NCBI RefSeq assembly: GCF_013404085.1
Contig: NZ_JABFHO010000001.1
Span: 1,871,001-1,935,000, forward strand
From: Winogradskyella helgolandensis
GTDB lineage: Bacteria; Bacteroidota; Bacteroidia; Flavobacteriales; Flavobacteriaceae
Reading direction: 5' to 3'
DNA length: 64,000 nt
Shown: positions 1-64,000 of the stretch, piece after piece
Numbering within the stretch: the first letter of the stretch is position 1
How the letters are laid out: each line of letters opens with the position of its first letter
The notes under the pieces: model-generated
What the model was told of the DNA's origin: nothing
The model's database searches: none
Seen by the model: the letters and a program-made list of their open reading frames with translations, nothing else
Position numbers and translations under genes: made by a program

Positions 1-680
1 CATTTTCAATAAAAAATTGGTCGCAAGATGATCAGCCTAGAGAAAAGCTAAGAGACAAAGGTAAAACTGTTCTTAGTGATGCCGAATTGATTGCTATTTT
101 GATTGGATCAGGAAATAGAGACGAAAGTGCTGTGGCCTTGTGTAAGCGTATTTTCGGAAGTGTTGATAATAACTTAAATGCTTTAGGAAAATTGTCTATT
201 GCACAATTAATGGAGTTTAAGGGTATTGGTGAAGCTAAAGCTATTTCTATTGTTGCAGCATTAGAGTTGGGACGTCGTCGTCGGCTAGAAGACGCCATGC
301 AGATGGATAAAATCACATCGAGCCGTTCCGTTTATAATGTAATGCAACCGATTATTGGAGATTTGCCACATGAAGAATTTTGGATTTTATATCTGAATAA
401 TTCCAATAAAGTCATTCATAAAAACCAATTGAGTAAAGGTGGTATTACGGGTACTTTGGTCGATGTACGTTTGGTACTAAAGAATGCTTTAGAAGTTGGT
501 GCCATAGCTTTAATATTATGTCACAATCACCCATCAGGAACTTTAAAACCAAGTCAGGCAGATAAAGATGTTACTAAAAAAATGAAATTGGCTGCTCAGA
601 GCTTAGATATTTCGGTTCTAGATCATCTTATTGTTACGGAAAATGCCTATTATAGTTTTGCGGATGAGAACATGCTTTAA
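1..680 (+). CDS. radC: RadC family JAB/MPN-domain protein (5' partial)
   Basis: The gene is already open at the window edge. The reading frame continues upstream of the first ATG at 87 through residues typical of a RadC N-terminus (NWSQDDQPREKLRDKG), so the true start lies a few codons outside. A helix-hairpin-helix segment (FKGIGEAKA) comes first, followed by a C-terminal JAB/MPN metalloprotease-like domain with the metal motif HNHPSG and then the S..AD residues. About 225 residues are visible, close to the usual full length of 225-235. RadC was once linked to DNA repair, but its function is unproven. Confidence in the family is high. Confidence 0.93.
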   Translation, partial: FSIKNWSQDDQPREKLRDKGKTVLSDAELIAILIGSGNRDESAVALCKRIFGSVDNNLNALGKLSIAQLMEFKGIGEAKAISIVAALELGRRRRLEDAMQMDKITSSRSVYNVMQPIIGDLPHEEFWILYLNNSNKVIHKNQLSKGGITGTLVDVRLVLKNALEVGAIALILCHNHPSGTLKPSQADKDVTKKMKLAAQSLDISVLDHLIVTENAYYSFADENML

Positions 681-776
681 GCGTGGTAACCTTCGAAAAA
701 CAAAAACTAAATTCCAAATTAGTTATTTCAACTTTGGAATTTGTTATTTTTAACTTTCTGGAATTTTATAAGCCCT

Positions 777-2072
777 ATGTTATTAGTTTATACACATAAA
801 ATTACCCCACGTGTTACCTACACGTTTAAGCATATATGCAAACGTATTTTGGGTATCGAGGTAAGTTTTACTTCTAAGGTTGAAGACTTTATTGCACACG
901 ATAGTCTTAAAATGTCCTATGCAAAACAGCCTTTAAGTAATGAGTTGTTTATACGAAGTAACGCGTTATTATTTGAAACAGGCTTATCTGATATTGATAT
1001 TAACGTACAGCAATGGGGAGCTACCAAAGGATTTTTTGCCACGGGAGAACGAAGCGATTTACCTTTCGATATTTTTGCTGCCTCTTTTTATTTATTAAGT
1101 CGGTATGAAGAATATTTACCACATGTAAAAGATGATTATGGTCGGTTTTTAGCGTCTGAAAGTTTAGCGTTTGAAAACCAATTTCTACATCAACCCGTTG
1201 TGGATATTTGGGCTTATAAACTTAAAGCTGTTTTGAGTGAGCGCTTTCCAAATTATGAATTTCCAACACGGCATTATAAGGTACAGCCTGTCATAGATGT
1301 GCCAATGGCCTATTATTTTAAAAACAAAGGATTTTTGAGAACCATTGGAGGTACATTAAATGACCTGAGACGTCTGCGATTAAAACAGTTGTATAACCGT
1401 TATTTGGTGCTTTTTGGTTTTCAACGCGATCCATATGACACCTTCAATTGGATTGTTAGAAAACAAAAACAGCACGGTTTTAAATTTATAGTACTGTTCT
1501 TAATTGGGGATTATTCAACTTATGATAAAAATATAAACACGAATAAAAAAGACTTTGTTTCACTTATTAAGTCTGTTGCCGATTATTGTGATGTTGGTTT
1601 AAAAGCATCCTATTTTTCTTTAAATGATATTTCTATTCTTAAAAAAGAAAAGCTTGAAATGGAATCGATTATACACACCGAATTAAAAGGAGTGCGTCAT
1701 TCATTTTCTAAGTTAAATTTACCAACATCCTACCGTAATTTGGTAGAGTTAGAAATTAACCAAGATTTTACAATGGGTTATATTAATACTTTGGGCTTTA
1801 GAGCTGGTACTTGTACCCCTTTTCAGTTTTACGATTTGGATTACGAAGTGCAAACACCATTACAAATTAATCCTTACCAATGTTTAGATTTTGGATTGTT
1901 AAAATATGACTCGCTATTAGACAAAACAGAACATTTACAAAAATTAATTACAGAAATAAAAGCTGTAAATGGTACTTTTACACCGATATTTCATAACTAT
2001 AGCTTTAGTGATTTAGATCGTTGGATAGGGTTTAGATCGCTATTTAATTTAATATTGGAATCTACAGAATGA
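777..2072 (+). CDS. Polysaccharide-deacetylase-like (NodB-related) protein, probably with altered active site
   Basis: The start is placed at ATG 777 (MLLVYTHKITPR), because the 12 residues before it from an ATG at 741 do not look conserved. The 431-residue protein resembles the flavobacterial polysaccharide deacetylase family: a long N-terminal region with LSRYEEY, a barrel segment (GFLRTIGG) and a C-terminal GFRAGTCTPFQFYDL motif. At the first NodB metal motif it reads IDVPMAY, where I would expect D-x-D, and at the second it reads GLKASYFS, where I would expect a His (HPSY). It may therefore be catalytically dead or diverged. The stop overlaps the next ATG (ATGA), so it is translationally coupled to the HAD gene. 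The family comparison is from memory. Confidence 0.75.
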   Translation: MLLVYTHKITPRVTYTFKHICKRILGIEVSFTSKVEDFIAHDSLKMSYAKQPLSNELFIRSNALLFETGLSDIDINVQQWGATKGFFATGERSDLPFDIFAASFYLLSRYEEYLPHVKDDYGRFLASESLAFENQFLHQPVVDIWAYKLKAVLSERFPNYEFPTRHYKVQPVIDVPMAYYFKNKGFLRTIGGTLNDLRRLRLKQLYNRYLVLFGFQRDPYDTFNWIVRKQKQHGFKFIVLFLIGDYSTYDKNINTNKKDFVSLIKSVADYCDVGLKASYFSLNDISILKKEKLEMESIIHTELKGVRHSFSKLNLPTSYRNLVELEINQDFTMGYINTLGFRAGTCTPFQFYDLDYEVQTPLQINPYQCLDFGLLKYDSLLDKTEHLQKLITEIKAVNGTFTPIFHNYSFSDLDRWIGFRSLFNLILESTE

Positions 2073-2755
2073 AAAGCCAAATAAAGCATGTTTTTTTCGA
2101 CTTGGATCATACGCTTTGGGATTTTGATAAAAACTCAGGGTTAACCTTTGAAAAGATTTTTATTCAGAATAAAATCGACGTTGATTTACACGACTTTTTA
2201 GTCGTTTATGAACCTATAAATTTTAAATATTGGAAACTTTATAGAGAAGAGAAGGTTACAAAATTGGCATTGCGATATGGACGATTAAAGGAGGCTTTTG
2301 ATGGAGTAGGAGTCACTGTTGAAGATGATGTCATTCACTTATTATCTGAAGCTTATATAAATCAGTTATCAACTTTCAACCATTTGTTTGAAGGAACATT
2401 TGAAATTCTTGATTACCTAAAAGGTAAGTATCAATTGCATATTATAACTAATGGATTTGAAGAAGCACAAGAGAAAAAAATGGTGACTTCTAATATTAAG
2501 CAGTATTTTCAGACGGTAACCAATTCAGAAATGGTTGGTGTTAAAAAACCTAATCCTAAAATATTTAACTTTGCGTTAGAGTTAGCTAAAGCAAAAGCTA
2601 ACGAGAGTTTAATGATTGGAGATAATATTGAAGCTGATATTGAAGGAGCTCATAACATAGGTATGGATACCATTCATTTTGATTATAAAGATGCTCAGAA
2701 TAATCATAATTTTAAACGAATTACAAATTTAAAAATGCTTATAAATCACCTTTAA
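2069..2755 (+). CDS. yjjG: YjjG-family noncanonical pyrimidine nucleotidase (HAD hydrolase)
   Basis: This 228-residue HAD-superfamily phosphatase carries motif I FFDLDHTLWDF (residues 9-19), with nucleophile Asp and acid/base Asp. Motif II Ser/Thr is in IITNGFEEAQ, motif III Lys in GVKKPNPKIF, and the motif IV acidic pair in MIGDNIEADIEGA. The NGFEEAQ-KKP pattern and length match the YjjG (TIGR02254-like) group, which hydrolyses nucleoside monophosphates, including damaged pyrimidines. It is cytosolic. The start overlaps the upstream stop by 4 nt and the next gene begins 10 nt downstream, so all three are probably co-transcribed. Confidence 0.9.
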   Translation: MKSQIKHVFFDLDHTLWDFDKNSGLTFEKIFIQNKIDVDLHDFLVVYEPINFKYWKLYREEKVTKLALRYGRLKEAFDGVGVTVEDDVIHLLSEAYINQLSTFNHLFEGTFEILDYLKGKYQLHIITNGFEEAQEKKMVTSNIKQYFQTVTNSEMVGVKKPNPKIFNFALELAKAKANESLMIGDNIEADIEGAHNIGMDTIHFDYKDAQNNHNFKRITNLKMLINHL

Positions 2756-2765
2756 AAATATAATA

Positions 2766-3578
2766 ATGTTTAAGAAAATACTTTTTACCGTTTCATTTGT
2801 TATCATAAGTTTTTATGGAAATTCCCAAAAAAATATTAATGATTACAAATACATAATTATACCAGATGCTTTTGAGTTTTCTAAAAGTGATGACCAATAT
2901 CAATTAAATTCATTGCTTGAGTTTTTATTTAATAAGTATGGATACGAAGCTTACTTTATTAAAGAATTATCAAATGATTTGAAAAAAGATCCGTGCTTAG
3001 CATTAACGGCTGATGTATCTAACGATGAAGGTGGTATGTTTAAAACGAAGTTAGAAATCATTTTAAAAGATTGTTATGATGTAGAGATCTTTAGATCTAA
3101 AATAGGAGAATCACGAATAAAGGAATTTGATAAAGCTTATAATGAAGCCTTAAGAGACGCGTTTGAAACTTTTCAAAATATGGATTATAAGTATGTTGGA
3201 AAAGAAGTTGTTGCAGCACAACCAAAAGAAGAACAGCCCCAAACAGAAAAGCAATCTGTAAAGGAAATCGTTAAAATTGAAGAGGTCGCTGTGATTAAAG
3301 AATCTAAAGAGGAACTAAAAGAAAAGGTCACAGCACTTCCTGTAAAAGCATCTGATGACATAAAATCAGAACTTTTTTATGCACAGGCTATTTCAAATGG
3401 ATTTCAATTGGTGAATTCAGAACCAAAAGTGGTCATGATATTGTTGAATTCTTCGGCAAAAGATATCTATATAGTTAAAGATAAAAATGCAATCGTTTTT
3501 AAGAAAGAAGGGCAGTGGATGTATTCTGAAAATAATGGAGTCTCAACCGTAGAGAAAATATTGAATATTAAATTCTAA
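2766..3578 (+). CDS. Secreted hypothetical protein with charged linker
   Basis: I do not recognise a named family. The 270 residues begin with a signal peptide (MFKKILFTVSFVIISFYGNSQ). Next comes a compact domain of about 120 residues (starting NDYKYIIIPDAFEF and ending in a helix KEFDKAYNEALRDAFETF). A Lys/Glu-rich linker follows at roughly 150-195, and then a small C-terminal domain with short beta-like strands (KVVMILLNSSAKDIYIV). The layout suggests a periplasmic or lipid-facing protein. It follows the YjjG gene by 10 nt and is convergent with rarA, with only 18 nt between the stops. Confidence 0.8.
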   Translation: MFKKILFTVSFVIISFYGNSQKNINDYKYIIIPDAFEFSKSDDQYQLNSLLEFLFNKYGYEAYFIKELSNDLKKDPCLALTADVSNDEGGMFKTKLEIILKDCYDVEIFRSKIGESRIKEFDKAYNEALRDAFETFQNMDYKYVGKEVVAAQPKEEQPQTEKQSVKEIVKIEEVAVIKESKEELKEKVTALPVKASDDIKSELFYAQAISNGFQLVNSEPKVVMILLNSSAKDIYIVKDKNAIVFKKEGQWMYSENNGVSTVEKILNIKF

Positions 3579-3596
3579 TTTTTTAGCAACCAGCAA

Positions 3597-4874
3597 TTAA
3601 TACCCATATTTATCCTTCCAAAGCATTTTTAAGTGATTGCGTTGGGCTTGTTCACGAGCATTGTTTCCTGGATCATACAATTTAGTATTCGCTATTTCTT
3701 TTGGTAGAAATTCTTGTGCAGCAAAGTTGTTTTCGTAATTGTGCGAATATTTGTAGTTGTCACCATAACCTAATTCTTTCATGAGTTTAGTTGGCGCATT
3801 CCTCATAGCAATTGGTACTGATAAATCTCCGGTGTCTCTCACTAACTGTTGTGCTTTTCCAATAGCTTCGTAAGCGGCATTACTTTTTGGGGAGCTTGCT
3901 AAATAAGTTGCACATTGACTTAGAATAATACGCGATTCCGGATTTCCAATAACAGATACAGCCTGAAATGTGTTATTCGCAATGACTAAAGCCGTCGGAT
4001 TGGCATTACCAATATCTTCACTCGCCGAAATTAATAATCGTCTTGCAATAAACTTCACATCCTCTCCACCTTCAATCATTCGCGCTAAATAATACACAGC
4101 AGCATTTGGATCGCTTCCACGAATAGATTTTATAAAAGCCGAAATAATATCGTAATGTTGCTCACCCGTTTTATCATAACGAGCCGCTTGATTTTGTACT
4201 TGTTTTGCTACTAAATCATTGGTGATCACAATTTGGTCCCCTTCAAATGACGCGACAAGTAATTCAAAAATATTAAGTAGTTTCCTAGCATCTCCACCAG
4301 ATAAACGCAATAATGCTTCTGTCTCTTTTAATTCAATATTTAGTTTAGAAAGTGTTGTGTCTTCCTTTAGTGCGCGCTCTAATAAAGCTTCTAAATCGGC
4401 TTTACTAAAGGCATTTAAAGTGTACACTTGGCATCGCGATAATAAAGCAGAAATAACCTCAAAACTTGGGTTTTCTGTAGTGGCACCTATTAAAGTTACC
4501 CAACCCTTTTCAACCGCTTCTAAAAGTGAATCTTGTTGCGATTTGCTAAAGCGATGAATTTCATCAATAAACAATATCGGGTTTTTAGTAGTGAACATAC
4601 CACCACTTTTCTTAGCTTTATCTATAACCTCTCTAATGTCCTTAACGCCAGAATTGATAGCACTTAACTTAAAGAAAGGACGGTCAGATTCGTTAGCAAT
4701 AATATTTGCAAGTGTTGTTTTTCCAATACCAGGAGGTCCCCAAAGTATAAGAGAAGGAATCACACCGTTTTTAATTTGCTGATAGAGCACACCATCTTTG
4801 CCCACTAAATGTTGCTGACTTAAGTAGTCTTCTAGTGTATTTGGTCGTAGTCGTTCTGCTAATGGAGTATTCAT
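3597..4874 (-). CDS. rarA: Replication-associated recombination protein A (MgsA/RarA AAA+ ATPase)
   Basis: This 425-residue AAA+ ATPase acts at stalled replication forks. Walker A is GPPGIGKTTLA (near residue 46), Walker B is LFIDEIHRF and sensor 1 is GATTENPSFEV. The arginine-finger region LLSRC and the C-terminal RarA tetramerisation domain (GSDPNAAVYYLARMIEGGED, then YKYSHNY) follow in the standard order. The length is normal. A TAnnTTTG promoter element ends 4 nt before the ATG, so the message may be leaderless. It is monocistronic and convergent with the preceding hypothetical gene. Confidence 0.95.
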   Translation of the reverse strand: MNTPLAERLRPNTLEDYLSQQHLVGKDGVLYQQIKNGVIPSLILWGPPGIGKTTLANIIANESDRPFFKLSAINSGVKDIREVIDKAKKSGGMFTTKNPILFIDEIHRFSKSQQDSLLEAVEKGWVTLIGATTENPSFEVISALLSRCQVYTLNAFSKADLEALLERALKEDTTLSKLNIELKETEALLRLSGGDARKLLNIFELLVASFEGDQIVITNDLVAKQVQNQAARYDKTGEQHYDIISAFIKSIRGSDPNAAVYYLARMIEGGEDVKFIARRLLISASEDIGNANPTALVIANNTFQAVSVIGNPESRIILSQCATYLASSPKSNAAYEAIGKAQQLVRDTGDLSVPIAMRNAPTKLMKELGYGDNYKYSHNYENNFAAQEFLPKEIANTKLYDPGNNAREQAQRNHLKMLWKDKYGY

Positions 4875-4878
4875 GTTT

Positions 4879-4886
4879 CAAAATTA
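4879..4886 (-). promoter_or_regulatory. -7 promoter element of rarA (possible leaderless start)
   Basis: Read on the minus strand this is TAATTTTG, a full match to the Bacteroidota -7 consensus TAnnTTTG. Only four bases (AAAC) separate it from the rarA ATG. If the usual distance to the transcription start applies, the mRNA begins at or next to the start codon. Confidence 0.6.
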
Positions 4887-5014
4887 CGAAATGCTTTTGT
4901 GATGGATTAATGAAATCAATGAAATTCATATGAAAAATACAAGAGATAAAATTTTAGGATTCTGCCATTATTTCAGACAATTCAATTTTGGCTGCAAATT
5001 TGAAAGACTTTCTT

Positions 5015-5022
5015 TAAATTTG
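5015..5022 (+). promoter_or_regulatory. -7 promoter element of the rhomboid gene (possible leaderless start)
   Basis: TAAATTTG matches the Bacteroidota -7 consensus and ends five bases before the ATG at 5028. There is a TTTG at 4986-4990 and another at 4999-5002, but neither is at the ideal distance of about 19 nt for a -33 element. Confidence 0.55.
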
Positions 5023-5027
5023 AATAT

Positions 5028-5798
5028 ATGAGCAAACCACAACACTTTAAATACTCTAACAATATTATTATCTATCCATTAGTGATAATGTTTGTGAATT
5101 GGTTAGTGTTTTGGTATCAGGTTAGGATAGACAGCGGGATTAAAGCTTTTGGTATTAGGCCTCAAAAAATAGAAGGACTTTTAGGAATTGTTACAAGTCC
5201 GTTTTTGCATGGAGATATTAATCATATTTACAATAATTCAGTTCCACTTTTTGTGCTCACAGTCGCCTTATTTTATTTCTATAATAAAATAGCTTGGAAA
5301 GTTATTGGCTTTGGTATTTTGCTTTCAGGATTTATGACTTGGCTTATCGCTAGTTCTGGGAATCATATTGGAGCCAGTGGATTGGTATATGTCTTAGTTA
5401 GCTTTATTTTTTTTAAAGGTATTTTTGCTAAACACTACCGACTTATAGCATTGTCGTTAGTCGTTATTTTTCTTTATGGAAGCATGATTTGGTATGTATT
5501 TCCTATAAAAAGTGGTATGTCTTGGGAAGGCCATTTAAGCGGGTTACTTACAGGATTAGTATTCGCCTTAATATTTCGAAAACAAGTGGCTAAACCAGAG
5601 CGTTATAAATGGGAACAACCCGATTATAATGAAGATGACGACCCGTTTATGAAACATTTTGACGAAGACGGAAACTTTATTGAATTTGAGCCAGAAATTG
5701 AAATTGAAAACGATGCTGAACTTGAAATTGAACCTAAAATAAATCAAGCTCAAAGAATCAATTACATCTTTAAGAAAAACGAAGATGAACGTTTGTAA
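5028..5798 (+). CDS. Rhomboid family intramembrane serine protease
   Basis: This 256-residue membrane protein has about six hydrophobic segments. The catalytic serine lies in GASGLVYVL (residue about 117) and the catalytic His in GHLSGLLTG. An early HGDINHIYNNS segment corresponds to the rhomboid His/Asn region that stabilises the oxyanion hole. The last 65 residues are a hydrophilic, strongly acidic cytoplasmic tail (EPEIEIENDAELEIEP). Rhomboids cleave transmembrane substrates within the membrane; the substrate here is unknown. It is convergent with rlmB, with 35 nt between the stops. Confidence 0.93.
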   Translation: MSKPQHFKYSNNIIIYPLVIMFVNWLVFWYQVRIDSGIKAFGIRPQKIEGLLGIVTSPFLHGDINHIYNNSVPLFVLTVALFYFYNKIAWKVIGFGILLSGFMTWLIASSGNHIGASGLVYVLVSFIFFKGIFAKHYRLIALSLVVIFLYGSMIWYVFPIKSGMSWEGHLSGLLTGLVFALIFRKQVAKPERYKWEQPDYNEDDDPFMKHFDEDGNFIEFEPEIEIENDAELEIEPKINQAQRINYIFKKNEDERL

Positions 5799-5833
5799 GT
5801 TACAAACTAACTGTAGTGACTGCGACTTAAAAC

Positions 5834-6568
5834 TTAAGAACGTTGCCTAACCGCTTCATATAAAAACGCACCACAAGCTACAGAAACATTCAAGGATTCT
5901 ATCTCGCCTAAAATAGGAAGTTTAGCTTGATCATCTACCACCTTTAAAACCGAAGGGTTAATACCTCTGCCTTCAGATCCCATAATGATGGCACATGGTT
6001 CTTTAAACGACACATCGTATAAAAAGTGCTCTGCTTTTTCTGTTGCTGCAATGACTCTAATTCCAGAAGATTGCATATGAAAAACGGCATCCTTAATGTG
6101 ATCTACTTTACAAATTGGCATTTTAAAAATTGCACCAGCACTTGTTTTAATCGTATCACCATTAATTGGAGCTCCACCTTTTTTCTGAATAATTATACCA
6201 TTTACTCCAGTACATTCTGCCGTTCTAACAATAGCGCCAAAATTTCTTACATCGCTTAATTGATCTAATAACAGAAATAAAGGTGTTTTTCCAGATTCGA
6301 TAACGCTCATTACTAAGTCGTCAATATCATGAAATTCAATTGGTGAAATTTGAGCCACAGCTCCTTGATGGTTACCTCGTGTTAAACGATTCAATTTTTC
6401 AACAGGAACGTATGATGAGTTAATACCTCCTGAACGTATGGCTTGCTCCAATTCTTGAAACAAGTCGCCATGCAGCCCTTTTTGCATAAAAACCTTGTCA
6501 ATAGTTTCATTAGACTTTATAGCTTCAATAATTGCTCTAATTCCAAAAATGGTAGTTTCGTTTTTCAT
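5834..6568 (-). CDS. rlmB: 23S rRNA (guanosine-2'-O-)-methyltransferase RlmB (SpoU/TrmH family)
   Basis: The start is placed at 6568 (MKNETTIFGIRAI). An in-frame ATG at 6592 would add eight residues that run across the promoter. The 244-residue protein has the N-terminal L30e-like substrate-binding domain (IFGIRAIIEAI...DKVFM) and a SPOUT methyltransferase domain with motif 1 LLDQLSDVRNFGAIVRTA, motif 2 IIMGSEGRGI and motif 3 LNVSVACGAFLYE. This is the trefoil-knot SAM site that methylates 23S rRNA (G2251 in E. coli). The promoter sits 4 nt upstream of the ATG. Confidence 0.93.
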   Translation of the reverse strand: MKNETTIFGIRAIIEAIKSNETIDKVFMQKGLHGDLFQELEQAIRSGGINSSYVPVEKLNRLTRGNHQGAVAQISPIEFHDIDDLVMSVIESGKTPLFLLLDQLSDVRNFGAIVRTAECTGVNGIIIQKKGGAPINGDTIKTSAGAIFKMPICKVDHIKDAVFHMQSSGIRVIAATEKAEHFLYDVSFKEPCAIIMGSEGRGINPSVLKVVDDQAKLPILGEIESLNVSVACGAFLYEAVRQRS

Positions 6569-6572
6569 TTTG

Positions 6573-6580
6573 CAAAGGTA
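6573..6580 (-). promoter_or_regulatory. -7 promoter element of rlmB (possible leaderless start)
   Basis: On the minus strand this reads TACCTTTG and is followed by CAAA and then the rlmB ATG. The T-tract of the upstream arylsulfotransferase terminator runs directly into it, so terminator and promoter are packed edge to edge. Confidence 0.6.
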
Positions 6581-6581
6581 T

Positions 6582-6609
6582 AAAAAAACCACCCTACATT
6601 TTAGGATGG
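6582..6609 (-). terminator. Rho-independent terminator after the arylsulfotransferase-like gene
   Basis: On the minus strand a 7-bp stem (CCATCCT with AGGGTGG, one G-U pair) closes a 7-nt loop and is followed by a run of seven T. It lies about 28 nt past the stop of the arylsulfotransferase-like gene. Confidence 0.75.
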
Positions 6610-6637
6610 CTTGTCAAATTAATTATGATATTTTTTA

Positions 6638-8269
6638 TTAATTTTTAATCAGCTTTTTACTTGTAATATTAGTATCTGTATAAATTTTTAAAAAATAGAT
6701 ACCATTTACTTGTTCTGATAAATCTAATGTGTCTAGGGTAGTTGTGTACACTTTTTTACCCATAACATTAAATATTTCCACTTTGTTAATTGTGGTTTTT
6801 GATTCTATTTTTATTTGTCCTTTAGTAGGGTTGGGGTGTAATTTAATTGATGCTAATTCATAAGTTATAACACTTAAATTCTGACATATAGTTAAATCTG
6901 GATTTAATTCAATTGGGTCACCTGGAGTTAAGTCTCTACCTGCAAATGCTGGATGGTTGATGTCGTATTTTTTGGCTCTAAAACTAACGTTAGAATATGA
7001 TGATGGACTACTGCCTTGGGAGGCAATGTTTCCGGTATCTGAATTTACGGGACTGCTATACCTCCAAACAATACCCTCATAAGAGTTTATTTCAAAAAAC
7101 TGACCATTAATACCTTCGCAAATTAATGTATTACCATTTGGCAAACGCTGAGCGCTACTTAATATTCCTGAGAAAAAACGTGAAGGTTCTAAAGGATATT
7201 TATAAGTGTAATCTGGATTTGTTGGGCTATATGCAGTACCATTATGATATGAATAAACTCCAGGACTCTCCGTTTCTGGATCAATAATAAAAACTTCAGA
7301 AAACATAGGTTCTCTATCTCTACCATTATTAAATATCATAATTTTATTTTCATCAATAAGTCCATGTTCAATAACATAAGGAGAATGCTGTCCGTAAAGT
7401 TTTCTGTCAGATTCAGTGCCTTGATCATACGATTGTGGATTTCCCCATCGGTAGAGAAAGTCACCACCTTTATTATAAGTTCCACCGTTGTCAGAAGCAG
7501 ATTCTGCAGTTGTTGTAGAATGGTCTATAATATAAATTTCACTTAAGTTTCTAGAGCTTATTACAATTTGATTTAAAACTGGGTTAAAGAAAATTGAGTT
7601 AAAGTGAAGCCAATTGGCTTTTCCAGAACCGTCATTTAAAAAGTTAATATTTAATTTTCCAGGACTTAAACTTACATTACCAAAATTATCTTTTGAAGCA
7701 TCAAAATCTTGAACAAGGTGATCCTTAACATTCCATTCCCAAACTATGGTAGCATTGTTAGTACCAACGGGAGTTACTTCTATAATTTGTTCGTTGAATA
7801 ATTCATTTTCAGTAATAAGAGCCGGATTTCGTCCTAGTTGTATAGCTTCAGAAGTCGACAATTTTGTAGCGGCAAGTATAAGAACGTTGCCGTTAGGCAT
7901 AGGAAACACATCGTGATGTTGTCGCTTTGTTGGAGTGTCATAGTAGTATTGCCATGTAAGATTACCATCCCAATCAAAAATCTCTATGACTCCACCTTGC
8001 CCTCCAAAAGTAATGTCATTGCTTTCGGTTCTTCCTGCTCTTAAAATACTGCCATTTTCTAATAAATGTACAGCGTTACCAGGAGGAAAACCACTAGACC
8101 ATTGATTAATGACTTCTCCACAATTATTAATAAGATAAGTTTCTGTGAATGCTGTAAACAATGTGAAACCTTCATAAACACCATCAGATATATCTGTTGT
8201 ACCTATGGTGTTTTGAGAGTAAGTAATATTGATGGTAATTAATAATACATAAAGTAATTTTTTAAACAT
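6638..8269 (-). CDS. Arylsulfotransferase-like beta-propeller protein exported by type IX secretion
   Basis: The start is placed at 8269 (MFKKLLYVLLITINITYSQ), which gives a clean signal peptide. An ATG at 8293 would put eight charged residues in front. The body has the ASST-type beta-propeller signature: repeated strands ending in W (NLTWQYYY, IVWEWNVKDH, IVWRYSS) and the conserved RQHHDVFPMPNGN segment that carries the catalytic His in this family. The last 75 residues are a T9SS sorting tail (LHPNPTKGQIKIES ... EIFNVMGKKVY ... GIYFLKI). It is probably a secreted or surface-anchored enzyme. Sulfate transfer between phenolic compounds is inferred from the family. It lies downstream of the BamA-like gene on the same strand. 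Confidence 0.85.
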   Translation of the reverse strand: MFKKLLYVLLITINITYSQNTIGTTDISDGVYEGFTLFTAFTETYLINNCGEVINQWSSGFPPGNAVHLLENGSILRAGRTESNDITFGGQGGVIEIFDWDGNLTWQYYYDTPTKRQHHDVFPMPNGNVLILAATKLSTSEAIQLGRNPALITENELFNEQIIEVTPVGTNNATIVWEWNVKDHLVQDFDASKDNFGNVSLSPGKLNINFLNDGSGKANWLHFNSIFFNPVLNQIVISSRNLSEIYIIDHSTTTAESASDNGGTYNKGGDFLYRWGNPQSYDQGTESDRKLYGQHSPYVIEHGLIDENKIMIFNNGRDREPMFSEVFIIDPETESPGVYSYHNGTAYSPTNPDYTYKYPLEPSRFFSGILSSAQRLPNGNTLICEGINGQFFEINSYEGIVWRYSSPVNSDTGNIASQGSSPSSYSNVSFRAKKYDINHPAFAGRDLTPGDPIELNPDLTICQNLSVITYELASIKLHPNPTKGQIKIESKTTINKVEIFNVMGKKVYTTTLDTLDLSEQVNGIYFLKIYTDTNITSKKLIKN

Positions 8270-8291
8270 AACAATTTTCTCTTTTCTTAGC

Positions 8292-8307
8292 ACGGTAAAC
8301 TTACCGT
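8292..8307. promoter_or_regulatory. Perfect 7+2+7 inverted repeat between the BamA-like and arylsulfotransferase-like genes
   Basis: ACGGTAA and TTACCGT are separated by AC. The site lies 22 bp upstream of the arylsulfotransferase start and 15 bp downstream of the BamA-like stop. Symmetry and place fit a dimeric repressor or activator operator. A weak stem-loop is the alternative, and no T-run follows on either strand. Confidence 0.45.
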
Positions 8308-8322
8308 ATAAAATTGTTATTA

Positions 8323-10011
8323 TTAAAAAGTAGCTGTTAAACTAATGTGAACTTTAGAATCTGATAATTTAAATTGTTGGTTTTCTGTCTTTCCGCTAGA
8401 GTAATTTAAACGGAAAAGTCCCGCATTAGTAAGTAAACCTAATCCAAAACCAAAACCATAGAGTTTTTCTTTAGTATTCGTAAGTTTATTTTCAAAATAG
8501 GCAGCATCTAAAACGGAATGTACATATATTGTAGAGCTTAATCGGTAGCGATATTCTGTGCTGAGTACACCGTATAAATTTGCCACTAAACTATTTTCTT
8601 CAAATCCTCGGATGGAGTTGATGCCGCCAAAACGAAACAGCTCATTGTCTAAATAATTATCCGATGTAAGCGTTGCTCCATTTAGTCTTGTGTAAATACT
8701 ATTCTTATTATTAAGGTTGAAAATTTTATAAGTATCTAAAGTAAAAACATTTTGTTTTTCTTTTCCAACCTCATTAGTTCTGTTACCAAAACCAGAAGAA
8801 AAATCGAACCAAAAATTCACAGGAAATAAGGGGTCATAATACTGCGGTTTTGTGTAATTATAATGAAGCGTATAGTAATCGGATTTGTAATCGTTTAATA
8901 TGTCAGTGTCATTTTCTAGTAGGTTGGTGGATGTAGTTGATGTAATGCCAATACCAATTTTTTGTTGTGCATTAACCTGGTAATTAATTTCAGCATATTG
9001 TTTAGCATTTAAAAACGTAGAATCCTTTCTAAAAAGATTAAGACCAACCTGAAGCCCAATAGGTGAACCAAATAAATATGGTAAATCGGCATCGACATTT
9101 ATTGTTTGTTGATCTATTTCGTCGCTTTTATAGAAGAGACTTAAGGTTTCACCGTAATTAAGGTTGTTAATGAGTCGCAAATCTAAATACCCATCAAATT
9201 CAATTTTATTGGTGTTTTCATTCGTGCCAAAACCTAAAAAGCCATCAAAGTTGTTTGTCTTAATTTTTTCTACATATATATATAGTGTCGTTGAATCTTG
9301 AGTAAATAAGACTTCGGGTTCTTTTATCTTGGATGCAAAACGCAGTTCGTTTAATAATTCAATCTTTTGTTTAATAGCATTTAAGTTGAAAGATTTTCCA
9401 GTTTTTAACTTCATAAAATGCTTTAAATAAGACTTCGGAAACTTCTCGTAACCTTTAATTATGATATTGTCGATGCGTCTTTTTTGATTGGTTACAACTT
9501 CTAAATCTGCTGAAATTAATTCGGAAGAAGACTTTGAAATATTAATAAGTTGTAAAGTCGAAAACGGATCACCTTGTTCAGCAATTCTTGAGTTTAAGTT
9601 TTTTAAATAAGTTTCTAGCTCTATTATATTAAGCTCGAAGAAACCGTCCTCTGAATTATGATGGATAGACGACAATAATGCACTATTAAAAGTTGAATCA
9701 TAATAGATTCTTATGTTATCTATTTTATTTCCTAATATTAGTTGAGCTTCAAAAAGTGTATCATTTTGTTTGGTAATGTTTTCAATAGAGGAATCAATAA
9801 AGCCTTGTTGTGTTAGTTTTTCTTTTAAAAGAATAATTTCTGTTTGTAAGCCATTATAATTAGTAAAGGTTTTTATATAACCTATAGAGTCAATAGTTTT
9901 AGTTGAAGTATCATTTTCTCCACTAATTTTTAAATTAATGGATTGTGCCTTGCCTTGATTTGACAAAATCAGTAGAAAAATAACAAAAATAATTCGGCTG
10001 TAAAAGGGCAT
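8323..10011 (-). CDS. BamA/TamA (Omp85) family outer-membrane protein
   Basis: This 562-residue protein has a signal peptide (FLLILSNQGKAQ) and N-terminal POTRA-like modules (near 160-250, e.g. RRIDNIIIKGYEKFPKSYLKHFMKLKTGKSF in pieces). The C-terminal 16-stranded-type barrel has the Omp85 signature FRFGGINSIRGFEENSL (lid/loop 6, RGF) and ends in a C-terminal aromatic residue (HISLTATF). It is shorter than BamA (about 800-900 residues), so it is more likely a TamA-like or FhaC-like transporter or an orphan Omp85. The gene after it encodes a T9SS cargo protein, but a functional link is only a guess. Confidence 0.85.
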   Translation of the reverse strand: MPFYSRIIFVIFLLILSNQGKAQSINLKISGENDTSTKTIDSIGYIKTFTNYNGLQTEIILLKEKLTQQGFIDSSIENITKQNDTLFEAQLILGNKIDNIRIYYDSTFNSALLSSIHHNSEDGFFELNIIELETYLKNLNSRIAEQGDPFSTLQLINISKSSSELISADLEVVTNQKRRIDNIIIKGYEKFPKSYLKHFMKLKTGKSFNLNAIKQKIELLNELRFASKIKEPEVLFTQDSTTLYIYVEKIKTNNFDGFLGFGTNENTNKIEFDGYLDLRLINNLNYGETLSLFYKSDEIDQQTINVDADLPYLFGSPIGLQVGLNLFRKDSTFLNAKQYAEINYQVNAQQKIGIGITSTTSTNLLENDTDILNDYKSDYYTLHYNYTKPQYYDPLFPVNFWFDFSSGFGNRTNEVGKEKQNVFTLDTYKIFNLNNKNSIYTRLNGATLTSDNYLDNELFRFGGINSIRGFEENSLVANLYGVLSTEYRYRLSSTIYVHSVLDAAYFENKLTNTKEKLYGFGFGLGLLTNAGLFRLNYSSGKTENQQFKLSDSKVHISLTATF

Positions 10012-10113
10012 GTAAACTATATAATAGATGTCTTATGGTAACGTAAAAATAAGTGATAATGTATAGTGATGAAATTAAAGTTTATAATTCTTTTAAAAAT
10101 TAATTCCCAAGTA

Positions 10114-10144
10114 TTTGAATTATAGATATAAATTACTACATTTG
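10114..10144 (+). promoter_or_regulatory. Main promoter of the rpsL-rpsG-fusA-rpsJ operon
   Basis: TTTG at 10114-10117 (-33 element) and TACATTTG at 10137-10144 (-7 element) are separated by 19 bases, an exact match to the Bacteroidota housekeeping promoter layout. Transcription should start near 10148-10151, giving a leader of about 40 nt. Confidence 0.85.
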
Positions 10145-10148
10145 CACC

Positions 10149-10162
10149 CCTCAAAAGTGAGG
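10149..10162 (+). promoter_or_regulatory. 5'-end hairpin of the rpsL transcript
   Basis: CCTCA and TGAGG form a 5-bp stem around AAAG at the predicted 5' end of the message. It could protect the 5' end from decay or take part in feedback control. The rplQ upstream region contains a similar stretch (CTCCTCAAAAAAGAG). Confidence 0.45.
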
Positions 10163-10188
10163 ATTAATAAATTTTTATATAGAAATAT

Positions 10189-10563
10189 ATGCCAACAATT
10201 TCACAATTAGTACGAAAAGGAAGAGCCAAAATAACCAAGAAGAGTAAATCGGCTGCTTTAGATTCGTGTCCTCAAAGACGTGGTGTATGTACTCGTGTTT
10301 ATACAACGACACCTAAAAAACCTAACTCAGCAATGCGTAAGGTAGCAAGGGTTCGTTTAACAAACGGAAACGAAGTAAATGCATACATTGGTGGAGAAGG
10401 TCACAATTTACAAGAGCACTCGATAGTATTGGTTAGAGGTGGAAGGGTAAAAGATTTGCCAGGAGTTAGATATCACATCGTTCGTGGTGCTTTAGATACA
10501 GCAGGTGTATCAGGAAGAACACAACGTAGATCTAAGTATGGTGCAAAACGCCCTAAGAAGTAA
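10189..10563 (+). CDS. rpsL: 30S ribosomal protein S12
   Basis: The 124-residue S12 sits at the decoding centre. The conserved loop [20 protein letters not shown] and the [13 protein letters not shown] loop are present. Both lysines whose substitution gives streptomycin resistance (E. coli K42 and K87 equivalents) are wild type. It is the first gene of the str part of the cluster, with its own strong promoter. Confidence 0.98.
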
Positions 10564-10643
10564 AATTAAAGTTAGAGGTTGAGAGCTTGAAGATTTAATT
10601 CTGATAGTAAAAGACTAAAGACTAAAAAACTCAAAAAGAAGAC
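10564..10643 (+). other. rpsL-rpsG spacer with a tandem heptamer
   Basis: This 80-nt spacer holds two tandem copies of AAGACTA (10611-10624). The 13-mer AGACTAAAGACTA at 10612-10624 recurs exactly, on the opposite strand, in the rpsM-rpsK gap at 24647-24659. No terminator is visible, so read-through into rpsG is expected. Confidence 0.6.
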
Positions 10644-11120
10644 ATGAGAAAAAGAGCAGCAAAAAAGAGACCGCTTTTACCAGATCCAAGGTTTAATGAT
10701 CAGTTAGTGACACGTTTTGTTAACATGATGATGTGGGATGGTAAGAAGTCTGTAGCTTTTAAAGTATTCTATGATGCAATTGATATTGTTGAAGAGAAAA
10801 AAAATGATGACGAAAAAACAGCTTTAGAAATTTGGAAAGAAGCTTTATCTAACGTAATGCCTCACGTAGAAGTGCGTAGTCGTCGTGTTGGTGGTGCTAC
10901 ATTCCAGATTCCAATGCAGATTCGTCCAGACCGTAAGGTTTCAACTGCGATGAAATGGTTAATTAGCTTTTCACGTAAAAGAAACGAAAAATCTATGGCG
11001 CAACGTTTAGCGGCAGAAGTTTTAGCAGCAGCTAAAGAAGAAGGAGCAGCAGTTAAGAAAAGAACTGATACTCATAAGATGGCAGAAGCAAATAAAGCAT
11101 TCTCACACTTTAGATTTTAA
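10644..11120 (+). CDS. rpsG: 30S ribosomal protein S7
   Basis: The 158-residue S7 nucleates assembly of the 30S head. Family features include [17 protein letters not shown] at the N-terminus, the [13 protein letters not shown] helix, [18 protein letters not shown] (the beta-hairpin that contacts mRNA at the E site) and the C-terminal [15 protein letters not shown]. The length is usual. It precedes fusA by 3 nt. In E. coli S7 represses its own operon from the S12-S7 spacer. Whether this spacer does the same is not known. Confidence 0.98.
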
Positions 11121-11123
11121 GAA

Positions 11124-13250
11124 ATGGCAAGAGATTTAAAATTAACAAGAAATATAGGAATTGCTGCTCACATTGATGCTGGTAAAACAACAACAACAGA
11201 GCGTATTCTTTTTTATACAGGAGTTTCGCACAAAATTGGAGAAGTACATGATGGTGCTTCTACAATGGACTGGATGGAGCAAGAAGCAGAAAGAGGTATT
11301 ACAATTACTTCTGCTGCAACTACTTGTGACTGGACATTTCCTAAAGAAAATGGTGAGCCAACGGCTGAAGCTCAAGATTACCATTTTAACATTATTGATA
11401 CACCTGGTCACGTAGATTTTACGGTTGAAGTAAACCGTTCGTTACGTGTGTTGGATGGTTTGGTATTCTTATTTAGTGCAGTTGATGGTGTTGAGCCACA
11501 ATCTGAAACTAACTGGAGACTAGCAGATAACTATAAAGTTCCAAGAATTGGTTTCGTTAACAAAATGGACCGTCAAGGATCTGACTTTTTAGGAGTTTGT
11601 CAGCAAGTAAAAGATATGTTGAAGTCTAACGCAGTGCCAATTGTTTTAAACATTGGTGATGAAGATGATTTTAAAGGTATTGTAGATTTAGTTAAAAACA
11701 GAGCTATTGTATGGCATGATGATAATTTCGGATCTACATTCGATGTTGTGCCAATTCCTGAAGACATGAAAGATGAAGTACGTAAGTATCGTGCTTTATT
11801 AATTGAAGAGGTAGCTGGCTATGATGAGAACTTATTAGAGAAATTCATGGAAGATGAAGACTCTATTACAGAAGACGAGGTGCACGCTGCACTTAGAGCT
11901 GCTGTAATGGATATGGCTATCATTCCTATGGTTTGTGGTTCTTCATTTAAAAATAAGGGTGTTCAATTCTTATTAGATGCTGTTTGTCGTTACTTGCCTT
12001 CACCAATGGATAAAGAAGGTGTAGTTGGTGTTAATCCTGACACAGAGAAAGAAGAAATTCGTAAGCCAAGTGTAAAAGAACCATTTGCAGCTTTAGCATT
12101 TAAAATTGCAACTGATCCTTTCGTAGGTCGTTTAGCCTTTTTTAGAGCGTATTCTGGTCGTTTAGATGCAGGTTCTTACGTTTTAAATAACCGTTCAGGT
12201 AAAAAAGAGCGTATTTCTCGTATTTATCAAATGCATGCTAATAAGCAAAATGCAATTGATTATATAGAAGCGGGAGATATTGGAGCTGCTGTTGGATTTA
12301 AATCTATTAAAACAGGAGATACACTTACAGATGAAAAACATCCTATTGTTTTAGAATCTATGGACTTCCCTGATCCAGTAATTGGTATTGCGGTTGAACC
12401 TAAGACTAAAGCAGATGTTGATAAATTGGGTATGGGCTTAGCTAAATTAGCTGAGGAAGATCCTACATTTACAGTGAGAAGTGACGAAGCTTCAGGACAG
12501 ACAATTATTTCTGGAATGGGTGAATTACACTTAGATATTATTGTAGATCGTTTAAGAAGAGAATTTAAAGTTGAGGTTAACCAAGGTCAGCCACAAGTTG
12601 AATATAAAGAAGCTATTACACAATCTGCGGATCATAGAGAAGTTTATAAGAAACAATCTGGTGGTCGTGGTAAGTTTGCTGATATCGTGTTTACGATTGA
12701 GCCAGCGGACGAAGGTGTTGTAGGATTACAGTTTGAATCTGTAATTAAAGGTGGTAACGTTCCTAAAGAATTTATACCTTCAATTGAAAAAGGATTCAAA
12801 ATGGCAATGCAGAACGGACCATTAGCAGGTTTTGAAGTAGATGCAATGAAAGTAACATTGAGAGATGGATCTTATCATGATGTCGATTCAGATCAACTAT
12901 CTTTCGAATTAGCAGCAAAATTAGGATTTAAAAATTCTGCAAGAGCAGCTAAGGCGGTTATAATGGAGCCAATCATGAAGCTTGAGGTGATTACACCAGA
13001 AGAAAACATGGGTGATATTGTTGGTGATTTAAACAGAAGAAGAGGTCAAATGAGTAGTATGGGTGACAGAGCTGGTGCAAAAACTGTAAAAGCTACTGTG
13101 CCATTATCTGAAATGTTTGGTTATGTAACTACATTAAGAACATTATCTTCAGGTAGAGCAACATCTACAATGGAATTTTCACACTATGCAGAAACACCTA
13201 AAAATGTTTCAGAAGAAGTAATTGCAGCAGCTAAAGGCGTTGAATCGTAA
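11124..13250 (+). CDS. fusA: Elongation factor G
   Basis: The 708-residue translocase GTPase drives tRNA-mRNA movement after peptide transfer. G1 is [13 protein letters not shown]2 lies in [13 protein letters not shown]3 is DTPGHVDF, G4 is NKMD and G5 is GSSFKNKG. Domains II-V follow, with [10 protein letters not shown] and [11 protein letters not shown]. An insertion between G2 and G3 ([15 protein letters not shown]) is common in Bacteroidota. It lies between rpsG and rpsJ with spacers of 3 and 11 nt, so the four genes form one unit. Confidence 0.98.
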
Positions 13251-13261
13251 ATCTTAATAAA

Positions 13262-13567
13262 ATGAGTCAAAAAATCAGAATAAAATTAAAATCTTACGAT
13301 CACAACTTAGTGGACAAGTCTGCTGATAAGATTGTAAAAACAGTAAAAAGTACAGGTGCAGTAGTAACAGGACCAATTCCATTACCAACTCACAAAAAGA
13401 TTTTCACTGTATTACGTTCACCACACGTAAATAAGAAGTCTAGAGAACAATTTCAATTAAGCTCTTACAAGCGTTTATTAGATATTTACTCTTCATCTTC
13501 TAAAACAATTGATGCTTTAATGAAACTTGAATTACCAAGTGGAGTAGAAGTTGAGATCAAAGTGTAA
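13262..13567 (+). CDS. rpsJ: 30S ribosomal protein S10
   Basis: The 101-residue S10 (also NusE in antitermination) shows the hallmark [10 protein letters not shown] at the N-terminus, GPIPLPT in the middle and [13 protein letters not shown] in the extended loop. It is attached to the str genes here and separated from rplC by 153 nt containing a terminator-like hairpin, so its expression may differ from the rest of the S10 operon. Confidence 0.98.
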
Positions 13568-13621
13568 TTACACAGTAACATGTCCTAAGCTGCGAGCGAA
13601 GGAAAAACGGTAAAATACAAT

Positions 13622-13657
13622 TCAAGGCTGAAACGTATTTTCGGCCTTGAGTTTTAT
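13622..13657 (+). terminator. Terminator/attenuator-like hairpin between rpsJ and rplC
   Basis: A 12-bp stem (TCAAGGCTGAAA at 13622-13633 with TTTCGGCCTTGA at 13639-13650, one G-U pair) closes a 5-nt loop and is followed by GTTTTATAT. It could end the rpsL-rpsJ transcript or act as an attenuator controlling entry into rplC and the genes beyond. Confidence 0.7.
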
Positions 13658-13667
13658 ATATGGTAAA

Positions 13668-13683
13668 GACAACTTGTGTTGTC
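13668..13683 (+). promoter_or_regulatory. Second hairpin upstream of rplC
   Basis: GACAAC and GTTGTC form a perfect 6-bp stem around TTGT, 38 nt before the rplC ATG. With the larger hairpin just upstream it could form a leader structure for the rplC-rplD-... operon. In E. coli the corresponding leader is bound by L4, encoded by the second gene here. Confidence 0.5.
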
Positions 13684-13720
13684 ATTACAAAATTTAATTA
13701 ATAATAAATAAATAATAATT

Positions 13721-14338
13721 ATGTCTGGGTTAATTGGAAAAAAAATCGGTATGACCAGCATTTTCGATGAAAATGGGAAGAACATTCCTTGTACAGTAAT
13801 CGAAGCTGGACCATGTATCGTTACCCAAGTCAGAACTGAAGAAGTGGATGGTTATTCTGCACTTCAATTAGGTTTCGATGACGCGACAGAAAAAAGCGCT
13901 ACTAAAGCAGACTTAGGTCATGCTAAAAAAGCGGGTACTTCTGTAAAACGCAAAGTTGTTGAATTCAAAGGTTTTGATTCGGAGTACAAATTAGGTGATT
14001 CTATCACTGTAGAACAATTTATTGAAGGTGAATTTGTGGATGTTGCAGGTACTTCTAAAGGTAAAGGTTTTCAAGGTGTAGTAAAGCGTCACGGATTCGG
14101 TGGTGTAGGTCAAGCAACGCATGGTCAACATAACCGTTTAAGAGCTCCTGGTTCTATTGGTGCAGCTTCTTATCCTGCGAGAGTATTCAAAGGAATGAAG
14201 ATGGCCGGAAGAATGGGTGGAGACACAGTTAAAGTTCAAAATTTAAGAGTTTACAAAGTAGTTCCAGAAAAGAACTTGCTAGTGGTAAAAGGATGTGTTC
14301 CTGGTCACAAGAATTCTTATGTAATCATTGAGAAATAA
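13721..14338 (+). CDS. rplC: 50S ribosomal protein L3
   Basis: The 205-residue L3 shows the N-terminal [10 protein letters not shown] and the central extension [17 protein letters not shown] with [31 protein letters not shown] sequence that reaches toward the peptidyl-transferase centre. The length is usual. The last base of its stop codon is the first base of the rplD ATG (TAATG), so the two are translationally coupled. Confidence 0.98.
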
Positions 14339-14967
14339 TGAAGATAGCAGTTTTAGATATAAACGGAAAAGATACGGGTAGACAAGCAGAGCTTTCTAAA
14401 GACGTATTCGCTATAGAGCCTAATAATCACGCTGTCTATTTAGATGTTAAGCAATACTTAGCAAATCAAAGACAAGGGACGCATAAGGCAAAAGAAAGAG
14501 CAGATATCTCTGGTAGTACACGTAAGATAAAGAAACAGAAAGGTACTGGTACTGCAAGAGCAGGTAGTATTAAGTCTGGTGTATTTAGAGGTGGTGGTCG
14601 TATGTTTGGTCCTAGACCAAGAAATTATGGTTTTAAATTAAATAAAAACCTTAAGCGATTAGCACGTAGATCTGCATTAAGTATTAAAGCAAATGATAAG
14701 TCAATTTTAGTAATGGAAGACTTCAATTTTGAAGCCCCTAAGACTAAAAATTTCTTGAATGTTTTAAAGGCTTTAGAGGTTGAAAACAAAAAATCTCTTA
14801 TTGTGTTGGGTGGTACAAATAATAATGTATATTTGTCCTCACGCAATTTTAAAGGTTCTGAAGTTATAACTGCTTCGGAATTAAGTACTTATAAGATTAT
14901 GAATGCTAATAAAGTGATTCTAATTGAAAGTGCATTAGAAGGAATTGAATCGAATTTAAGTAAATAG
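14338..14967 (+). CDS. rplD: 50S ribosomal protein L4
   Basis: The 209-residue L4 lines the exit tunnel. The tunnel loop is recognisable in KKQKGTGTARAGSIKSGVFRGGG and GRMFGPRPRNY. In Gammaproteobacteria L4 autoregulates the S10 operon; the structured gap before rplC makes a similar role possible here, but this is untested. It overlaps rplC by 1 nt and precedes rplW by 5 nt. Confidence 0.98.
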   Translation: MKIAVLDINGKDTGRQAELSKDVFAIEPNNHAVYLDVKQYLANQRQGTHKAKERADISGSTRKIKKQKGTGTARAGSIKSGVFRGGGRMFGPRPRNYGFKLNKNLKRLARRSALSIKANDKSILVMEDFNFEAPKTKNFLNVLKALEVENKKSLIVLGGTNNNVYLSSRNFKGSEVITASELSTYKIMNANKVILIESALEGIESNLSK

Positions 14968-14972
14968 AACAG

Positions 14973-15263
14973 ATGAGTATCTTAAAAAAACCTATAATCA
15001 CAGAAAAGGCGACCATGCAAAGTGAGTCGTTAAATGCTTTTGCATTTGAAGTGAATCCTAAGGCGAACAAGGTAGAAATCAAAAAAGCGGTGGAAGCTGC
15101 TTATGGAGTTTCTGTTGAAAAAGTTCGTACAATAAATGTCCGTCCAGATCGTAAGACCAAGTTTACAAAAACTGGTGTTCAACATGGTAAAACAAATGCT
15201 ATTAAAAAAGCAATTGTACAACTGGCGGAAGGTGAAACAATAGATTTATACACTAACATGTAA
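14973..15263 (+). CDS. rplW: 50S ribosomal protein L23
   Basis: The 96-residue L23 sits at the tunnel exit and docks trigger factor and SRP. The pattern ILKKPIITEKATMQSE, FEVNPKANKVEIKKAVEAAYGV and the NVRPDRKTKF loop is typical. Its length is normal. It lies between rplD and rplB with short spacers of 5 and 12 nt. Confidence 0.98.
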   Translation: MSILKKPIITEKATMQSESLNAFAFEVNPKANKVEIKKAVEAAYGVSVEKVRTINVRPDRKTKFTKTGVQHGKTNAIKKAIVQLAEGETIDLYTNM

Positions 15264-15275
15264 TTTTAGACATTA

Positions 15276-16103
15276 ATGTCAGTAAGAAAATTAAAACCGA
15301 TCACATCAGGTCAGCGATTTAGAGTAGTAAATGGATTCGATGCCATTACTACTGATAAGCCGGAGAAAAGCTTGCTTGCTCCGAAAAAGAGATCTGGTGG
15401 TAGAAACAATCGAGGAAAAATGACAATTCGCCAAGTAGGTGGAGGTCATAAGAAGAGGTATCGTATTATCGATTTCAAACGTAACAAAGCTGGTGTACCT
15501 GGTGAAGTTAAGTCAATTGAATACGATCCAAACAGAACAGCATTTATTGCGCTATTAAACTACCAAGATGGTGAGAAACGTTACGTTATCGCTCAAAATG
15601 GTTTACAAGTAGGGCAAAATATAGTGTCTGGTGAAACAGGTATCGCTCCAGAAATTGGAAATGCAATGCCTTTAAGTGAAATACCATTAGGAACAATTAT
15701 TTCTTGTATTGAGTTACGTCCTGGTCAAGGTGCTGTAATGGCTCGTAGTGCTGGTGCATTTGCTCAATTAATGGCAAGAGGTGATAAATTTGCTACAGTA
15801 AAATTACCGTCTGGTGAAACTAGAATGATTCTAGTAACTTGTATGGCAACTATTGGTGCGATTTCGAATTCAGATCATCAATTATTAGTATCTGGTAAAG
15901 CAGGTAGAAGTAGATGGTTAGGTAGACGTCCAAGAGTAAGACCAGTAGTGATGAACCCAGTCGATCACCCAATGGGTGGTGGTGAAGGTAAATCTTCAGG
16001 TGGTCATCCAAGAAATAGAAACGGTGTTCCTGCTAAAGGATTTAGAACACGTTCTAAGACTAAGTCGAGTAATAAGTATATTGTAGAACGTAGAAAGAAA
16101 TAA
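15276..16103 (+). CDS. rplB: 50S ribosomal protein L2
   Basis: The 275-residue L2 is needed for subunit association and the peptidyl-transferase centre. Visible marks are the N-terminal [12 protein letters not shown], the SH3-like core [17 protein letters not shown] and the C-terminal [28 protein letters not shown], with the conserved His (H-P-M-G-G-G-E) near the active centre. The length is usual. Confidence 0.98.
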
Positions 16104-16113
16104 TTAAGATAGT

Positions 16114-16392
16114 ATGGCACGTTCATTAAAAAAAGGACCTTATATCCACTATAAATTAGATAAGAAAGTTGCAGAAAATGTAGCTTCAAACAAAAAGACG
16201 GTGATCAAAACTTGGTCTAGAGCTTCAATGATTTCTCCGGATTTCGTTGGGCAAACTATAGCAGTTCACAATGGTCGTCAATTTGTTCCAGTATTTGTTA
16301 CTGAAAATATGGTAGGTCATAAATTAGGAGAATTTTCACCAACACGATCTTTTAGAGGTCATGCAGGTGCTAAGAATAAAGGTAAAAAATAA
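16114..16392 (+). CDS. rpsS: 30S ribosomal protein S19
   Basis: The 92-residue S19 lies in the 30S head, near the A-site finger bridge. It reads [19 protein letters not shown], then [22 protein letters not shown], then [20 protein letters not shown], all conserved family blocks. It precedes rplV by 5 nt. Confidence 0.98.
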
Positions 16393-16397
16393 GAATC

Positions 16398-16805
16398 ATG
16401 GGAAGTCGTAAAAAACAAATGGCGGAAGCTATTAAAGCCGAGAAAAAGCAGGTTGCTTTTGCAAAGCTAAATAACTGTCCTACATCTCCAAGAAAAATGC
16501 GTTTAGTTGCGGATTTGGTTAGAGGTCAAAAGGCAGAGAAAGCTCTTCAGATTCTTAGATTTAGTCAAAAAGAAGCGTCTCGTCGTTTAGAGAAACTTGT
16601 AATGTCTGCAATTGCAAACTGGCAAGCTAAAAACGAAGATGCTGATGTTGAAGAGGCTAAATTGTTTATCAAAGAAATTAGAGTAGATGGTGGTTCTATG
16701 TTAAAGAGATTGCGTCCAGCACCTCAAGGTAGAGCACACAGAATTAGAAAAAGATCTAACCACGTAACTGTGGTAGTAGATGCAATCAACAAAACACAAA
16801 GCTAA
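16398..16805 (+). CDS. rplV: 50S ribosomal protein L22
   Basis: The 135-residue L22 has a beta-hairpin that lines the nascent-chain tunnel. The family features [32 protein letters not shown] and the hairpin residues [19 protein letters not shown] are visible. The N-terminus carries about 18 extra residues ([18 protein letters not shown]) compared with E. coli, which is usual for flavobacteria. Confidence 0.98.
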
Positions 16806-16814
16806 GATAGAGAT

Positions 16815-17534
16815 ATGGGACAAAAGACAAATCCAATCGGAAATCGCTTAGGAATTATCAGAGGATGGGAATCTAACTGGTACGGAGGAAACGATTATGG
16901 TGATAAACTTGCCGAAGACGATAAGATTAGAAAGTATATTCATGCTCGTCTATCTAAAGCTAGTGTAAGTAGAGTAATTATTGAGCGTACGCTTAAACTT
17001 GTAACCGTTACTATAACTACTGCTAGACCTGGTATTATTATCGGGAAAGGTGGCCAAGAAGTAGATAAGTTAAAAGAAGAGCTTAAGAAAATTACTGGCA
17101 AAGAAGTTCAATTGAACATCTTTGAAATTAAGAGACCTGAACTAGATGCATTTTTAGTAGCAGCAAGTGTTGCTCGTCAAATTGAAAGCCGAATTTCATA
17201 CAGACGTGCAATAAAAATGGCTATTGCCGCTGCCATCCGTATGAATGCTGAGGGAATTAAAATTCAGATTAGTGGTCGTTTAAATGGTGCTGAAATGGCA
17301 CGATCAGAACACTATAAAGAAGGACGTATTCCTTTGTCTACTTTTAGAGCAGATATTGATTATGCTTTAGTAGAAGCACATACTACTTATGGTAGATTGG
17401 GCATCAAAGTTTGGATAATGAAAGGCGAAGTATATGGTAAAAGAGAACTTTCTCCATTAGTCGGTTTATCTAAACAACAAAAAGGTAAAGGTGGACGTGG
17501 TGGAAACAAGAACCAATCTCGTCGTAGAAAGTAA
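16815..17534 (+). CDS. rpsC: 30S ribosomal protein S3
   Basis: The 239-residue S3 sits at the mRNA entry channel and has helicase-related function with S4 and S5. It shows the N-terminal [18 protein letters not shown], the type II KH domain with GxxG ([12 protein letters not shown]) and the C-terminal domain [26 protein letters not shown]. The Gly/Lys/Arg-rich tail ([17 protein letters not shown]) is typical. Confidence 0.98.
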
Positions 17535-17554
17535 TTTTTTAAAGAAAAGACAAA

Positions 17555-17974
17555 ATGTTACAGCCTAAAAGAACAAAATTTCGTAAGCAGCAAAAAGGAC
17601 GTATGAAAGGAAATGCGGGAAGAGGTCATTTGTTATCAAATGGTACTTTCGGTATTAAATCATTAGACTCGTCGTTTATTACTGCACGTCAAATAGAAGC
17701 AGCGCGTATTGCCGCTACTCGTTTTATGAAAAGAGAAGGATCGTTATGGATTAAGATATTTCCAGACAAGCCTATTACAAAGAAACCTCTTGAAGTACGT
17801 ATGGGTAAAGGTAAAGGTGCCGTAGAATATTGGGCAGCAGTGGTGAAACCAGGACGTATGTTATTTGAAATAAGTGGAGTGCCATTAGAAACAGCTCAAG
17901 AAGCGCTTCGATTAGCAGCTCAGAAACTTCCTGTAAAAACTAAGTTTATCATAGCTAGAGATTACGAAGCTTAA
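17555..17974 (+). CDS. rplP: 50S ribosomal protein L16
   Basis: The 139-residue L16 helps place the A-site tRNA. It shows [21 protein letters not shown], the [16 protein letters not shown] segment, [20 protein letters not shown], and the loop around ARGININE-hydroxylation site residues [16 protein letters not shown]. The length is normal. Confidence 0.98.
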
Positions 17975-17986
17975 TATAAAGATATT

Positions 17987-18178
17987 ATGAAGCAATCAGA
18001 AATTAAACAGCTTTCAATAGCTGAGTTACAAGAGAAACTTAGTGAATCTAAAAAGAGTTATAGTGACCTAAAAATGGCACATACTATTTCTCCATTAGAT
18101 AACCCAATTCAGTTACGAGTTGCACGTCGCGCAGTAGCTAGAGTGGCAACAGAATTAACTAAAAGAGACGTACAATAA
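17987..18178 (+). CDS. rpmC: 50S ribosomal protein L29
   Basis: The 63-residue L29 is a two-helix protein at the tunnel exit beside L23. MKQSEIKQLSIAELQEKLSE and the ...SPLDNPIQLRVARRAVARVATEL block match the family. It lies in the canonical L16-L29-S17 order. Confidence 0.97.
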   Translation: MKQSEIKQLSIAELQEKLSESKKSYSDLKMAHTISPLDNPIQLRVARRAVARVATELTKRDVQ

Positions 18179-18195
18179 TCGTATTCTGCTGAAAG

Positions 18196-18453
18196 ATGGA
18201 AAAAAGAAACTTAAGAAAAGAACGTATAGGGATCGTAACGAGTAACAAAATGGAGAAATCTATTGTTGTGGCTGAAGTTAAGAAGGTAAAACACCCTATG
18301 TATGGAAAATTCGTGTTAAAGACAAAGAAATATGTCGCACACGATGAGACAAACGACTGCAACGAAGGAGATACAGTAAAGATCATGGAAACACGACCTT
18401 TAAGTAAATCTAAATGTTGGAGATTAGTAGAAATAATTGAAAGAGCGAAGTAA
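18196..18453 (+). CDS. rpsQ: 30S ribosomal protein S17
   Basis: The 85-residue S17 is an OB-fold 30S protein. It has [21 protein letters not shown], the [20 protein letters not shown] strand region and the [20 protein letters not shown] signature. It ends 2 nt before rplN. Confidence 0.97.
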
Positions 18454-18455
18454 TT

Positions 18456-18824
18456 ATGTTACAACAAGAATCAAGATTAAAAGTAGCTGATAACACTGGT
18501 GCAAAGGAAGTATTAACTATCCGTGTATTAGGTGGGACTAAAAGAAGGTATGCTTCTGTAGGAGATAAAATTGTAGTATCTGTAAAAGATGCAACACCAA
18601 ACGGTGCCATTAAAAAAGGTGCAGTTTCTACAGCAGTAGTTGTACGTACAGCTAAAGAAGTAAGACGTCCAGATGGATCTTACATTAGATTTGACGATAA
18701 TGCATGTGTACTTTTAAATCCTCAAGGGGAGATGAGAGGAACTCGTGTTTTCGGTCCTGTAGCAAGAGAACTTCGTGATAAACAATTCATGAAAATAGTA
18801 TCATTAGCACCAGAAGTGCTTTAA
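18456..18824 (+). CDS. rplN: 50S ribosomal protein L14
   Basis: The 122-residue L14 binds at the subunit interface and is the docking site for RsfS, which is also encoded in this window. [20 protein letters not shown] and [19 protein letters not shown] are family signatures, and the protein ends in [10 protein letters not shown]. The length is normal. Confidence 0.98.
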
Positions 18825-18836
18825 TTGATAAATAAA

Positions 18837-19148
18837 ATGACAAAGCTTAAAATAAAATCAGGAGATACAGTAAAAGTTATTGCTGGTGATCACAAAGGAT
18901 CAGAAGGTAAAGTGCTTAAAGTATTAATAGATAAGAACAAAGCCATCGTAGAAGGAGTGAACATGGTTAAGAAACATACTAAACCAAGTGCACAAAGTCC
19001 TCAAGGTGGAATTGTAGAGAAAGAAGCATCTATTCATATTTCAAACTTATCGTTGTTAACTTCAAAAGGAGAAACAACAAGAGTGGGTTATAAAATGGAT
19101 GGAGATAATAAAGTGAGATTTTCTAAAAAATCTAATGAAGTAATTTAA
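18837..19148 (+). CDS. rplX: 50S ribosomal protein L24
   Basis: The start is placed at ATG 18837 ([14 protein letters not shown]). A TTG at 18825 in the same frame would begin inside the rplN stop region and adds nothing conserved. The 103-residue protein has the KOW motif ([21 protein letters not shown]) and the [22 protein letters not shown] block. L24 starts 50S assembly. Confidence 0.97.
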
Positions 19149-19150
19149 TT

Positions 19151-19702
19151 ATGGCTTACGTTGCAAGATTAAAACAAGAGTATAAGGACAAAATTGTTTC
19201 TGCTCTTACGGAAGAATTTGGATATAAAAATGTAATGCAAGTACCTAAACTTACTAAGATAGTAATATCTAAAGGTGTTGGTGCTGCTGTTGCGGATAAG
19301 AAATTAATCGATCACGCAGTAGAAGAACTTACAAAAATATCTGGACAGAAAGCTATACACACAATGTCTAAGAAGGATGTTGCTTCTTTTAAGTTACGTA
19401 AAGGGATGCCAATTGGTGCCAAAGTAACTTTAAGAGGAGAACAAATGTATGAATTCTTAGATCGTTTGGTGACTTCAGCTTTACCACGTGTTAGAGATTT
19501 TAACGGTATTAAAGCTACAGGTTTTGATGGACGTGGAAATTATAACTTAGGTGTTACAGAACAAATTATATTCCCAGAAATAGATATTGACAAAGTCAAT
19601 AAAATTTCAGGAATGGATATTACATTTGTGACTTCTGCTGAAACCGATAAGGAAGCAAAGTCATTATTAACAGAACTAGGATTACCTTTTAAAAAGAATT
19701 AA
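19151..19702 (+). CDS. rplE: 50S ribosomal protein L5
   Basis: The 183-residue L5 belongs to the 5S rRNP in the central protuberance. Marks are [38 protein letters not shown], the [10 protein letters not shown] loop and [21 protein letters not shown]. It is followed by rpsN after 3 nt. In E. coli the S8 autoregulatory site is at the start of this gene, but here the hairpin I would nominate lies upstream of rpsH instead. Confidence 0.98.
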
Positions 19703-19705
19703 ATT

Positions 19706-19975
19706 ATGGCTAAAGAATCAATGAAAGCCCGTGAGGTTAAGCGTTCTAAAACGGTAGCTAAATATGCAGAAAAACGTAAAGCTTTGAAAGAAGCTGGCGA
19801 TTATGAAGCATTACAAAAGTTACCAAAAAATGCTTCTCCAATACGTCAGCACAACCGTTGTAAACTTACAGGAAGACCTAAAGGTTACATGAGACAATTT
19901 GGTATTTCTCGTGTAATGTTCAGAGAAATGGCTAACCAAGGTTTAATTCCTGGTGTCAGAAAAGCAAGTTGGTAA
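19706..19975 (+). CDS. rpsN: 30S ribosomal protein S14 (zinc-free type)
   Basis: The 89-residue S14 is the long form without the CxxC zinc ribbon. Only one Cys is present (NRCKLTGRP). It begins [17 protein letters not shown] and ends with the conserved [20 protein letters not shown] and GVRKASW. The zinc-free form agrees with the zinc-free L36 and S4 in this cluster. Confidence 0.97.
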
Positions 19976-19993
19976 AATTATAAATTGGTTTCA

Positions 19994-20017
19994 GGTTTAG
20001 CAATAGTGCTGAAAACC
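19994..20017 (+). promoter_or_regulatory. Hairpin just upstream of rpsH (candidate S8 regulatory site)
   Basis: GGTTT and AGCA pair with TGCT and AAACC around an ATAG loop, with a 2-nt GA bulge on the 3' side (9 bp in all). It ends 20 nt before the rpsH ATG, in the only sizeable spacer (62 nt) of the spc segment. An irregular bulged stem is the kind of target S8 binds in 16S helix 21. The function is inferred. Confidence 0.45.
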
Positions 20018-20037
20018 GCTACCGCAAATTAATACAT

Positions 20038-20436
20038 ATGAACACAGATCCAATAGCGGATTATTTAACGCGAGTTAGAAACGCAGTTAAGGCAAATCAC
20101 AGAGTGGTTGAGATTCCTGCATCTAACTTAAAAAAAGAAATAACTAAGATTTTATTCGATCAAGGATTTATCTTAAGTTATAAATTTGACGATTCTTCAG
20201 TACAAGGTACTATCAAAATTGCTTTGAAGTACAATAAAGACACTAAAGAATCTGTCATCAAAAAAATTCAAAGAATTAGTAAACCAGGTTTACGTAAATA
20301 TGCTTCTTCTAACGAGATGCCAAGAATCCTTAATGGATTAGGTATTGCAATCGTTTCTACGTCTCACGGTGTGATGACAGGTAAACAAGCGCAGAGAGAA
20401 AATGTTGGTGGAGAAGTTTTATGTTACGTATACTAA
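20038..20436 (+). CDS. rpsH: 30S ribosomal protein S8
   Basis: The 132-residue S8 is a primary binder of 16S rRNA. It shows MNTDPIADYLTRVRNAVKANH, the VEIPASNLKKEITKIL helix, RISKPGLRKYASSNEMPRILNGLG and the C-terminal STSHGVMTGKQAQRENVGGE. In other bacteria S8 represses the spc operon. A bulged hairpin directly precedes this gene. Confidence 0.98.
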   Translation: MNTDPIADYLTRVRNAVKANHRVVEIPASNLKKEITKILFDQGFILSYKFDDSSVQGTIKIALKYNKDTKESVIKKIQRISKPGLRKYASSNEMPRILNGLGIAIVSTSHGVMTGKQAQRENVGGEVLCYVY

Positions 20437-20448
20437 AAACAGGAAATT

Positions 20449-20991
20449 ATGTCAAGAATAGGTAAAAACCCAATAACAGTTCCTGAAGGTGTAACAGTTG
20501 AGATTAAGGATAACGTAATTACTGCAAAAGGTAAATTAGGTGAGTTAACTCAAGAATATTCGGAAATTGAAATTAAATTAGAAGATGGTACTATTACATT
20601 AGAGCGTACTTCTGATAAAAAAGATTTAAGAGCAAAACATGGTCTTTATAGAGCATTAATTGCTAATATGATAGAAGGTGTATCTAAAGGTTGGACCAAA
20701 GAACTAGAGTTAGTTGGTGTAGGATATAGAGCATCTAATCAAGGGCAGAAATTAGATTTAGCCGTAGGATTTTCTCATAATATCGTTTTGGACATTGCTC
20801 CAGAAGTAACAGTAGAGACAATCTCAGAAAAAGGTAAAAATCCAAGAGTTAAATTAACGTCTTTTGACAAACAATTAGTAGGCCAAGTTGCTGCAAAGAT
20901 TCGTGGTTTTAGAAGACCTGAACCTTACAAAGGAAAAGGTATTAAGTTTGTTGGTGAAGAAATTAGAAGAAAAGCAGGTAAATCAGCTTAA
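20449..20991 (+). CDS. rplF: 50S ribosomal protein L6
   Basis: The 180-residue L6 has two homologous alpha/beta domains. MSRIGKNPITVPEGVTVEIK starts it, LVGVGYRASNQGQKLDLAVGFSH marks the middle, and the C-terminal RRPEPYKGKGIKFVGEEIRRKAGK is the rRNA-binding signature. The length is normal. Confidence 0.98.
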   Translation: MSRIGKNPITVPEGVTVEIKDNVITAKGKLGELTQEYSEIEIKLEDGTITLERTSDKKDLRAKHGLYRALIANMIEGVSKGWTKELELVGVGYRASNQGQKLDLAVGFSHNIVLDIAPEVTVETISEKGKNPRVKLTSFDKQLVGQVAAKIRGFRRPEPYKGKGIKFVGEEIRRKAGKSA

Positions 20992-21001
20992 TAATTAAGT
21001 T

Positions 21002-21358
21002 ATGGCATTGACAAAGAACGAAAGAAGAATAAGAATAAAAAACAGAATCCGTAAGGTAGTGTCTGGTACGGCAACGAAACCAAGATTAGCTGTTTTTAGA
21101 AGTAATAAAGAAATTTATGCTCAGATCGTAGATGATGTAACTGGTAAAACTTTAGCTGCTGCATCTTCAAGAGATAAGGACATTGTAAAGTCTAAAGGAA
21201 ACAAGACAGAAGTTGCTACATTAGTAGGTAAGTCTGTTGGTGAAAAAGCTATGAAGGCTGGTGTTGAAACTATTTCTTTTGATAGAGGTGGTTACTTATA
21301 TCATGGAAGAGTAAAATCATTAGCAGAAGGTGCTAGAGAAGCAGGACTTAAATTTTAA
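21002..21358 (+). CDS. rplR: 50S ribosomal protein L18
   Basis: The 118-residue L18 binds 5S rRNA. It has the basic N-terminus ([16 protein letters not shown]), [19 protein letters not shown], and the C-terminal [26 protein letters not shown] signature. Gene order L6-L18-S5 is canonical. Confidence 0.98.
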
Positions 21359-21364
21359 GACATT

Positions 21365-21889
21365 ATGTATCAAAAATATAAAAACGCAGAGCTTGTTAAA
21401 CCAAGCGGATTAGAATTAAAAGATCGCTTAGTTGGCGTTCAGCGTGTAACTAAAGTAACAAAAGGTGGTAGAGCATTTGGTTTTTCTGCAATTGTTGTTG
21501 TAGGTGACGAAACAAATGTTGTAGGACAAGGTTTAGGAAAATCTAAAGATGTAGCTACTGCAATTGCAAAAGCTATAGAAGATGCTAAGAAAAACTTAGT
21601 AAGAATTCCTATTCTTAAAGGTACAATTCCACACGAACAAAAAGGTAAGTATGGTGGTGCTAGAGTTAACATTATTCCAGCTGCACCTGGTACAGGTGTA
21701 ATTGCAGGTGGTGCGGTAAGAATTGTTCTTGAAGCAGTAGGTGTACACGATGTATTATCTAAGTCACAAGGATCTTCTAACCCTCATAATGTAGTTAAGG
21801 CAACTTTTGATGCTTTATTACAGTTAAGAGATGCTAAGTCTGTAGCTAAAGAGCGTGGAATTTCACTTGAAAAAGTATTTAACGGATAA
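21365..21889 (+). CDS. rpsE: 30S ribosomal protein S5
   Basis: The 174-residue S5 supports decoding fidelity. It shows [30 protein letters not shown], and the C-terminal domain [20 protein letters not shown] and [21 protein letters not shown]. The length is normal. Confidence 0.98.
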
Positions 21890-21900
21890 TCAAGGACAAG

Positions 21901-22080
21901 ATGGCAAAGATTAAAGTAACTAAAGTAAAAAGTGCAATCAATCGTACTAAAAGACAAAAGCTAACATTAGAAGCTTTAGGTTTAAATAAGATTGGTCAAG
22001 TAAAAGAGCACGAAGCTACATCAAGTATTCTTGGTATGGTTAGGAAAGTTGAACACTTAGTTTCTGTAGAAGAAGCTTAA
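21901..22080 (+). CDS. rpmD: 50S ribosomal protein L30
   Basis: This is a 59-residue protein that short-ORF cutoffs miss. It reads MAKIKVTKVKSAINRTKRQK and continues with LTLEALGLNKIGQVKEHEAT, then ILGMVRKVEHLVSVEEA. The KxxRQKxTLxALGL core is the L30 signature. It lies 11 nt after rpsE and 15 nt before rplO, the standard place in the spc operon. Confidence 0.97.
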   Translation: MAKIKVTKVKSAINRTKRQKLTLEALGLNKIGQVKEHEATSSILGMVRKVEHLVSVEEA

Positions 22081-22095
22081 TAATATAACTTAACA

Positions 22096-22548
22096 ATGGA
22101 TTTAAGTAATTTAAAACCTGCAGAAGGTTCAGTAAAAAATCAAGGAAAGCGTATTGGACGTGGACAAGGTTCTGGTAAAGGTGGTACTGCAACTCGTGGT
22201 CACAAAGGAGCAAAGTCGCGTTCAGGTTATTCTAAGAAATTAGGATTTGAAGGTGGTCAAATGCCATTACAAAGACGTGTTCCTAAATTTGGATTTACAA
22301 ATATTAACAGAGTAGAATATCAAGGTATTAACTTAGATACTTTACAGAAGTTAGTAGATGAAAAAGTAATTAAGGATAGTGTTGATTTTGAAACTCTATT
22401 ATCTTTAGGATTAGCTGGTAAAAACGAGCTTGTAAAAATCTTAGGTAGAGGCGAGTTAAAATCAAAATTAACAGTAACTGCTCATAAATTTACTGCTACG
22501 GCAAAAGCTGCTATTGAAGCTGCTGGTGGTGAAGCTGTAACTTTATAA
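22096..22548 (+). CDS. rplO: 50S ribosomal protein L15
   Basis: The 150-residue L15 has the Gly/Arg-rich N-terminal extension (GKRIGRGQGSGKGGTATRGHKGAKSRSG) that penetrates 23S rRNA, FEGGQMPLQRRVPKFGF in the middle, and a C-terminal globular domain ending ATAKAAIEAAGGEAVTL. It precedes secY by 9 nt. Confidence 0.98.
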   Translation: MDLSNLKPAEGSVKNQGKRIGRGQGSGKGGTATRGHKGAKSRSGYSKKLGFEGGQMPLQRRVPKFGFTNINRVEYQGINLDTLQKLVDEKVIKDSVDFETLLSLGLAGKNELVKILGRGELKSKLTVTAHKFTATAKAAIEAAGGEAVTL

Positions 22549-22557
22549 GATTATAGG

Positions 22558-23919
22558 ATGAAAATAATAGAAACATTAAAAAACGTTTGGAAAATCACAG
22601 AGCTTAAGGATAGGATTATCTTAACTTTAGGTTTGTTATTAGTGTATCGTTTTGGTGCTCAGGTAGTATTGCCTGGTATTAATATTGATTCATTAGGTGG
22701 TTTACAAGCTGGTATGGATGGTGGTATATTAGGATTGTTAAATGCATTTACAGGTGGAGCTTTTGCTAACGCCTCAGTATTTGCATTAGGTATTATGCCT
22801 TACATTTCTGCTTCCATTGTTGTTCAATTAATGGGTATTGCGATTCCTTACTTACAGAAACTTCAGAAAGAAGGAGCTAGTGGTCAGAAGAAAATCACTC
22901 AAATTACACGTTGGTTAACTATCGGTATTTGTTTGGTACAAGCACCTGGTTATTTGGCTAGTATTCCTAGTTTATCTGGTTCATCTTCTATGAGTGCTAT
23001 GTTAGTTCCTGGTTTTAGTGAAAATATATTCTATTTCTCTTCAGTAGTTATTTTAGTAACAGGTTGTGTATTCGCAATGTGGTTAGGTGAAAAAATTACA
23101 GATAAAGGGATTGGTAATGGTATTTCATTATTAATTATGGTTGGTATCATCGCTACTTTGCCACAAGCATTTATTCAAAATGCAGCTTCTAGATTAGAAG
23201 GTAATGGTGGATTTATGATGATATTAATAGAAATGGTAATATGGTTCTTAATTATATTAGCATCTGTATTCTTAGTAATGGCGGTTAGAAAGATTGCCGT
23301 TCAGTATGCACGAAGAACTGCATCTGGTGGTTACGAAAAGAATGTATTCGGTTCACGTCAGTTTTTACCATTGAAGCTTAACGCATCTGGTGTAATGCCA
23401 ATTATCTTTGCACAAGCAATTATGTTTGTTCCTAGTTTAATAGGTGGTTCTGCTTGGTTAAAAGATACTAACGCAGGAGTTTGGATGCAATCTAACTTCG
23501 CTGACATGTTTGGATTTTGGTACAATTTAATGTTTGCTTTATTAATCATAATATTTACATATTTTTATACGGCTATTACAGTACCAACAAACAAAATGGC
23601 TGATGATTTAAAACGTAGCGGTGGATTTATTCCAGGTATACGTCCAGGATCAGAAACCTCTGAATATTTAGACAAAATTATGTCACAGATAACCTTACCA
23701 GGTTCTATATTTCTAGCGTTAGTTGCTGTTTTTCCAGCATTTGTTATGAATTTAATGAGCGTGCAAGCTGGTTGGGCATTGTTCTTTGGTGGTACATCAC
23801 TATTAATTATGGTTGGTGTTGCTATTGATACAATGCAACAGATTAATTCTTATTTATTAAATAAGCATTATGATGGCTTGATGAAAACAGGTAAGAACAG
23901 AAAAGCAGTGGCGCAATAA
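22558..23919 (+). CDS. secY: Preprotein translocase subunit SecY
   Basis: The 453-residue protein is the channel of the Sec translocon, with ten transmembrane segments. Signatures include LLVYRFGAQVVLPGI (TM1), PYISASIVVQLMGIAIPYLQKLQKEG (TM2b/loop), KITDKGIGNGISLLIMVGI, and the cytoplasmic loop GFIPGIRPGSETSEYLDKI needed for SecA and ribosome contacts. It sits between L15 and infA, as in most Bacteroidota. Confidence 0.98.
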   Translation: MKIIETLKNVWKITELKDRIILTLGLLLVYRFGAQVVLPGINIDSLGGLQAGMDGGILGLLNAFTGGAFANASVFALGIMPYISASIVVQLMGIAIPYLQKLQKEGASGQKKITQITRWLTIGICLVQAPGYLASIPSLSGSSSMSAMLVPGFSENIFYFSSVVILVTGCVFAMWLGEKITDKGIGNGISLLIMVGIIATLPQAFIQNAASRLEGNGGFMMILIEMVIWFLIILASVFLVMAVRKIAVQYARRTASGGYEKNVFGSRQFLPLKLNASGVMPIIFAQAIMFVPSLIGGSAWLKDTNAGVWMQSNFADMFGFWYNLMFALLIIIFTYFYTAITVPTNKMADDLKRSGGFIPGIRPGSETSEYLDKIMSQITLPGSIFLALVAVFPAFVMNLMSVQAGWALFFGGTSLLIMVGVAIDTMQQINSYLLNKHYDGLMKTGKNRKAVAQ

Positions 23920-23928
23920 GATTTAATT

Positions 23929-24144
23929 ATGGCAAAACAAGCAGCAATAGAACAAGACGGAACAATTATAGAAGCATTATCAAATGCTATGTTTCGTGTT
24001 GAATTAGAAAATGGTCATATAGTGACTGCACATATCTCTGGTAAGATGCGTATGCATTACATTAAGTTGTTACCTGGAGATAAAGTGAAATTAGAAATGA
24101 GTCCTTACGATTTAACGAAGGCTCGCATAACATATAGATACTAA
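23929..24144 (+). CDS. infA: Translation initiation factor IF-1
   Basis: The 71-residue OB-fold factor blocks the A site during initiation. It reads [51 protein letters not shown] and [21 protein letters not shown]. The family pattern is complete. It lies between secY and rpmJ. Confidence 0.97.
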
Positions 24145-24148
24145 TACG

Positions 24149-24265
24149 ATGAAAGTTAGAGCATCAGTAAAGAAAAGAAGCGCAGACTGTAAGTTGGTGC
24201 GCAGAAAAGGTAGACTTTACGTCATTAACAAAAAGAATCCTAGATTCAAACAAAGACAAGGGTAA
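24149..24265 (+). CDS. rpmJ: 50S ribosomal protein L36 (zinc-free type)
   Basis: This 38-residue protein begins [20 protein letters not shown] and ends NPRFKQRQG, which is unmistakably L36. Of the four zinc ligands in the E. coli-type protein (C11, C14, C27, H33) only C14 remains; the others are S, N and F. It is therefore the zinc-independent form. It is 4 nt after infA and 2 nt before rpsM. Confidence 0.97.
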
Positions 24266-24267
24266 TT

Positions 24268-24642
24268 ATGGCAAGAATTGCAGGTGTAGACATACCAAAA
24301 CAGAAAAGAGGAGTTATCTCTTTAACTTATATCTACGGAGTAGGTAGAAGTAGATCTCAAGAAATTTTAGCAGCTGCTAAAGTTGATGAGAACACAAAAG
24401 TACAAGATTGGACTGACGACGAAATTGGAGCAATCCGTGAAGCTGTTGGAACTTTTAAAATTGAAGGTGAATTACGTTCTGAAACACAAATGAACATTAA
24501 GCGATTAATGGATATTGGATGTTACAGAGGTATTCGTCATAGAGTTGGACTTCCATTAAGAGGTCAACGTACTAAGAATAACTCACGTACTAGAAAAGGA
24601 AGACGTAAAACAGTTGCTAACAAGAAGAAAGTAACTAAGTAA
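24268..24642 (+). CDS. rpsM: 30S ribosomal protein S13
   Basis: The 124-residue S13 makes intersubunit bridges in the head. It shows [34 protein letters not shown], the [37 protein letters not shown] C-terminal region and a basic tail. It is the first gene of the alpha segment and is followed by a structured 102-nt gap. Confidence 0.98.
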
Positions 24643-24645
24643 TAA

Positions 24646-24716
24646 ATAGTCTTTAGTCTATTAGACGTTGGAAAGAATCTGTTTGAAATTTAACGGTTTA
24701 GGATTCTAGCGACTAT
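24646..24716 (+). promoter_or_regulatory. Nested inverted repeats in the rpsM-rpsK gap
   Basis: ATAGTC (24646-24651) pairs with GACTAT (24711-24716), and inside it AGAATC (24674-24679) pairs with GATTCT (24702-24707). The layout suggests a branched RNA fold directly before rpsK, possibly a ribosomal-protein feedback element. The 13-mer TAGTCTTTAGTCT at 24647-24659 is an inverted copy of one in the rpsL-rpsG spacer. Confidence 0.45.
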
Positions 24717-24744
24717 AAACTAATACTAAAAGCTAAAATATAAA

Positions 24745-25128
24745 ATGGCAAAGGCAAGTATAAAAAAACGTAAAGTTATAGTTGATGCAATAGGAGAAGC
24801 ACATATCACAGCTTCTTTTAACAACATTATTATCTCTTTAACAAACAAAAAAGGTGACGTTATTTCTTGGTCATCAGCTGGTAAAATGGGCTTTAGAGGT
24901 TCTAAAAAGAACACTCCATACGCTGCTCAATTAGCTGCAGAAGATGCTTCGGCAGTAGCTAAAGAAGCTGGTTTAAAGAAAGTGAAAGTATACGTTAAAG
25001 GACCTGGTAACGGTAGAGAATCTGCAATCAGATCTATACATAATGCAGGTATTGAAGTTTCAGAAATTATTGATGTAACTCCATTACCACATAACGGTTG
25101 TCGTCCACCAAAAAGACGTAGAGTTTAA
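24745..25128 (+). CDS. rpsK: 30S ribosomal protein S11
   Basis: The 127-residue S11 lines the E site on the platform. It has the blocks [64 protein letters not shown] and the C-terminal [18 protein letters not shown]. It is followed by a 240-nt gap with a terminator and a new promoter. Confidence 0.98.
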
Positions 25129-25171
25129 GTTCTGCTGAACGAGCTTCAGTATCTGAATTCTATTCGGATAT

Positions 25172-25189
25172 CTAACTAATTTTAGTTAG
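25172..25189 (+). promoter_or_regulatory. Hairpin downstream of rpsK
   Basis: CTAACTA and TAGTTAG form a perfect 7-bp stem around ATTT, followed by five A. It lies just before the larger terminator hairpin and may be part of the same 3'-end structure. Confidence 0.45.
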
Positions 25190-25210
25190 AAAAACTCACG
25201 CGAATTTTTT

Positions 25211-25253
25211 AATAAACTAATATCTCACAATTTTGTGCTGATATTAGTTTATT
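25211..25253 (+). terminator. Strong internal terminator hairpin between rpsK and rpsD
   Basis: A perfect 14-bp stem (AATAAACTAATATC with GATATTAGTTTATT) is extended by CACA/TGTG around a 4-nt loop. It is flanked by six T upstream (on the minus-strand side) and TTTTG downstream. It should end a large part of the transcripts from the S10-spc segment. Confidence 0.75.
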
Positions 25254-25258
25254 TTGTA

Positions 25259-25266
25259 TAAATTTG
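25259..25266 (+). promoter_or_regulatory. Promoter of rpsD-rpoA-rplQ
   Basis: TAAATTTG matches the -7 consensus and begins five bases after the terminator hairpin. A TTTG at 25232-25235, inside the hairpin loop, could be the -33 element, with a slightly long 23-nt spacing. The resulting leader to the rpsD ATG is about 95 nt. Confidence 0.65.
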
Positions 25267-25318
25267 CAAACTGAAAAATTATTAACAAGTATCAACAAGA
25301 GATCAACGATTTTTGAAG

Positions 25319-25347
25319 GATAAGATTAAGACCTTAATTCATTTATC
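25319..25347 (+). promoter_or_regulatory. Two-step hairpin in the rpsD leader (candidate S4 autoregulatory element)
   Basis: GATAA (25319-25323) pairs with TTATC (25343-25347). Inside, ATTAA (25325-25329) pairs with TTAAT (25334-25338) around GACC. It is 22 nt before the rpsD ATG. S4 regulates its own operon in other bacteria, and I recall a published leader candidate for S4 in Bacteroidia, so this needs an Rfam comparison. Confidence 0.45.
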
Positions 25348-25368
25348 ACTCTTAAAAAACAATTTAAA

Positions 25369-25974
25369 ATGGCAAGATATACTGGTCCTAAAACTAAAAT
25401 AGCCCGTAAATTCGGACAAGCTATCTTCGGAGACGACAAAGCCTTCGAAAAAAGAAATTATCCTCCAGGACAACACGGAAACAACCGTCGTCGTGGTAAA
25501 AAATCTGAATACTCAATTCAGTTAATGGAGAAGCAAAAAGCTAAATATACTTATGGTATTTTAGAAAAGCAATTCAGAAACATGTTTAAAAGAGCAACTT
25601 CTGCTAAAGGAATTACAGGTGAAGTATTACTTCAATTTTGTGAGTCTCGTTTAGACAACGTTGTATTTAGAATGGGTATCTCTCCTTCAAGAAGTGGAGC
25701 TAGACAATTAGTATCTCACAGACATATTACAGTAAATGGTGAAAAGGTAAATATTCCTTCTTACCAATTAAAAGCTGGTGATGTTGTAGGTGTTAGAGAA
25801 AAATCTAAATCATTAGAAGCTATTCAAAGTTCATTATCTAATTCTAGTAATGTTTACGAATGGATTACATGGAATAATGGATCAATGGAAGGTACTTATG
25901 TTGCTGTTCCTGCTAGAATTCAGATTCCAGAACAAATCAACGAGCAATTAATCGTTGAACTTTACTCTAAATAA
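25369..25974 (+). CDS. rpsD: 30S ribosomal protein S4 (zinc-free type)
   Basis: The 201-residue S4 is a primary 16S binder. The N-terminus ([20 protein letters not shown]) lacks the cysteines of the zinc form. [38 protein letters not shown] sequence and the S4 domain [27 protein letters not shown] are clear. It has its own promoter and leader, unlike most genes of the cluster. Confidence 0.98.
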
Positions 25975-26004
25975 TAAATTAATCATATTGGTATTTGGCC
26001 AAAG

Positions 26005-26034
26005 GGTTTATAGTCTTCTTCATACTTATAAACC
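26005..26034 (+). promoter_or_regulatory. Hairpin in the rpsD-rpoA gap
   Basis: GGTTTATA and TATAAACC form a perfect 8-bp stem (9 with a G-U pair) around a 12-nt loop, 33 nt before rpoA. A TTGGCCAA palindrome lies just upstream (25995-26002). No T-run follows. It may be a processing or regulatory site that sets the ratio of rpoA to r-proteins. Confidence 0.45.
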
Positions 26035-26067
26035 GCGCAACTAAATAACAATTAAAACGAAGAACAT

Positions 26068-27060
26068 ATGGCAATATTAAATTTTCAGAAACCAGATAAA
26101 GTAATCATGATTGATTCTACTGATTTCGAAGGTAAATTTGAATTTAGACCTTTAGAACCAGGATACGGATTAACAGTTGGTAATGCTTTAAGAAGAGTTT
26201 TATTATCTTCTTTAGAAGGTTTTGCAATCACATCAGTGAGAATAGAAAGTGTAGATCACGAATTTTCTACTATCGCAGGTGTTGTAGAAGATGTTACTGA
26301 AATGATTTTGAACTTAAAGCAAGTTAACTTTAAGCGTCAAATTGATGAAGTTGATAACGAAACTGTTACAATTTCTATCTCAGGACAAAATCAAATTACA
26401 GCTGGTGATTTTCAGAAGTTTATTTCTGGATTCCAAGTATTAAATACGGATTTAGTAATCTGTAACTTAGATCCTAAAGTAAACATCAATATGGAATTGA
26501 CTATTGAAAAAGGAAGAGGTTATGTTCCTGCAGAAGAAAATAAAAAAGCTTCAGCAGCAGTTGGTACTATCTTTACAGATTCAATTTTTACACCAATTCA
26601 GAATGTAAAATATGCTATCGAAAACTTCCGTGTTGAGCAAAAAACGGATTACGAAAAATTAGTTTTTGAAATCAGAACTGATGGATCAATCAATCCTAAA
26701 GATGCTTTAACAGAAGCTGCTAAAATATTAATTCACCACTTCATGTTATTCTCTGATGAGCGTATCACTTTAGAAGCTGATGAAATTGCACAGACTGAAA
26801 CTTATGATGAAGAATCACTTCACATGAGACAACTATTGAAAACTAAATTAGTTGATATGGATCTTTCTGTACGTGCGCTTAATTGTTTAAAAGCTGCAGA
26901 AGTAGATACTTTAGGAGACTTAGTATCATTCAATAAAAACGATTTAATGAAATTCAGAAACTTCGGTAAGAAGTCTTTAACTGAGCTAGAAGAGCTAGTA
27001 AATGTTAAGGGTTTAAACTTCGGAATGGATTTAAGTAAATATAAATTAGATAAAGACTAA
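26068..27060 (+). CDS. rpoA: RNA polymerase subunit alpha
   Basis: The 330-residue alpha subunit starts RNA polymerase assembly. The N-terminal domain has [26 protein letters not shown]. The C-terminal domain ([32 protein letters not shown]) contacts UP elements and activators. The length is normal. Confidence 0.98.
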
Positions 27061-27067
27061 ATATAGT

Positions 27068-27097
27068 ATGCCATTCCTGTTTTTATGGGAATGGCAT
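27068..27097 (+). promoter_or_regulatory. 10-bp hairpin between rpoA and rplQ
   Basis: ATGCCATTCC and GGAATGGCAT form a perfect 10-bp stem around a 10-nt loop, starting 7 nt after the rpoA stop. No T-run follows directly, so it is more likely an mRNA stability or processing element than a strong terminator. Confidence 0.6.
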
Positions 27098-27176
27098 TCA
27101 TATTTAAAATAATTATTATTAATCATATTTTGCTCCTCAAAAAAGAGTTTGGTAGCAAGATGATAAAACAAGAGTC

Positions 27177-27659
27177 ATGAGACACGGAAAAAAATTCAAC
27201 CACTTAGGTAGACAAACAGCACACAGAAAGTCAATGTTAGCAAATATGGCTTGTTCTTTAATAGAGCACAAGCGTATTAACACTACCGTTGCTAAAGCGA
27301 AAGCTTTAAAGCAGTTTGTAGAGCCTATGATTACAAAATCTAAAACAGATACAACACACAACAGACGTATTGTTATGGCTAAGCTAAGACAAACAGAAGT
27401 AGTTGCTGAATTGTTTAGAGATGTAGCACCAAAGATTGGTGATCGTCCAGGTGGTTATACACGTATCATTAAATTAGGAAACAGATTAGGTGATAATGCA
27501 GATATGGCAATGATAGAATTAGTTGATTACAACGAAATCTACAACGCTGACAAAGCACCTAAGAAAACAACTCGTAGAAGTAGAAGAGGAGGAAGTAAGG
27601 CTGCAGCTACTGCACCTGCTGCTACTGAAACTAAAGCTTCAAACGAAGAAGAAGAATAG
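27177..27659 (+). CDS. rplQ: 50S ribosomal protein L17
   Basis: The 160-residue L17 borders the exit tunnel. The N-terminal 115 residues are the family core ([68 protein letters not shown]). The last 45 residues are a low-complexity Ala/Thr/Lys tail ending in a run of Glu, a common flavobacterial extension. It closes the cluster. Confidence 0.98.
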
Positions 27660-27777
27660 TAAATATGCTAACGAAAGTTCGAGATGATTTTCAATTCAAT
27701 GTGAATAAAAAATTTGCACTGGCTTTCGCATTACACAAATCTCGATTATCGAGTGTTAATAAGCATTAATAAATATA

Positions 27778-27811
27778 AAGGATAGACTGTTTCAGTTTAT
27801 CCTTTTTTTTT
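27778..27811 (+). terminator. Terminator of the ribosomal cluster
   Basis: AAGGATAGACTG and CAGTTTATCCTT form a 12-bp stem (one G-U pair) with a TTT loop, followed by a run of T. It is 118 nt past the rplQ stop. A small hairpin (CTCGA-TTA-TCGAG, 27741-27753) precedes it. Confidence 0.9.
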
Positions 27812-28070
27812 GGATTTTTGCAAAGTAAAATAGAATGCTTTGGGCGTTACCCAACAAGTTTATAAAAAAAAAACTTATTCGGTCGCGCTTTCACTACTCG
27901 CTCTCTGCGAGGAGCTCAAACAAACCGTTCTAATACGAAGTATTCACGATTTCGAATATATAAAATGAAATTATGAGTAATCGCTAACGCAATCTTAGGT
28001 TGTAATTAGCCTAAAATAAAACGAGTAAAAACATCGATTTAATAGCACTAAACGACTCAACGCAACAACA
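27812..28070. repeat. REP-like intergenic element upstream of carA
   Basis: This non-coding stretch contains three consecutive small hairpins: TTGGG-CGTTA-CCCAA (27840-27854), AAGTTT...AAACTT (27856-27875) and CTCGC-TCTCT-GCGAG (27897-27911). A tail GAGCTCAAACAAACCGTTCT (27911-27930) follows. The GGGCGTTaCCC...GGTCGCGCTTTC...GCTC arrangement resembles dispersed intergenic repeats I remember from Bacteroidota genomes. Only one copy is in this window. The rest up to carA is AT-rich with one weak hairpin (TTAGG...CCTAA). Confidence 0.5.
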
Positions 28071-29174
28071 ATGAAATACAAACAAAGAAAAAAAGCCCTT
28101 ATTCTTTTAGCAGACGGAACAATTTTTCATGGTAAATCTATAGGAAAAGAAGGTTCTGCTTTTGGTGAAGTTTGTTTTAATACTGGTACTACAGGTTATC
28201 AAGAAATCTTTACAGATCCTTCGTATTACGGACAATTAATGGTAACGACCAATGTACATATTGGTAATTACGGCACCAAAGAAGACGAAGTAGAATCTGA
28301 TGATGTTAAAATAGCGGGTTTAATATGTAAAAACTTTAGCTTTAATTATTCTAGACCTGCAGCAGATGCGTCTTTAGAAGAATTCTTCGAAAAGAACAAT
28401 ACCTTAGCTATTGCAGATGTAGACACTAGAGCATTGGTAAGCTACATTAGAGATAATGGAGCTATGAATGCCGTAATTACAACTGAGGTTGATAATATTG
28501 AAGCGCTTAAAACACAATTAGCAGAATTCCCTTCAATGAAAGGTTTAGAATTGGCATCTAAAGTGTCAACCAAGGAGCCTTATTTTGTTGGTGATGAAAA
28601 TGCGACTTATAAAATTGCAGCTTTAGATATTGGAATCAAGAAAAACATTCTTAGAAATTTAGCAAAGCGCGATGCTTACATTAAAGTTTTTCCATACAAT
28701 GCAAAGTTTGAAGACTTAGAGGCATTCAATCCAGATGGGTATTTCTTATCTAATGGACCTGGTGATCCAGAGCCGTTATCAGATGCTATCAGTTTAGCTA
28801 AAGACATTATAGCGAAAAACAAACCATTATTCGGAATCTGTTTAGGGCATCAAGTGATTGCTTTGGCCAATGGAATTTCAACTTACAAAATGCATAACGG
28901 TCATAGAGGGATTAATCATCCGGTTAAAAATTTAATGACAGGTAAAGGAGAAATCACATCTCAAAATCATGGATTTGCTATTAACAGAGAAGAAACTGAA
29001 GCCAATGATAATGTAGAAATTACGCATGTTCATTTAAATGATCATACGGTTGCTGGGATAAAGATAAAAGATAAAAACTGTTTTTCAGTTCAGTACCACC
29101 CAGAAGCAAGTCCTGGACCAAATGATTCACTATATCTATTTGATCAATTTATAGAGAATATTAAAAATAAATAA
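28071..29174 (+). CDS. carA: Carbamoyl-phosphate synthase small subunit
   Basis: The 367-residue glutamine amidotransferase subunit supplies ammonia to CarB for pyrimidine and arginine synthesis. The N-terminal CPSase_sm domain has ADGTIFHGKSIGKEGSAFGEVCFNTGTTGYQE. The class I amidotransferase domain has the nucleophile elbow LFGICLGHQVIAL (Cys), SNGPGDPEP, and the His-Glu of VQYHPEASPGP. It is not adjacent to carB. A clear terminator follows, so it is probably a single-gene unit. Confidence 0.97.
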   Translation: MKYKQRKKALILLADGTIFHGKSIGKEGSAFGEVCFNTGTTGYQEIFTDPSYYGQLMVTTNVHIGNYGTKEDEVESDDVKIAGLICKNFSFNYSRPAADASLEEFFEKNNTLAIADVDTRALVSYIRDNGAMNAVITTEVDNIEALKTQLAEFPSMKGLELASKVSTKEPYFVGDENATYKIAALDIGIKKNILRNLAKRDAYIKVFPYNAKFEDLEAFNPDGYFLSNGPGDPEPLSDAISLAKDIIAKNKPLFGICLGHQVIALANGISTYKMHNGHRGINHPVKNLMTGKGEITSQNHGFAINREETEANDNVEITHVHLNDHTVAGIKIKDKNCFSVQYHPEASPGPNDSLYLFDQFIENIKNK

Positions 29175-29179
29175 TACCA

Positions 29180-29216
29180 AAAACGCAATAAAACATCATT
29201 TTTATTGCGTTTTTTT
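29180..29216 (+). terminator. Terminator of carA
   Basis: AAAACGCAATAAAA and TTTTATTGCGTTTT form a perfect 14-bp stem with a 6-nt loop, followed by more T. It begins 5 nt after the carA stop. Confidence 0.9.
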
Positions 29217-29288
29217 AGTTACGAAATCATTATCGTAATCATTAATCATAAATATGATTTTTGTCAAGTTTTACGCCAGAGATTTTCG

Positions 29289-29296
29289 TAAATTTG
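29289..29296 (+). promoter_or_regulatory. -7 promoter element of eno
   Basis: TAAATTTG matches the consensus and lies 65 nt upstream of the eno ATG. TTTG at 29260-29263 may serve as the -33 element, although 25 nt is longer than ideal. Confidence 0.6.
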
Positions 29297-29355
29297 GGTA
29301 CCTAAAAAGGTTTACTAACCTTGTTAGCTTTAAAATAATAGATAACTTAAATTAA

Positions 29356-30657
<1,302 letters not shown>

Positions 30658-30681
30658 GTTTTCAAACTTAATATAAATACT

Positions 30682-30718
30682 AAACCATCTAAAATATTAA
30701 ATTTTAGATGGTTTTTTT
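30682..30718 (+). terminator. Terminator of eno
   Basis: AAACCATCTAAAAT and ATTTTAGATGGTTT form a perfect 14-bp stem with loop ATTAA, followed by T. Confidence 0.9.
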
Positions 30719-31046
30719 ATGTTTTAAATGTCATAAGATTGCAACAGTTTTTTTATAACTATGTTGTCCTTTAATCTTCCAGAGAAGATGAAACATTTTT
30801 ACAACAAGAAAACAGAATTAAAAAAATAAATCCGAGGTTCTGCCGAAATTATAACTGAAGATTTGAGATTGATAGAACGTTTCTTTTATCAGTTTAGAGA
30901 AGTTTTAAACCGAAATTAGTAGCTATTAGCTATATATAATTATCGCTTCTTTATATATCTTTCTGCTAGGTACAATTATTTCAACAGTTAGCTGCAATGG
31001 AGTCTTGACTTTTGGTTCTAAAAGCGCTGCGGTCTAAAATCTTTTT
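30719..31046. other. Intergenic region between eno and a convergent DUF481-like gene
   Basis: This 328-bp stretch has no plausible ORF. It contains weak inverted repeats only (CAACA...TGTTG at about 30741-30766; TAGCT-ATT-AGCTA near 30919) and the string AATCCGAGGTTCTGCCGAAATT near 30830, which is more GC-balanced than its surroundings. I see no tRNA or recognisable ncRNA. A small RNA cannot be excluded. Confidence 0.4.
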
Positions 31047-31805
31047 TCAATCAAACGTATAAACAATACCATTAGTCAACTCATATTGCGTCTTAGGAAT
31101 ACCGATAATAGGATCCGTATCAAAATTATAAGTGAATGACGTTTTAAATAATAGATTCTTTAAAACTTTAATACCGATTGATGTTTGATTAGAAATTCTA
31201 AAATCTGAAAATTGTTTTAGTAAAGGTTGGTAGTATGTTGTACTTACTAATGATATATTTTCTAAAGGATACAAGCTGCAAGAAAAGTAGACACTACCTC
31301 TAAAATCCCTTAAGATTTCTATATTTTGAACTGAAGATTCTTCGTGCTCAAACATTAAAAGTGTGCCTAAATAAAACCGATAATTATCATTTTTAGAGAG
31401 TTTAAATCGAGGACCAGAACCTACTAACCCTCTAAATTTGATATCTGAAATAGCATCATACTGACTTTGCGCAAAAATTTCAAGCTTTAAACGTTCGGTA
31501 ATTTTTCTGTTATATCTAATATGCTGAATGCCTTTATTTACAAATGAATTGTCTTCAATCTGTTCAAGCTTTAAATCATTAATAAAAAGGTATAGGTTTT
31601 TATCTGTATTATATTGAAGTCTCAAATTGTTAGTGATTTTAAAAATGGACTGTGTGTTTTTAATAAGTCCAATATCTAAACTTGCTGATCCAGACCATTT
31701 TGATGTATCAGAAACACGTCTTAAAGATTCTACGTTCACAATTTGTGAGTGAATTTTATTAAATCCAATAAGCGATAAAAATAGAATTATAATAGAATGC
31801 TTCAT
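31047..31805 (-). CDS. DUF481 family outer-membrane protein
   Basis: The start is placed at 31805 (MKHSIIILFLSLIGFNKIHSQ), which gives a good signal peptide; an ATG 33 nt upstream would overlap the promoter. The mature part of about 230 residues is built of alternating amphipathic strands (FKITNNLRLQYN, LYLFINDLKLEQ, LKLEIFAQSQYD) and ends ITYTFD-like with an aromatic residue (NGIVYTFD). This matches the DUF481 salt-induced outer-membrane family. Substrate unknown. It is convergent with eno. Confidence 0.8.
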   Translation of the reverse strand: MKHSIIILFLSLIGFNKIHSQIVNVESLRRVSDTSKWSGSASLDIGLIKNTQSIFKITNNLRLQYNTDKNLYLFINDLKLEQIEDNSFVNKGIQHIRYNRKITERLKLEIFAQSQYDAISDIKFRGLVGSGPRFKLSKNDNYRFYLGTLLMFEHEESSVQNIEILRDFRGSVYFSCSLYPLENISLVSTTYYQPLLKQFSDFRISNQTSIGIKVLKNLLFKTSFTYNFDTDPIIGIPKTQYELTNGIVYTFD

Positions 31806-31820
31806 AGTTTTAAATAAGGG

Positions 31821-31828
31821 CAAAAATA
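31821..31828 (-). promoter_or_regulatory. -7 promoter element of the DUF481-like gene
   Basis: On the minus strand it reads TATTTTTG, followed by a 15-nt leader before the ATG. This supports the choice of the shorter start. Confidence 0.55.
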
Positions 31829-32032
31829 CTAAACTCATTTTTTACTTTTTGGTTTTGTGAAATAGAAAAGGTCACTTGCTTGAACAACAATTTTTCAATT
31901 TTCAAACAAAAAAAAATGGAATTATATTGAATTGATAGAAATTGTTAAAACCATTATAAATCTGCTTTCTAAATCGTTTGATATTTCGTAAATTTACAAT
32001 CCTTATAATTTATTAAAATCCGAAAAGAAAAT

Positions 32033-33319
32033 ATGTCAGATAAAGCTACATTAGAAATTAATGGTGAAAAATATGATTTACCTATCACTATTGGAACTGA
32101 AAAAGAAGTTGCGATAGATATTAAAAGTTTGAGAACTGCAACAAATGGTGTGATTACATTAGATCCTGGTTTTAAAAATACAGGAAGTTGTGAAAGTGCT
32201 ATAACATTTCTAGATGGTGAAAAAGGCATATTAAGATATAGAGGTTACTCCATTGAAGAACTTGCCGAAAAAGCTGATTTTTTAGAGGTCGTTTTCTTAC
32301 TAATATTTGGTGAATTACCAAATAAAAAGGAATTAGATAAGTTTCACGAAGATATTAAATCGCATTCGGTTGTAGATGATGATTTAAAAAAGATATTAGA
32401 TGCTTTTCCTAAGTCAGCACATCCAATGGGTGTTTTATCTTCATTAACAAGTGCGCTTACGGCATTTTATCCATCTTCTGTAAATGTAGCATCAGAAGAA
32501 GCGATGTATAATTCTATTGTAACGATTTTAGGTAAATTCCCTGTTATTGTAGCTTGGACTATGCGTAAAAAACAAGGTTTACCATTAGAATATGGAGATG
32601 ATAATTTGGGCTATGTTGAGAATATTCTTAAAATGATGTTTAAGAGTCCAAATAGTGAGTACAAACAAAATCCAATTCTTGTTAATGCTTTAGATAAACT
32701 TTTAATCTTACACGCAGATCATGAGCAAAATTGTTCTACATCTACTGTAAGAATTACAGGATCATCACATGCAGGACTTTTTGTGTCATTGGCTTCAGGT
32801 ATTTCTGCACTTTGGGGACCATTGCATGGTGGTGCTAACCAAGCTGTTTTAGAAATGTTGGTGTCTATACAAAATGATGGTGGTGATACTAAAAAATATA
32901 TGGCAAAAGCTAAGGATAAAAATGATCCTTTCCGTTTAATGGGCTTTGGTCATCGTGTTTATAAGAATTTTGATCCTAGAGCAAAGATTATAAAAGTTGC
33001 GGCAGACGAATTATTGGCAGACTTAGGAATTGATGATCCAATTTTAGAGATTGCAAAAGGATTAGAAAAAGAAGCTTTAGAGGATCCTTATTTTGTAGAT
33101 AGAAAATTATATCCAAACGTTGATTTTTATTCAGGTATTATTTATAGAGCTATGGGAATTCCGGTAGAAATGTTTACCGTAATGTTTGCCTTAGGTCGAT
33201 TACCTGGTTGGATAGCACAATGGAAAGAAATGAGACGAAATAATGAGCCAATCGGTCGTCCAAGACAGTTATATATTGGTGAAACATACAGACCTTTTAA
33301 AGCGATTGACAATAGATAA
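32033..33319 (+). CDS. gltA: Citrate synthase (type II)
   Basis: The 428-residue TCA-cycle enzyme condenses oxaloacetate and acetyl-CoA. It has the catalytic His and Asp in LHADHEQNCSTSTVR, SLASGISALWGPLHGGANQAV, GFGHRVYKNFDPRA, and the Asp region PNVDFYSGIIYRAMGIP. The N-terminal beta domain of the NADH-sensitive hexameric type (LEINGEKYDLPITIGTE) is present. It ends 22 nt before a good terminator. Confidence 0.98.
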   Translation: MSDKATLEINGEKYDLPITIGTEKEVAIDIKSLRTATNGVITLDPGFKNTGSCESAITFLDGEKGILRYRGYSIEELAEKADFLEVVFLLIFGELPNKKELDKFHEDIKSHSVVDDDLKKILDAFPKSAHPMGVLSSLTSALTAFYPSSVNVASEEAMYNSIVTILGKFPVIVAWTMRKKQGLPLEYGDDNLGYVENILKMMFKSPNSEYKQNPILVNALDKLLILHADHEQNCSTSTVRITGSSHAGLFVSLASGISALWGPLHGGANQAVLEMLVSIQNDGGDTKKYMAKAKDKNDPFRLMGFGHRVYKNFDPRAKIIKVAADELLADLGIDDPILEIAKGLEKEALEDPYFVDRKLYPNVDFYSGIIYRAMGIPVEMFTVMFALGRLPGWIAQWKEMRRNNEPIGRPRQLYIGETYRPFKAIDNR

Positions 33320-33340
33320 ATATTTATTATAAATTTATAA

Positions 33341-33372
33341 AAGCTTCATACGTATTATGAAGCTTTTTTTTT
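33341..33372 (+). terminator. Terminator of gltA
   Basis: AAGCTTCATA and TATGAAGCTT form a perfect 10-bp stem with loop CGTAT, followed by a T-run to 33372. Confidence 0.9.
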
Positions 33373-33456
33373 AGTCTCAATTTAATAAAGCAGCCATTAT
33401 AAAATCATAATATGGATGTTCTACGAGACGGTTAAATAAATAACTAATTTTAGCAT

Positions 33457-34368
33457 ATGAAGTTAAACATACAAAATGAAACATCCCGACTTAGAGCTGT
33501 TGTATTAGGTACAGCCGAAAGTGTGGGTTCTATTCCGTCAATTGACGAGGCTTATGATCCTAAATCTATACAGCATATAAAAGCAGGCACGTACCCTGTA
33601 GAAGATGATATGCAAAAGGAAATGGATGCTGTTGCTAAAGTATTTGAAAAATATGATGTAACGGTTTATAGACCAGAAGTAATAAAAGATTACAACCAAA
33701 TATTCTCAAGAGATATCGCTTTTGTTATCGATGACAAATTTATTAAAGCAAATATATTGCCAGATCGTGAACGTGAGTACGAAGCCATTCATCATGTGAT
33801 AGAGGAGATAGGTGAGGATAATATAATCATACTTCCAGAGGAATGCCATGTAGAAGGAGGTGATGTAATGCCTTGTAATGATTTTATATTTATCGGAACC
33901 TATTCTGGCGCAGATTATTCAGATTTTATTACAGCAAGAACAAATATGGATGCTGTAATTGCAATACAGGAATTATTTCCTCATAAAACAGTTAAGGCTT
34001 TTGAATTACGAAAGTCTAACATAGATCCAAAAGAAAACGCGCTTCATTTAGATTGCTGCTTTCAACCTATAGGAAAAGATAAAGCGATACTTCATAAAAA
34101 TGGATTCTTAATTGAAAGGGAATATGAATGGTTATTGAATTTCTTCGGGAAAGAAAATGTGTTCGAAATTACAAAAGAGGAAATGTATAGTATGAATAGT
34201 AATGTGTTTTCGATTTCGGAAGATGTTATTATTTCTGAAAAAAACTTTACCCGACTAAATACTTGGTTGCGAGAAAATGGCTTTACCGTTGAAGAAGTTC
34301 CTTATGCAGAGATTGCGAAACAAGAAGGCTTACTGCGTTGTTCTACAATGCCTTTGATAAGGGATTAA
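33457..34368 (+). CDS. Pentein-fold guanidino hydrolase (DDAH/arginine-deiminase family)
   Basis: This 303-residue protein belongs to the arginine deiminase/amidinotransferase superfamily. The expected catalytic residues are the Glu/Asp of CHVEGGDVMPC, the His of NALHLDCCF and the C-terminal nucleophile Cys in LRCSTMPLIRD. ETSRLRAVVLGTAESVG is the N-terminal substrate-binding strand. It most resembles DDAH-like proteins, but the substrate (arginine, methylarginine or another guanidino compound) cannot be told from sequence. A near-consensus -7 element (TAATTTTA) ends 4 nt before the ATG. Confidence 0.85.
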   Translation: MKLNIQNETSRLRAVVLGTAESVGSIPSIDEAYDPKSIQHIKAGTYPVEDDMQKEMDAVAKVFEKYDVTVYRPEVIKDYNQIFSRDIAFVIDDKFIKANILPDREREYEAIHHVIEEIGEDNIIILPEECHVEGGDVMPCNDFIFIGTYSGADYSDFITARTNMDAVIAIQELFPHKTVKAFELRKSNIDPKENALHLDCCFQPIGKDKAILHKNGFLIEREYEWLLNFFGKENVFEITKEEMYSMNSNVFSISEDVIISEKNFTRLNTWLRENGFTVEEVPYAEIAKQEGLLRCSTMPLIRD

Positions 34369-34498
34369 CTTATTTGTTACAATTATAAGAGTAAAATATT
34401 TAGAAATTACAGAGATTTACTATTTACAAAATATGTATTTTCGTACAGGATTATTTGTATTAAATTCAACAATTATTATTCTTCATTAACTACTTTTT

Positions 34499-35791
34499 AT
34501 GAAATCCCTACGAATTGTTTTTCTATTCATTACATCTTCTGTATTTGCTCAAGTTAATTTTCAAGAAGGCTATTTTATTGATAATTCTAATACTAAAGTG
34601 GAGTGTTTTATAAAGAATTTAGACTGGAAAAGAAATCCACAAACAATTACTTATAGATTAACTAAAGATGCATCCGAAGAAACGCTTTCCTCAAGTCAGT
34701 TAAAAGAATTTAGGATCTATGAAACGGATAATTTTTATAGAAGATATACTATAAACAAAGAATTGGTTGGGCTGTTTATAGAAGAAATGCAACTTAGCAC
34801 TAACTTTGTTTTACTCAAAGTCTTAGTTGATGGTCAGTTTAATTTATACGAGCTTCATACTAATAGTAATTATTATTTCTTTTATAAAAAGAAAGCTGAG
34901 TTAGTTTTATTGGACTATAAAAAAACGGTTGACAAAAACAATACAATAAGAGAGAGCTCAAAGTTTAAGAAACAACTTTATGATAATTTTAAGTGTGATG
35001 ATTTTAAATTAAAAGATTACTCTAATCTAAGATATAATAGTACTAATTTATCAGACTTTTTTTCTGAATTTAATGAGTGTTATGGAGGAGAGTATGTCAA
35101 CCTGCAGAATCAAAGAACAAAGGCTAAAGTGAGTTTTAAAGTTAGAGGGGGCTTAAACTTAATCTCTAGTCAAACTAATAAAAATTCTTATATTCTTTCA
35201 TATACCATTCCACCATGGTCTGCTAATCCTATAAGCCAAGATGTTTCTAAGTCTTTTACAGGTGTTGAAAAATATGATTCAAGCAATAATTTTTCTTTAG
35301 GGATTGAATTAGAAGTTCGCTTACCCTTTGTTCAAAACAAATGGAGTGTATTTGCTGCACCAAACTATCAAAATGTATCTGAAACGTATGGAAGTGCTAG
35401 TTTTTCAGAAACAAATATTGCTGATTTTAAGATTACATCTAATCTATCATATTCTTTTATTCAAATACCAATAGGATTAAGACGCTACTTTTATGTAAAC
35501 GATAGGTTAGAAATATACGCGAATATTGCCTATATACAAAATTTAGTTTTAAGCTCGGATGAGAGCACTCAAATAAGTGATGTTCCAACGTCTTCAAGAC
35601 CATACAGTTTCGGTGCAAAAGTTAATAGAGAGACGGCTAGTAGCTCTGGTGGTTCTTTGGGAATAGGTTTTGTTTTTTTAGGGAAGTACGGATTAGATAT
35701 TAACTATTACGGACTAAATCTAAATTTGAAAGATGATTTCCAATTAAATATGAAAGGCATAGCGATTAATGCTTCTTACACAATTTTATAA
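34499..35791 (+). CDS. Secreted/outer-membrane beta-barrel protein of a Bacteroidota family
   Basis: The 430-residue protein has a signal peptide (MKSLRIVFLFITSSVFAQ). The N-terminal half, beginning FQEGYFIDNSNTKVECFIKNLDW, is a motif I have seen in Bacteroidota outer-membrane proteins of unknown function. From about 215 onward are strands of an outer-membrane barrel (VSFKVRGGLNLIS, NNFSLGIELEVRLPF, YSFIQIPIGLRRYF) ending GIAINASYTIL. No function can be assigned. It stands alone between the pentein gene and convergent lipid genes. Confidence 0.75.
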   Translation: MKSLRIVFLFITSSVFAQVNFQEGYFIDNSNTKVECFIKNLDWKRNPQTITYRLTKDASEETLSSSQLKEFRIYETDNFYRRYTINKELVGLFIEEMQLSTNFVLLKVLVDGQFNLYELHTNSNYYFFYKKKAELVLLDYKKTVDKNNTIRESSKFKKQLYDNFKCDDFKLKDYSNLRYNSTNLSDFFSEFNECYGGEYVNLQNQRTKAKVSFKVRGGLNLISSQTNKNSYILSYTIPPWSANPISQDVSKSFTGVEKYDSSNNFSLGIELEVRLPFVQNKWSVFAAPNYQNVSETYGSASFSETNIADFKITSNLSYSFIQIPIGLRRYFYVNDRLEIYANIAYIQNLVLSSDESTQISDVPTSSRPYSFGAKVNRETASSSGGSLGIGFVFLGKYGLDINYYGLNLNLKDDFQLNMKGIAINASYTIL

Positions 35792-35838
35792 AGTCATTAT
35801 TTGGAACTAAATATTGAAGTTTTATATATAGTAGAAGC

Positions 35839-36105
35839 CTACTTCCGATACAAAAAGTAATTGGTAACAAGATTGATATACTCTTGTTTCGCTTCATCTT
35901 TAGAGATATCTTTTATTTGAAATAAAGCATTTGCCTTAAACGCATTAATTATGGGTTTACGACTGCTTGGCCGATCATAATTATTGGTTGCTTTTTTGAA
36001 ATAAGCGTAGAGGCGAAGTAAAAAATCCGCAGGAAACGGTTCTGTATGGTCGTTTACACGATCTACAGCATCTTTAAATTCTATGTCTAATTCTTTGGAA
36101 GTCAT
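35839..36105 (-). CDS. Acyl-CoA-binding protein
   Basis: This 88-residue ACBP has the four-helix pattern: ELDIEFKDAVDRVNDHTEPFPADFLLRLYAYFKKAT-type sequence, and the conserved YAYFKKAT motif that binds acyl-CoA. Its ATG follows the psd stop directly (TAAATG). It probably carries acyl-CoA for membrane lipid synthesis together with its operon partners psd and cdsA. Bacterial ACBPs are uncommon outside a few phyla. Confidence 0.9.
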   Translation of the reverse strand: MTSKELDIEFKDAVDRVNDHTEPFPADFLLRLYAYFKKATNNYDRPSSRKPIINAFKANALFQIKDISKDEAKQEYINLVTNYFLYRK

Positions 36106-36759
36106 TTATTTCATTTCTGCGATGATACTTTCACCACCACGAACTTTTTGATTCAGTTCTACTTTGATATCTGCATCTAAAGGTAAGAATAAATCAACAC
36201 GCGAGCCAAATTTTATAAATCCAGAATCAGTTCCTTGTTCGATTCTAGTATCGACCTTAGCGTAGTTAACAATACGTTTCGCTAATGCACCAGCAATTTG
36301 TCTGTATAATACTTTACCAAAATATTCATTTTCAACCACTACGGTAGTACGCTCATTCTCTTCACTTGCTTTTGGATGCCACGCGACTAAGAATTTTCCA
36401 GGGTGATACTTGCTAAAAGTCACATTTCCAGAAATTGGGTAACGTGTCACATGTACATTGATAGGAGACATAAATACTGAAACTTGAATACGTTTATCTT
36501 TAAAAACTTCATTTTCTTCAACTTCTTCTATAACTACAACTTTGCCATCTACAGGAGATAAAGCTTGTTTTTCGTTAGAATGCGTGTTTCGTTTAGGGTT
36601 TCTGAAAAACTGTAAGATTAGAATGAAGAATGCTAAAACAGCAAGCATAAGTCCTTTTCTTAACCATTCATTAATAACAAATTCATCAATTAAAAAAAAT
36701 GAACCTACAACAATAACGAGTGTTATAAATATAATTTTGTGGCCTTCTTTATGAAACAT
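36106..36759 (-). CDS. psd: Phosphatidylserine decarboxylase (short, PSD-A type)
   Basis: The 217-residue enzyme makes phosphatidylethanolamine. Two hydrophobic segments come first, followed by LSPVDGKVVVIEEV, the substrate block VSVFMSPINVHVTRYPISG, and the Gly-Ser self-cleavage site in GFIKFGSRVDLFLP, which generates the pyruvoyl group. The length fits the short archaeal-type PSDs of Bacteroidota. It lies 12 nt after cdsA in a lipid operon. Confidence 0.95.
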   Translation of the reverse strand: MFHKEGHKIIFITLVIVVGSFFLIDEFVINEWLRKGLMLAVLAFFILILQFFRNPKRNTHSNEKQALSPVDGKVVVIEEVEENEVFKDKRIQVSVFMSPINVHVTRYPISGNVTFSKYHPGKFLVAWHPKASEENERTTVVVENEYFGKVLYRQIAGALAKRIVNYAKVDTRIEQGTDSGFIKFGSRVDLFLPLDADIKVELNQKVRGGESIIAEMK

Positions 36760-36771
36760 AGTTTAACTTTC

Positions 36772-37587
36772 TTAAAAGTGAATAATTCTTAAAAATAAAT
36801 ATATAAATGGAGACGCAAATATAATACTATCTAGTCTATCTAAAAGACCTCCATGTCCTGGCATTATGGATCCACTATCTTTAACAGCCGCTTGGCGTTT
36901 AAATTTTGATTCTATTAAATCTCCTAAAGTACCAAAAACACTAACAATAATGGCTAGGATTAACCACGGTGTAAAGCTAAGTGTTTCTGTATATAATGCT
37001 ATAAAATAACTTGATATACAAGCAAAGAATAAACCTCCTAGAAAGCCTTCTACCGTTTTCTTTGGTGATATACTTGGGAATAATTTTTGTTTTCCAAAAT
37101 TCTTTCCAACCATATAGGCCGCACTATCGTTAATCCAAATAAGTATAAATGAGCCTAGTAATAATAGTGGAGTAAATTCATTTTGATAATTGCTAATGAG
37201 TAGCATAAACACAAAACCACTGGCCAAATAGAACGTTGCTACAATAAAACGTTTAGATTCAAAAAGTGGAATTCGCTTAGAAGTGAATAAATCTTTAATT
37301 AAAATAAGATTCACAAATATGGTAATTACCAATAGAATTTGAATGGCTTCATCACTAATTAAGGTTGAGGAGTTCTGTACGCTCAAATACCAAAATCCAC
37401 CATATAAAACAAGAAAAATGAGATATGGTATATATGACTTAAGTTTTATAAGTCGACTAAATTCTGTTAAGGAAATTAAGCCAAATACACCTATTAAAAT
37501 AACTGTTGCTATTTCTGAGTAAAGTGAACCTATTAGAAGTAGTACATAGATAGCACCAGAAATGGCTCTTGTTGCTAATTCTTTCAT
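36772..37587 (-). CDS. cdsA: Phosphatidate cytidylyltransferase
   Basis: The 271-residue multi-spanning membrane enzyme makes CDP-diacylglycerol. The signature is split between NDSAAYMVGKNFGKQKLFPSISPKKTVEG and the C-terminal FGTLGDLIESKFKRQAAVKDSGSIMPGHGG LLDRLDS (read as adjacent blocks). It starts on the last base of the LUD-gene stop (TAATG) and is followed by psd, so PE synthesis steps are encoded together. Confidence 0.97.
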   Translation of the reverse strand: MKELATRAISGAIYVLLLIGSLYSEIATVILIGVFGLISLTEFSRLIKLKSYIPYLIFLVLYGGFWYLSVQNSSTLISDEAIQILLVITIFVNLILIKDLFTSKRIPLFESKRFIVATFYLASGFVFMLLISNYQNEFTPLLLLGSFILIWINDSAAYMVGKNFGKQKLFPSISPKKTVEGFLGGLFFACISSYFIALYTETLSFTPWLILAIIVSVFGTLGDLIESKFKRQAAVKDSGSIMPGHGGLLDRLDSIIFASPFIYLFLRIIHF

Positions 37588-38195
37588 TATAAGTCTTCTA
37601 GTAAAAGTAGGTATAGATTTTTGGAGCTACTTCCGTAAGATAGAAAATCTTTATCGTCAGCTGTTTTAAAATGCTTTATAGTAGTAATGTTTGTTGGTAT
37701 TTTCTTTTTGCTTTTAGCTTTAATACCTTTTAGACCTTCACCTATGGTTTCTACAAATTGACTTGTTGTAGCATAGATTATAAAATGATCTGGTAATTCT
37801 ATTAATTTCTTTTCTGCAATTTGATTGGAAGAAATTAATAATGAGCCATCATCTGAGATTAAATACTCACAAGTAGATAAAAAATAAGCACTCTCTGATA
37901 GTTTTGTGGAGCTATTAAGGTTAAAATCTTTGAATAATTCAGTTAAGCGTTGATCGATAAGAAAAACGTTATCATCATGCCAATTGTTTTCATCAAGGAT
38001 AGCATTAAAGCTTTCTTTTACTTCTTCGAAATTCTCACAATACAAAAATTTACCACCATTGCCTTTGAAGTTGATAGTAAAACGTTCATCTACAGGTAGC
38101 TTTACTTCTGGCATGTATTTGCCACGCTCATGATTTGGTATGTGTTCTTCAGTCTCTTTGGACTTTTTTCCGAAGAATTTACTAAATATGCTCAT
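37587..38195 (-). CDS. LUD domain protein
   Basis: The 202-residue protein resembles the LUD (LutB/LutC) family, with SKFFGKKSKETEEHIPNHER at the N-terminus, a core with LSESAYFLSTCEYLISDDGSLLISSNQ and the C-terminal DDKDFLSYGSSSKNLYLLLLEDL. Full Lut lactate-oxidation genes are not next to it. Its place at the head of a cdsA-psd-ACBP operon is common in flavobacteria as I recall, but the role is unknown. Confidence 0.8.
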   Translation of the reverse strand: MSIFSKFFGKKSKETEEHIPNHERGKYMPEVKLPVDERFTINFKGNGGKFLYCENFEEVKESFNAILDENNWHDDNVFLIDQRLTELFKDFNLNSSTKLSESAYFLSTCEYLISDDGSLLISSNQIAEKKLIELPDHFIIYATTSQFVETIGEGLKGIKAKSKKKIPTNITTIKHFKTADDKDFLSYGSSSKNLYLLLLEDL

Positions 38196-38241
38196 TCAAT
38201 AATTGCTATTAATCCTTATTTTGGTGTGATTCCCAAATATA

Positions 38242-38280
38242 AAAAAACTTAAATTAACATGGGGTTAATTTAAGTTTTTT
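38242..38280 (-). terminator. Terminator of rsfS-ftsH
   Basis: A perfect 17-bp stem (38242-38258 with 38264-38280) has a 5-nt loop and ends in six T on the minus strand. It separates ftsH from the lipid operon that follows. Confidence 0.9.
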
Positions 38281-38305
38281 ATATGATAGTATGGTGTGGA
38301 TGATT

Positions 38306-40282
38306 TTACTCTCCGTCTTTCTTAATATCTTCAATCGCTTCTTTTGAATCCTCTGCTATAATTACAGGAGTTTCAAAAGCGCGTTTCCCAAATATTTTTT
38401 CAAGATTATCTTTGAAAATAACTTCTTTGTCTAATAAGACTTCTGCCAATTCGGTAAGCTTGTCTTTATTCTTTTCTAATAATTTGATAGCACGTTGGTA
38501 TTGTTCTTCAATAATATCAGAAATCTCTTGATCTATAAGTTCTGCTGTCTTTTCACTGTATGGCTTAGTGAAACCATATTCTGACTGTCCTGAAGAATCA
38601 TAATACGTTAAATTACCTACTTTATCACTAAGTCCGTAAACGGTTACCATAGCTCTAGCTTGTTTAGTCACTTTTTCTAAGTCACTTAAAGCACCTGTAG
38701 ATATTTTATCGAAAATTACTTTTTCTGCAGCTCTACCACCTAATGCAGCACACATTTCGTCTAACATTTGCTCTGGGTGTACAATTAAGCGCTCTTCTGG
38801 TAAATACCAAGCAGCACCTAAAGAACGTCCTCTAGGAACTATAGTTACTTTTACTAATGGAGCCGCATGTTCTAGCATCCAACTCACTGTAGCATGACCA
38901 GCTTCGTGGAAAGCGACAGCTCTCTTTTCTGCTGGAGTTATTATTTTGTTTTTCTTTTCTAAACCTCCAATGATTCTATCAACCGCATCTAAGAAATCTT
39001 GTTTGTTTACAGATTTCTTTCCTTTTCTTGCCGCAATTAATGCTGCTTCATTACAAACATTTGCGATGTCTGCACCAGAAAAACCAGGTGTTTGTTTTGC
39101 TAAGAAATCAATATCTAAAGTTTCTTCTTTTTTAAGTGGACGTAAATGCACTTCAAAAATTTCTTTACGTTCTCTAACATCCGGAAGATCTACATAAATT
39201 TGACGGTCAAAACGACCAGCTCTCATTAATGCACTATCTAATACATCTGCACGGTTTGTTGCTGCTAACACGATAACGTTTGTGTTAGTACCAAATCCAT
39301 CCATTTCGGTTAAGAGTTGGTTTAGTGTGTTTTCGCGTTCATCGTTAGAACCAGACATGTTATTTTTTCCTCTTGCTCTACCAATAGCATCAATCTCATC
39401 AATAAAGATAATTGAAGGTGATTTTTCCTTGGCTTGCTTAAATAAATCTCTCACTCTAGAAGCACCAACACCAACAAACATTTCCACAAAATCAGATCCT
39501 GATAATGAAAAGAAAGGGACTTGTGCTTCACCAGCAACAGCTTTTGCCAACAACGTTTTACCAGTTCCTGGAGGTCCTACTAATAATGCTCCTTTAGGAA
39601 TTTTACCACCTAAGGCCGTATATTTTTCAGGGAATTTTAAGAAGTCTACAATCTCTTGGACTTCTTCTTTTGCTCCTTCTAAACCTGCAACATCTTTAAA
39701 TGATGTCTTTGTGTCTATTTTCTCATCAAAGAGTTTTGCTTTAGATTTTCCAATATTGAAAATCTGTCCACCAGCTCCTCCGCCTCCGCCACCAGACATA
39801 CGACGCATTATAAAAATCCATACTCCAATAATTAGGACAAATGGTAATAATGTTAACAAAAAGTCTCCCCAAACATTATGTTCAGTTTCATAAACTAGTT
39901 CGGTATCGAGGTTATTGGTTTTAATAACTTCATTGACTTCTTTTTCAAAATTCTGAAGATCACCAAATTCAAACTTGTAGTTCGGAACAGGAGCAACAGA
40001 TGGAAGTATAGAATTCGTTTCTGTTTTTTTATGTTTCGATTGTTCTTTAGCTTCCGCTGTTAAATAAACTCTAGCTTCTCTTTTATTTACAATTTCAATT
40101 TTTGAAACTTCTCCTTGACTTAGATAATCTAAGAATTGTGCAGGAGTTGTTTGTGTACCGGTAGAATCACCAAATCCACCAGAAAAAATCTGGATGGATA
40201 AGAATACAACAATGATTATTCCGTAAATCCAATACGGGTTTAATTTTGGTTTTTTGTTTAAATTTTTATCGTCTTTAGCCAT
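38306..40282 (-). CDS. ftsH: ATP-dependent zinc metalloprotease FtsH
   Basis: The start is placed at 40282 (MAKDDKNLNKKPKLNPYW); upstream in-frame codons overlap rsfS and are not conserved. The 658-residue membrane protease has two transmembrane segments (IYGIIIVVFLSIQIF; LLPFVLIIGVWIFIMRRM) flanking a periplasmic domain. The AAA domain has Walker A GPPGTGKTLLA, Walker B IIFIDEIDAIG and the second region of homology ATNRADVLDSALMRAGRFDR. Zinc site HEAGH with the third ligand Asp follows. It degrades misfolded membrane proteins and regulators. Confidence 0.97.
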   Translation of the reverse strand: MAKDDKNLNKKPKLNPYWIYGIIIVVFLSIQIFSGGFGDSTGTQTTPAQFLDYLSQGEVSKIEIVNKREARVYLTAEAKEQSKHKKTETNSILPSVAPVPNYKFEFGDLQNFEKEVNEVIKTNNLDTELVYETEHNVWGDFLLTLLPFVLIIGVWIFIMRRMSGGGGGGAGGQIFNIGKSKAKLFDEKIDTKTSFKDVAGLEGAKEEVQEIVDFLKFPEKYTALGGKIPKGALLVGPPGTGKTLLAKAVAGEAQVPFFSLSGSDFVEMFVGVGASRVRDLFKQAKEKSPSIIFIDEIDAIGRARGKNNMSGSNDERENTLNQLLTEMDGFGTNTNVIVLAATNRADVLDSALMRAGRFDRQIYVDLPDVRERKEIFEVHLRPLKKEETLDIDFLAKQTPGFSGADIANVCNEAALIAARKGKKSVNKQDFLDAVDRIIGGLEKKNKIITPAEKRAVAFHEAGHATVSWMLEHAAPLVKVTIVPRGRSLGAAWYLPEERLIVHPEQMLDEMCAALGGRAAEKVIFDKISTGALSDLEKVTKQARAMVTVYGLSDKVGNLTYYDSSGQSEYGFTKPYSEKTAELIDQEISDIIEEQYQRAIKLLEKNKDKLTELAEVLLDKEVIFKDNLEKIFGKRAFETPVIIAEDSKEAIEDIKKDGE

Positions 40283-40299
40283 TCGTAGCGTTTCTCGTT

Positions 40300-40671
40300 T
40301 TAGTAACTTGTTTCTATTCGGGTTATTTTTGCATCTCCCCAAAGCTCTTCAATATCGTAGTATTCTCTAATGTGTTTTTGAAACACATGTACAACAACAT
40401 TGACGTAATCCATTAAGACCCATTCGGCATTTTCAGTACCTTCAACATGCCAAGGTTTGTCTTTAAGTGTTTTGCTTACTTGTTTTTGTACGGAACCGAC
40501 GATTGCGTTTACTTGCGTGTTTGAAGACCCTTCGCAGATAATAAAATAATCACAAACAGTATTTTCTATTTCTCTTAAATCTAATATTGTTATCTCTTTT
40601 CCTTTAACATCTTCAATACCTCCAATAATTGATGTAATGAGTTGGTCTGTAGGGATTTTATCTTTCGTCAT
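40300..40671 (-). CDS. rsfS: Ribosomal silencing factor RsfS
   Basis: The 123-residue RsfS binds L14 and blocks subunit joining in starving cells. It has the family blocks EITILDLREIENTVCDYFIICEG, SSNTQVNAIVGSVQK, PWHVEGTENAEWVLMDYVNVVVHVF and FQKHIREYYDIEELWGDA. The promoter is 18 nt upstream and ftsH follows after 17 nt, giving a two-gene operon. Confidence 0.97.
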   Translation of the reverse strand: MTKDKIPTDQLITSIIGGIEDVKGKEITILDLREIENTVCDYFIICEGSSNTQVNAIVGSVQKQVSKTLKDKPWHVEGTENAEWVLMDYVNVVVHVFQKHIREYYDIEELWGDAKITRIETSY

Positions 40672-40691
40672 TAATTTGTATTAATTTTGTG

Positions 40692-40699
40692 CAAAGTTA
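40692..40699 (-). promoter_or_regulatory. -7 promoter element of rsfS-ftsH
   Basis: On the minus strand it reads TAACTTTG, a full consensus match, with an 18-20 nt leader to the rsfS ATG. Confidence 0.65.
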
Positions 40700-40765
40700 T
40701 TATTTTTTTAGTTCTTGTATGCGCTTAATGTCATAAGAAAACCATAAAATAAAATTACCTATTAA

Positions 40766-41497
40766 ATGTACATAATCAAACTTAATGCCATTGACTCTAC
40801 AAATACGTATCTCAAAGATTTGTCAACCGTATCATTGCCTAAAGATTATACGGTTGTAGTTGCTGAGTTACAGACAAAAGGTAGAGGTCAAATGGGAGCC
40901 AAATGGAACGCGGAAAGTGGTAAGAACCTTACAGCGAGTGTGTTTAAAAGACTCCCGTTTTTTAGTGTTACAGAACAGTTTTATATTAGTATGGCTGTTT
41001 CTTTGGCAGTTATTAAGGCATTAAGGACCTTTAAAATACCTCAATTACATATTAAATGGCCTAACGACATTTTGTCAGCAGACAACAAGTTGTGTGGTAT
41101 TTTAATTGAAAATGTCATAAAAAATAATAACCTGCAAGGTTCCATAATAGGATTTGGACTGAATGTTAACCAGAAATTTTTCGAGAATTTACCTCAGGCA
41201 TCGTCTATGAGTTTATTAACTGGAGTTATTTATGATAAAGACGAAGTGCTTTCAGAAATATTAAAACAATTGGAAATTCATTTTAATTTATTAGAATCGA
41301 AGAAACACTCTGAAATTAAAACGGAATACGAAAGTCTCCTTTTTAGAAAAAATAAGCCATCAACTTTTAGAACTTCTAAAGATGATAGCTTTTCTGGAAT
41401 TATCCAAGGTGTTACTGAAAACGGTCAATTACAAGTTTGGACAGAAGATGGTATTATTAAAACCTTCGACCTTAAAGAGATTAAGTTACTATATTAA
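40766..41497 (+). CDS. birA: Biotin-[acetyl-CoA-carboxylase] ligase
   Basis: The 243-residue enzyme activates biotin to biotinyl-AMP and transfers it to the carboxyl carrier protein. The biotinoyl loop is TKGRGQMGAKWNAESGKNL; IKWPNDILSADNKLCGILIEN carries the catalytic Lys. No N-terminal winged helix is present, so it is a class I ligase without repressor function. It is divergent from rsfS. Confidence 0.95.
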   Translation: MYIIKLNAIDSTNTYLKDLSTVSLPKDYTVVVAELQTKGRGQMGAKWNAESGKNLTASVFKRLPFFSVTEQFYISMAVSLAVIKALRTFKIPQLHIKWPNDILSADNKLCGILIENVIKNNNLQGSIIGFGLNVNQKFFENLPQASSMSLLTGVIYDKDEVLSEILKQLEIHFNLLESKKHSEIKTEYESLLFRKNKPSTFRTSKDDSFSGIIQGVTENGQLQVWTEDGIIKTFDLKEIKLLY

Positions 41498-41524
41498 GTT
41501 AATCTTGATTTCTTCTTGTTATGA

Positions 41525-41920
41525 CTAAACCTCTGTTTTCATATTGGTTACTAACGTCTCAATAAATTTACTGATTGGGCCTTTTATCATCATGCCCATC
41601 ATAGCGTTAAATTCGCCTTCAAAATTTAATTTAACTTCAGTTTTGTTAGGTTCAGCTTCTGTAATATCTGCAACTAATGCAAAGTCTAATTTTCCGCCGG
41701 CAGCTCCTAAAACGATCTTGCTATTTGGAACAGCTTCCTTTTTCTTTAATACAATTTCCGGCATTCCTTTTAACGCGAATAGAAACTTGTCGTTATCTAA
41801 AACTTCAAATTTACTAATGTTTTCAGGCATTAAGCTTTCAAAATTTTTAACATCAGAAAGAAAGTTGAATGTTTCTTCTGCAGATTTATCTAAAGTTACT
41901 TTTGGTGATTCTAATTTCAT
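41525..41920 (-). CDS. SRPBCC superfamily protein
   Basis: The 131-residue protein has the Bet v1/START-like helix-grip pattern: SAEETFNFLSDVKNFESLMP near the N-terminus, a central beta sheet (KFEVLDNDKFLFAL, SKIVLGAAGGKLDFALVADI) and a long C-terminal helix (MIKGPISKFIETLVTNMKTEV). Such proteins bind hydrophobic ligands; the ligand here is unknown. It lies upstream-to-downstream between pyrE and birA. It is conserved in flavobacteria next to pyrE as far as I recall. Confidence 0.8.
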   Translation of the reverse strand: MKLESPKVTLDKSAEETFNFLSDVKNFESLMPENISKFEVLDNDKFLFALKGMPEIVLKKKEAVPNSKIVLGAAGGKLDFALVADITEAEPNKTEVKLNFEGEFNAMMGMMIKGPISKFIETLVTNMKTEV

Positions 41921-42029
41921 GTTTTTATCGTTAAGTTGTTTGTTGTAGAGGTGTTAAGTTGTAGTGTTTCGATAAATTTTTAAATACCGACTTTAAGTCT
42001 ATGCAACTAAACGTCTCCGCATCATTATA

Positions 42030-42674
42030 TCAATTAGCGTTCCATTCACTAGGATTGGCGTTCCATTGTGCTAAAATGTCTTGTTGGTCTTTAGTTATAT
42101 AAAAGGTGTCTACAGCTTGTTCTAGCAAGTTTTCATAATTGCCAAGCGTGTGTAATTCAACATCGGCATCTTTAAAATTCTTAGACGCTATCTCAAATCC
42201 GTAAGAGAATATGGCAACCATACCTTTTACATGCACTTCAGCCTCTTTTAAAGCTTTTACGGCATTAAGACTGCTCATTCCTGTACTGATTAAATCTTCT
42301 ACAACAACTACAGTTTGTCCTTTTTCAATATACCCTTCAATTTGGTTTTGGCGACCATGTTTTTTCGCTTCTGGTCTTACATAAACAAATGGTAGATTTA
42401 AATATTCTGCTACTAATGCACCAATACCAATAGCTCCTGTTGCAACTCCTGCAATTACATCTGGTTTACCATAAAGCTCTTCTATATTTTTTGCAATGGT
42501 TGCTCTAATATAGTTTCTAATTGGTGGAAACGATAGTACAATTCTGTTGTCGCAATAAATTGGTGATTTCCAGCCAGAAGCCCAAGTAAAAGGATCGTTG
42601 GGTTGTAATTTTATAGCATTAATTTGCAATAAAACTTCGGCTGTTTTTTTGGCGGTATCTTTGTTAAAAATCAT
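42030..42674 (-). CDS. pyrE: Orotate phosphoribosyltransferase
   Basis: The start is placed at 42674 (MIFNKDTAKKTAEVLLQI), because the eight residues upstream from an ATG at 42698 would run through the -7 element. The 214-residue enzyme converts orotate and PRPP to OMP. Marks are WKSPIYCDNR, the flexible loop RPEAKKHGRQNQIEG and the PRPP motif TVVVVEDLISTGMSSL. It lies 109 nt upstream of the SRPBCC gene on the minus strand. Confidence 0.96.
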   Translation of the reverse strand: MIFNKDTAKKTAEVLLQINAIKLQPNDPFTWASGWKSPIYCDNRIVLSFPPIRNYIRATIAKNIEELYGKPDVIAGVATGAIGIGALVAEYLNLPFVYVRPEAKKHGRQNQIEGYIEKGQTVVVVEDLISTGMSSLNAVKALKEAEVHVKGMVAIFSYGFEIASKNFKDADVELHTLGNYENLLEQAVDTFYITKDQQDILAQWNANPSEWNAN

Positions 42675-42678
42675 GTTA

Positions 42679-42686
42679 CAAAAATA
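42679..42686 (-). promoter_or_regulatory. -7 promoter element of pyrE (possible leaderless start)
   Basis: On the minus strand TATTTTTG is followed by TAAC and then the pyrE ATG, the same 4-nt spacing seen for rarA and rlmB. Confidence 0.6.
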
Positions 42687-42795
42687 ATGATTTTTCAAGG
42701 TTAGAAAATTTTAATCGAAAATAAATTTCATTTCAAATAGTTTCTCGTAAAAAATAATATTTTTACAAAAGGAAAGTTGAAAACATACCTAAACG

Positions 42796-43377
42796 ATGTA
42801 CACAATATACGTAGGTGATAAACCTATCATTTTAACTACTGAAACTAAAAAAGAAACTGATTTTAAATCTTTTCTTTTGAAGTCTGTAAATATTGGTAAG
42901 GTTATAAAGACCTTAAATAACACAGATTTAAAAGCTGTACACTTAATTCATAAGAATGAAGATAAGCTGCTGAGCAAGTTTTTAAAGCTTTTACCTAATG
43001 TAGTTGCAGGTGGTGGAAAAGCTTATAATTCTAAAAACGAAATTCTTTTTATTTACAGAAATGATAAATGGGATTTACCTAAAGGAAAAGCAGAACGTAA
43101 AGAAACAATAGAAGAAACTGCTATACGGGAAGTAGAAGAAGAGACAGGAGTTGAATATTTAAAAATAACCAAACCACTACCAACAACTTATCATATTTTT
43201 AAGCGGAACGGCAAACATAGAATTAAAATTACGTATTGGTTTGAAATGAAAACCGATTTTGAGGGTGAATTATTTCCACAAGAAAATGAAGGTATTACTA
43301 AAGTAGAATGGTTAGATGCAGCAGCGTCTCAAAAAGCTTTAGATAATAGTTATGCTAATATTAGAATATTGGTTTAA
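42796..43377 (+). CDS. Nudix hydrolase
   Basis: The 193-residue protein carries a full Nudix box at about residues 97-119 (G-5x-E-7x-REVEEETG, read from GKAERKETIEETAIREVEEETG in two pieces). An N-terminal region of about 70 residues (IYVGDKPIILTTE) is typical of a flavobacterial subfamily. It hydrolyses a nucleoside-diphosphate-linked compound; the substrate is not predictable. Its stop overlaps the convergent amidohydrolase stop by 4 nt. Confidence 0.92.
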   Translation: MYTIYVGDKPIILTTETKKETDFKSFLLKSVNIGKVIKTLNNTDLKAVHLIHKNEDKLLSKFLKLLPNVVAGGGKAYNSKNEILFIYRNDKWDLPKGKAERKETIEETAIREVEEETGVEYLKITKPLPTTYHIFKRNGKHRIKITYWFEMKTDFEGELFPQENEGITKVEWLDAAASQKALDNSYANIRILV

Positions 43378-44072
43378 AGTGTCTTAGGGTGGAAGAGAAT
43401 ACTTTCAATTGCTTTCAACAAGTCTTGTTTGAGGTTTAAAGCCATAACATTATTGTGACTGTATTTTTGATTAACCTCAATCTCAATACCTAAATAATTT
43501 GTTGGAAATTGCTTTCTTAAAAAAGAGGTGAATCCATCCGATTTTCCAAGATATGGGTAATTAAATCGCACGTTTAAATTTGGGTTTTGTTCTAGGAGTC
43601 TTATTTTAAGTTGTTTGCAAAATTCTTTTTCCTTTTTATTGCGGGAATCATAAAGTAATCCAATGTCAGCTTTACGTTCTTCATTATTTAGGTTTTGAAT
43701 AAAACTATGAATGGATAAATGCAGTACTTGCTGTTCGATTTTAATGAATTCTGCTATTTTATATTCAATTTCAGTTCTATAAGGAAAATAATAGATTTTA
43801 AGTATTTCCGATTTCTCATGTTTACTTAAGCCGTTACTAAACTCTGAAAAAAGTTGCTTGCTAAATAGTGAACGATTCAACTCTACCAACAAACGACTCG
43901 TCGTACTAAAATATGATGCATCAGACAACGGTTCTAAATGTTGAAATAGATGTAACACTCCCAAATCATAACCACGATGAGATTCTAAAACTGTTTTATT
44001 AGTGTTGAAGTGCTTTTTGTAAGTCTCAGGAATTTCATTTCCACCATGCTCACATGTTAAAATCAACTTCAT
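43374..44072 (-). CDS. N-formylglutamate amidohydrolase-like protein
   Basis: The 232-residue protein matches the FGase (COG3741-like) family: LTCEHGGNEIPETY at the N-terminus with likely metal/catalytic His and Glu, SHRGYDLGVLHLF, RLLVELNRSLFS and the HLSIHSFIQ strand. The family hydrolyses N-formyl-glutamate or related amides. The start overlaps the GCS2-gene stop by 4 nt (ATGA), so it is co-translated with the ligases. In this place it may trim or deprotect the product of the two upstream ligases, rather than act in histidine breakdown, since no hut genes are seen. Confidence 0.85.
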   Translation of the reverse strand: MKLILTCEHGGNEIPETYKKHFNTNKTVLESHRGYDLGVLHLFQHLEPLSDASYFSTTSRLLVELNRSLFSKQLFSEFSNGLSKHEKSEILKIYYFPYRTEIEYKIAEFIKIEQQVLHLSIHSFIQNLNNEERKADIGLLYDSRNKKEKEFCKQLKIRLLEQNPNLNVRFNYPYLGKSDGFTSFLRKQFPTNYLGIEIEVNQKYSHNNVMALNLKQDLLKAIESILFHPKTL

Positions 44073-45295
44073 GATTGAAACAAGTCGTTAGTTTTTAAAC
44101 AATTCTGCATATTTCGATATACTGAAATAATGTGTCCTTCAGACGTGTCATTTCCTATAGCTTTTAATAGTCTTGTTGCTAACGTGCCTTCTTCTAAAAT
44201 GAACTCTATAGCATCATGATGTGATTTGTGTAATTTTGGTTTTACGATTTTATACAAGTGTTTCCAAACGTCGTTTACGGTTGAAGGTGATTTTATTCTG
44301 AATAATTTTAAGTATTCCTTATTTTCAATTTTAGAGTTTTCTGCATATTTTATAGCATCATTTAGAAGGGGAAATAAATCTTCTTTTATCCACGATTTTT
44401 GAGCTTTTAAAGAACATAGTTTTTTACTAACCAAAACTTTTAAAACTTCGATTACAAAAGCGCAAATAGCAATATCTGCCTTAGGACATTCTTGAATATC
44501 CATTAAACGAATTTCAATGGCATTTCTATCAAAACGCGCAATGGCTCCACGAGAGTTTAAAAAGTGTTGGTCTAGAATATTGTTTTTATCATAAGGTTTA
44601 ATCGCTTTTTTTATAGGTTCAAAAATCGTTGCATGATAATCTAATTTTGAAAACACACGCTCAGGAATTACTAAACCTGTCAACTCCGGAATTTCCTTTT
44701 GATTTGTTTTATAAAATTCTAATCGTGTATCCTTAAAACCAGTAATGTTGCCTTCTAATATTGGCGAACTTGCACAAAGCCCTGGTAATAATGGTAAGAT
44801 GATTCTAATGGCTGCGTGTAGTTTTTCAAATTCTTTATCGTCATAAAATGGTAAATTAATATGTGTGCTTTGTACATTACTCCAACCGTGGCCTTTGCAA
44901 TTAAAAATAGTATTGTAAAGCGCGTAAACTTCACTGTAACTATGTTTCCAGAGTTGTGTATCTGTATCTGGATTCATTAATGGATGTGAGGCAGAACCTA
45001 AAAGTTGTAAGTTCAACGGTTGTAAAAGCGCATCGATTTCTAGAATGTTTTTGTGGAATTTCTCCGATAAGTCATCTGTGCTTTTGGTGGGGCCGTTTGT
45101 TTTTAGTTCAATAACATGAGCTACTAATTCGTTACTCCATGCAATATTTCCATTTTCGATATCTGCTTTTAGTTCTCCTGCTTTTAGGGTTAAGAGTTCA
45201 TCAACTTGTGGTGCAACTTTAAAATTGTCATTTTTAACAAGCATATATTCGAGTTCAATGCCGTAAACATCGAATAGGTGAAAAGGTTTCCTCAT
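44069..45295 (-). CDS. Carboxylate-amine ligase of the glutamate-cysteine ligase 2 (GCS2) family
   Basis: The 408-residue protein has the GCS2 N-terminal motif FDVYGIELEYMLVK, the NGNIAWSNELVAHVIELK-type segment, a GHGWSNVQSTHINLPF strand and GAIARFDRNAIEIRLMDIQECP, where substrate and Mg-ATP ligands are expected. These enzymes join the gamma-carboxylate of glutamate (or a similar acid) to an amine. It lies 2 nt after the ATP-grasp gene and overlaps the amidohydrolase gene. The true substrate pair is unknown; a simple glutathione pathway is possible but no GshB-type partner of the usual kind is present. Confidence 0.85.
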   Translation of the reverse strand: MRKPFHLFDVYGIELEYMLVKNDNFKVAPQVDELLTLKAGELKADIENGNIAWSNELVAHVIELKTNGPTKSTDDLSEKFHKNILEIDALLQPLNLQLLGSASHPLMNPDTDTQLWKHSYSEVYALYNTIFNCKGHGWSNVQSTHINLPFYDDKEFEKLHAAIRIILPLLPGLCASSPILEGNITGFKDTRLEFYKTNQKEIPELTGLVIPERVFSKLDYHATIFEPIKKAIKPYDKNNILDQHFLNSRGAIARFDRNAIEIRLMDIQECPKADIAICAFVIEVLKVLVSKKLCSLKAQKSWIKEDLFPLLNDAIKYAENSKIENKEYLKLFRIKSPSTVNDVWKHLYKIVKPKLHKSHHDAIEFILEEGTLATRLLKAIGNDTSEGHIISVYRNMQNCLKTNDLFQS

Positions 45296-45297
45296 AA

Positions 45298-46743
45298 TTA
45301 ATCTAATCGTTTTTTTAACGCTGTGAGAATTTCGGTATAAACCGAATCTCCGTAATAGGCATCTTCTACACCAAAATCGATATTTGGATTATCGTTGATT
45401 TCTATAACCATTAATTTATCATCTATTACTTTTATATCAATACCGTAAAGACCTAATCCCATAAGTTTTGCAGATTTTAATGCCATATCAATGACGTTTT
45501 TTGGCACCTCTTCAATAGGTAAACAATCTGCATTGCCATCTTGTTCATTTTTGTCTGTTGCATTCCAATTATAAATTTGCCAATGCCCTTTTGCCATGTA
45601 ATATTTGCAAGCATAAAAAGGTTTGTTGTCAATAATACCAATACGCCAATCGTAGTCTGAAGGGCAAAATTCTTGAGCAATGATTAAATCGGATTCCTTT
45701 AGCATTTCAGTAACTAATGCATTAAATTCTTCTTTGTTTTTTGCTTTCTTCACTCCGAATGAAAATGTAGAATCTGGTGCCTTTAGTACACAGGGTAAGC
45801 CCGTTTGTTCTAAAACAGAATTACGGTTATTGCTGTGTACAATAATTGTTTTTGGAGTGCTAATGTTAGCGTTGTTCATCGCTTCTGCCATGTAAACTTT
45901 GTTACAACATTTTAAGATCGCATCCGGATAATCAATAATAGCAAGGCCTTCTTGTTGTGCTTTTCTTGCAAAAGTGTAAGCTTCATTATTCACTTCTGTA
46001 CTTTGTCTCAAAAAAAGTGCATCAAAAGAAGAAAGTCGTGATAAATCTTTAGGTTCAATAATCTCGGCATAGATATTCATCTTCTCTGCGATTTCTATAA
46101 ACTTTTTTAAGGCTTTAGGATTGCTTGGAGGTGCAGGATCATTTGGATTTACTAATATGGCTAAGTCAAAGTCGTAATTAGCAATTTTTGCAGTATCATA
46201 ACGTTTTTTTGCGAAATATTGATTCGCAAATTCTTGAACACTTAATATATGCTCCGCAGGAATTTCGGCTTCTGAAATAGCCTTAACACTTTGGATATTC
46301 CACTTGGTTGTATGGCTAAAGTTCACACGTAAAAATGGGACTTGAAAATGCTTGTAAAAAAGCGCACTTAAAGCCTTGTATTTATGAGCTACGTTTTGTC
46401 CAAAGTAAATGCTTAAAGTAAAATTTTGCGACTTTATATTTTTTAAACTTTGCTGAAGGACATCATCAAACTCGTCCGAAACAATTCTAACGAGTTTTAA
46501 AGCTTTTAAATCCACAATGTTTTTTGTAGTTGGAATTGGTAGATGTCCTCTGGCTTCAGCCAAAAGTGATACGTAATAGCCTTTAGATTGGTACGAGTAA
46601 TTCTTACACAAATTAAAAATTCGTGCTTTCTTTAATAAAGAATACTTAGGGTTGGTTAGATAATCTTGAGAGGAAATTACTGTAATATTATCAATTGAAA
46701 AGTTCCATTTTTCAGGTTGATTTACAACAATGTATTTATTCAT
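45298..46743 (-). CDS. RimK-like ATP-grasp ligase with RLAN N-terminal domain
   Basis: The 481-residue protein has an N-terminal RLAN-type domain (residues about 1-160; LLAEARGHLPIPTTKNIVDL) and a C-terminal RimK-like ATP-grasp domain (about 200-480). ATP-grasp features are GLPCVLKAPDSTFSFGVKK (the nucleotide-binding lysines and loop), LIIAQEFCPSDYDWRIGI and VIEINDNPNIDFGVED (Mg ligands Glu and Asn). RimK-like enzymes form peptide or amide bonds on small molecules or protein tails. It is the first gene of the three-gene ligase operon. Confidence 0.9.
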   Translation of the reverse strand: MNKYIVVNQPEKWNFSIDNITVISSQDYLTNPKYSLLKKARIFNLCKNYSYQSKGYYVSLLAEARGHLPIPTTKNIVDLKALKLVRIVSDEFDDVLQQSLKNIKSQNFTLSIYFGQNVAHKYKALSALFYKHFQVPFLRVNFSHTTKWNIQSVKAISEAEIPAEHILSVQEFANQYFAKKRYDTAKIANYDFDLAILVNPNDPAPPSNPKALKKFIEIAEKMNIYAEIIEPKDLSRLSSFDALFLRQSTEVNNEAYTFARKAQQEGLAIIDYPDAILKCCNKVYMAEAMNNANISTPKTIIVHSNNRNSVLEQTGLPCVLKAPDSTFSFGVKKAKNKEEFNALVTEMLKESDLIIAQEFCPSDYDWRIGIIDNKPFYACKYYMAKGHWQIYNWNATDKNEQDGNADCLPIEEVPKNVIDMALKSAKLMGLGLYGIDIKVIDDKLMVIEINDNPNIDFGVEDAYYGDSVYTEILTALKKRLD

Positions 46744-46997
46744 TTAGAGCGCATTACGCTATTATAATTTTAAGTAAATGTATATTATTTTTTGATTGGT
46801 TTTACAGCAGTATAAAATTATTTTTATATTTTTTTTTGTGTATGAGATTGAGGCTTTTTGTGTTTCAAAAGCAGAGCAAGCCAATTAGAATTCTGCTATA
46901 CGAAGAACGGCTCATACGTGTAACAAATTATAGTTTTAATAGTTTAGGTTTTTATAAAACAATAGTGTGTCCTTACTAATAGTTTGAGAATAATGTA

Positions 46998-47525
46998 TTA
47001 ATGAAGCGTATGATTTGAAGCGGCATACTCGCCACAATATTTCACAGGGACTCCAGCATCTTTGGCATCTTTTGCTCTTAATAAAAACTCTCGAGTTGTT
47101 TTTTCTGAGCCTGCATAATGACCTCTAAACAGTGGTAGGATTTTAGCTGTCTCTGCTTCTTTGAGTCTTGTGTTAAATTCTTCAATTGATTTGTCAGAAA
47201 TCGCATATACACCTCTATATATAGGCTCAATAGATGCTTCTTTTGCGTCTTTAATTCTTGAGCTAAACTCTTCTAAAGACTTGTTAGATGCTGCATAATG
47301 GCCATAGACAATTGGGATTAGTATGGATCGTTTTGCTTCATTAATTTTTTCGTTAAATTCTTCTACGGATTTGTTAGAAGCTGCATATAAGCCTCTGAAT
47401 GCTGGTATAATTGACGTTTTTTCAACTTCTTTCATTCGTGTTGCATAATTCGTGTTGTTGCTTGATGTACAAGAGACAAAAGGAAATACCATTAAAAAGG
47501 TTAAGATTAAAATTAGTGTTCTCAT
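46998..47525 (-). CDS. Lipoprotein made of 30-residue repeats (unknown function)
   Basis: I do not recognise the family. The 175-residue protein has a lipoprotein-like signal (FVSC, Cys at 19), then repeats with an exact period of 30 residues: units at 41-70, 71-100, 101-130 and 131-160, a half unit at 161-175 and a half unit at 27-40. The consensus is P-x-x-x-G-x-Y-A-x-S-x-K-S-x-E-E-F-x-x-R-x-K-E-A-x. Each unit looks like a short strand (RGxYA) followed by a helix (KSxEEFNxRxKEA). It lies 152 nt downstream of the M14 peptidase and 254 nt upstream of the ligase operon, all on the minus strand. Confidence 0.75.
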   Translation of the reverse strand: MRTLILILTFLMVFPFVSCTSSNNTNYATRMKEVEKTSIIPAFRGLYAASNKSVEEFNEKINEAKRSILIPIVYGHYAASNKSLEEFSSRIKDAKEASIEPIYRGVYAISDKSIEEFNTRLKEAETAKILPLFRGHYAGSEKTTREFLLRAKDAKDAGVPVKYCGEYAASNHTLH

Positions 47526-47677
47526 AATAGGTAGATTAATTGTATTTGATAGCCATAATGCTATGACCCTTCCTGTCTTTTCAACAGGTTTAGTTACTTA
47601 AAAGACTTACGATTTTAGTGATATAATTTGTGAAAGATTTTAAGCTAAGTTAATTTAAAAATTTTATAAATTCAAGT

Positions 47678-49435
47678 CTATTTTAAGCGATAAATAGGAT
47701 ATTGCATATGTGCAGCTTCGTAGTGTTTACTCTGCTTGTACAACCAGTCTAATTGTTGATACCAATTGTTGGCAAAATCTTCATCGTAGCTGATTTTTAT
47801 ATTGTATTCTATTTGAAGTTTCGGGTTTTCCTTTAAAAGTTGTTCTGCTCTGTCTTCCCATACATAAGGTGAGAAGCCTTCTTTTTGTTGTAAAATAGTA
47901 TCAAAGAAATTCCAGTTAAAAAAGGAATCAGGAGCTGACGGTTCTAAGGTTTCTAAAAGATAACGAATTGTTTTTTGATTTGTAGAGATTAGATAATCAC
48001 CTTTTCTAAAGGTTACCTTATTTTCAGATGTGTTTACGATTGTATTAAAATGCGCATAATGACCTTCGTAAGCAGATTTTCGAGTTTCGAAGCTTCCTAT
48101 TTTATATGATTCAACAGTGAGTGTGGTATCGTTTTTAAATTGGGTGAATTCGACGTTATTCAATTTTAATAGATCGATGACGTTATACCAACCTTGTGGA
48201 ATAATATAAGCTTCGGGAATAGTGATGGAGTCTGTTGCTTTAAAATAATTTTGATAGGTAATGTCTTTTGTAAAGGGTTTAGATCGATCGTATTTTAAAC
48301 GTTTTGCTCCTGTAAATTCACTTGGAATCATTTCTCCTTCGTAACCTTTAAATTTTAGAGTTGAGGTTCGGCTTGTATCTAAAGCCCAAGTTAATGGATA
48401 GGTGTCGCCAGCTGCCCATAATTTGGCTTGTGCTTTTCTAAGTTGCGTAATTTTATCACCTTGTTCTTCTGTGATTTCAATCATGCTTTTCATTAATTCG
48501 TAAGTGCCTTCTACACGTTGTTTATAAGGTTTTAACATGTGTGTTTCTACCATCATTCCTAAGGTGTTAAAGAGCGTTGTGTAACCTGTGGAATAACGCG
48601 GTGAATCTAAAAATTGCGTAAATCCAGAATCTGGTGTGCGATTAAAAACGTTAACATATGGTGTGATATCCCACGATTTTTCTTCGAGTTTTTGCTCTAG
48701 CGTTGGCATCATTTCGGTATGAATAAATTCTCCTAATTCACCTCCTAATTTATTATGTTGGGTAAATAAATGCGTTAAGGTATATTGATAATCTGCTCCG
48801 TTGCTGACGTGATTGTCTATAAAAACATCCGGTTGTACCAAATGAAAAATTTGAGCAAAGGCTTTTGCATTTTTGGTGTCGGATTTTATAAAATCGCGAT
48901 TCAAATCATAGTTTCTAGCATTGCCTCTAAAGCCGTATGTTTTTGGGCCGTTTTGGTTGGTACGGGTTGTTGAGTTTCGATTCAAGCTTCCTCCAACATT
49001 ATAAATAGGAATTGTAACGATAATTGTACTTTGGGGAGCTTTAATTTTGCCGTCAGCAATATCTCTAAAGAGCATCATAGTCGCATCAATACCATCAGAT
49101 TCACCAGGATGGATACCATTATTAATTAATAAAATTCTATTGTTTTGTCTTATCGTTTCAAAATTATCACCAGACGCTTTCATGTTTAAGGTTGCCATAT
49201 GAAGTGGTTTCCCTGCGTCCGTTTCACCAATCTCTTGCAATGATATTTCTGGATAGCTGTTGGCTAAATCTTGGTAATATTTTATAGTTTCATAATACGT
49301 TGCGGTTTCTAATCCTTCACTTTTTTCGAAAATTGTGGTGAAATCGACTTCGATGTTCTTGTTTTCTATATTTTGTTTTTCAATATTTTTATTACAAGCA
49401 ACTAACAATAAGGTTAATACCAATAGTTTTTTCAT
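47678..49435 (-). CDS. M14 family zinc carboxypeptidase, lipoprotein
   Basis: The 585-residue protein has a lipobox LLLVACN (Cys 14), so it is probably anchored to a membrane facing the periplasm or exterior. The M14 domain shows the first zinc ligands in NGIHPGESDG (HxxE), the Arg/Asn-Arg substrate site in NRDFIKSD, the third zinc ligand His in VFIDNHVSNG, and a catalytic Glu region MMVETHML near 300. The last 250 residues are a domain of unknown role. The expected reaction is removal of C-terminal residues from peptides or murein peptides. Confidence 0.88.
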   Translation of the reverse strand: MKKLLVLTLLLVACNKNIEKQNIENKNIEVDFTTIFEKSEGLETATYYETIKYYQDLANSYPEISLQEIGETDAGKPLHMATLNMKASGDNFETIRQNNRILLINNGIHPGESDGIDATMMLFRDIADGKIKAPQSTIIVTIPIYNVGGSLNRNSTTRTNQNGPKTYGFRGNARNYDLNRDFIKSDTKNAKAFAQIFHLVQPDVFIDNHVSNGADYQYTLTHLFTQHNKLGGELGEFIHTEMMPTLEQKLEEKSWDITPYVNVFNRTPDSGFTQFLDSPRYSTGYTTLFNTLGMMVETHMLKPYKQRVEGTYELMKSMIEITEEQGDKITQLRKAQAKLWAAGDTYPLTWALDTSRTSTLKFKGYEGEMIPSEFTGAKRLKYDRSKPFTKDITYQNYFKATDSITIPEAYIIPQGWYNVIDLLKLNNVEFTQFKNDTTLTVESYKIGSFETRKSAYEGHYAHFNTIVNTSENKVTFRKGDYLISTNQKTIRYLLETLEPSAPDSFFNWNFFDTILQQKEGFSPYVWEDRAEQLLKENPKLQIEYNIKISYDEDFANNWYQQLDWLYKQSKHYEAAHMQYPIYRLK

Positions 49436-49474
49436 AGTTTAAAAGTTTAGTTAAAATTACTTATATTTATTAAC

Positions 49475-49843
49475 ATGAAAACATATAAACTTAGCTTTGG
49501 TATAATTACTATACTTAAGACTAATCTTGCTGAGGTCGTTATAAATGAAGGTGTTGTGATGGATTTGAAGATGATAGAGGAATATCATGCTTTTTTGATT
49601 GAAAAATTAGAAGCTCCATTTTCTTTATTGATCAATAAAAAGCATTCCTACACATACACATTTGAAGCTCAAAAATCTATTGTAAATATTGAAGGAGTAA
49701 AAGCTATGGCTGTTATAACACATGCTTATGTTTCTAAATTGGCAACGGATGTTTTAATAAATATGAATCGAGATAGTGATTGGAATATTAAGATGTTTCA
49801 GAGTAGGGAAGAGGGCTTAGAGTGGATAGAAAATCATGACTGA
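49475..49843 (+). CDS. SpoIIAA/STAS-like small protein
   Basis: The 122-residue cytosolic protein has alternating short strands and helices (TNLAEVVINEGVVMDLKMIEEYHAFLIEKL, then SLLINKKHSYTYTFEAQKSI) that resemble the SpoIIAA-like proteins of Bacteroidota. The final EEGLEWIENHD helix is typical. The role is unknown. It is divergent from the M14 gene with 39 nt between starts; a near-consensus -7 element (TATATTTA, 49462-49469) ends 5 nt before its ATG. Confidence 0.65.
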   Translation: MKTYKLSFGIITILKTNLAEVVINEGVVMDLKMIEEYHAFLIEKLEAPFSLLINKKHSYTYTFEAQKSIVNIEGVKAMAVITHAYVSKLATDVLINMNRDSDWNIKMFQSREEGLEWIENHD

Positions 49844-49912
49844 TTTTATGTTCGTTTTCATATAAAAATATGATAACTTCGCGCTTCATTTTACAACCCT
49901 ATTCATAAATAA

Positions 49913-50845
49913 ATGCAACAAACTACAAATACTATTTTAATGATTCGTCCTGTAAGTTTTAGGATGAACGAGCAAACCGCTGTCAATAATTATTTTCAAG
50001 AAGATTTAGGTTATAAAAATGCCGAAATTAATACTAAAGCACAGGTGGAATTTGATGCTTTTGTTGAAAAACTACGTTCAGTTGGTATTAATGTGGTTGT
50101 GGAAGAGGATGATAAACTTAATGATACTCCAGATTCTATTTTTCCGAATAATTGGGTGAGTTTTCATGCGAATGGTGATGTCGCAAAATATCCGATGTTT
50201 GCTGAAAACAGAAGGCGAGAGCGCAGAGATGAGGTGTTTATTAGATTAGAAGAAGAAGGTTTTGTGATCGAAAATATAGTTGATTATACATCTGCTGAGC
50301 ACGAAGGTTTTTTTCTAGAAGGCACAGGAAGTATGGCTTTAGATCGCGAAAATAGAATTGCATATTGTGCGTTGTCAGCAAGAGCAGATGAGGAATTGTT
50401 TATTGAGTTTTGTGAAGATTTTGAATATACACCAGTTATTTTTATTGCTAATCAAACCGTAGAAGGGAAGCGTTTACCAATTTACCACACTAACGTAATG
50501 ATGTGTTTGGCGGAAACGTTTACTGTGATTTGTTTAGATACTATTGACGATAAAAAAGAGCGTAAAAACGTTGTAAAGCATTTAAAGCAAGATGGTAAAG
50601 AAATCATTTCTATTACAGAAGATCAAATGCATCAGTTTGCAGGAAATATGTTGCAATTACGCGGTGAAAACGATCAACGTTATTTAGTGATGAGTGAAGC
50701 TGCACATAATAGTTTAACTAAAACTCAGATTGCTAATATTGAAAAACATTGCCCTATTTTATCGAGTTCTTTAGAAACGATTGAAACGTGTGGAGGTGGA
50801 AGTGCACGTTGTATGATGGCTGAAGTGTTTTTGCCGAAAGCGTAA
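49913..50845 (+). CDS. ctlX: Citrulline utilisation hydrolase CtlX-like (pentein superfamily)
   Basis: The 310-residue protein matches the CtlX group of the amidinotransferase superfamily. It has NTILMIRPVSFRMNEQTAVNN at the N-terminus, DSIFPNNWVSFHANG (substrate Asp/Asn region), EGFFLEGTGSMALDRENR (catalytic Glu), LPIYHTNVMMCLAE (catalytic His) and the C-terminal nucleophile Cys in CGGGSARCMMAEVFLP. The name and substrate rest on the family; hydrolysis of citrulline or another ureido/guanidino compound is inferred. Confidence 0.88.
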   Translation: MQQTTNTILMIRPVSFRMNEQTAVNNYFQEDLGYKNAEINTKAQVEFDAFVEKLRSVGINVVVEEDDKLNDTPDSIFPNNWVSFHANGDVAKYPMFAENRRRERRDEVFIRLEEEGFVIENIVDYTSAEHEGFFLEGTGSMALDRENRIAYCALSARADEELFIEFCEDFEYTPVIFIANQTVEGKRLPIYHTNVMMCLAETFTVICLDTIDDKKERKNVVKHLKQDGKEIISITEDQMHQFAGNMLQLRGENDQRYLVMSEAAHNSLTKTQIANIEKHCPILSSSLETIETCGGGSARCMMAEVFLPKA

Positions 50846-50913
50846 GTTGTAAATAAGTTTTGCTAAGTTGTTTGCTGTTAAGTAATACGCTTAATCAACT
50901 TTTTTACTTTATT

Positions 50914-50976
50914 ATCTTGAATCTTGAATCTTGAATCTTGAATCTTGAATCTTGAATCTTGAATCTTGAATCTTGA
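50914..50976. repeat. Nine tandem copies of the heptamer ATCTTGA
   Basis: Nine perfect copies (63 bp) lie in the 147-bp gap between the convergent ctlX and histidine kinase genes, followed by a shortened variant (ATTGAATC). A small stem (TTAAG...CTTAA, about 50880-50895) with a T-run precedes it and may end ctlX. The repeat is not self-complementary. A heptamer unit and perfect copies suggest strand slippage and length variation between strains. Confidence 0.95.
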
Positions 50977-50992
50977 ATTGAATCAACTAAAC

Positions 50993-53041
50993 TTAAGAGG
51001 CTGTTTTAGGTAACTCAACAAAGAACTTACTACCAACGTTCTCTATACTTTCTACCCAAATTCTACCGTTGTTCAATTCTACTAAATCCTTAGCGATAGA
51101 TAATCCTAAACCAGTTCCTTTTTCATTTTTAGTGCCAGCTGTTGTAAAGTTTTTGTGTGCAGCAAAAAGCTTATCGATATTTTTCTTAGAAATACCAACA
51201 CCAGAGTCTTCTATGCAAATTAGAGACTTACCATTAACATCGACATTAGAAATTGTAATAACATCACCAGTTCTACAAAACTTCACAGCATTAGTAATTA
51301 AATTCTGAATTACAATCTCCACCATACTACGGTCTGCGTAAATGAAATCGTTTTGAGATTCATCAATTAAAACAATGCGTTTGTCTTCAACCTTTTGTTC
51401 TACTAAGGCCATTTTAGAATGGAAGACATCTTGAATATTGAAACGTTCTGGTTTCGGTTCTAAATTCTGCATTTGCGACTTAGACCAATTCAATAAGTTA
51501 AATAATAGTGATGACGCATTATTAGCATTTTCACTTAATTCTGGAATTAATTCGTAAAATTCATCCTTAGAAATACTGTCTTCTTTTAATAAATCTAAAA
51601 ATGCTTTAATAGAAGAAATCGAATCTTTTAAGTCGTGAGAAACAATAGAAAAAAGTTTGTCCTTAACTTGGTTAACCTCTTCCAAATGGTGTGTTTGTTC
51701 TAGGATAGCTTCTGTTCTTATTTTTTCTTCAGCTAATATATCTTTTTGTTTTTCTAAGGCGTCTTTATGTGCTTTAGTTTTTAAAAGACTATAAATTAGA
51801 AGACCTAATAATAATGTAAAAGCAGCTATACTTCCATATAAAAGATAAGGATTAACAAACGACGTTGATACTGTAGTTTCTTGCTTTTTTTCGTTTGCGG
51901 AACTATCATTATCAATAGTTTTATTGTCAATGATATCTAAAGGATCTAAATCTGTTGGAAAAACAGGTTGGTCAATTTTAGAAAGAGAATCTTTTAAATC
52001 ATAGAATTTATTTTGCCAGAAAAAAGCATTTTGATAATATCCACGAGTAGAATCTAAAGCAATATGAAGTTTGTAATTTTCTAAAAGTTCTGTTTTGTTA
52101 TCTATTTTCTGTGCAATTTTATAAGCTTCATTTAATTGCTTTTCAGCTAGTTTAACCTTTTTCTTTTGAAGGTTTAAATGTCCAATAGCATTTAAGGCTC
52201 TTAGAATACCTTCATTATTCTTTTGTTCTCTGTTGTATTTTAAACCTTCTACTAAGTATTCTGAAGCTTTTTCATACTCATTAAAGCGTAAATACTCACT
52301 ACCCAATTTAGGAAGTATTTCACCTCTAAGATCTTCATCTGTGTTAGGGTTTAGAATATCTAGGGCTTTTTCATAGTACTCTATAGCCTTGCGATGTTCT
52401 TTTAATTCTGAATAAAGGCTCGCAATATTTTTAGTAGATATTTTAATACCTTCCTTGTCACTAATCTGTTTGCGGACTTCCAAAGCTTTGAAATTATATT
52501 CTTTGGCCTTATCAATTTGATTGGTTTTATGATAAGCTTCAGCAAGATTATTATATGCTGAGCTTAACTCTTCTTTTAAGTATTGCTTTTCAAAAATATT
52601 TATTGCAGATAAAGAGTTTTGTAAACCTACCTTGTAATTACCCCTTTTAATTTCAATTAGACCAATGCTATTACTCACTTTGGCAACACCAAGAGTATCA
52701 CTTATTTTTAAATATAAATTTCTAGATTTATTGTAGCTATCAATCGCATTAAAATAATCGTTACGTTCAGTAAAAATTAATGCTCTATAGTAGCTGCTTT
52801 CTGCTTGTCCTTTAATGTAATTAAGTTCATCAGAAAGTTTTGAAGTTTGATTAATGTAAAGTAAAGCTTTATCATAATCTTTATTTTCATAAAGTTCATT
52901 AATAAGCACAAGCGACATATCCACTTTCGTAGAGTCTGGGTTTTTATAAGCTACTTTTACTGATAGTTCATCTATTTTTTCAGTCTGAGAAAAGATAGAA
53001 AACGATATAAGACAAACAGCTAATGTTAGTAACTGTTTCAT
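50993..53041 (-). CDS. TPR-domain sensor histidine kinase
   Basis: The 682-residue protein has a signal peptide (LAVCLISFSIFSQ), about seven periplasmic TPR units (e.g. AYNNLAEAYHKTNQIDKAKEY, EHRKAIEYYEKALDIL), one transmembrane helix (YLLYGSIAAFTLLLGLLIYSL, about 400-420) and a coiled coil. The HisKA domain has phospho-His in FSIVSHDLKDSI, and the HATPase domain has the N box (IVIQNLITNAVKFC), G1 (CIEDSGVGI) and G2 (GTGLGLSIAKDLV). No response regulator is adjacent. The promoter lies about 220 nt upstream. Ligand unknown. Confidence 0.93.
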   Translation of the reverse strand: MKQLLTLAVCLISFSIFSQTEKIDELSVKVAYKNPDSTKVDMSLVLINELYENKDYDKALLYINQTSKLSDELNYIKGQAESSYYRALIFTERNDYFNAIDSYNKSRNLYLKISDTLGVAKVSNSIGLIEIKRGNYKVGLQNSLSAINIFEKQYLKEELSSAYNNLAEAYHKTNQIDKAKEYNFKALEVRKQISDKEGIKISTKNIASLYSELKEHRKAIEYYEKALDILNPNTDEDLRGEILPKLGSEYLRFNEYEKASEYLVEGLKYNREQKNNEGILRALNAIGHLNLQKKKVKLAEKQLNEAYKIAQKIDNKTELLENYKLHIALDSTRGYYQNAFFWQNKFYDLKDSLSKIDQPVFPTDLDPLDIIDNKTIDNDSSANEKKQETTVSTSFVNPYLLYGSIAAFTLLLGLLIYSLLKTKAHKDALEKQKDILAEEKIRTEAILEQTHHLEEVNQVKDKLFSIVSHDLKDSISSIKAFLDLLKEDSISKDEFYELIPELSENANNASSLLFNLLNWSKSQMQNLEPKPERFNIQDVFHSKMALVEQKVEDKRIVLIDESQNDFIYADRSMVEIVIQNLITNAVKFCRTGDVITISNVDVNGKSLICIEDSGVGISKKNIDKLFAAHKNFTTAGTKNEKGTGLGLSIAKDLVELNNGRIWVESIENVGSKFFVELPKTAS

Positions 53042-53262
53042 CTTAAAATAGCGTTAAAACGAATTGCGCTGTTTTGGATCGAAAAACTTTTAGGGAGGGA
53101 CAAAAAAAGTAAGTTAACACAAAACAAAAACAACAGGGTTAATGTTCGATTATTAAGCTTCATTAATGTTTGGGACATTGATTAATAGCCCTTCAAAAGT
53201 GCTATTATGTAAACAAATATGCTAATATTTAGGACTTAATACCAAAATATTAGTTGAAGTGA

Positions 53263-53270
53263 CAAATATA
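53263..53270 (-). promoter_or_regulatory. -7 promoter element of the TPR histidine kinase
   Basis: On the minus strand this is TATATTTG, a consensus match. It gives an untranslated leader of about 215-220 nt, which is long for this genome. Confidence 0.55.
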
Positions 53271-53290
53271 GTTTTTTTTAATTTTTACTT

Positions 53291-53335
53291 ATCGATAAAA
53301 GGTAAATTTAACGGTAGTAATACGCTTTTATCGAT
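53291..53335. repeat. 11-bp inverted repeat upstream of the histidine kinase promoter
   Basis: ATCGATAAAAG (53291-53301) and CTTTTATCGAT (53325-53335) are perfect inverted copies separated by 23 bp. They sit just upstream of the kinase promoter, as expected for a regulator site or an extrusion-prone element. Confidence 0.55.
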
Positions 53336-53524
53336 GAAATGCACGTTTTGCTTAATGCGTTGTTATTTAGAGGTTTGTGTTTGCTTGTGCTTAAAGCAGA
53401 TAGGGTATTTTAGTTAAAAATCAAGTCAGCATGGATTCTATCAAGAGGCTCCGTTTATCGACGTTTTTTTATAATTATCAAAGCTACAGAAATTAGAGCT
53501 TAATAATAAAATCCGAGACCTGTT

Positions 53525-53579
53525 TTATATGGAATGGTTTTAATTGTGGTAAACAGCTATTCCATATAAGCTTTTTAAT
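53525..53579 (+). terminator. Terminator-like hairpin with no upstream gene on its strand
   Basis: TTATATGGAAT (53525-53535) pairs with ATTCCATATAA (53559-53569); G-U and G-C pairs extend it inward by about four. GCTTTTTAATC follows. Since no plus-strand coding gene lies upstream for more than 2 kb, it may end a small RNA. Confidence 0.5.
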
Positions 53580-53704
53580 CTTGAGGTGCGTACCAATGTT
53601 TTAAACGGATTAGGTTTAAATCTTCATACCTTACATTTTTTTCTGCAGTCTATAAAGTTAAGTAATAATCTCTGTCTAGAATCTTAATAAAACAATAAAA
53701 CATC

Positions 53705-53712
53705 TATCTTTG
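53705..53712 (+). promoter_or_regulatory. -7 promoter element of argS
   Basis: TATCTTTG matches the consensus and lies 34 nt upstream of the argS ATG. Confidence 0.6.
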
Positions 53713-53746
53713 CCAACGTTTTAAAATACCAAAATAAAGCAGAATT

Positions 53747-55528
53747 ATGACCCTTCAAGAGACATTAGAATTACATGTGAAAGCAGCGATTAAAGCGTTG
53801 TTTCAATCGGAATTAGAATCAGTAGAGTTTCAAGCGACTCGTAAAGAGTTTGCTGGTGATGTTACTGTTGTTGTGTTTCCAATGTTGCGTGTTGTAAAAG
53901 GAAATCCAGCAGTAATTGGTGAGCAAGTTGGTCAGTATTTACTAGATAATGTAGATTTAGTAAAAGGATTTAACGTGGTTAAAGGCTTTTTAAATATTGA
54001 AATAAATGATTCGTATTATTTAAATTTCTTTCAATCTGTAAAAGATAAAACGAATTATGGTTTTGTTGAACAAAAAGATGACAAAGCTATTATGGTTGAA
54101 TATTCTTCGCCAAACACCAACAAGCCATTACATTTAGGACATGTACGAAATGTGCTTTTAGGTTATAGTGTTGCGGAAATTTTAAAGGCTTCGGGCAAGA
54201 AGGTTTATAAAACTCAAATCATTAACGATAGAGGTATTCATATTTGTAAAAGTATGTTGGCTTATCAAAAGTTTGGTGAAGGTGAGACTCCAACTGAAGA
54301 CTTAAAAGGTGATAAGTTGGTTGGAAATTATTATGTGAAATTCGACCAAGAATACAAGTCTGAAATTGCAGAATTAATAGCTGAAGGTCAATCTGAAGAA
54401 GATGCAAAAAAGAATGCTCCTTTATTATTAGAAGCACAAGATATGCTTATTAAATGGGAAGCAGGAGATGATGATGTTGTAGCGCTTTGGAAAAAAATGA
54501 ACCAATGGGTTTATGATGGTTTTGATGTTACTTATAAAAATATCGGAGTCGATTTTGATACCTATTATTATGAAAGTAATACCTATTTACTCGGTAAGGA
54601 ATTTGTTGCTGAAGGTTTAAAAACAGGTGTTTTTGAGCAAGATGCAGATGGTTCTGTTTGGTGTGATTTAACGGAAGATGGTTTAGATAGAAAAATCGTC
54701 TTACGAGCAGATGGTACAGCCGTTTATATGACGCAAGATATCGGAACTGCAATTCAACGAATAAAGGATTATCCAGATGTTGGTGGTATGGTTTATACCG
54801 TTGGTAACGAACAGGATTATCATTTTAAAGTTTTATTCTTAATCTTGAAGAAATTAGGATTCGAGTGGGCAAAAAATCTATTCCATTTAAGTTACGGAAT
54901 GGTAGATTTACCAAGCGGAAAAATGAAGAGTAGAGAAGGAACTGTTGTAGATGCTGATGATTTAATCTCTGAAATGGCAGATACGGCTGAAGAGATTTCG
55001 AAAGATTTAGGAAAGCTTGAAGACTACTCGGAAGATGAAAAACAAGCCCTTTATAAAACTATTGGTTTGGGTGCTTTAAAATATTACATCTTAAAAGTAG
55101 ATCCGAAAAAGCGAATTTTATTCGACCCAAAAGAATCCATCGATTTTCAAGGAAATACAGGACCATTTATCCAGTATACGTATGCTAGAATTCAGTCTAT
55201 TTTAAGAAAGGCTGATTCTAATAATAACGTTTCGACTTCGCTCAGCGACGAGATAATACTTCACGATAAAGAAAAACAATTGATCAAACAATTAGAGTTG
55301 TTTCCAGAAGTCATTCAAAATGCAGCAGAACAACACAGTCCTGCATTAATTGCAAATTACACGTATGATTTGGTAAAGGATTTTAATTCGTTCTACCAAA
55401 ATGTGTCTATTCTTGGTGCAGATTCAGATGAAGAAAAGAGTTTTAGAGTGGCCTTGTCTAAATTGGTTAGTCAGACTATAAAAAATGCATTTCAGGTTTT
55501 AGGCATTGAGGTTCCTGAACGTATGTAA
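53747..55528 (+). CDS. argS: Arginyl-tRNA synthetase
   Basis: The 593-residue class I synthetase charges tRNA-Arg. The N-terminal tRNA D-arm domain (Add-1) covers about 1-110. The HIGH motif is in NKPLHLGHVRN (near 130), the KMSKS-like motif is GKMKSREGTVVDADD, and the C-terminal DALR anticodon-binding domain (FIQYTYARIQSILRKA) completes it. At about residues 493-503 the codons read VSTSLSDEI and come from a stretch that looks like a dispersed flavobacterial repeat inserted in frame. The enzyme must be essential, so the insertion is evidently tolerated. Confidence 0.97.
   Translation: MTLQETLELHVKAAIKALFQSELESVEFQATRKEFAGDVTVVVFPMLRVVKGNPAVIGEQVGQYLLDNVDLVKGFNVVKGFLNIEINDSYYLNFFQSVKDKTNYGFVEQKDDKAIMVEYSSPNTNKPLHLGHVRNVLLGYSVAEILKASGKKVYKTQIINDRGIHICKSMLAYQKFGEGETPTEDLKGDKLVGNYYVKFDQEYKSEIAELIAEGQSEEDAKKNAPLLLEAQDMLIKWEAGDDDVVALWKKMNQWVYDGFDVTYKNIGVDFDTYYYESNTYLLGKEFVAEGLKTGVFEQDADGSVWCDLTEDGLDRKIVLRADGTAVYMTQDIGTAIQRIKDYPDVGGMVYTVGNEQDYHFKVLFLILKKLGFEWAKNLFHLSYGMVDLPSGKMKSREGTVVDADDLISEMADTAEEISKDLGKLEDYSEDEKQALYKTIGLGALKYYILKVDPKKRILFDPKESIDFQGNTGPFIQYTYARIQSILRKADSNNNVSTSLSDEIILHDKEKQLIKQLELFPEVIQNAAEQHSPALIANYTYDLVKDFNSFYQNVSILGADSDEEKSFRVALSKLVSQTIKNAFQVLGIEVPERM
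55229..55252. repeat. Dispersed-repeat-like stretch inside argS
   Basis: GTTTCGACTTCGCTCAGCGA (55229-55248) is the reverse complement of TCGCTGAGCGAAGTCGAAAC. The GAGCGAAGTCGAAA core is one I remember as a very common intergenic repeat in Bacteroidota. Here it lies inside a coding gene and keeps the frame. Its local base composition is clearly richer in GC than its flanks (GATTCTAATAATAAC before, GATAATACTTCAC after). Confidence 0.6.
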
Positions 55529-55704
55529 GGTCCTTTTTACTTCCAGTATTTATTGATTTGTTTTATCAATTATTTGATCCATATAGGTAACTGGAAATTC
55601 AATTATATACAGGACAATCAGTTATTTAACATATTGGATAGAAGTGTATTCTATCCTTTTTTGTAATTTAGTAAGAGTTAAAACGTTCATTAAATCTTAT
55701 TGTT

Positions 55705-56991
55705 ATGGAAAAATCTCACACTTTAAAACGCTATACTAGTACATTTCTATTACTAGTATTTGTGCTATTTTCTTTGCATGCTCAAACTGATTTTAAGGAG
55801 TATCAAGGTAAAGTAATCGATGGCAGAACTAATAAAGCATTAGAAGCTGCTAGTCTCAGTATTAATAATACCAATATTAGTACGATTACAAATTCTGAAG
55901 GTCAATTCACATTAAAAGTACCTAATAACTATTTAGATTCAAAAGTGGTAGTTTCTTTTTTAGGCTATAATACTTACGTAGTACCATTGTCTGAATTAGC
56001 CAATACTAAATATGTTATAGAATTATATGAAGCTGTAACCGAATTATCTACTGTAAACATTGCAGCTTTTAAAGATGCAGAAAGCTTAGTAAGAAAAGTG
56101 TTTGATGATAAAAGTGCAAACGTAGGTGAAGAGTCTGTTTTTATGACCGCTTTTTACAGGGAGACTATTAAACGTAGAAACAGAAATGTGTCCTTAACAG
56201 AAGCTGTTGTTAATATTTTAAAACAACCAAATTCATCTCAGCAACGCGATGCTATTCAACTTGGGAAGGCTCGTAAAAGCACTGATTATACGCGTTTAGA
56301 TACGGTTTCTGTAAAGTTGCAAGGTGGCCCATTTTCAACGATGTACTTGGATATTATGAAGTATCCCGAGTATATTTTTACAGAGGAAAGTATTAGTGGA
56401 TATAATTTCACCTTCAATAATCCTTCAACTATAAACAATAGAACCGTTTTTGTTGTTGATTTTAATCCAAAGAATAATCAGCTTCAAGTTAACTATAGAG
56501 GAAAGCTTTTTATAGATGTGCAATCGCTTGCCTTGGTAAGTGCTAATTATTTTCTAGATGTGAGTAACATAGCTAAGACTAAAAATCTTCTGGTAAAAAG
56601 AAAACCTAGTGATATTGAAGTTTATCCTTTAGAAGCTATTTATAAAGTAGATTATAAGGAAAAGGGCAATAAATGGTATTACAGCTATTCTAATTTAAGC
56701 CTTACATTTAAGGTGAATAAAAAACGTCAACTCTTTAATAAAGTATATACATTGTCTAGTGAAATGGCAGTGACAGATTGGGAGGTAAACAGTGCAGATA
56801 AGAAAATTAAAAACAAAGATAAATTAAGACCTTCGGTAATTATTACAGATGCCATTTCTGGATTTTCAGATCCTAACTTTTGGGGACAATATAATTTAAT
56901 AGAACCAGATAAATCTATAGAATCTGCCATAGATAAAATAAAGAAAAATATAGAAAAGCAGAAAGACAAGGAGAAAACCGCTAATGGATAA
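55705..56991 (+). CDS. Carboxypeptidase-regulatory-like domain protein (secreted)
   Basis: The 428-residue protein has a signal peptide (LLLVFVLFSLHAQTDF) and a CarboxypepD_reg-like beta-sandwich at about 33-115 (GKVIDGRTNKALEAASLSINNTN ... GQFTLKVP). A long C-terminal region (FMTAFYRETIKRRNRNVSLTEAVV, GPFSTMYLDIMKYPEYIF) follows, of a type that often comes with such domains in Bacteroidota. It is probably periplasmic or outer-membrane associated. It is convergent with the TonB receptor and shares a bidirectional terminator with it. Confidence 0.8.
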   Translation: MEKSHTLKRYTSTFLLLVFVLFSLHAQTDFKEYQGKVIDGRTNKALEAASLSINNTNISTITNSEGQFTLKVPNNYLDSKVVVSFLGYNTYVVPLSELANTKYVIELYEAVTELSTVNIAAFKDAESLVRKVFDDKSANVGEESVFMTAFYRETIKRRNRNVSLTEAVVNILKQPNSSQQRDAIQLGKARKSTDYTRLDTVSVKLQGGPFSTMYLDIMKYPEYIFTEESISGYNFTFNNPSTINNRTVFVVDFNPKNNQLQVNYRGKLFIDVQSLALVSANYFLDVSNIAKTKNLLVKRKPSDIEVYPLEAIYKVDYKEKGNKWYYSYSNLSLTFKVNKKRQLFNKVYTLSSEMAVTDWEVNSADKKIKNKDKLRPSVIITDAISGFSDPNFWGQYNLIEPDKSIESAIDKIKKNIEKQKDKEKTANG

Positions 56992-57018
56992 TTATAATTT
57001 TTTATAACAATTTAAAAG

Positions 57019-57044
57019 CCCTGAATTTAGTTTAGGGTTTTTTT
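57019..57044. terminator. Bidirectional terminator
   Basis: CCCTGAA (57019-57025) pairs with TTTAGGG (57031-57037, one G-U pair) and is followed by seven T on the plus strand. On the minus strand the upstream AAAAG gives a weaker T-tract. It separates convergent genes. Confidence 0.7.
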
Positions 57045-57055
57045 ATGAGCCCATA

Positions 57056-59371
57056 TCAGAAATTTAATCTAAAACTTAAGTTTGGTGTAAGTTTTAAGGA
57101 TCTATTATTAATTTCTACAATAGCATCATCAGCATTAAAAGTGTAATACCGGTTAATGATATTGGTTTGGTTAAAGAGATTCCAAATAGAAGCTCCAACT
57201 TCTGCATTTATGCCTTTTGAGGGTTTAAATTTATATATCGCAGAAATGTCAGCTCTAAAATAGCCATCTAATCTAGAGCTGTTTGGTTCACTGTATTCTA
57301 TAGTAGAGTTACTGCTGTCCTGAAGATTTAGTGGAGACGTAAAAGGTCTACCTGAGTGCCAATTAAATCCAATACCGATTTTAAAATTATCACGATTATA
57401 AGTGAGAGACGTATTAATTAAATGTCTTAAATCTATAGTGTTTGCAAATGTATTACCGTGGTTAATCTCATTAAAATTGTAGTCATTTTTACTATAGGTA
57501 TAACTCAGCCACGTACTAAAATCACTAAAACGTTTATTAATAAGGAAGTCTATGCCATTAACGGTATAATGACCAATATCATTTGTAAACTGGAACTGGT
57601 TTTGAAATCCTTGGCTGCGTGCTGTAATGTTATGGACACCTTTGTAATAGCCTTCAATAGAGACTAGTAAATTATTTTGGTTATAACTAAGGCCAATGGA
57701 GGCTTGCTCACTTGTAATTAACGGTACATCATTACCATTAGCCAGTTGCCATCGTCGTTTTTCGATACCAAAAAAATCTTGTTGTAAATCAATAATTTGT
57801 GTAATGGATTGGCTTTTTAACTCACCTAAAGCTTCAAGTCTAAAATAATCTAGAAATTTATAATTGACAGTAAATCGAGGTTCTATTAAAAATTCCGATA
57901 ATTTACCAAAATAACTGATTCTAGAACCCAAACGTATATATGTATCACGAGAAGTTGAGTACCATTCAACTTCTCCAAATAGGGCATGTGTTCTTATGAT
58001 TTCTTTTACTAAACTTGTGTAATTTGGATTGGTGACATCTTCAAAGTTGGTAACTCCAACCTCATTAAATTGATAACCTCCATTAAACTTAATGTCTTTA
58101 CTAATGGTTCTTGAAAGGTCTAATCTAACTCCAAAATCTTCAACTTTATTTTCTTGCGTTAATACTTGAGTATTGGAAACATTGTTATTTTTTGCATCTA
58201 AATCATAGTTAGAGTAATAAACTTGAGCAGATAAATTGAGGTCGTTCGAAACAAATTTAGAGTAGATGGCACTTGCTCCATAACTCGTTTGATTCAATTC
58301 GCTTTGAGTCTCCTGAAAATTATTATCTACAGTTGTAAAAACTTGATTGAAATCTAAATTATTAGAGATGTTCATCACGTTAAGTCGTAATTTAGAGGTA
58401 TTATCTATATCGTATAAAAATTTAGCACTAAAGTCATAAAACAAAAAGTTCTCGTCTTGGGCCAAAAGCGTATTCATTTGAGAAGAAGCATTTAATTCCG
58501 AATCTTTAAAAATACGATCAAAATAAGCATCGTAAGTTTTTGAAACCAGTAGGTCAGTATAAGAACGTCTTGCTGATAATTGTACTTCAGTTTTTTTAGA
58601 TAATGGAATTTTTGCATAACCATCTACGCTGAGCATATTTCCGCCAAAACCTGCGTTAATTTTTTTGTCTAATTTATCTCCGTTTTTTATAGCGATAGTA
58701 CTTGATACGGCGTTTCCAAATTTGGCACTAGTTCCATTTTTAGAAATGGTAATGTCTTCTGATAAATACGGATTAAAAGCAGAGATTAAGCCAAAAAAAT
58801 GTCCGGATTGGTACATTCTAATGCCTTCATATAAAATTAAATTTTGATCATTAGTGCCTCCTCTAACGTTGATATTAGAAATGCGTTCATCAACACTCAT
58901 AATGCCAGGTAAATTTTGTACTATTTGCAGCACATCTGGTTCAATCAATCCTGGTAAAATATCAAATGCTTTTGTGTCGGCTGTTATTGTTCCGTTATTA
59001 GTTTTAGAAATACCTTTGGTAAGATAATTTATGATTACAACTTCTTTTAATTGTTGAATTTGGCTTTGAAGTTCTTCTGCATCTTTAAGTGTAATAACAA
59101 TAAACCGATGACTTAACATTTCAAAATTAAGATTCGTATCACGATTTAATTGAATTAATACTTGTTGTATTGAAAGTTTTAGAGAAGGGGATTTAATTGA
59201 AATACCTTCAATTGATTTGGTCTCAAAAGAAAATTTAACGGCGTATTTTTTTTCTAATTCTTGAAGAATTTGGACAAGCGGTTTTTCAACCTCTTGTTCC
59301 TGACTAAATGTGAGGTTACAAAAGGAGAAACATACTATATAAAAAAAGAAACAAAGTAATTTTTTATTCAC
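57056..59371 (-). CDS. TonB-dependent receptor with STN signalling domain
   Basis: The start codon is GTG, in the sequence GTGAATAA that overlaps the last codons of fecR by 8 nt (translational coupling). The 771-residue protein has a signal peptide, an STN domain at about 30-100 (VEKPLVQILQELEKKYAVKFSF, QLNRDTNLNFEML), a plug domain at about 125-240 (VLQIVQNLPGIMSVDERISNINVRGGTNDQN in part) and a 22-stranded outer-membrane barrel ending SLKLTPNLSFRLNF. STN receptors signal through FecR to the ECF sigma factor when the ligand binds. No SusD partner is present. Confidence 0.92.
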   Translation of the reverse strand: MNKKLLCFFFYIVCFSFCNLTFSQEQEVEKPLVQILQELEKKYAVKFSFETKSIEGISIKSPSLKLSIQQVLIQLNRDTNLNFEMLSHRFIVITLKDAEELQSQIQQLKEVVIINYLTKGISKTNNGTITADTKAFDILPGLIEPDVLQIVQNLPGIMSVDERISNINVRGGTNDQNLILYEGIRMYQSGHFFGLISAFNPYLSEDITISKNGTSAKFGNAVSSTIAIKNGDKLDKKINAGFGGNMLSVDGYAKIPLSKKTEVQLSARRSYTDLLVSKTYDAYFDRIFKDSELNASSQMNTLLAQDENFLFYDFSAKFLYDIDNTSKLRLNVMNISNNLDFNQVFTTVDNNFQETQSELNQTSYGASAIYSKFVSNDLNLSAQVYYSNYDLDAKNNNVSNTQVLTQENKVEDFGVRLDLSRTISKDIKFNGGYQFNEVGVTNFEDVTNPNYTSLVKEIIRTHALFGEVEWYSTSRDTYIRLGSRISYFGKLSEFLIEPRFTVNYKFLDYFRLEALGELKSQSITQIIDLQQDFFGIEKRRWQLANGNDVPLITSEQASIGLSYNQNNLLVSIEGYYKGVHNITARSQGFQNQFQFTNDIGHYTVNGIDFLINKRFSDFSTWLSYTYSKNDYNFNEINHGNTFANTIDLRHLINTSLTYNRDNFKIGIGFNWHSGRPFTSPLNLQDSSNSTIEYSEPNSSRLDGYFRADISAIYKFKPSKGINAEVGASIWNLFNQTNIINRYYTFNADDAIVEINNRSLKLTPNLSFRLNF

Positions 59372-60260
59372 GCTTTAATAAAATAGATTTTCCTGATTTG
59401 CTGTAGCTTAAATTTAAAGGTATTGTGACAGATTTCAATGCTAAATCTAAATTATTATGTGTAAAACTTCCCGTGAATAAACGTGAAAGATCAATGTTTT
59501 TAGTAATTATAGTTTGATTGTATTGATTTTCAAACTCTGCAATTACATATTTAAGAGGAACACTTTTAAAACTGCTTTCGCCATGTAACCATTGTGGTTG
59601 TACAGCGTTTTCTTTTTCATTTGCAAGTAGTTTCCCATCTATGATTACGAAGGAATGACCTGGTTTTAACGTTGTTGTTTTGTTATTGTGCGTTACAGCA
59701 ACTAAACCTTCGTAACACGTCACTTCAAAGAAAGATTCGCGTTGTTTTACATTAAACTGTGTTCCTAAAACGCTAACAATACCATCTGAAGTAATAACAT
59801 CAAATTTTTGACCTTTTGCAACTTTAAAAAAGGCTTCTCCTTCAAGCTTTATTGCTCTTGTGTCACTCCATTTACTTTCATTAAATGTTACTGTTGAATT
59901 GGCATTTAATTCAACTGTAGAGTTATCGGGTAATGCAACTGTTGTTTGTTGTGCAATGAGTGTGCCAACGGTAGTATCTAAAGTTGTGGTGTAATAATAA
60001 ATACTAAACCCTATTGCTAAAACGGCAGCGATTCTAAGGAATGGTTTTAGCCATTGGTTAGAATGTGCTTTTTTAGATTTAAGTTTAGATTTAAGTGTTT
60101 GATAGGCTTGGTCACTAGAGTATTCTGGAGCTTTAAAATCTCTTAAAGCAGTATTCATTTTAATTAAATCATCATAATCCTCTAACTGCTCAAAAGCAAT
60201 CTGCTCTTCAGTACTTAGATTATGATCTAACCATTTTTTTATTAGTTCTTCTCGCTTCAT
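59364..60260 (-). CDS. fecR: FecR family anti-sigma factor
   Basis: The 298-residue protein has a short cytoplasmic N-terminal part (REELIKKWLDHNLSTEEQ), one transmembrane helix (LRIAAVLAIGFSIYYYT, about 75-90), the FecR domain (TTVALPDNSTVELNANSTVTF, LEGEAFFKVAKGQKF) and a C-terminal DUF4974-type domain. FecR holds the sigma factor and receives the signal from the STN receptor in the periplasm. It overlaps the receptor gene by 8 nt. A 190-nt structured gap separates it from the sigma gene. Confidence 0.95.
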   Translation of the reverse strand: MKREELIKKWLDHNLSTEEQIAFEQLEDYDDLIKMNTALRDFKAPEYSSDQAYQTLKSKLKSKKAHSNQWLKPFLRIAAVLAIGFSIYYYTTTLDTTVGTLIAQQTTVALPDNSTVELNANSTVTFNESKWSDTRAIKLEGEAFFKVAKGQKFDVITSDGIVSVLGTQFNVKQRESFFEVTCYEGLVAVTHNNKTTTLKPGHSFVIIDGKLLANEKENAVQPQWLHGESSFKSVPLKYVIAEFENQYNQTIITKNIDLSRLFTGSFTHNNLDLALKSVTIPLNLSYSKSGKSILLKRE

Positions 60261-60346
60261 AGTATGATTTCAAGTATATAACAGCTTAGGTTTAAAAACT
60301 CCTACTCTTATGATTCTAAATTCAATATTTTTAATTCAAAGTTTCA

Positions 60347-60420
60347 AAGCTACTTGGTATTCGGATGCTTAACTGTCTTCTATCATCGGTCTTCATTGAA
60401 AATTTCTACATAAGTAGCTT
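60347..60420. repeat. 9-bp inverted repeat in the sigma-fecR gap
   Basis: AAGCTACTT (60347-60355) and AAGTAGCTT (60412-60420) are inverted copies 56 bp apart; GCTTAACT occurs twice in direct orientation (60367-60374, 60417-60424). The gap between co-directional partner genes is unusually long, so a leader, processing site or extra promoter is possible. Confidence 0.45.
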
Positions 60421-60450
60421 AACTAAAAACTAAGACTGAATGCTGATTTG

Positions 60451-60966
60451 TCAAAGTTCATCAATATCTTCTCGTAACTTTTTCAAAGCTCCATAAATAC
60501 GCTTTTCTACTCCCTTTACAGAGATATCCAATAGCTCTGCAATTTCTTTAAACCGTTTGCCTTCAACTCTATTCATTAAAAATGCAACACGTTGAGCTTC
60601 GGTTAATTTGCTCAATGCTGTTTGTAATTTTTGATGATATTCTTTTTCTTCTAGTACAAATTGTGGCGTTTCGTTAGTGGTAGTTTTTTGAGGTTGAATA
60701 CCATACTTTAATACCACTTTTTGATGAGCATAGGCATTAAGCATTAAATTATTAGCCGTTGTAAACAAATAACTTTTCGCTTTGTTTGGTGTAACCTTAC
60801 TGCAATTCTGCCATAGTTTTATAAACGCTTCCTGAACTTTATCTTCCGGATTTAAGTGATCTCCAAACTTATAATACAAAAAGTCATGGAGGTTTTTTGA
60901 ATGCTTTTTATACAAGCGTTCAAATAATTGCGATTCGCAAATATTATGATGTAAGGGTTTACTCAT
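60451..60966 (-). CDS. ECF RNA polymerase sigma factor
   Basis: The start is placed at 60966 (MSKPLHHNICESQLFERL); an ATG 18 nt upstream adds six residues and lies in the divergent promoter region. The 171-residue sigma-70 family protein has region 2 (LFERLYKKHSKNLHDFLYYKFGD, EDKVQEAFIKLWQN, KSYLFTTANNLMLNAY) and region 4 (LSKLTEAQRVAFLMNRVEGK, FKEIAELLDISVKGVEKRIYGALKKLRE). It is the FecI-type partner of FecR and the STN receptor. Confidence 0.93.
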   Translation of the reverse strand: MSKPLHHNICESQLFERLYKKHSKNLHDFLYYKFGDHLNPEDKVQEAFIKLWQNCSKVTPNKAKSYLFTTANNLMLNAYAHQKVVLKYGIQPQKTTTNETPQFVLEEKEYHQKLQTALSKLTEAQRVAFLMNRVEGKRFKEIAELLDISVKGVEKRIYGALKKLREDIDEL

Positions 60967-61067
60967 GGTTTTTAATAGGCCCACAAATTATAAATAATAT
61001 TTTAGATAATAAGGTAGGAAATTTAGAAGGCTAACTGTTTTATAATAAATAGAAAAGCATTAATACC
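60967..61067. promoter_or_regulatory. Divergent regulatory region between the sigma gene and the modular lipoprotein
   Basis: The 101-bp gap must carry both promoters. On the minus strand TATAATTTG (near 60983-60991) is a near-match to the -7 element, with one extra base. I see no clear element on the lipoprotein side, which would fit a promoter read by the alternative sigma factor. Confidence 0.45.
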
Positions 61068-63608
61068 ATGAAAATCATTTCTAAACATCTATTTCTATAT
61101 TTCCTTTTTGCCCTTTTTTGCTTTACATCATGTCAAGATGAGATTACCCAAATTGAAACTCCAAACGATCAAGAAACCCTAGTTTCAAATTCTACATTGG
61201 CCAACCTTATGAGCAGAACAACGGCAAATTTTGGAGCAGCTGATGATATTTTAGATGGTGCAAGTTGCTTTTCTGTTGAATTGCCTGTTACAATTGTGGT
61301 TAGTGATATTACAATAATTATTGAAACACAATCCGATTTACAACAATTGGAGAATTTATATAATGAGTCTTCTATTAATGAAGATTTTTTAGATTTTGTA
61401 TTTCCTATTTCTATAATTTTCAGTGATTACAGCCAAATTGAGATTGAAAATGAAGATGAGCTTCAAGGTTTTATAAGCGAATGCGCTAGTGATCAAAATG
61501 ATGCTATTGAATGTGTAGATTTTGTTTATCCTATTTCGTTTTCAGTATTTAATTCAGGGTTTAACCTTATTGATACTGTTCTTATTGAAAATGACGAAGC
61601 ATTATATAATTTTATAAGTGGTTTAGAAGATGAAGATAATGCGGTTGTGGTTAGTTTGAATTTTCCGGTAACATTAGAATATGCCAATGGTGACAATATA
61701 GAGGTTAATACAAATGAAGAATTATCAGATGCTATTGAATTAGCTGGAGAGGGTTGTAATGATGCTAATTGTACTGAAGAATCTGTAGCATTAAATTTAG
61801 AAGACTGTCAATGGAAAATAACGACTTATTCTAGTTTTCCAGAATTTGTTGGTATTGATTTAGTGTTTTATACCGATGACACATTTGCTATTTTTCAAGA
61901 TGGTAGCACCTATAATGTTGTTGGTAGTTGGTCTGTAATTTCAACAGATGGAGAAACCTATGTATACTTAGAAACCGATTTTGAAGATTTGGGAGGCGAC
62001 TGGAAAATTGTAGAATGTGATGAGGATATATTACAGTTTGTTAAAGGAGAACAAACGATGGTTATTAATCAGGTTTGTGAAGATGATTTAAATTGTTCTC
62101 TCACTGATTTAAGCAGTATTTTACAAGAATGTCCTTGGGATTTTAGTGATGGTTCTGGTAATTTTGAGAATGATCAAATGATTTTTAATGCCAATGAAGA
62201 TCTACAAATTACGGAAGGCATGGCAGCTTCAGCGATTGGTGGAGGTTGGGATTTATTAGTTTCAGATGAGGGCATCCTATTAACGTTTTCAGACTTAACA
62301 GCGTTTCAAGACACTCTCGAAGGAGATTGGTTAATTGCGGAATGTGATACAGATAGAATTGTATTAACTAAAGGAGGCCAAACATTGGTCTTAGAGCAAA
62401 ACTGTAATGATAATCTTTTTAGCTGTTTTGGTGATTTCGAAATTGTGGAATGTACACAGGCTAATAACATTCCTGTTTTTAATTTAAGTGCAAATACCAT
62501 TGGACTTGTACTTTGTACAGAATCCTTTGTTGCATCGTTTCATGAAACCTTAAGTGACGCAGAGAATAATACAAATCCTATTGTAAATACGGAATCTTAC
62601 GGGACATTAGTTGCACAGGTTTATTTGAGAATTGAAGCTGGTAATAGCGATTTTGAGGTCTATAATGTATATCTCAATACAGAAAGTTGTACTAGTTTTG
62701 ATTGCTTTGCCAATACCCAAATTACAGCATGCGGAAGTGATGGTTTTGCCACATTTAATTTAACCGAAGCCAATCAAGAATGTGGACCTGATTTAGCGAT
62801 TTATGGAGTTTATTATTATGAGTCTGAAAGCGATTTACAAAATAATTTAAATCCTATTTACAATACAGAAAGTTACAGTAATATGTATAACCCAACTGTA
62901 ATTTACGCTGCTGTACTAAATGTATATGATAATGTTATAGAACATATTTTTACGATTGACTTAATCGTTGAAGATTGTAATTATTTTGAATGTTTTGAAA
63001 GCTTTGATGCCGTTATAGAAGTTTGTGATGAAGGTACAGATGGATTGTATGAATTTAACCTACCTATTGCATTTGCAAATTGTACTCCAAGTGCAGATGC
63101 AGTCACTTACCATTTAACTCAAGCCGATGCTGATACAGGTATAAATGCCATTGTAGAGCCTTCAACATATACGACTGCAGATGTCACTTCTATAGTTTAT
63201 GTTAGGGTTGAAATTCAAAATCAGTTAGAGGTTTTTACAATTCAATTAAATGTTATTACATGTAATGTTGGTAGTTGTACAGAAGAAGATATTGATGGTA
63301 TTTTAACAGAATGCTTATGGAACGTTACTAGTTATAATGGAAGCGATAATTTAAGTAATTATAATTTTCATTTCGAACAAAACTCAGGTATTGTAGTGAT
63401 ATATACAGATACAATTACCATTGATGCAACGTGGTCTACCTCTCAAGCTAGTGATGGTGTTGTGATTGATTTTTCAAATGTAACCGGACCAAATATTCAG
63501 GCTATAAATGGAAGTTGGTTAGTTGTAGAATGTACGGCAAGTCAATTAATCTTACATAATATCAATGATAGCAGTATCGAAATTGTTCTAGATAGAACCT
63601 GTGAATAA
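61068..63608 (+). CDS. Large modular surface lipoprotein
   Basis: The 846-residue protein has a lipoprotein signal (LFCFTSC, Cys 22). At 67-230 are four strand-rich units about 42 residues apart, each opening with P-[VI]-[TS] (near 73, 113, 156, 201). Lipocalin-like W...C modules lie at about 247-337, 355-446 and 749-845 (CQWKITTYSS, CPWDFSDGSG, CLWNVTSYNG; each ending W.[IV]xEC...). Three repeats of a CDxxxDG/NPI/Y adhesin-like unit lie at about 453-541, 546-637 and 642-732. It is acidic and Cys-containing throughout. Divergent placement beside the sigma-FecR-TonB operon suggests it is the target or ligand partner of that system. Confidence 0.8.
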   Translation: MKIISKHLFLYFLFALFCFTSCQDEITQIETPNDQETLVSNSTLANLMSRTTANFGAADDILDGASCFSVELPVTIVVSDITIIIETQSDLQQLENLYNESSINEDFLDFVFPISIIFSDYSQIEIENEDELQGFISECASDQNDAIECVDFVYPISFSVFNSGFNLIDTVLIENDEALYNFISGLEDEDNAVVVSLNFPVTLEYANGDNIEVNTNEELSDAIELAGEGCNDANCTEESVALNLEDCQWKITTYSSFPEFVGIDLVFYTDDTFAIFQDGSTYNVVGSWSVISTDGETYVYLETDFEDLGGDWKIVECDEDILQFVKGEQTMVINQVCEDDLNCSLTDLSSILQECPWDFSDGSGNFENDQMIFNANEDLQITEGMAASAIGGGWDLLVSDEGILLTFSDLTAFQDTLEGDWLIAECDTDRIVLTKGGQTLVLEQNCNDNLFSCFGDFEIVECTQANNIPVFNLSANTIGLVLCTESFVASFHETLSDAENNTNPIVNTESYGTLVAQVYLRIEAGNSDFEVYNVYLNTESCTSFDCFANTQITACGSDGFATFNLTEANQECGPDLAIYGVYYYESESDLQNNLNPIYNTESYSNMYNPTVIYAAVLNVYDNVIEHIFTIDLIVEDCNYFECFESFDAVIEVCDEGTDGLYEFNLPIAFANCTPSADAVTYHLTQADADTGINAIVEPSTYTTADVTSIVYVRVEIQNQLEVFTIQLNVITCNVGSCTEEDIDGILTECLWNVTSYNGSDNLSNYNFHFEQNSGIVVIYTDTITIDATWSTSQASDGVVIDFSNVTGPNIQAINGSWLVVECTASQLILHNINDSSIEIVLDRTCE

Positions 63609-63653
63609 AGAAACTAGAAGTTAGTAATTTTAGTAAGTTAAGTTGTTAAGGAG

Positions 63654-63686
63654 AGAGTCATTCGCCATGAGTGGCTCTTTTTTTTG
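63654..63686 (+). terminator. Terminator of the modular lipoprotein gene
   Basis: AGAGTCATTC pairs with GAGTGGCTCT (10 bp with two G-U pairs) around GCCAT and is followed by eight T. Confidence 0.85.
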
Positions 63687-64000
63687 TGTTCAGGATTCTA
63701 TGGATTTTAGGTGTTAGAAACGAGAGATGATTCTCTTTGTGAGCCTTTGTGTCTACTTTGTAATTTTTTTGTAATTATAGGCATTCGATATAGTAGAAAT
63801 AGCGAATACAGATTTCAAGTCTTCAATTTTGCGTCTTTGCGCCTTCTCGAGATTTTTTAATGAAAATAGAGTCGTTAGAGTAAGCAACTGCCGACTGAAA
63901 CTACTACTGAAAACAAATTTCTAAACTCATTAGAAATTCCCTCATAAATTCTTAAATTTGCAGCTTATTAAATAATACAGGCTGCTTAATTGCAGACTGC
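63687..64000. other. Non-coding end of the window with short G+T-rich repeats and a promoter
   Basis: No ORF is seen. Two G/T-rich tracts, 63733-63760 (CTCTTTGTGAGCCTTTGTGT...) and 63827-63851 (TTTTGCGTCTTTGCGCCTTC...), share a loose CTTTGYG period and resemble strings I remember as intergenic repeats in Bacteroidota. TAAATTTG at 63953-63960 is a consensus -7 element for a gene outside the window. Confidence 0.45.

What the first reader, a model, noticed from the sequence alone, without database searches (positions are those of the whole stretch)
43374..46743. Three-gene amidoligase operon of unknown product
A RimK-like ATP-grasp ligase with an RLAN-type N-terminal domain, a GCS2-type carboxylate-amine ligase and an N-formylglutamate amidohydrolase-like enzyme are packed with spacings of 2 nt and -4 nt, so they act as one unit. 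Two ATP-dependent ligases and one amide hydrolase are the minimum set to build and deprotect a short peptide or amidated metabolite. Comparative work on amidoligases has noted such associations, but I know of no assigned product. Nothing here points to histidine breakdown (no hut genes) or to a usual glutathione pathway (no GshB-type gene).
Basis: partly seen in the sequence, partly recalled or inferred. Interest (0 to 1): 0.7.

Follow-up and report, generated by a model that had tools for sequence, protein, structure and literature searches.

The report
Peptide-ligase operon lacking its peptidase gene
Three neighbouring genes, probably from the marine bacterium Winogradskyella, form a widespread but uncharacterised enzyme set that most likely builds a small glutamate-capped peptide; elsewhere the set usually includes a fourth gene for a protein-cutting enzyme that is missing here, and the product is unknown.

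Summary
The three-gene operon is real and the genes belong together. An RLAN/RimK-like ATP-grasp ligase, a GCS2 ligase and an FGase-type amidohydrolase lie 2 nt apart and 4 nt overlapping. Of 164 distinct ligase loci examined, 103 carry GCS2 beside the ligase, and 74 of those also carry FGase. Elsewhere a fourth gene, a C39-like cysteine peptidase, sits directly upstream (68 of 72 GCS2 loci outside Flavobacteriaceae); it was found in 0 of 31 Flavobacteriaceae loci and in 0 of 10 of their whole genomes searched.

The ligases have two nearly exclusive partners: GCS2 (103 loci) or a matching GNAT acyltransferase (55). None is labelled as having both, though two GCS2 loci have another GNAT domain nearby. 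FGase was never found with the GNAT type (0 of 55). One GNAT clade sits among GCS2 rows. I read this as two ways to cap an amino group, gamma-glutamyl or acyl, while the ligase extends a carboxyl group: glutathione-like or NAAG-like logic, product unknown. Ordinary glutathione synthesis is not supported: no GshB-type hit except RimK, and the GCS2 is below all GCL cut-offs. 'No hut genes' is wrong genome-wide: hutH is 1.4 Mb away. The association was probably noted in 2009 (recalled; paper not held).

The parts
45298..46743 (-). RLAN domain (res. 26-166) + RimK-like ATP-grasp ligase, 481 aa; first gene of the operon
   Evidence: K282, K321, R246 kept in all 158 distinct GCS2- and GNAT-type loci, and R367, D436, E448, N450 in 157 of 158 (L039, a truncated frame, is gapped)
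44069..45295 (-). GCS2-family carboxylate-amine ligase, 408 aa; second gene
   Evidence: own divergent family (alignments A2, A5); accompanies the ligase in 103 of 164 distinct loci
43374..44072 (-). FGase-type (PF05013) amidohydrolase, 232 aa; third gene; the only PF05013 match of the genome
   Evidence: E8, H9, H32, H118, H122 kept in 77 of 77 aligned
46744..46818 (-). conserved promoter/leader block of about 75 nt directly upstream of the operon; sequence further upstream is not alignable
   Evidence: alignment of 14 upstream regions; no Rfam match

Best explanation
The operon makes a small cytosolic peptide-like metabolite capped at its amino end by a gamma-glutamyl group. GCS2 uses ATP to join a glutamate side-chain carboxyl to the amine of an unknown amino acid or amine X. 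The RLAN ATP-grasp ligase activates a carboxyl group as acyl phosphate and adds an amino acid, giving a gamma-Glu-X-Y type product (glutathione-like logic). FGase, a probable metal amidohydrolase, hydrolyses a glutamyl amide of this product for trimming or turnover. In most lineages a C39-like cysteine peptidase (Cys-His-Asp) feeds or trims the substrate. Flavobacteriaceae, including this organism, dispense with it and carry a remodelled stretch (residues 247-285) beside the putative acceptor site of the ligase. SHOWN: gene unit, partner pattern, kept catalytic residues, no C39 match. INFERRED: every reaction, their order, X, Y and the product.
For: Unit: GCS2 with the ligase in 103 of 164 distinct loci and FGase in 74 of the 103; distance-matrix correlation RLAN/GCS2 r=0.76, permutation maximum 0.07. 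Partner pattern: GCS2 103, GNAT 55, both 0, neither 6; 39 of 40 fetched Pseudomonadota loci carry a GNAT match in the fetched stretch and none has GCS2; three of three long GNAT proteins scanned are GNAT-DUF3335 fusions. GCS2 found in 0 of 12 GNAT-fused genomes, controls 2 of 2. An 11-row GNAT clade is parted from the other GNAT rows by GCS2 rows. FGase 74/103 against 0/55. RimK residues that hold the glutamate chain (R64, R189, N262) align with R246, R367, N450, kept in 158, 157 and 157 of 158 loci. The 15 largest small-ORF clusters near the operon hold none shared across lineages; no riboswitch match.
Against: No reaction was tested; acceptor and product are unknown. The partner pattern rests on few events (minimum 3 changes on the tree), so exclusivity is weaker than the raw counts suggest. 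Two GCS2 loci do have a GNAT domain nearby: L133 (42.7 bits, 2.7 kb upstream) and L163 (a GNAT-nitrilase fusion between GCS2 and FGase that my GNAT profile does not match). RimK's own acceptor is a protein C terminus, so a protein substrate is not excluded. RimK S68, another contact, is not conserved. FGase is missing from 29 of 103 GCS2 loci, 22 of them with more than 4.4 kb of sequence after the ligase.
Confidence: 0.45

Rival explanations
1. [quoted passage not shown]
For: ATP-grasp domain closest to RimK/LysX/MptN families; RLAN is an extra N-terminal domain that could bind a partner; C39 peptidases cut peptides; the GNAT domain of the one fusion scanned against NCBIfam (L059) scores best as RimI-like, 56.6 bits, below the 86.4 cut-off.
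Against: No target gene or small ORF shared across lineages among the clusters printed (20, 15). The genome has its own RimB-RimK pair. GCS2 and FGase families mostly act on small molecules (recalled).
Confidence: 0.22
2. Transient gamma-glutamyl protection: GCS2 protects an amine, the ATP-grasp ligase performs the real conjugation, and FGase removes the glutamate (logic of putrescine utilisation and butirosin, recalled).
For: FGase occurs with GCS2-type and not GNAT-type loci (74/103 against 0/55); the GCS2 and FGase genes are adjacent, here with a 4-nt overlap.
Against: 29 of 103 GCS2 loci lack FGase; one locus has FGase but no GCS2 (L123); by eye, no amine-oxidising or tailoring genes among the 20 recurring neighbour clusters printed.
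Confidence: 0.2
3. Glutathione-like thiol system (gamma-Glu-Cys-X) with the C39 enzyme acting like a phytochelatin synthase.
For: GCS2 plus ATP-grasp plus papain-fold enzyme mirrors GSH and phytochelatin synthesis; phytochelatin synthase belongs to the same papain-like superfamily (PMC10318531 passages).
Against: No GshB ATP domain (PF02955) other than RimK (GshF was not searched); bacillithiol BshC is present in G000 and 3 of 3 relatives searched; GCS2 far below all GCL cut-offs; the C39 profile matches C39 peptidases in the PDB, with no phytochelatin synthase among the 15 hits. Some hosts of the system do have GshB (Thiobacillus and Nitrosomonas genomes).
Confidence: 0.08
4. The FGase is simply the last enzyme of histidine degradation and sits here by chance.
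For: hutH is in the genome and this is the only PF05013 match.
Against: FGase accompanies GCS2 in 74 of 103 loci; no hut gene by eye among the 20 recurring neighbour clusters printed; three ureohydrolases are present, the formimidoylglutamase model being the best hit of two of them, below its cut-off.
Confidence: 0.04

Closest known systems
Predicted amidoligase gene neighbourhoods (Iyer et al. 2009, Mol BioSyst 5:1636; content recalled, paper not held)
   Same: As I recall, RLAN-RimK ligases linked to GNAT, C39-like peptidase, GCS2 and FGase were already noted there; it is cited in PMC10318531 (passages) for DUF3335-GNAT fusions.
   Different: No product assigned as far as my searches went. 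The partner pattern, the GNAT clade among GCS2 rows and the lack of C39 in Flavobacteriaceae were worked out here and may or may not be in that paper.
Glutathione synthesis (GshA/GCL + GshB)
   Same: A gamma-glutamyl ligase family plus an ATP-grasp ligase.
   Different: Not a GCL equivalog, no GshB found, extra RLAN domain, extra hydrolases.
NAAG synthesis (NAT8L + RIMKLA/B) and N-acetylglutaminylglutamine amide synthetase (TIGR03103), recalled
   Same: GNAT plus RimK-type ligase makes an N-capped dipeptide; this is the logic I propose for the GNAT branch of the RLAN family.
   Different: The window enzyme and the one GNAT-RLAN fusion scanned show no TIGR03103 match; the window has GCS2 instead of GNAT.
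RimK / RimB-RimK
   Same: ATP-grasp core and carboxylate-holding residues R64, R189, N262.
   Different: RLAN domain; RimK equivalog score 26.8 against a cut-off of 331; S68 not conserved; a true RimK exists elsewhere in the genome.

Membership tests
RLAN-type ATP-grasp (PF14401) | RLAN domain N-terminal to a RimK-like ATP-grasp | tested here: met
   159.4 bits, cut-off 25
GCS2 (PF04107) | GCS2 domain over curated cut-off | tested here: met
   94.3 bits, cut-off 21
Glutamate-cysteine ligase / YbdK equivalogs | score over NCBIfam cut-offs | tested here: not met
   TIGR02050 51.2 of 176.4; TIGR02048 39.5 of 249
Glutathione pathway | gshB in the genome | tested here: not met
   only PF02955 hit is a RimK of 375.5 bits; bifunctional GshF not searched
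FGase (PF05013) | FGase domain over cut-off | tested here: met
   67.9 bits, cut-off 28.9
HutG-type N-formylglutamate hydrolase of histidine breakdown | role in a hut pathway | tested here: inconclusive
   hutH present but 1.4 Mb away; ureohydrolases also present
Four-gene C39-RLAN-GCS2-FGase system | C39-like peptidase upstream of RLAN | tested here: not met
   no match in 31 of 31 Flavobacteriaceae loci or in 10 of 10 genomes, 4 of 4 others positive
Four-gene C39-RLAN-GCS2-FGase system | RLAN, GCS2 and FGase in order on one strand | tested here: met
RimK S6 ligase | NF007764 equivalog cut-off | tested here: not met
   26.8 of 331 bits
NAGGN synthetase | TIGR03103 match | tested here: not met
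   not among the hits at E 0.001 for the window protein or the GNAT-RLAN fusion L059
Gamma-glutamyl peptide synthesis | enzymatic formation of a gamma-Glu amide | not testable with these tools
   needs enzyme assay or metabolomics

The most novel reading that the evidence does not exclude
RLAN ligases define an unrecognised cross-phylum class of N-capped short peptides with two interchangeable caps, gamma-glutamyl (GCS2) or acyl (GNAT). Flavobacteriaceae make a distinct member with a changed acceptor, coupled to loss of the C39 peptidase.
Probability: 0.33. Interest if true: 0.75.

Novelty: new variant of a known kind. Interest (0 to 1): 0.5.

Why it matters
An enzyme set of this breadth (RLAN matches in 44 of 395 genomes sampled from the window's phylum, and in 56 of 299 from the phylum of a Thiobacillus genome) implies a common metabolite or modification that nobody has named as far as my searches went. 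The partner pattern turns an open-ended question into a direct test: does the same ligase family accept gamma-glutamylated substrates in one lineage and acylated ones in another?

Tried and rejected
Rejected: ordinary glutathione synthesis; chance cluster; RiPP or other co-encoded peptide (the 15 largest clusters of small ORFs near the operon are frames beside flanking genes within Flavobacteriaceae, plus one set of five Balneola-type loci that include one duplicate; none spans lineages); riboswitch control (0 Rfam matches in 40000-50000; only a tRNA in 10 related loci); mobile element (M14-like and Nudix genes flank the operon in 6 of 7 same-genus relatives fetched; the seventh keeps the Nudix); NAGGN synthetase.

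Led nowhere: structure prediction of the RLAN ligase (queue full each time, so fold searches were never run); the key 2009 paper is not held; ten literature searches gave no product for this gene set as far as the titles, abstract starts and the passages that I opened show. Papers seen as passages only: PMC12239564, PMC10318531, PMC12096838, PMC3597751, PMC12153261, PMC5131308, PMC9756463, PMC4431377; PMC10092738 as passages (108) and its section 3.3 (111).

Of 59 Pseudomonadota places 40 were fetched, picked by me down the score list and leaving out the Thiobacillus one, which is of the GCS2 type (it is in the set as L145). Of the 44 matching genomes, 42 were fetched and one is the window's own; G407 (20 bits, below cut-off) was left out. 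Some loci are cut by contig ends, and L041 by my own cut. L086 (ATP-grasp without RLAN domain) and L039 (truncated frame) are in the counts but not in the tree. Five duplicate loci were removed before the counts and part of 115 still held them. The label GNAT needs more than 80 bits within 8 kb in the first 128 loci, but any match (88 bits or more) in the fetched stretch of the 40 Pseudomonadota loci; in 17 of those 39 the GNAT frame lies on the other strand. The C39 profile scores the DUF3335 type only weakly (17-22 bits), so a distant C39 relative could be missed.
Full report
What is there. Three minus-strand genes run 46743 to 43374: an RLAN plus RimK-like ATP-grasp ligase (481 aa), a GCS2-family ligase (408 aa, 2-nt gap) and an FGase-type amidohydrolase (232 aa, 4-nt overlap). 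None of the three shows an obvious signal peptide by eye. The closest named genome is Winogradskyella ursingii (89% identity in the ligase), and two named Winogradskyella loci (L088, L089) fall in the same 10-row starred clade as the window, so the window is probably from that genus (inference). The ligase is present in 7 of 24 same-genus relatives and 0 of 15 genomes from other families of the order. In 6 of the 7 same-genus relatives fetched, the same M14-like and Nudix genes flank the operon, so the locus looks fixed rather than mobile. A block of about 75 nt directly upstream of the first gene is conserved in 14 aligned upstream regions while the sequence beyond it is not, which suggests one own promoter.

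Conservation. RLAN matches occur in 44 of 395 genomes sampled across the phylum (43 over the cut-off, the window's genome included) and in 56 of 299 from the phylum of G432, a Thiobacillus genome. I collected 48 neighbourhoods (named genomes; titles include Flavobacteriia, Cytophagales-type, Ignavibacteria, Desulfobulbaceae, Fibrobacter, Planctomycetota, Verrucomicrobia, Omnitrophota, Thiobacillus, Nitrosomonas) and 40. With the window these give 169 rows, 164 distinct after removing five duplicates. The ligase is accompanied by GCS2 in 103, by a GNAT match in 55, by both in 0, by neither in 6. Of those six, L131, L146 and L153 have only 1372, 81 and 1649 bases behind the ligase; L137, L123 and L208 have ample sequence and no GCS2. 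FGase is within reach in 74 of 103 GCS2 loci, 0 of 55 GNAT loci and 1 of 6 others (L123); 22 of the 29 GCS2 loci without FGase have more than 4.4 kb downstream, so it is truly not adjacent there. Pairwise distances of the four proteins correlate (RLAN/GCS2 r 0.76 over 106 loci, 0.51 without Flavobacteriaceae; other pairs 0.52-0.73; permutation maxima 0.23 or less, duplicates not removed).

A fourth gene. Outside Flavobacteriaceae a C39-like cysteine peptidase of about 235 aa sits directly upstream of the ligase in 68 of 72 GCS2 loci (offsets 545-1205 bases). The four exceptions are L041, cut by my own stretch, and L113, L117 and L126, which have room. Its Cys, His and Asp are kept in 72 of 73 (one gap), 73 of 73 and 73 of 73 rows. 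It was found in 0 of 31 Flavobacteriaceae loci and in 0 of 10 of their whole genomes, with 4 of 4 other genomes positive. On the tree these 31 rows form one clade at 100 (SH-aLRT) whose nearest rows carry C39, so one loss is the simplest reading; the tree is a quick one and unrooted. Eleven ligase positions are fixed in this clade and rare (5% or less) in the other 72 GCS2 rows; seven of them (247, 248, 250, 255, 272, 280, 285) fall in 39 residues (scan-statistic p 0.00025, computed after seeing the data and ignoring the shared ancestry of the rows). That stretch starts beside R246, which aligns with RimK R64, and contains position 250, which aligns with RimK S68; both contact the glutamate chain in the RimK structure (PMC10092738 section 3.3; alignment). 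GCS2 has only two such positions and FGase none. I read this as a change of acceptor in the ligase that came with the lack of C39; this is an inference.

Two alternative partners. In the Pseudomonadota sample 39 of 40 fetched loci have a GNAT match near the ligase and none has a GCS2 or FGase match; in 17 of the 39 the GNAT frame is on the other strand. Three of three long GNAT proteins scanned are GNAT-DUF3335 (C39-like) fusions, and one short one is GNAT alone. In Balneola-type and some other genomes the GNAT is fused to the ligase itself (13 distinct loci). Twelve of those genomes were searched whole: GCS2 0 of 12, controls 2 of 2; C39 0 of 12 apart from one 20-bit marginal hit in G319, control 1 of 1. 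Eleven GNAT rows (10 fused plus L149) are parted from the other GNAT rows by GCS2 rows on starred branches; 9 of these 11 genomes are among the 12 searched. Three other fused rows group with the Pseudomonadota GNAT rows on a long branch, and L148's GNAT is 2.8 kb away and may be unrelated. The tree needs at least 3 partner changes, so this is a pattern of few events, not of 158 independent ones, and the direction of change is not shown. Against strict exclusivity: of the 102 GCS2 loci rechecked, L133 has a weak GNAT match (42.7 bits) 2.7 kb upstream, and L163 has a GNAT-nitrilase fusion between GCS2 and FGase that my GNAT profile does not match.

How it probably works. K282, K321 and R246 of the ligase are kept in all 158 distinct GCS2 and GNAT loci, and R367, D436, E448 and N450 in 157, L039 being gapped there; which of these bind ATP, metal or substrate is partly recalled. 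Six GCS2 positions checked are kept in all rows without gaps, except two rows with Lys for Arg at one of them; the first motif (GxExE) could not be counted by that script but is invariant in the 40 sequences. Seven FGase positions are kept in all rows without gaps. An acyltransferase and a gamma-glutamyl ligase that replace each other both put an amide on an amine, so the common job of the partner is most simply to cap an amino group, and the job of the RLAN ligase is to extend a carboxyl group. This is the logic of NAAG (GNAT plus RimK-like) on one side and of glutathione (GCS2-type ligase plus ATP-grasp) on the other; both comparisons are recalled knowledge. FGase, tied to the GCS2 type, would act on the glutamyl part of the product. 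No reaction has been tested and the product is unknown.

What it is not. Not a usual glutathione pathway: the single PF02955 hit of the genome is RimK in a RimB-RimK pair (the RimB name is by eye), and bacillithiol BshC is present. Not a GCL or YbdK equivalog; the YbdK-type enzyme of this genome is another gene. Not shown to belong to histidine breakdown, although hutH exists 1.4 Mb away, this is the only PF05013 match, and the ureohydrolases leave the hut end-step open.

Novelty. The 2009 amidoligase survey (Iyer et al.) could not be read; I recall that it noted RLAN, GNAT, C39, GCS2 and FGase neighbourhoods. PMC10318531 (passages) repeats the DUF3335-GNAT link. My ten searches found no assigned product in the titles, abstract starts and passages seen. 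I therefore file it as a variant of a known, functionally unassigned kind.

Noticed in passing
G000:C1:2815776-2819612 (L001): A second amidoligase-like cluster in the same genome: a 412-aa protein that looks ATP-grasp-like by eye (no Pfam or NCBIfam hit, Lys/Ala-rich tail), a YbdK-type GCS2 (NF010039, 537.7 bits) and a class-I glutamine amidotransferase, in a row.
   Followed up: partly
window 46998-47525 (-): Small predicted lipoprotein with about five degenerate repeats (YAASNKS-type, by eye) just upstream of the operon; a match was seen in only one relative's operon locus (L083), so not part of the system.
   Followed up: partly
window 45889-46005 (codons 247-285 of the ligase): Seven of eleven Flavobacteriaceae-specific substitutions in the ligase cluster beside the putative acceptor site, in the same clade that lacks the C39 peptidase.
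   Followed up: partly
L163:10775-12340: In one Planctomycetota locus a GNAT-nitrilase fusion (CN_hydrolase 124 bits) sits between GCS2 and FGase.
   Followed up: partly
L149:738-6273: A Verrucomicrobia locus with an argG-like gene, GNAT, RLAN ligase, a lysA-like decarboxylase and a dapA-like gene in a row (named by eye); might hint at an amino-acid substrate, or be chance.
   Followed up: no
G000:C1:3319926-3321386: hutH has no other hut gene by eye in the 14.5 kb around it; which enzyme finishes histidine breakdown here is open.
   Followed up: partly
PMC9756463 and PMC12153261 (passages): A 'RimK family protein' next to a GNAT is listed on Pseudomonas fosmids selected for pyomelanin, and a 'RimK family' ligase is among the proteins most raised in a Pseudoalteromonas pellicle biofilm; I did not check whether either is of the RLAN type.
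   Followed up: no
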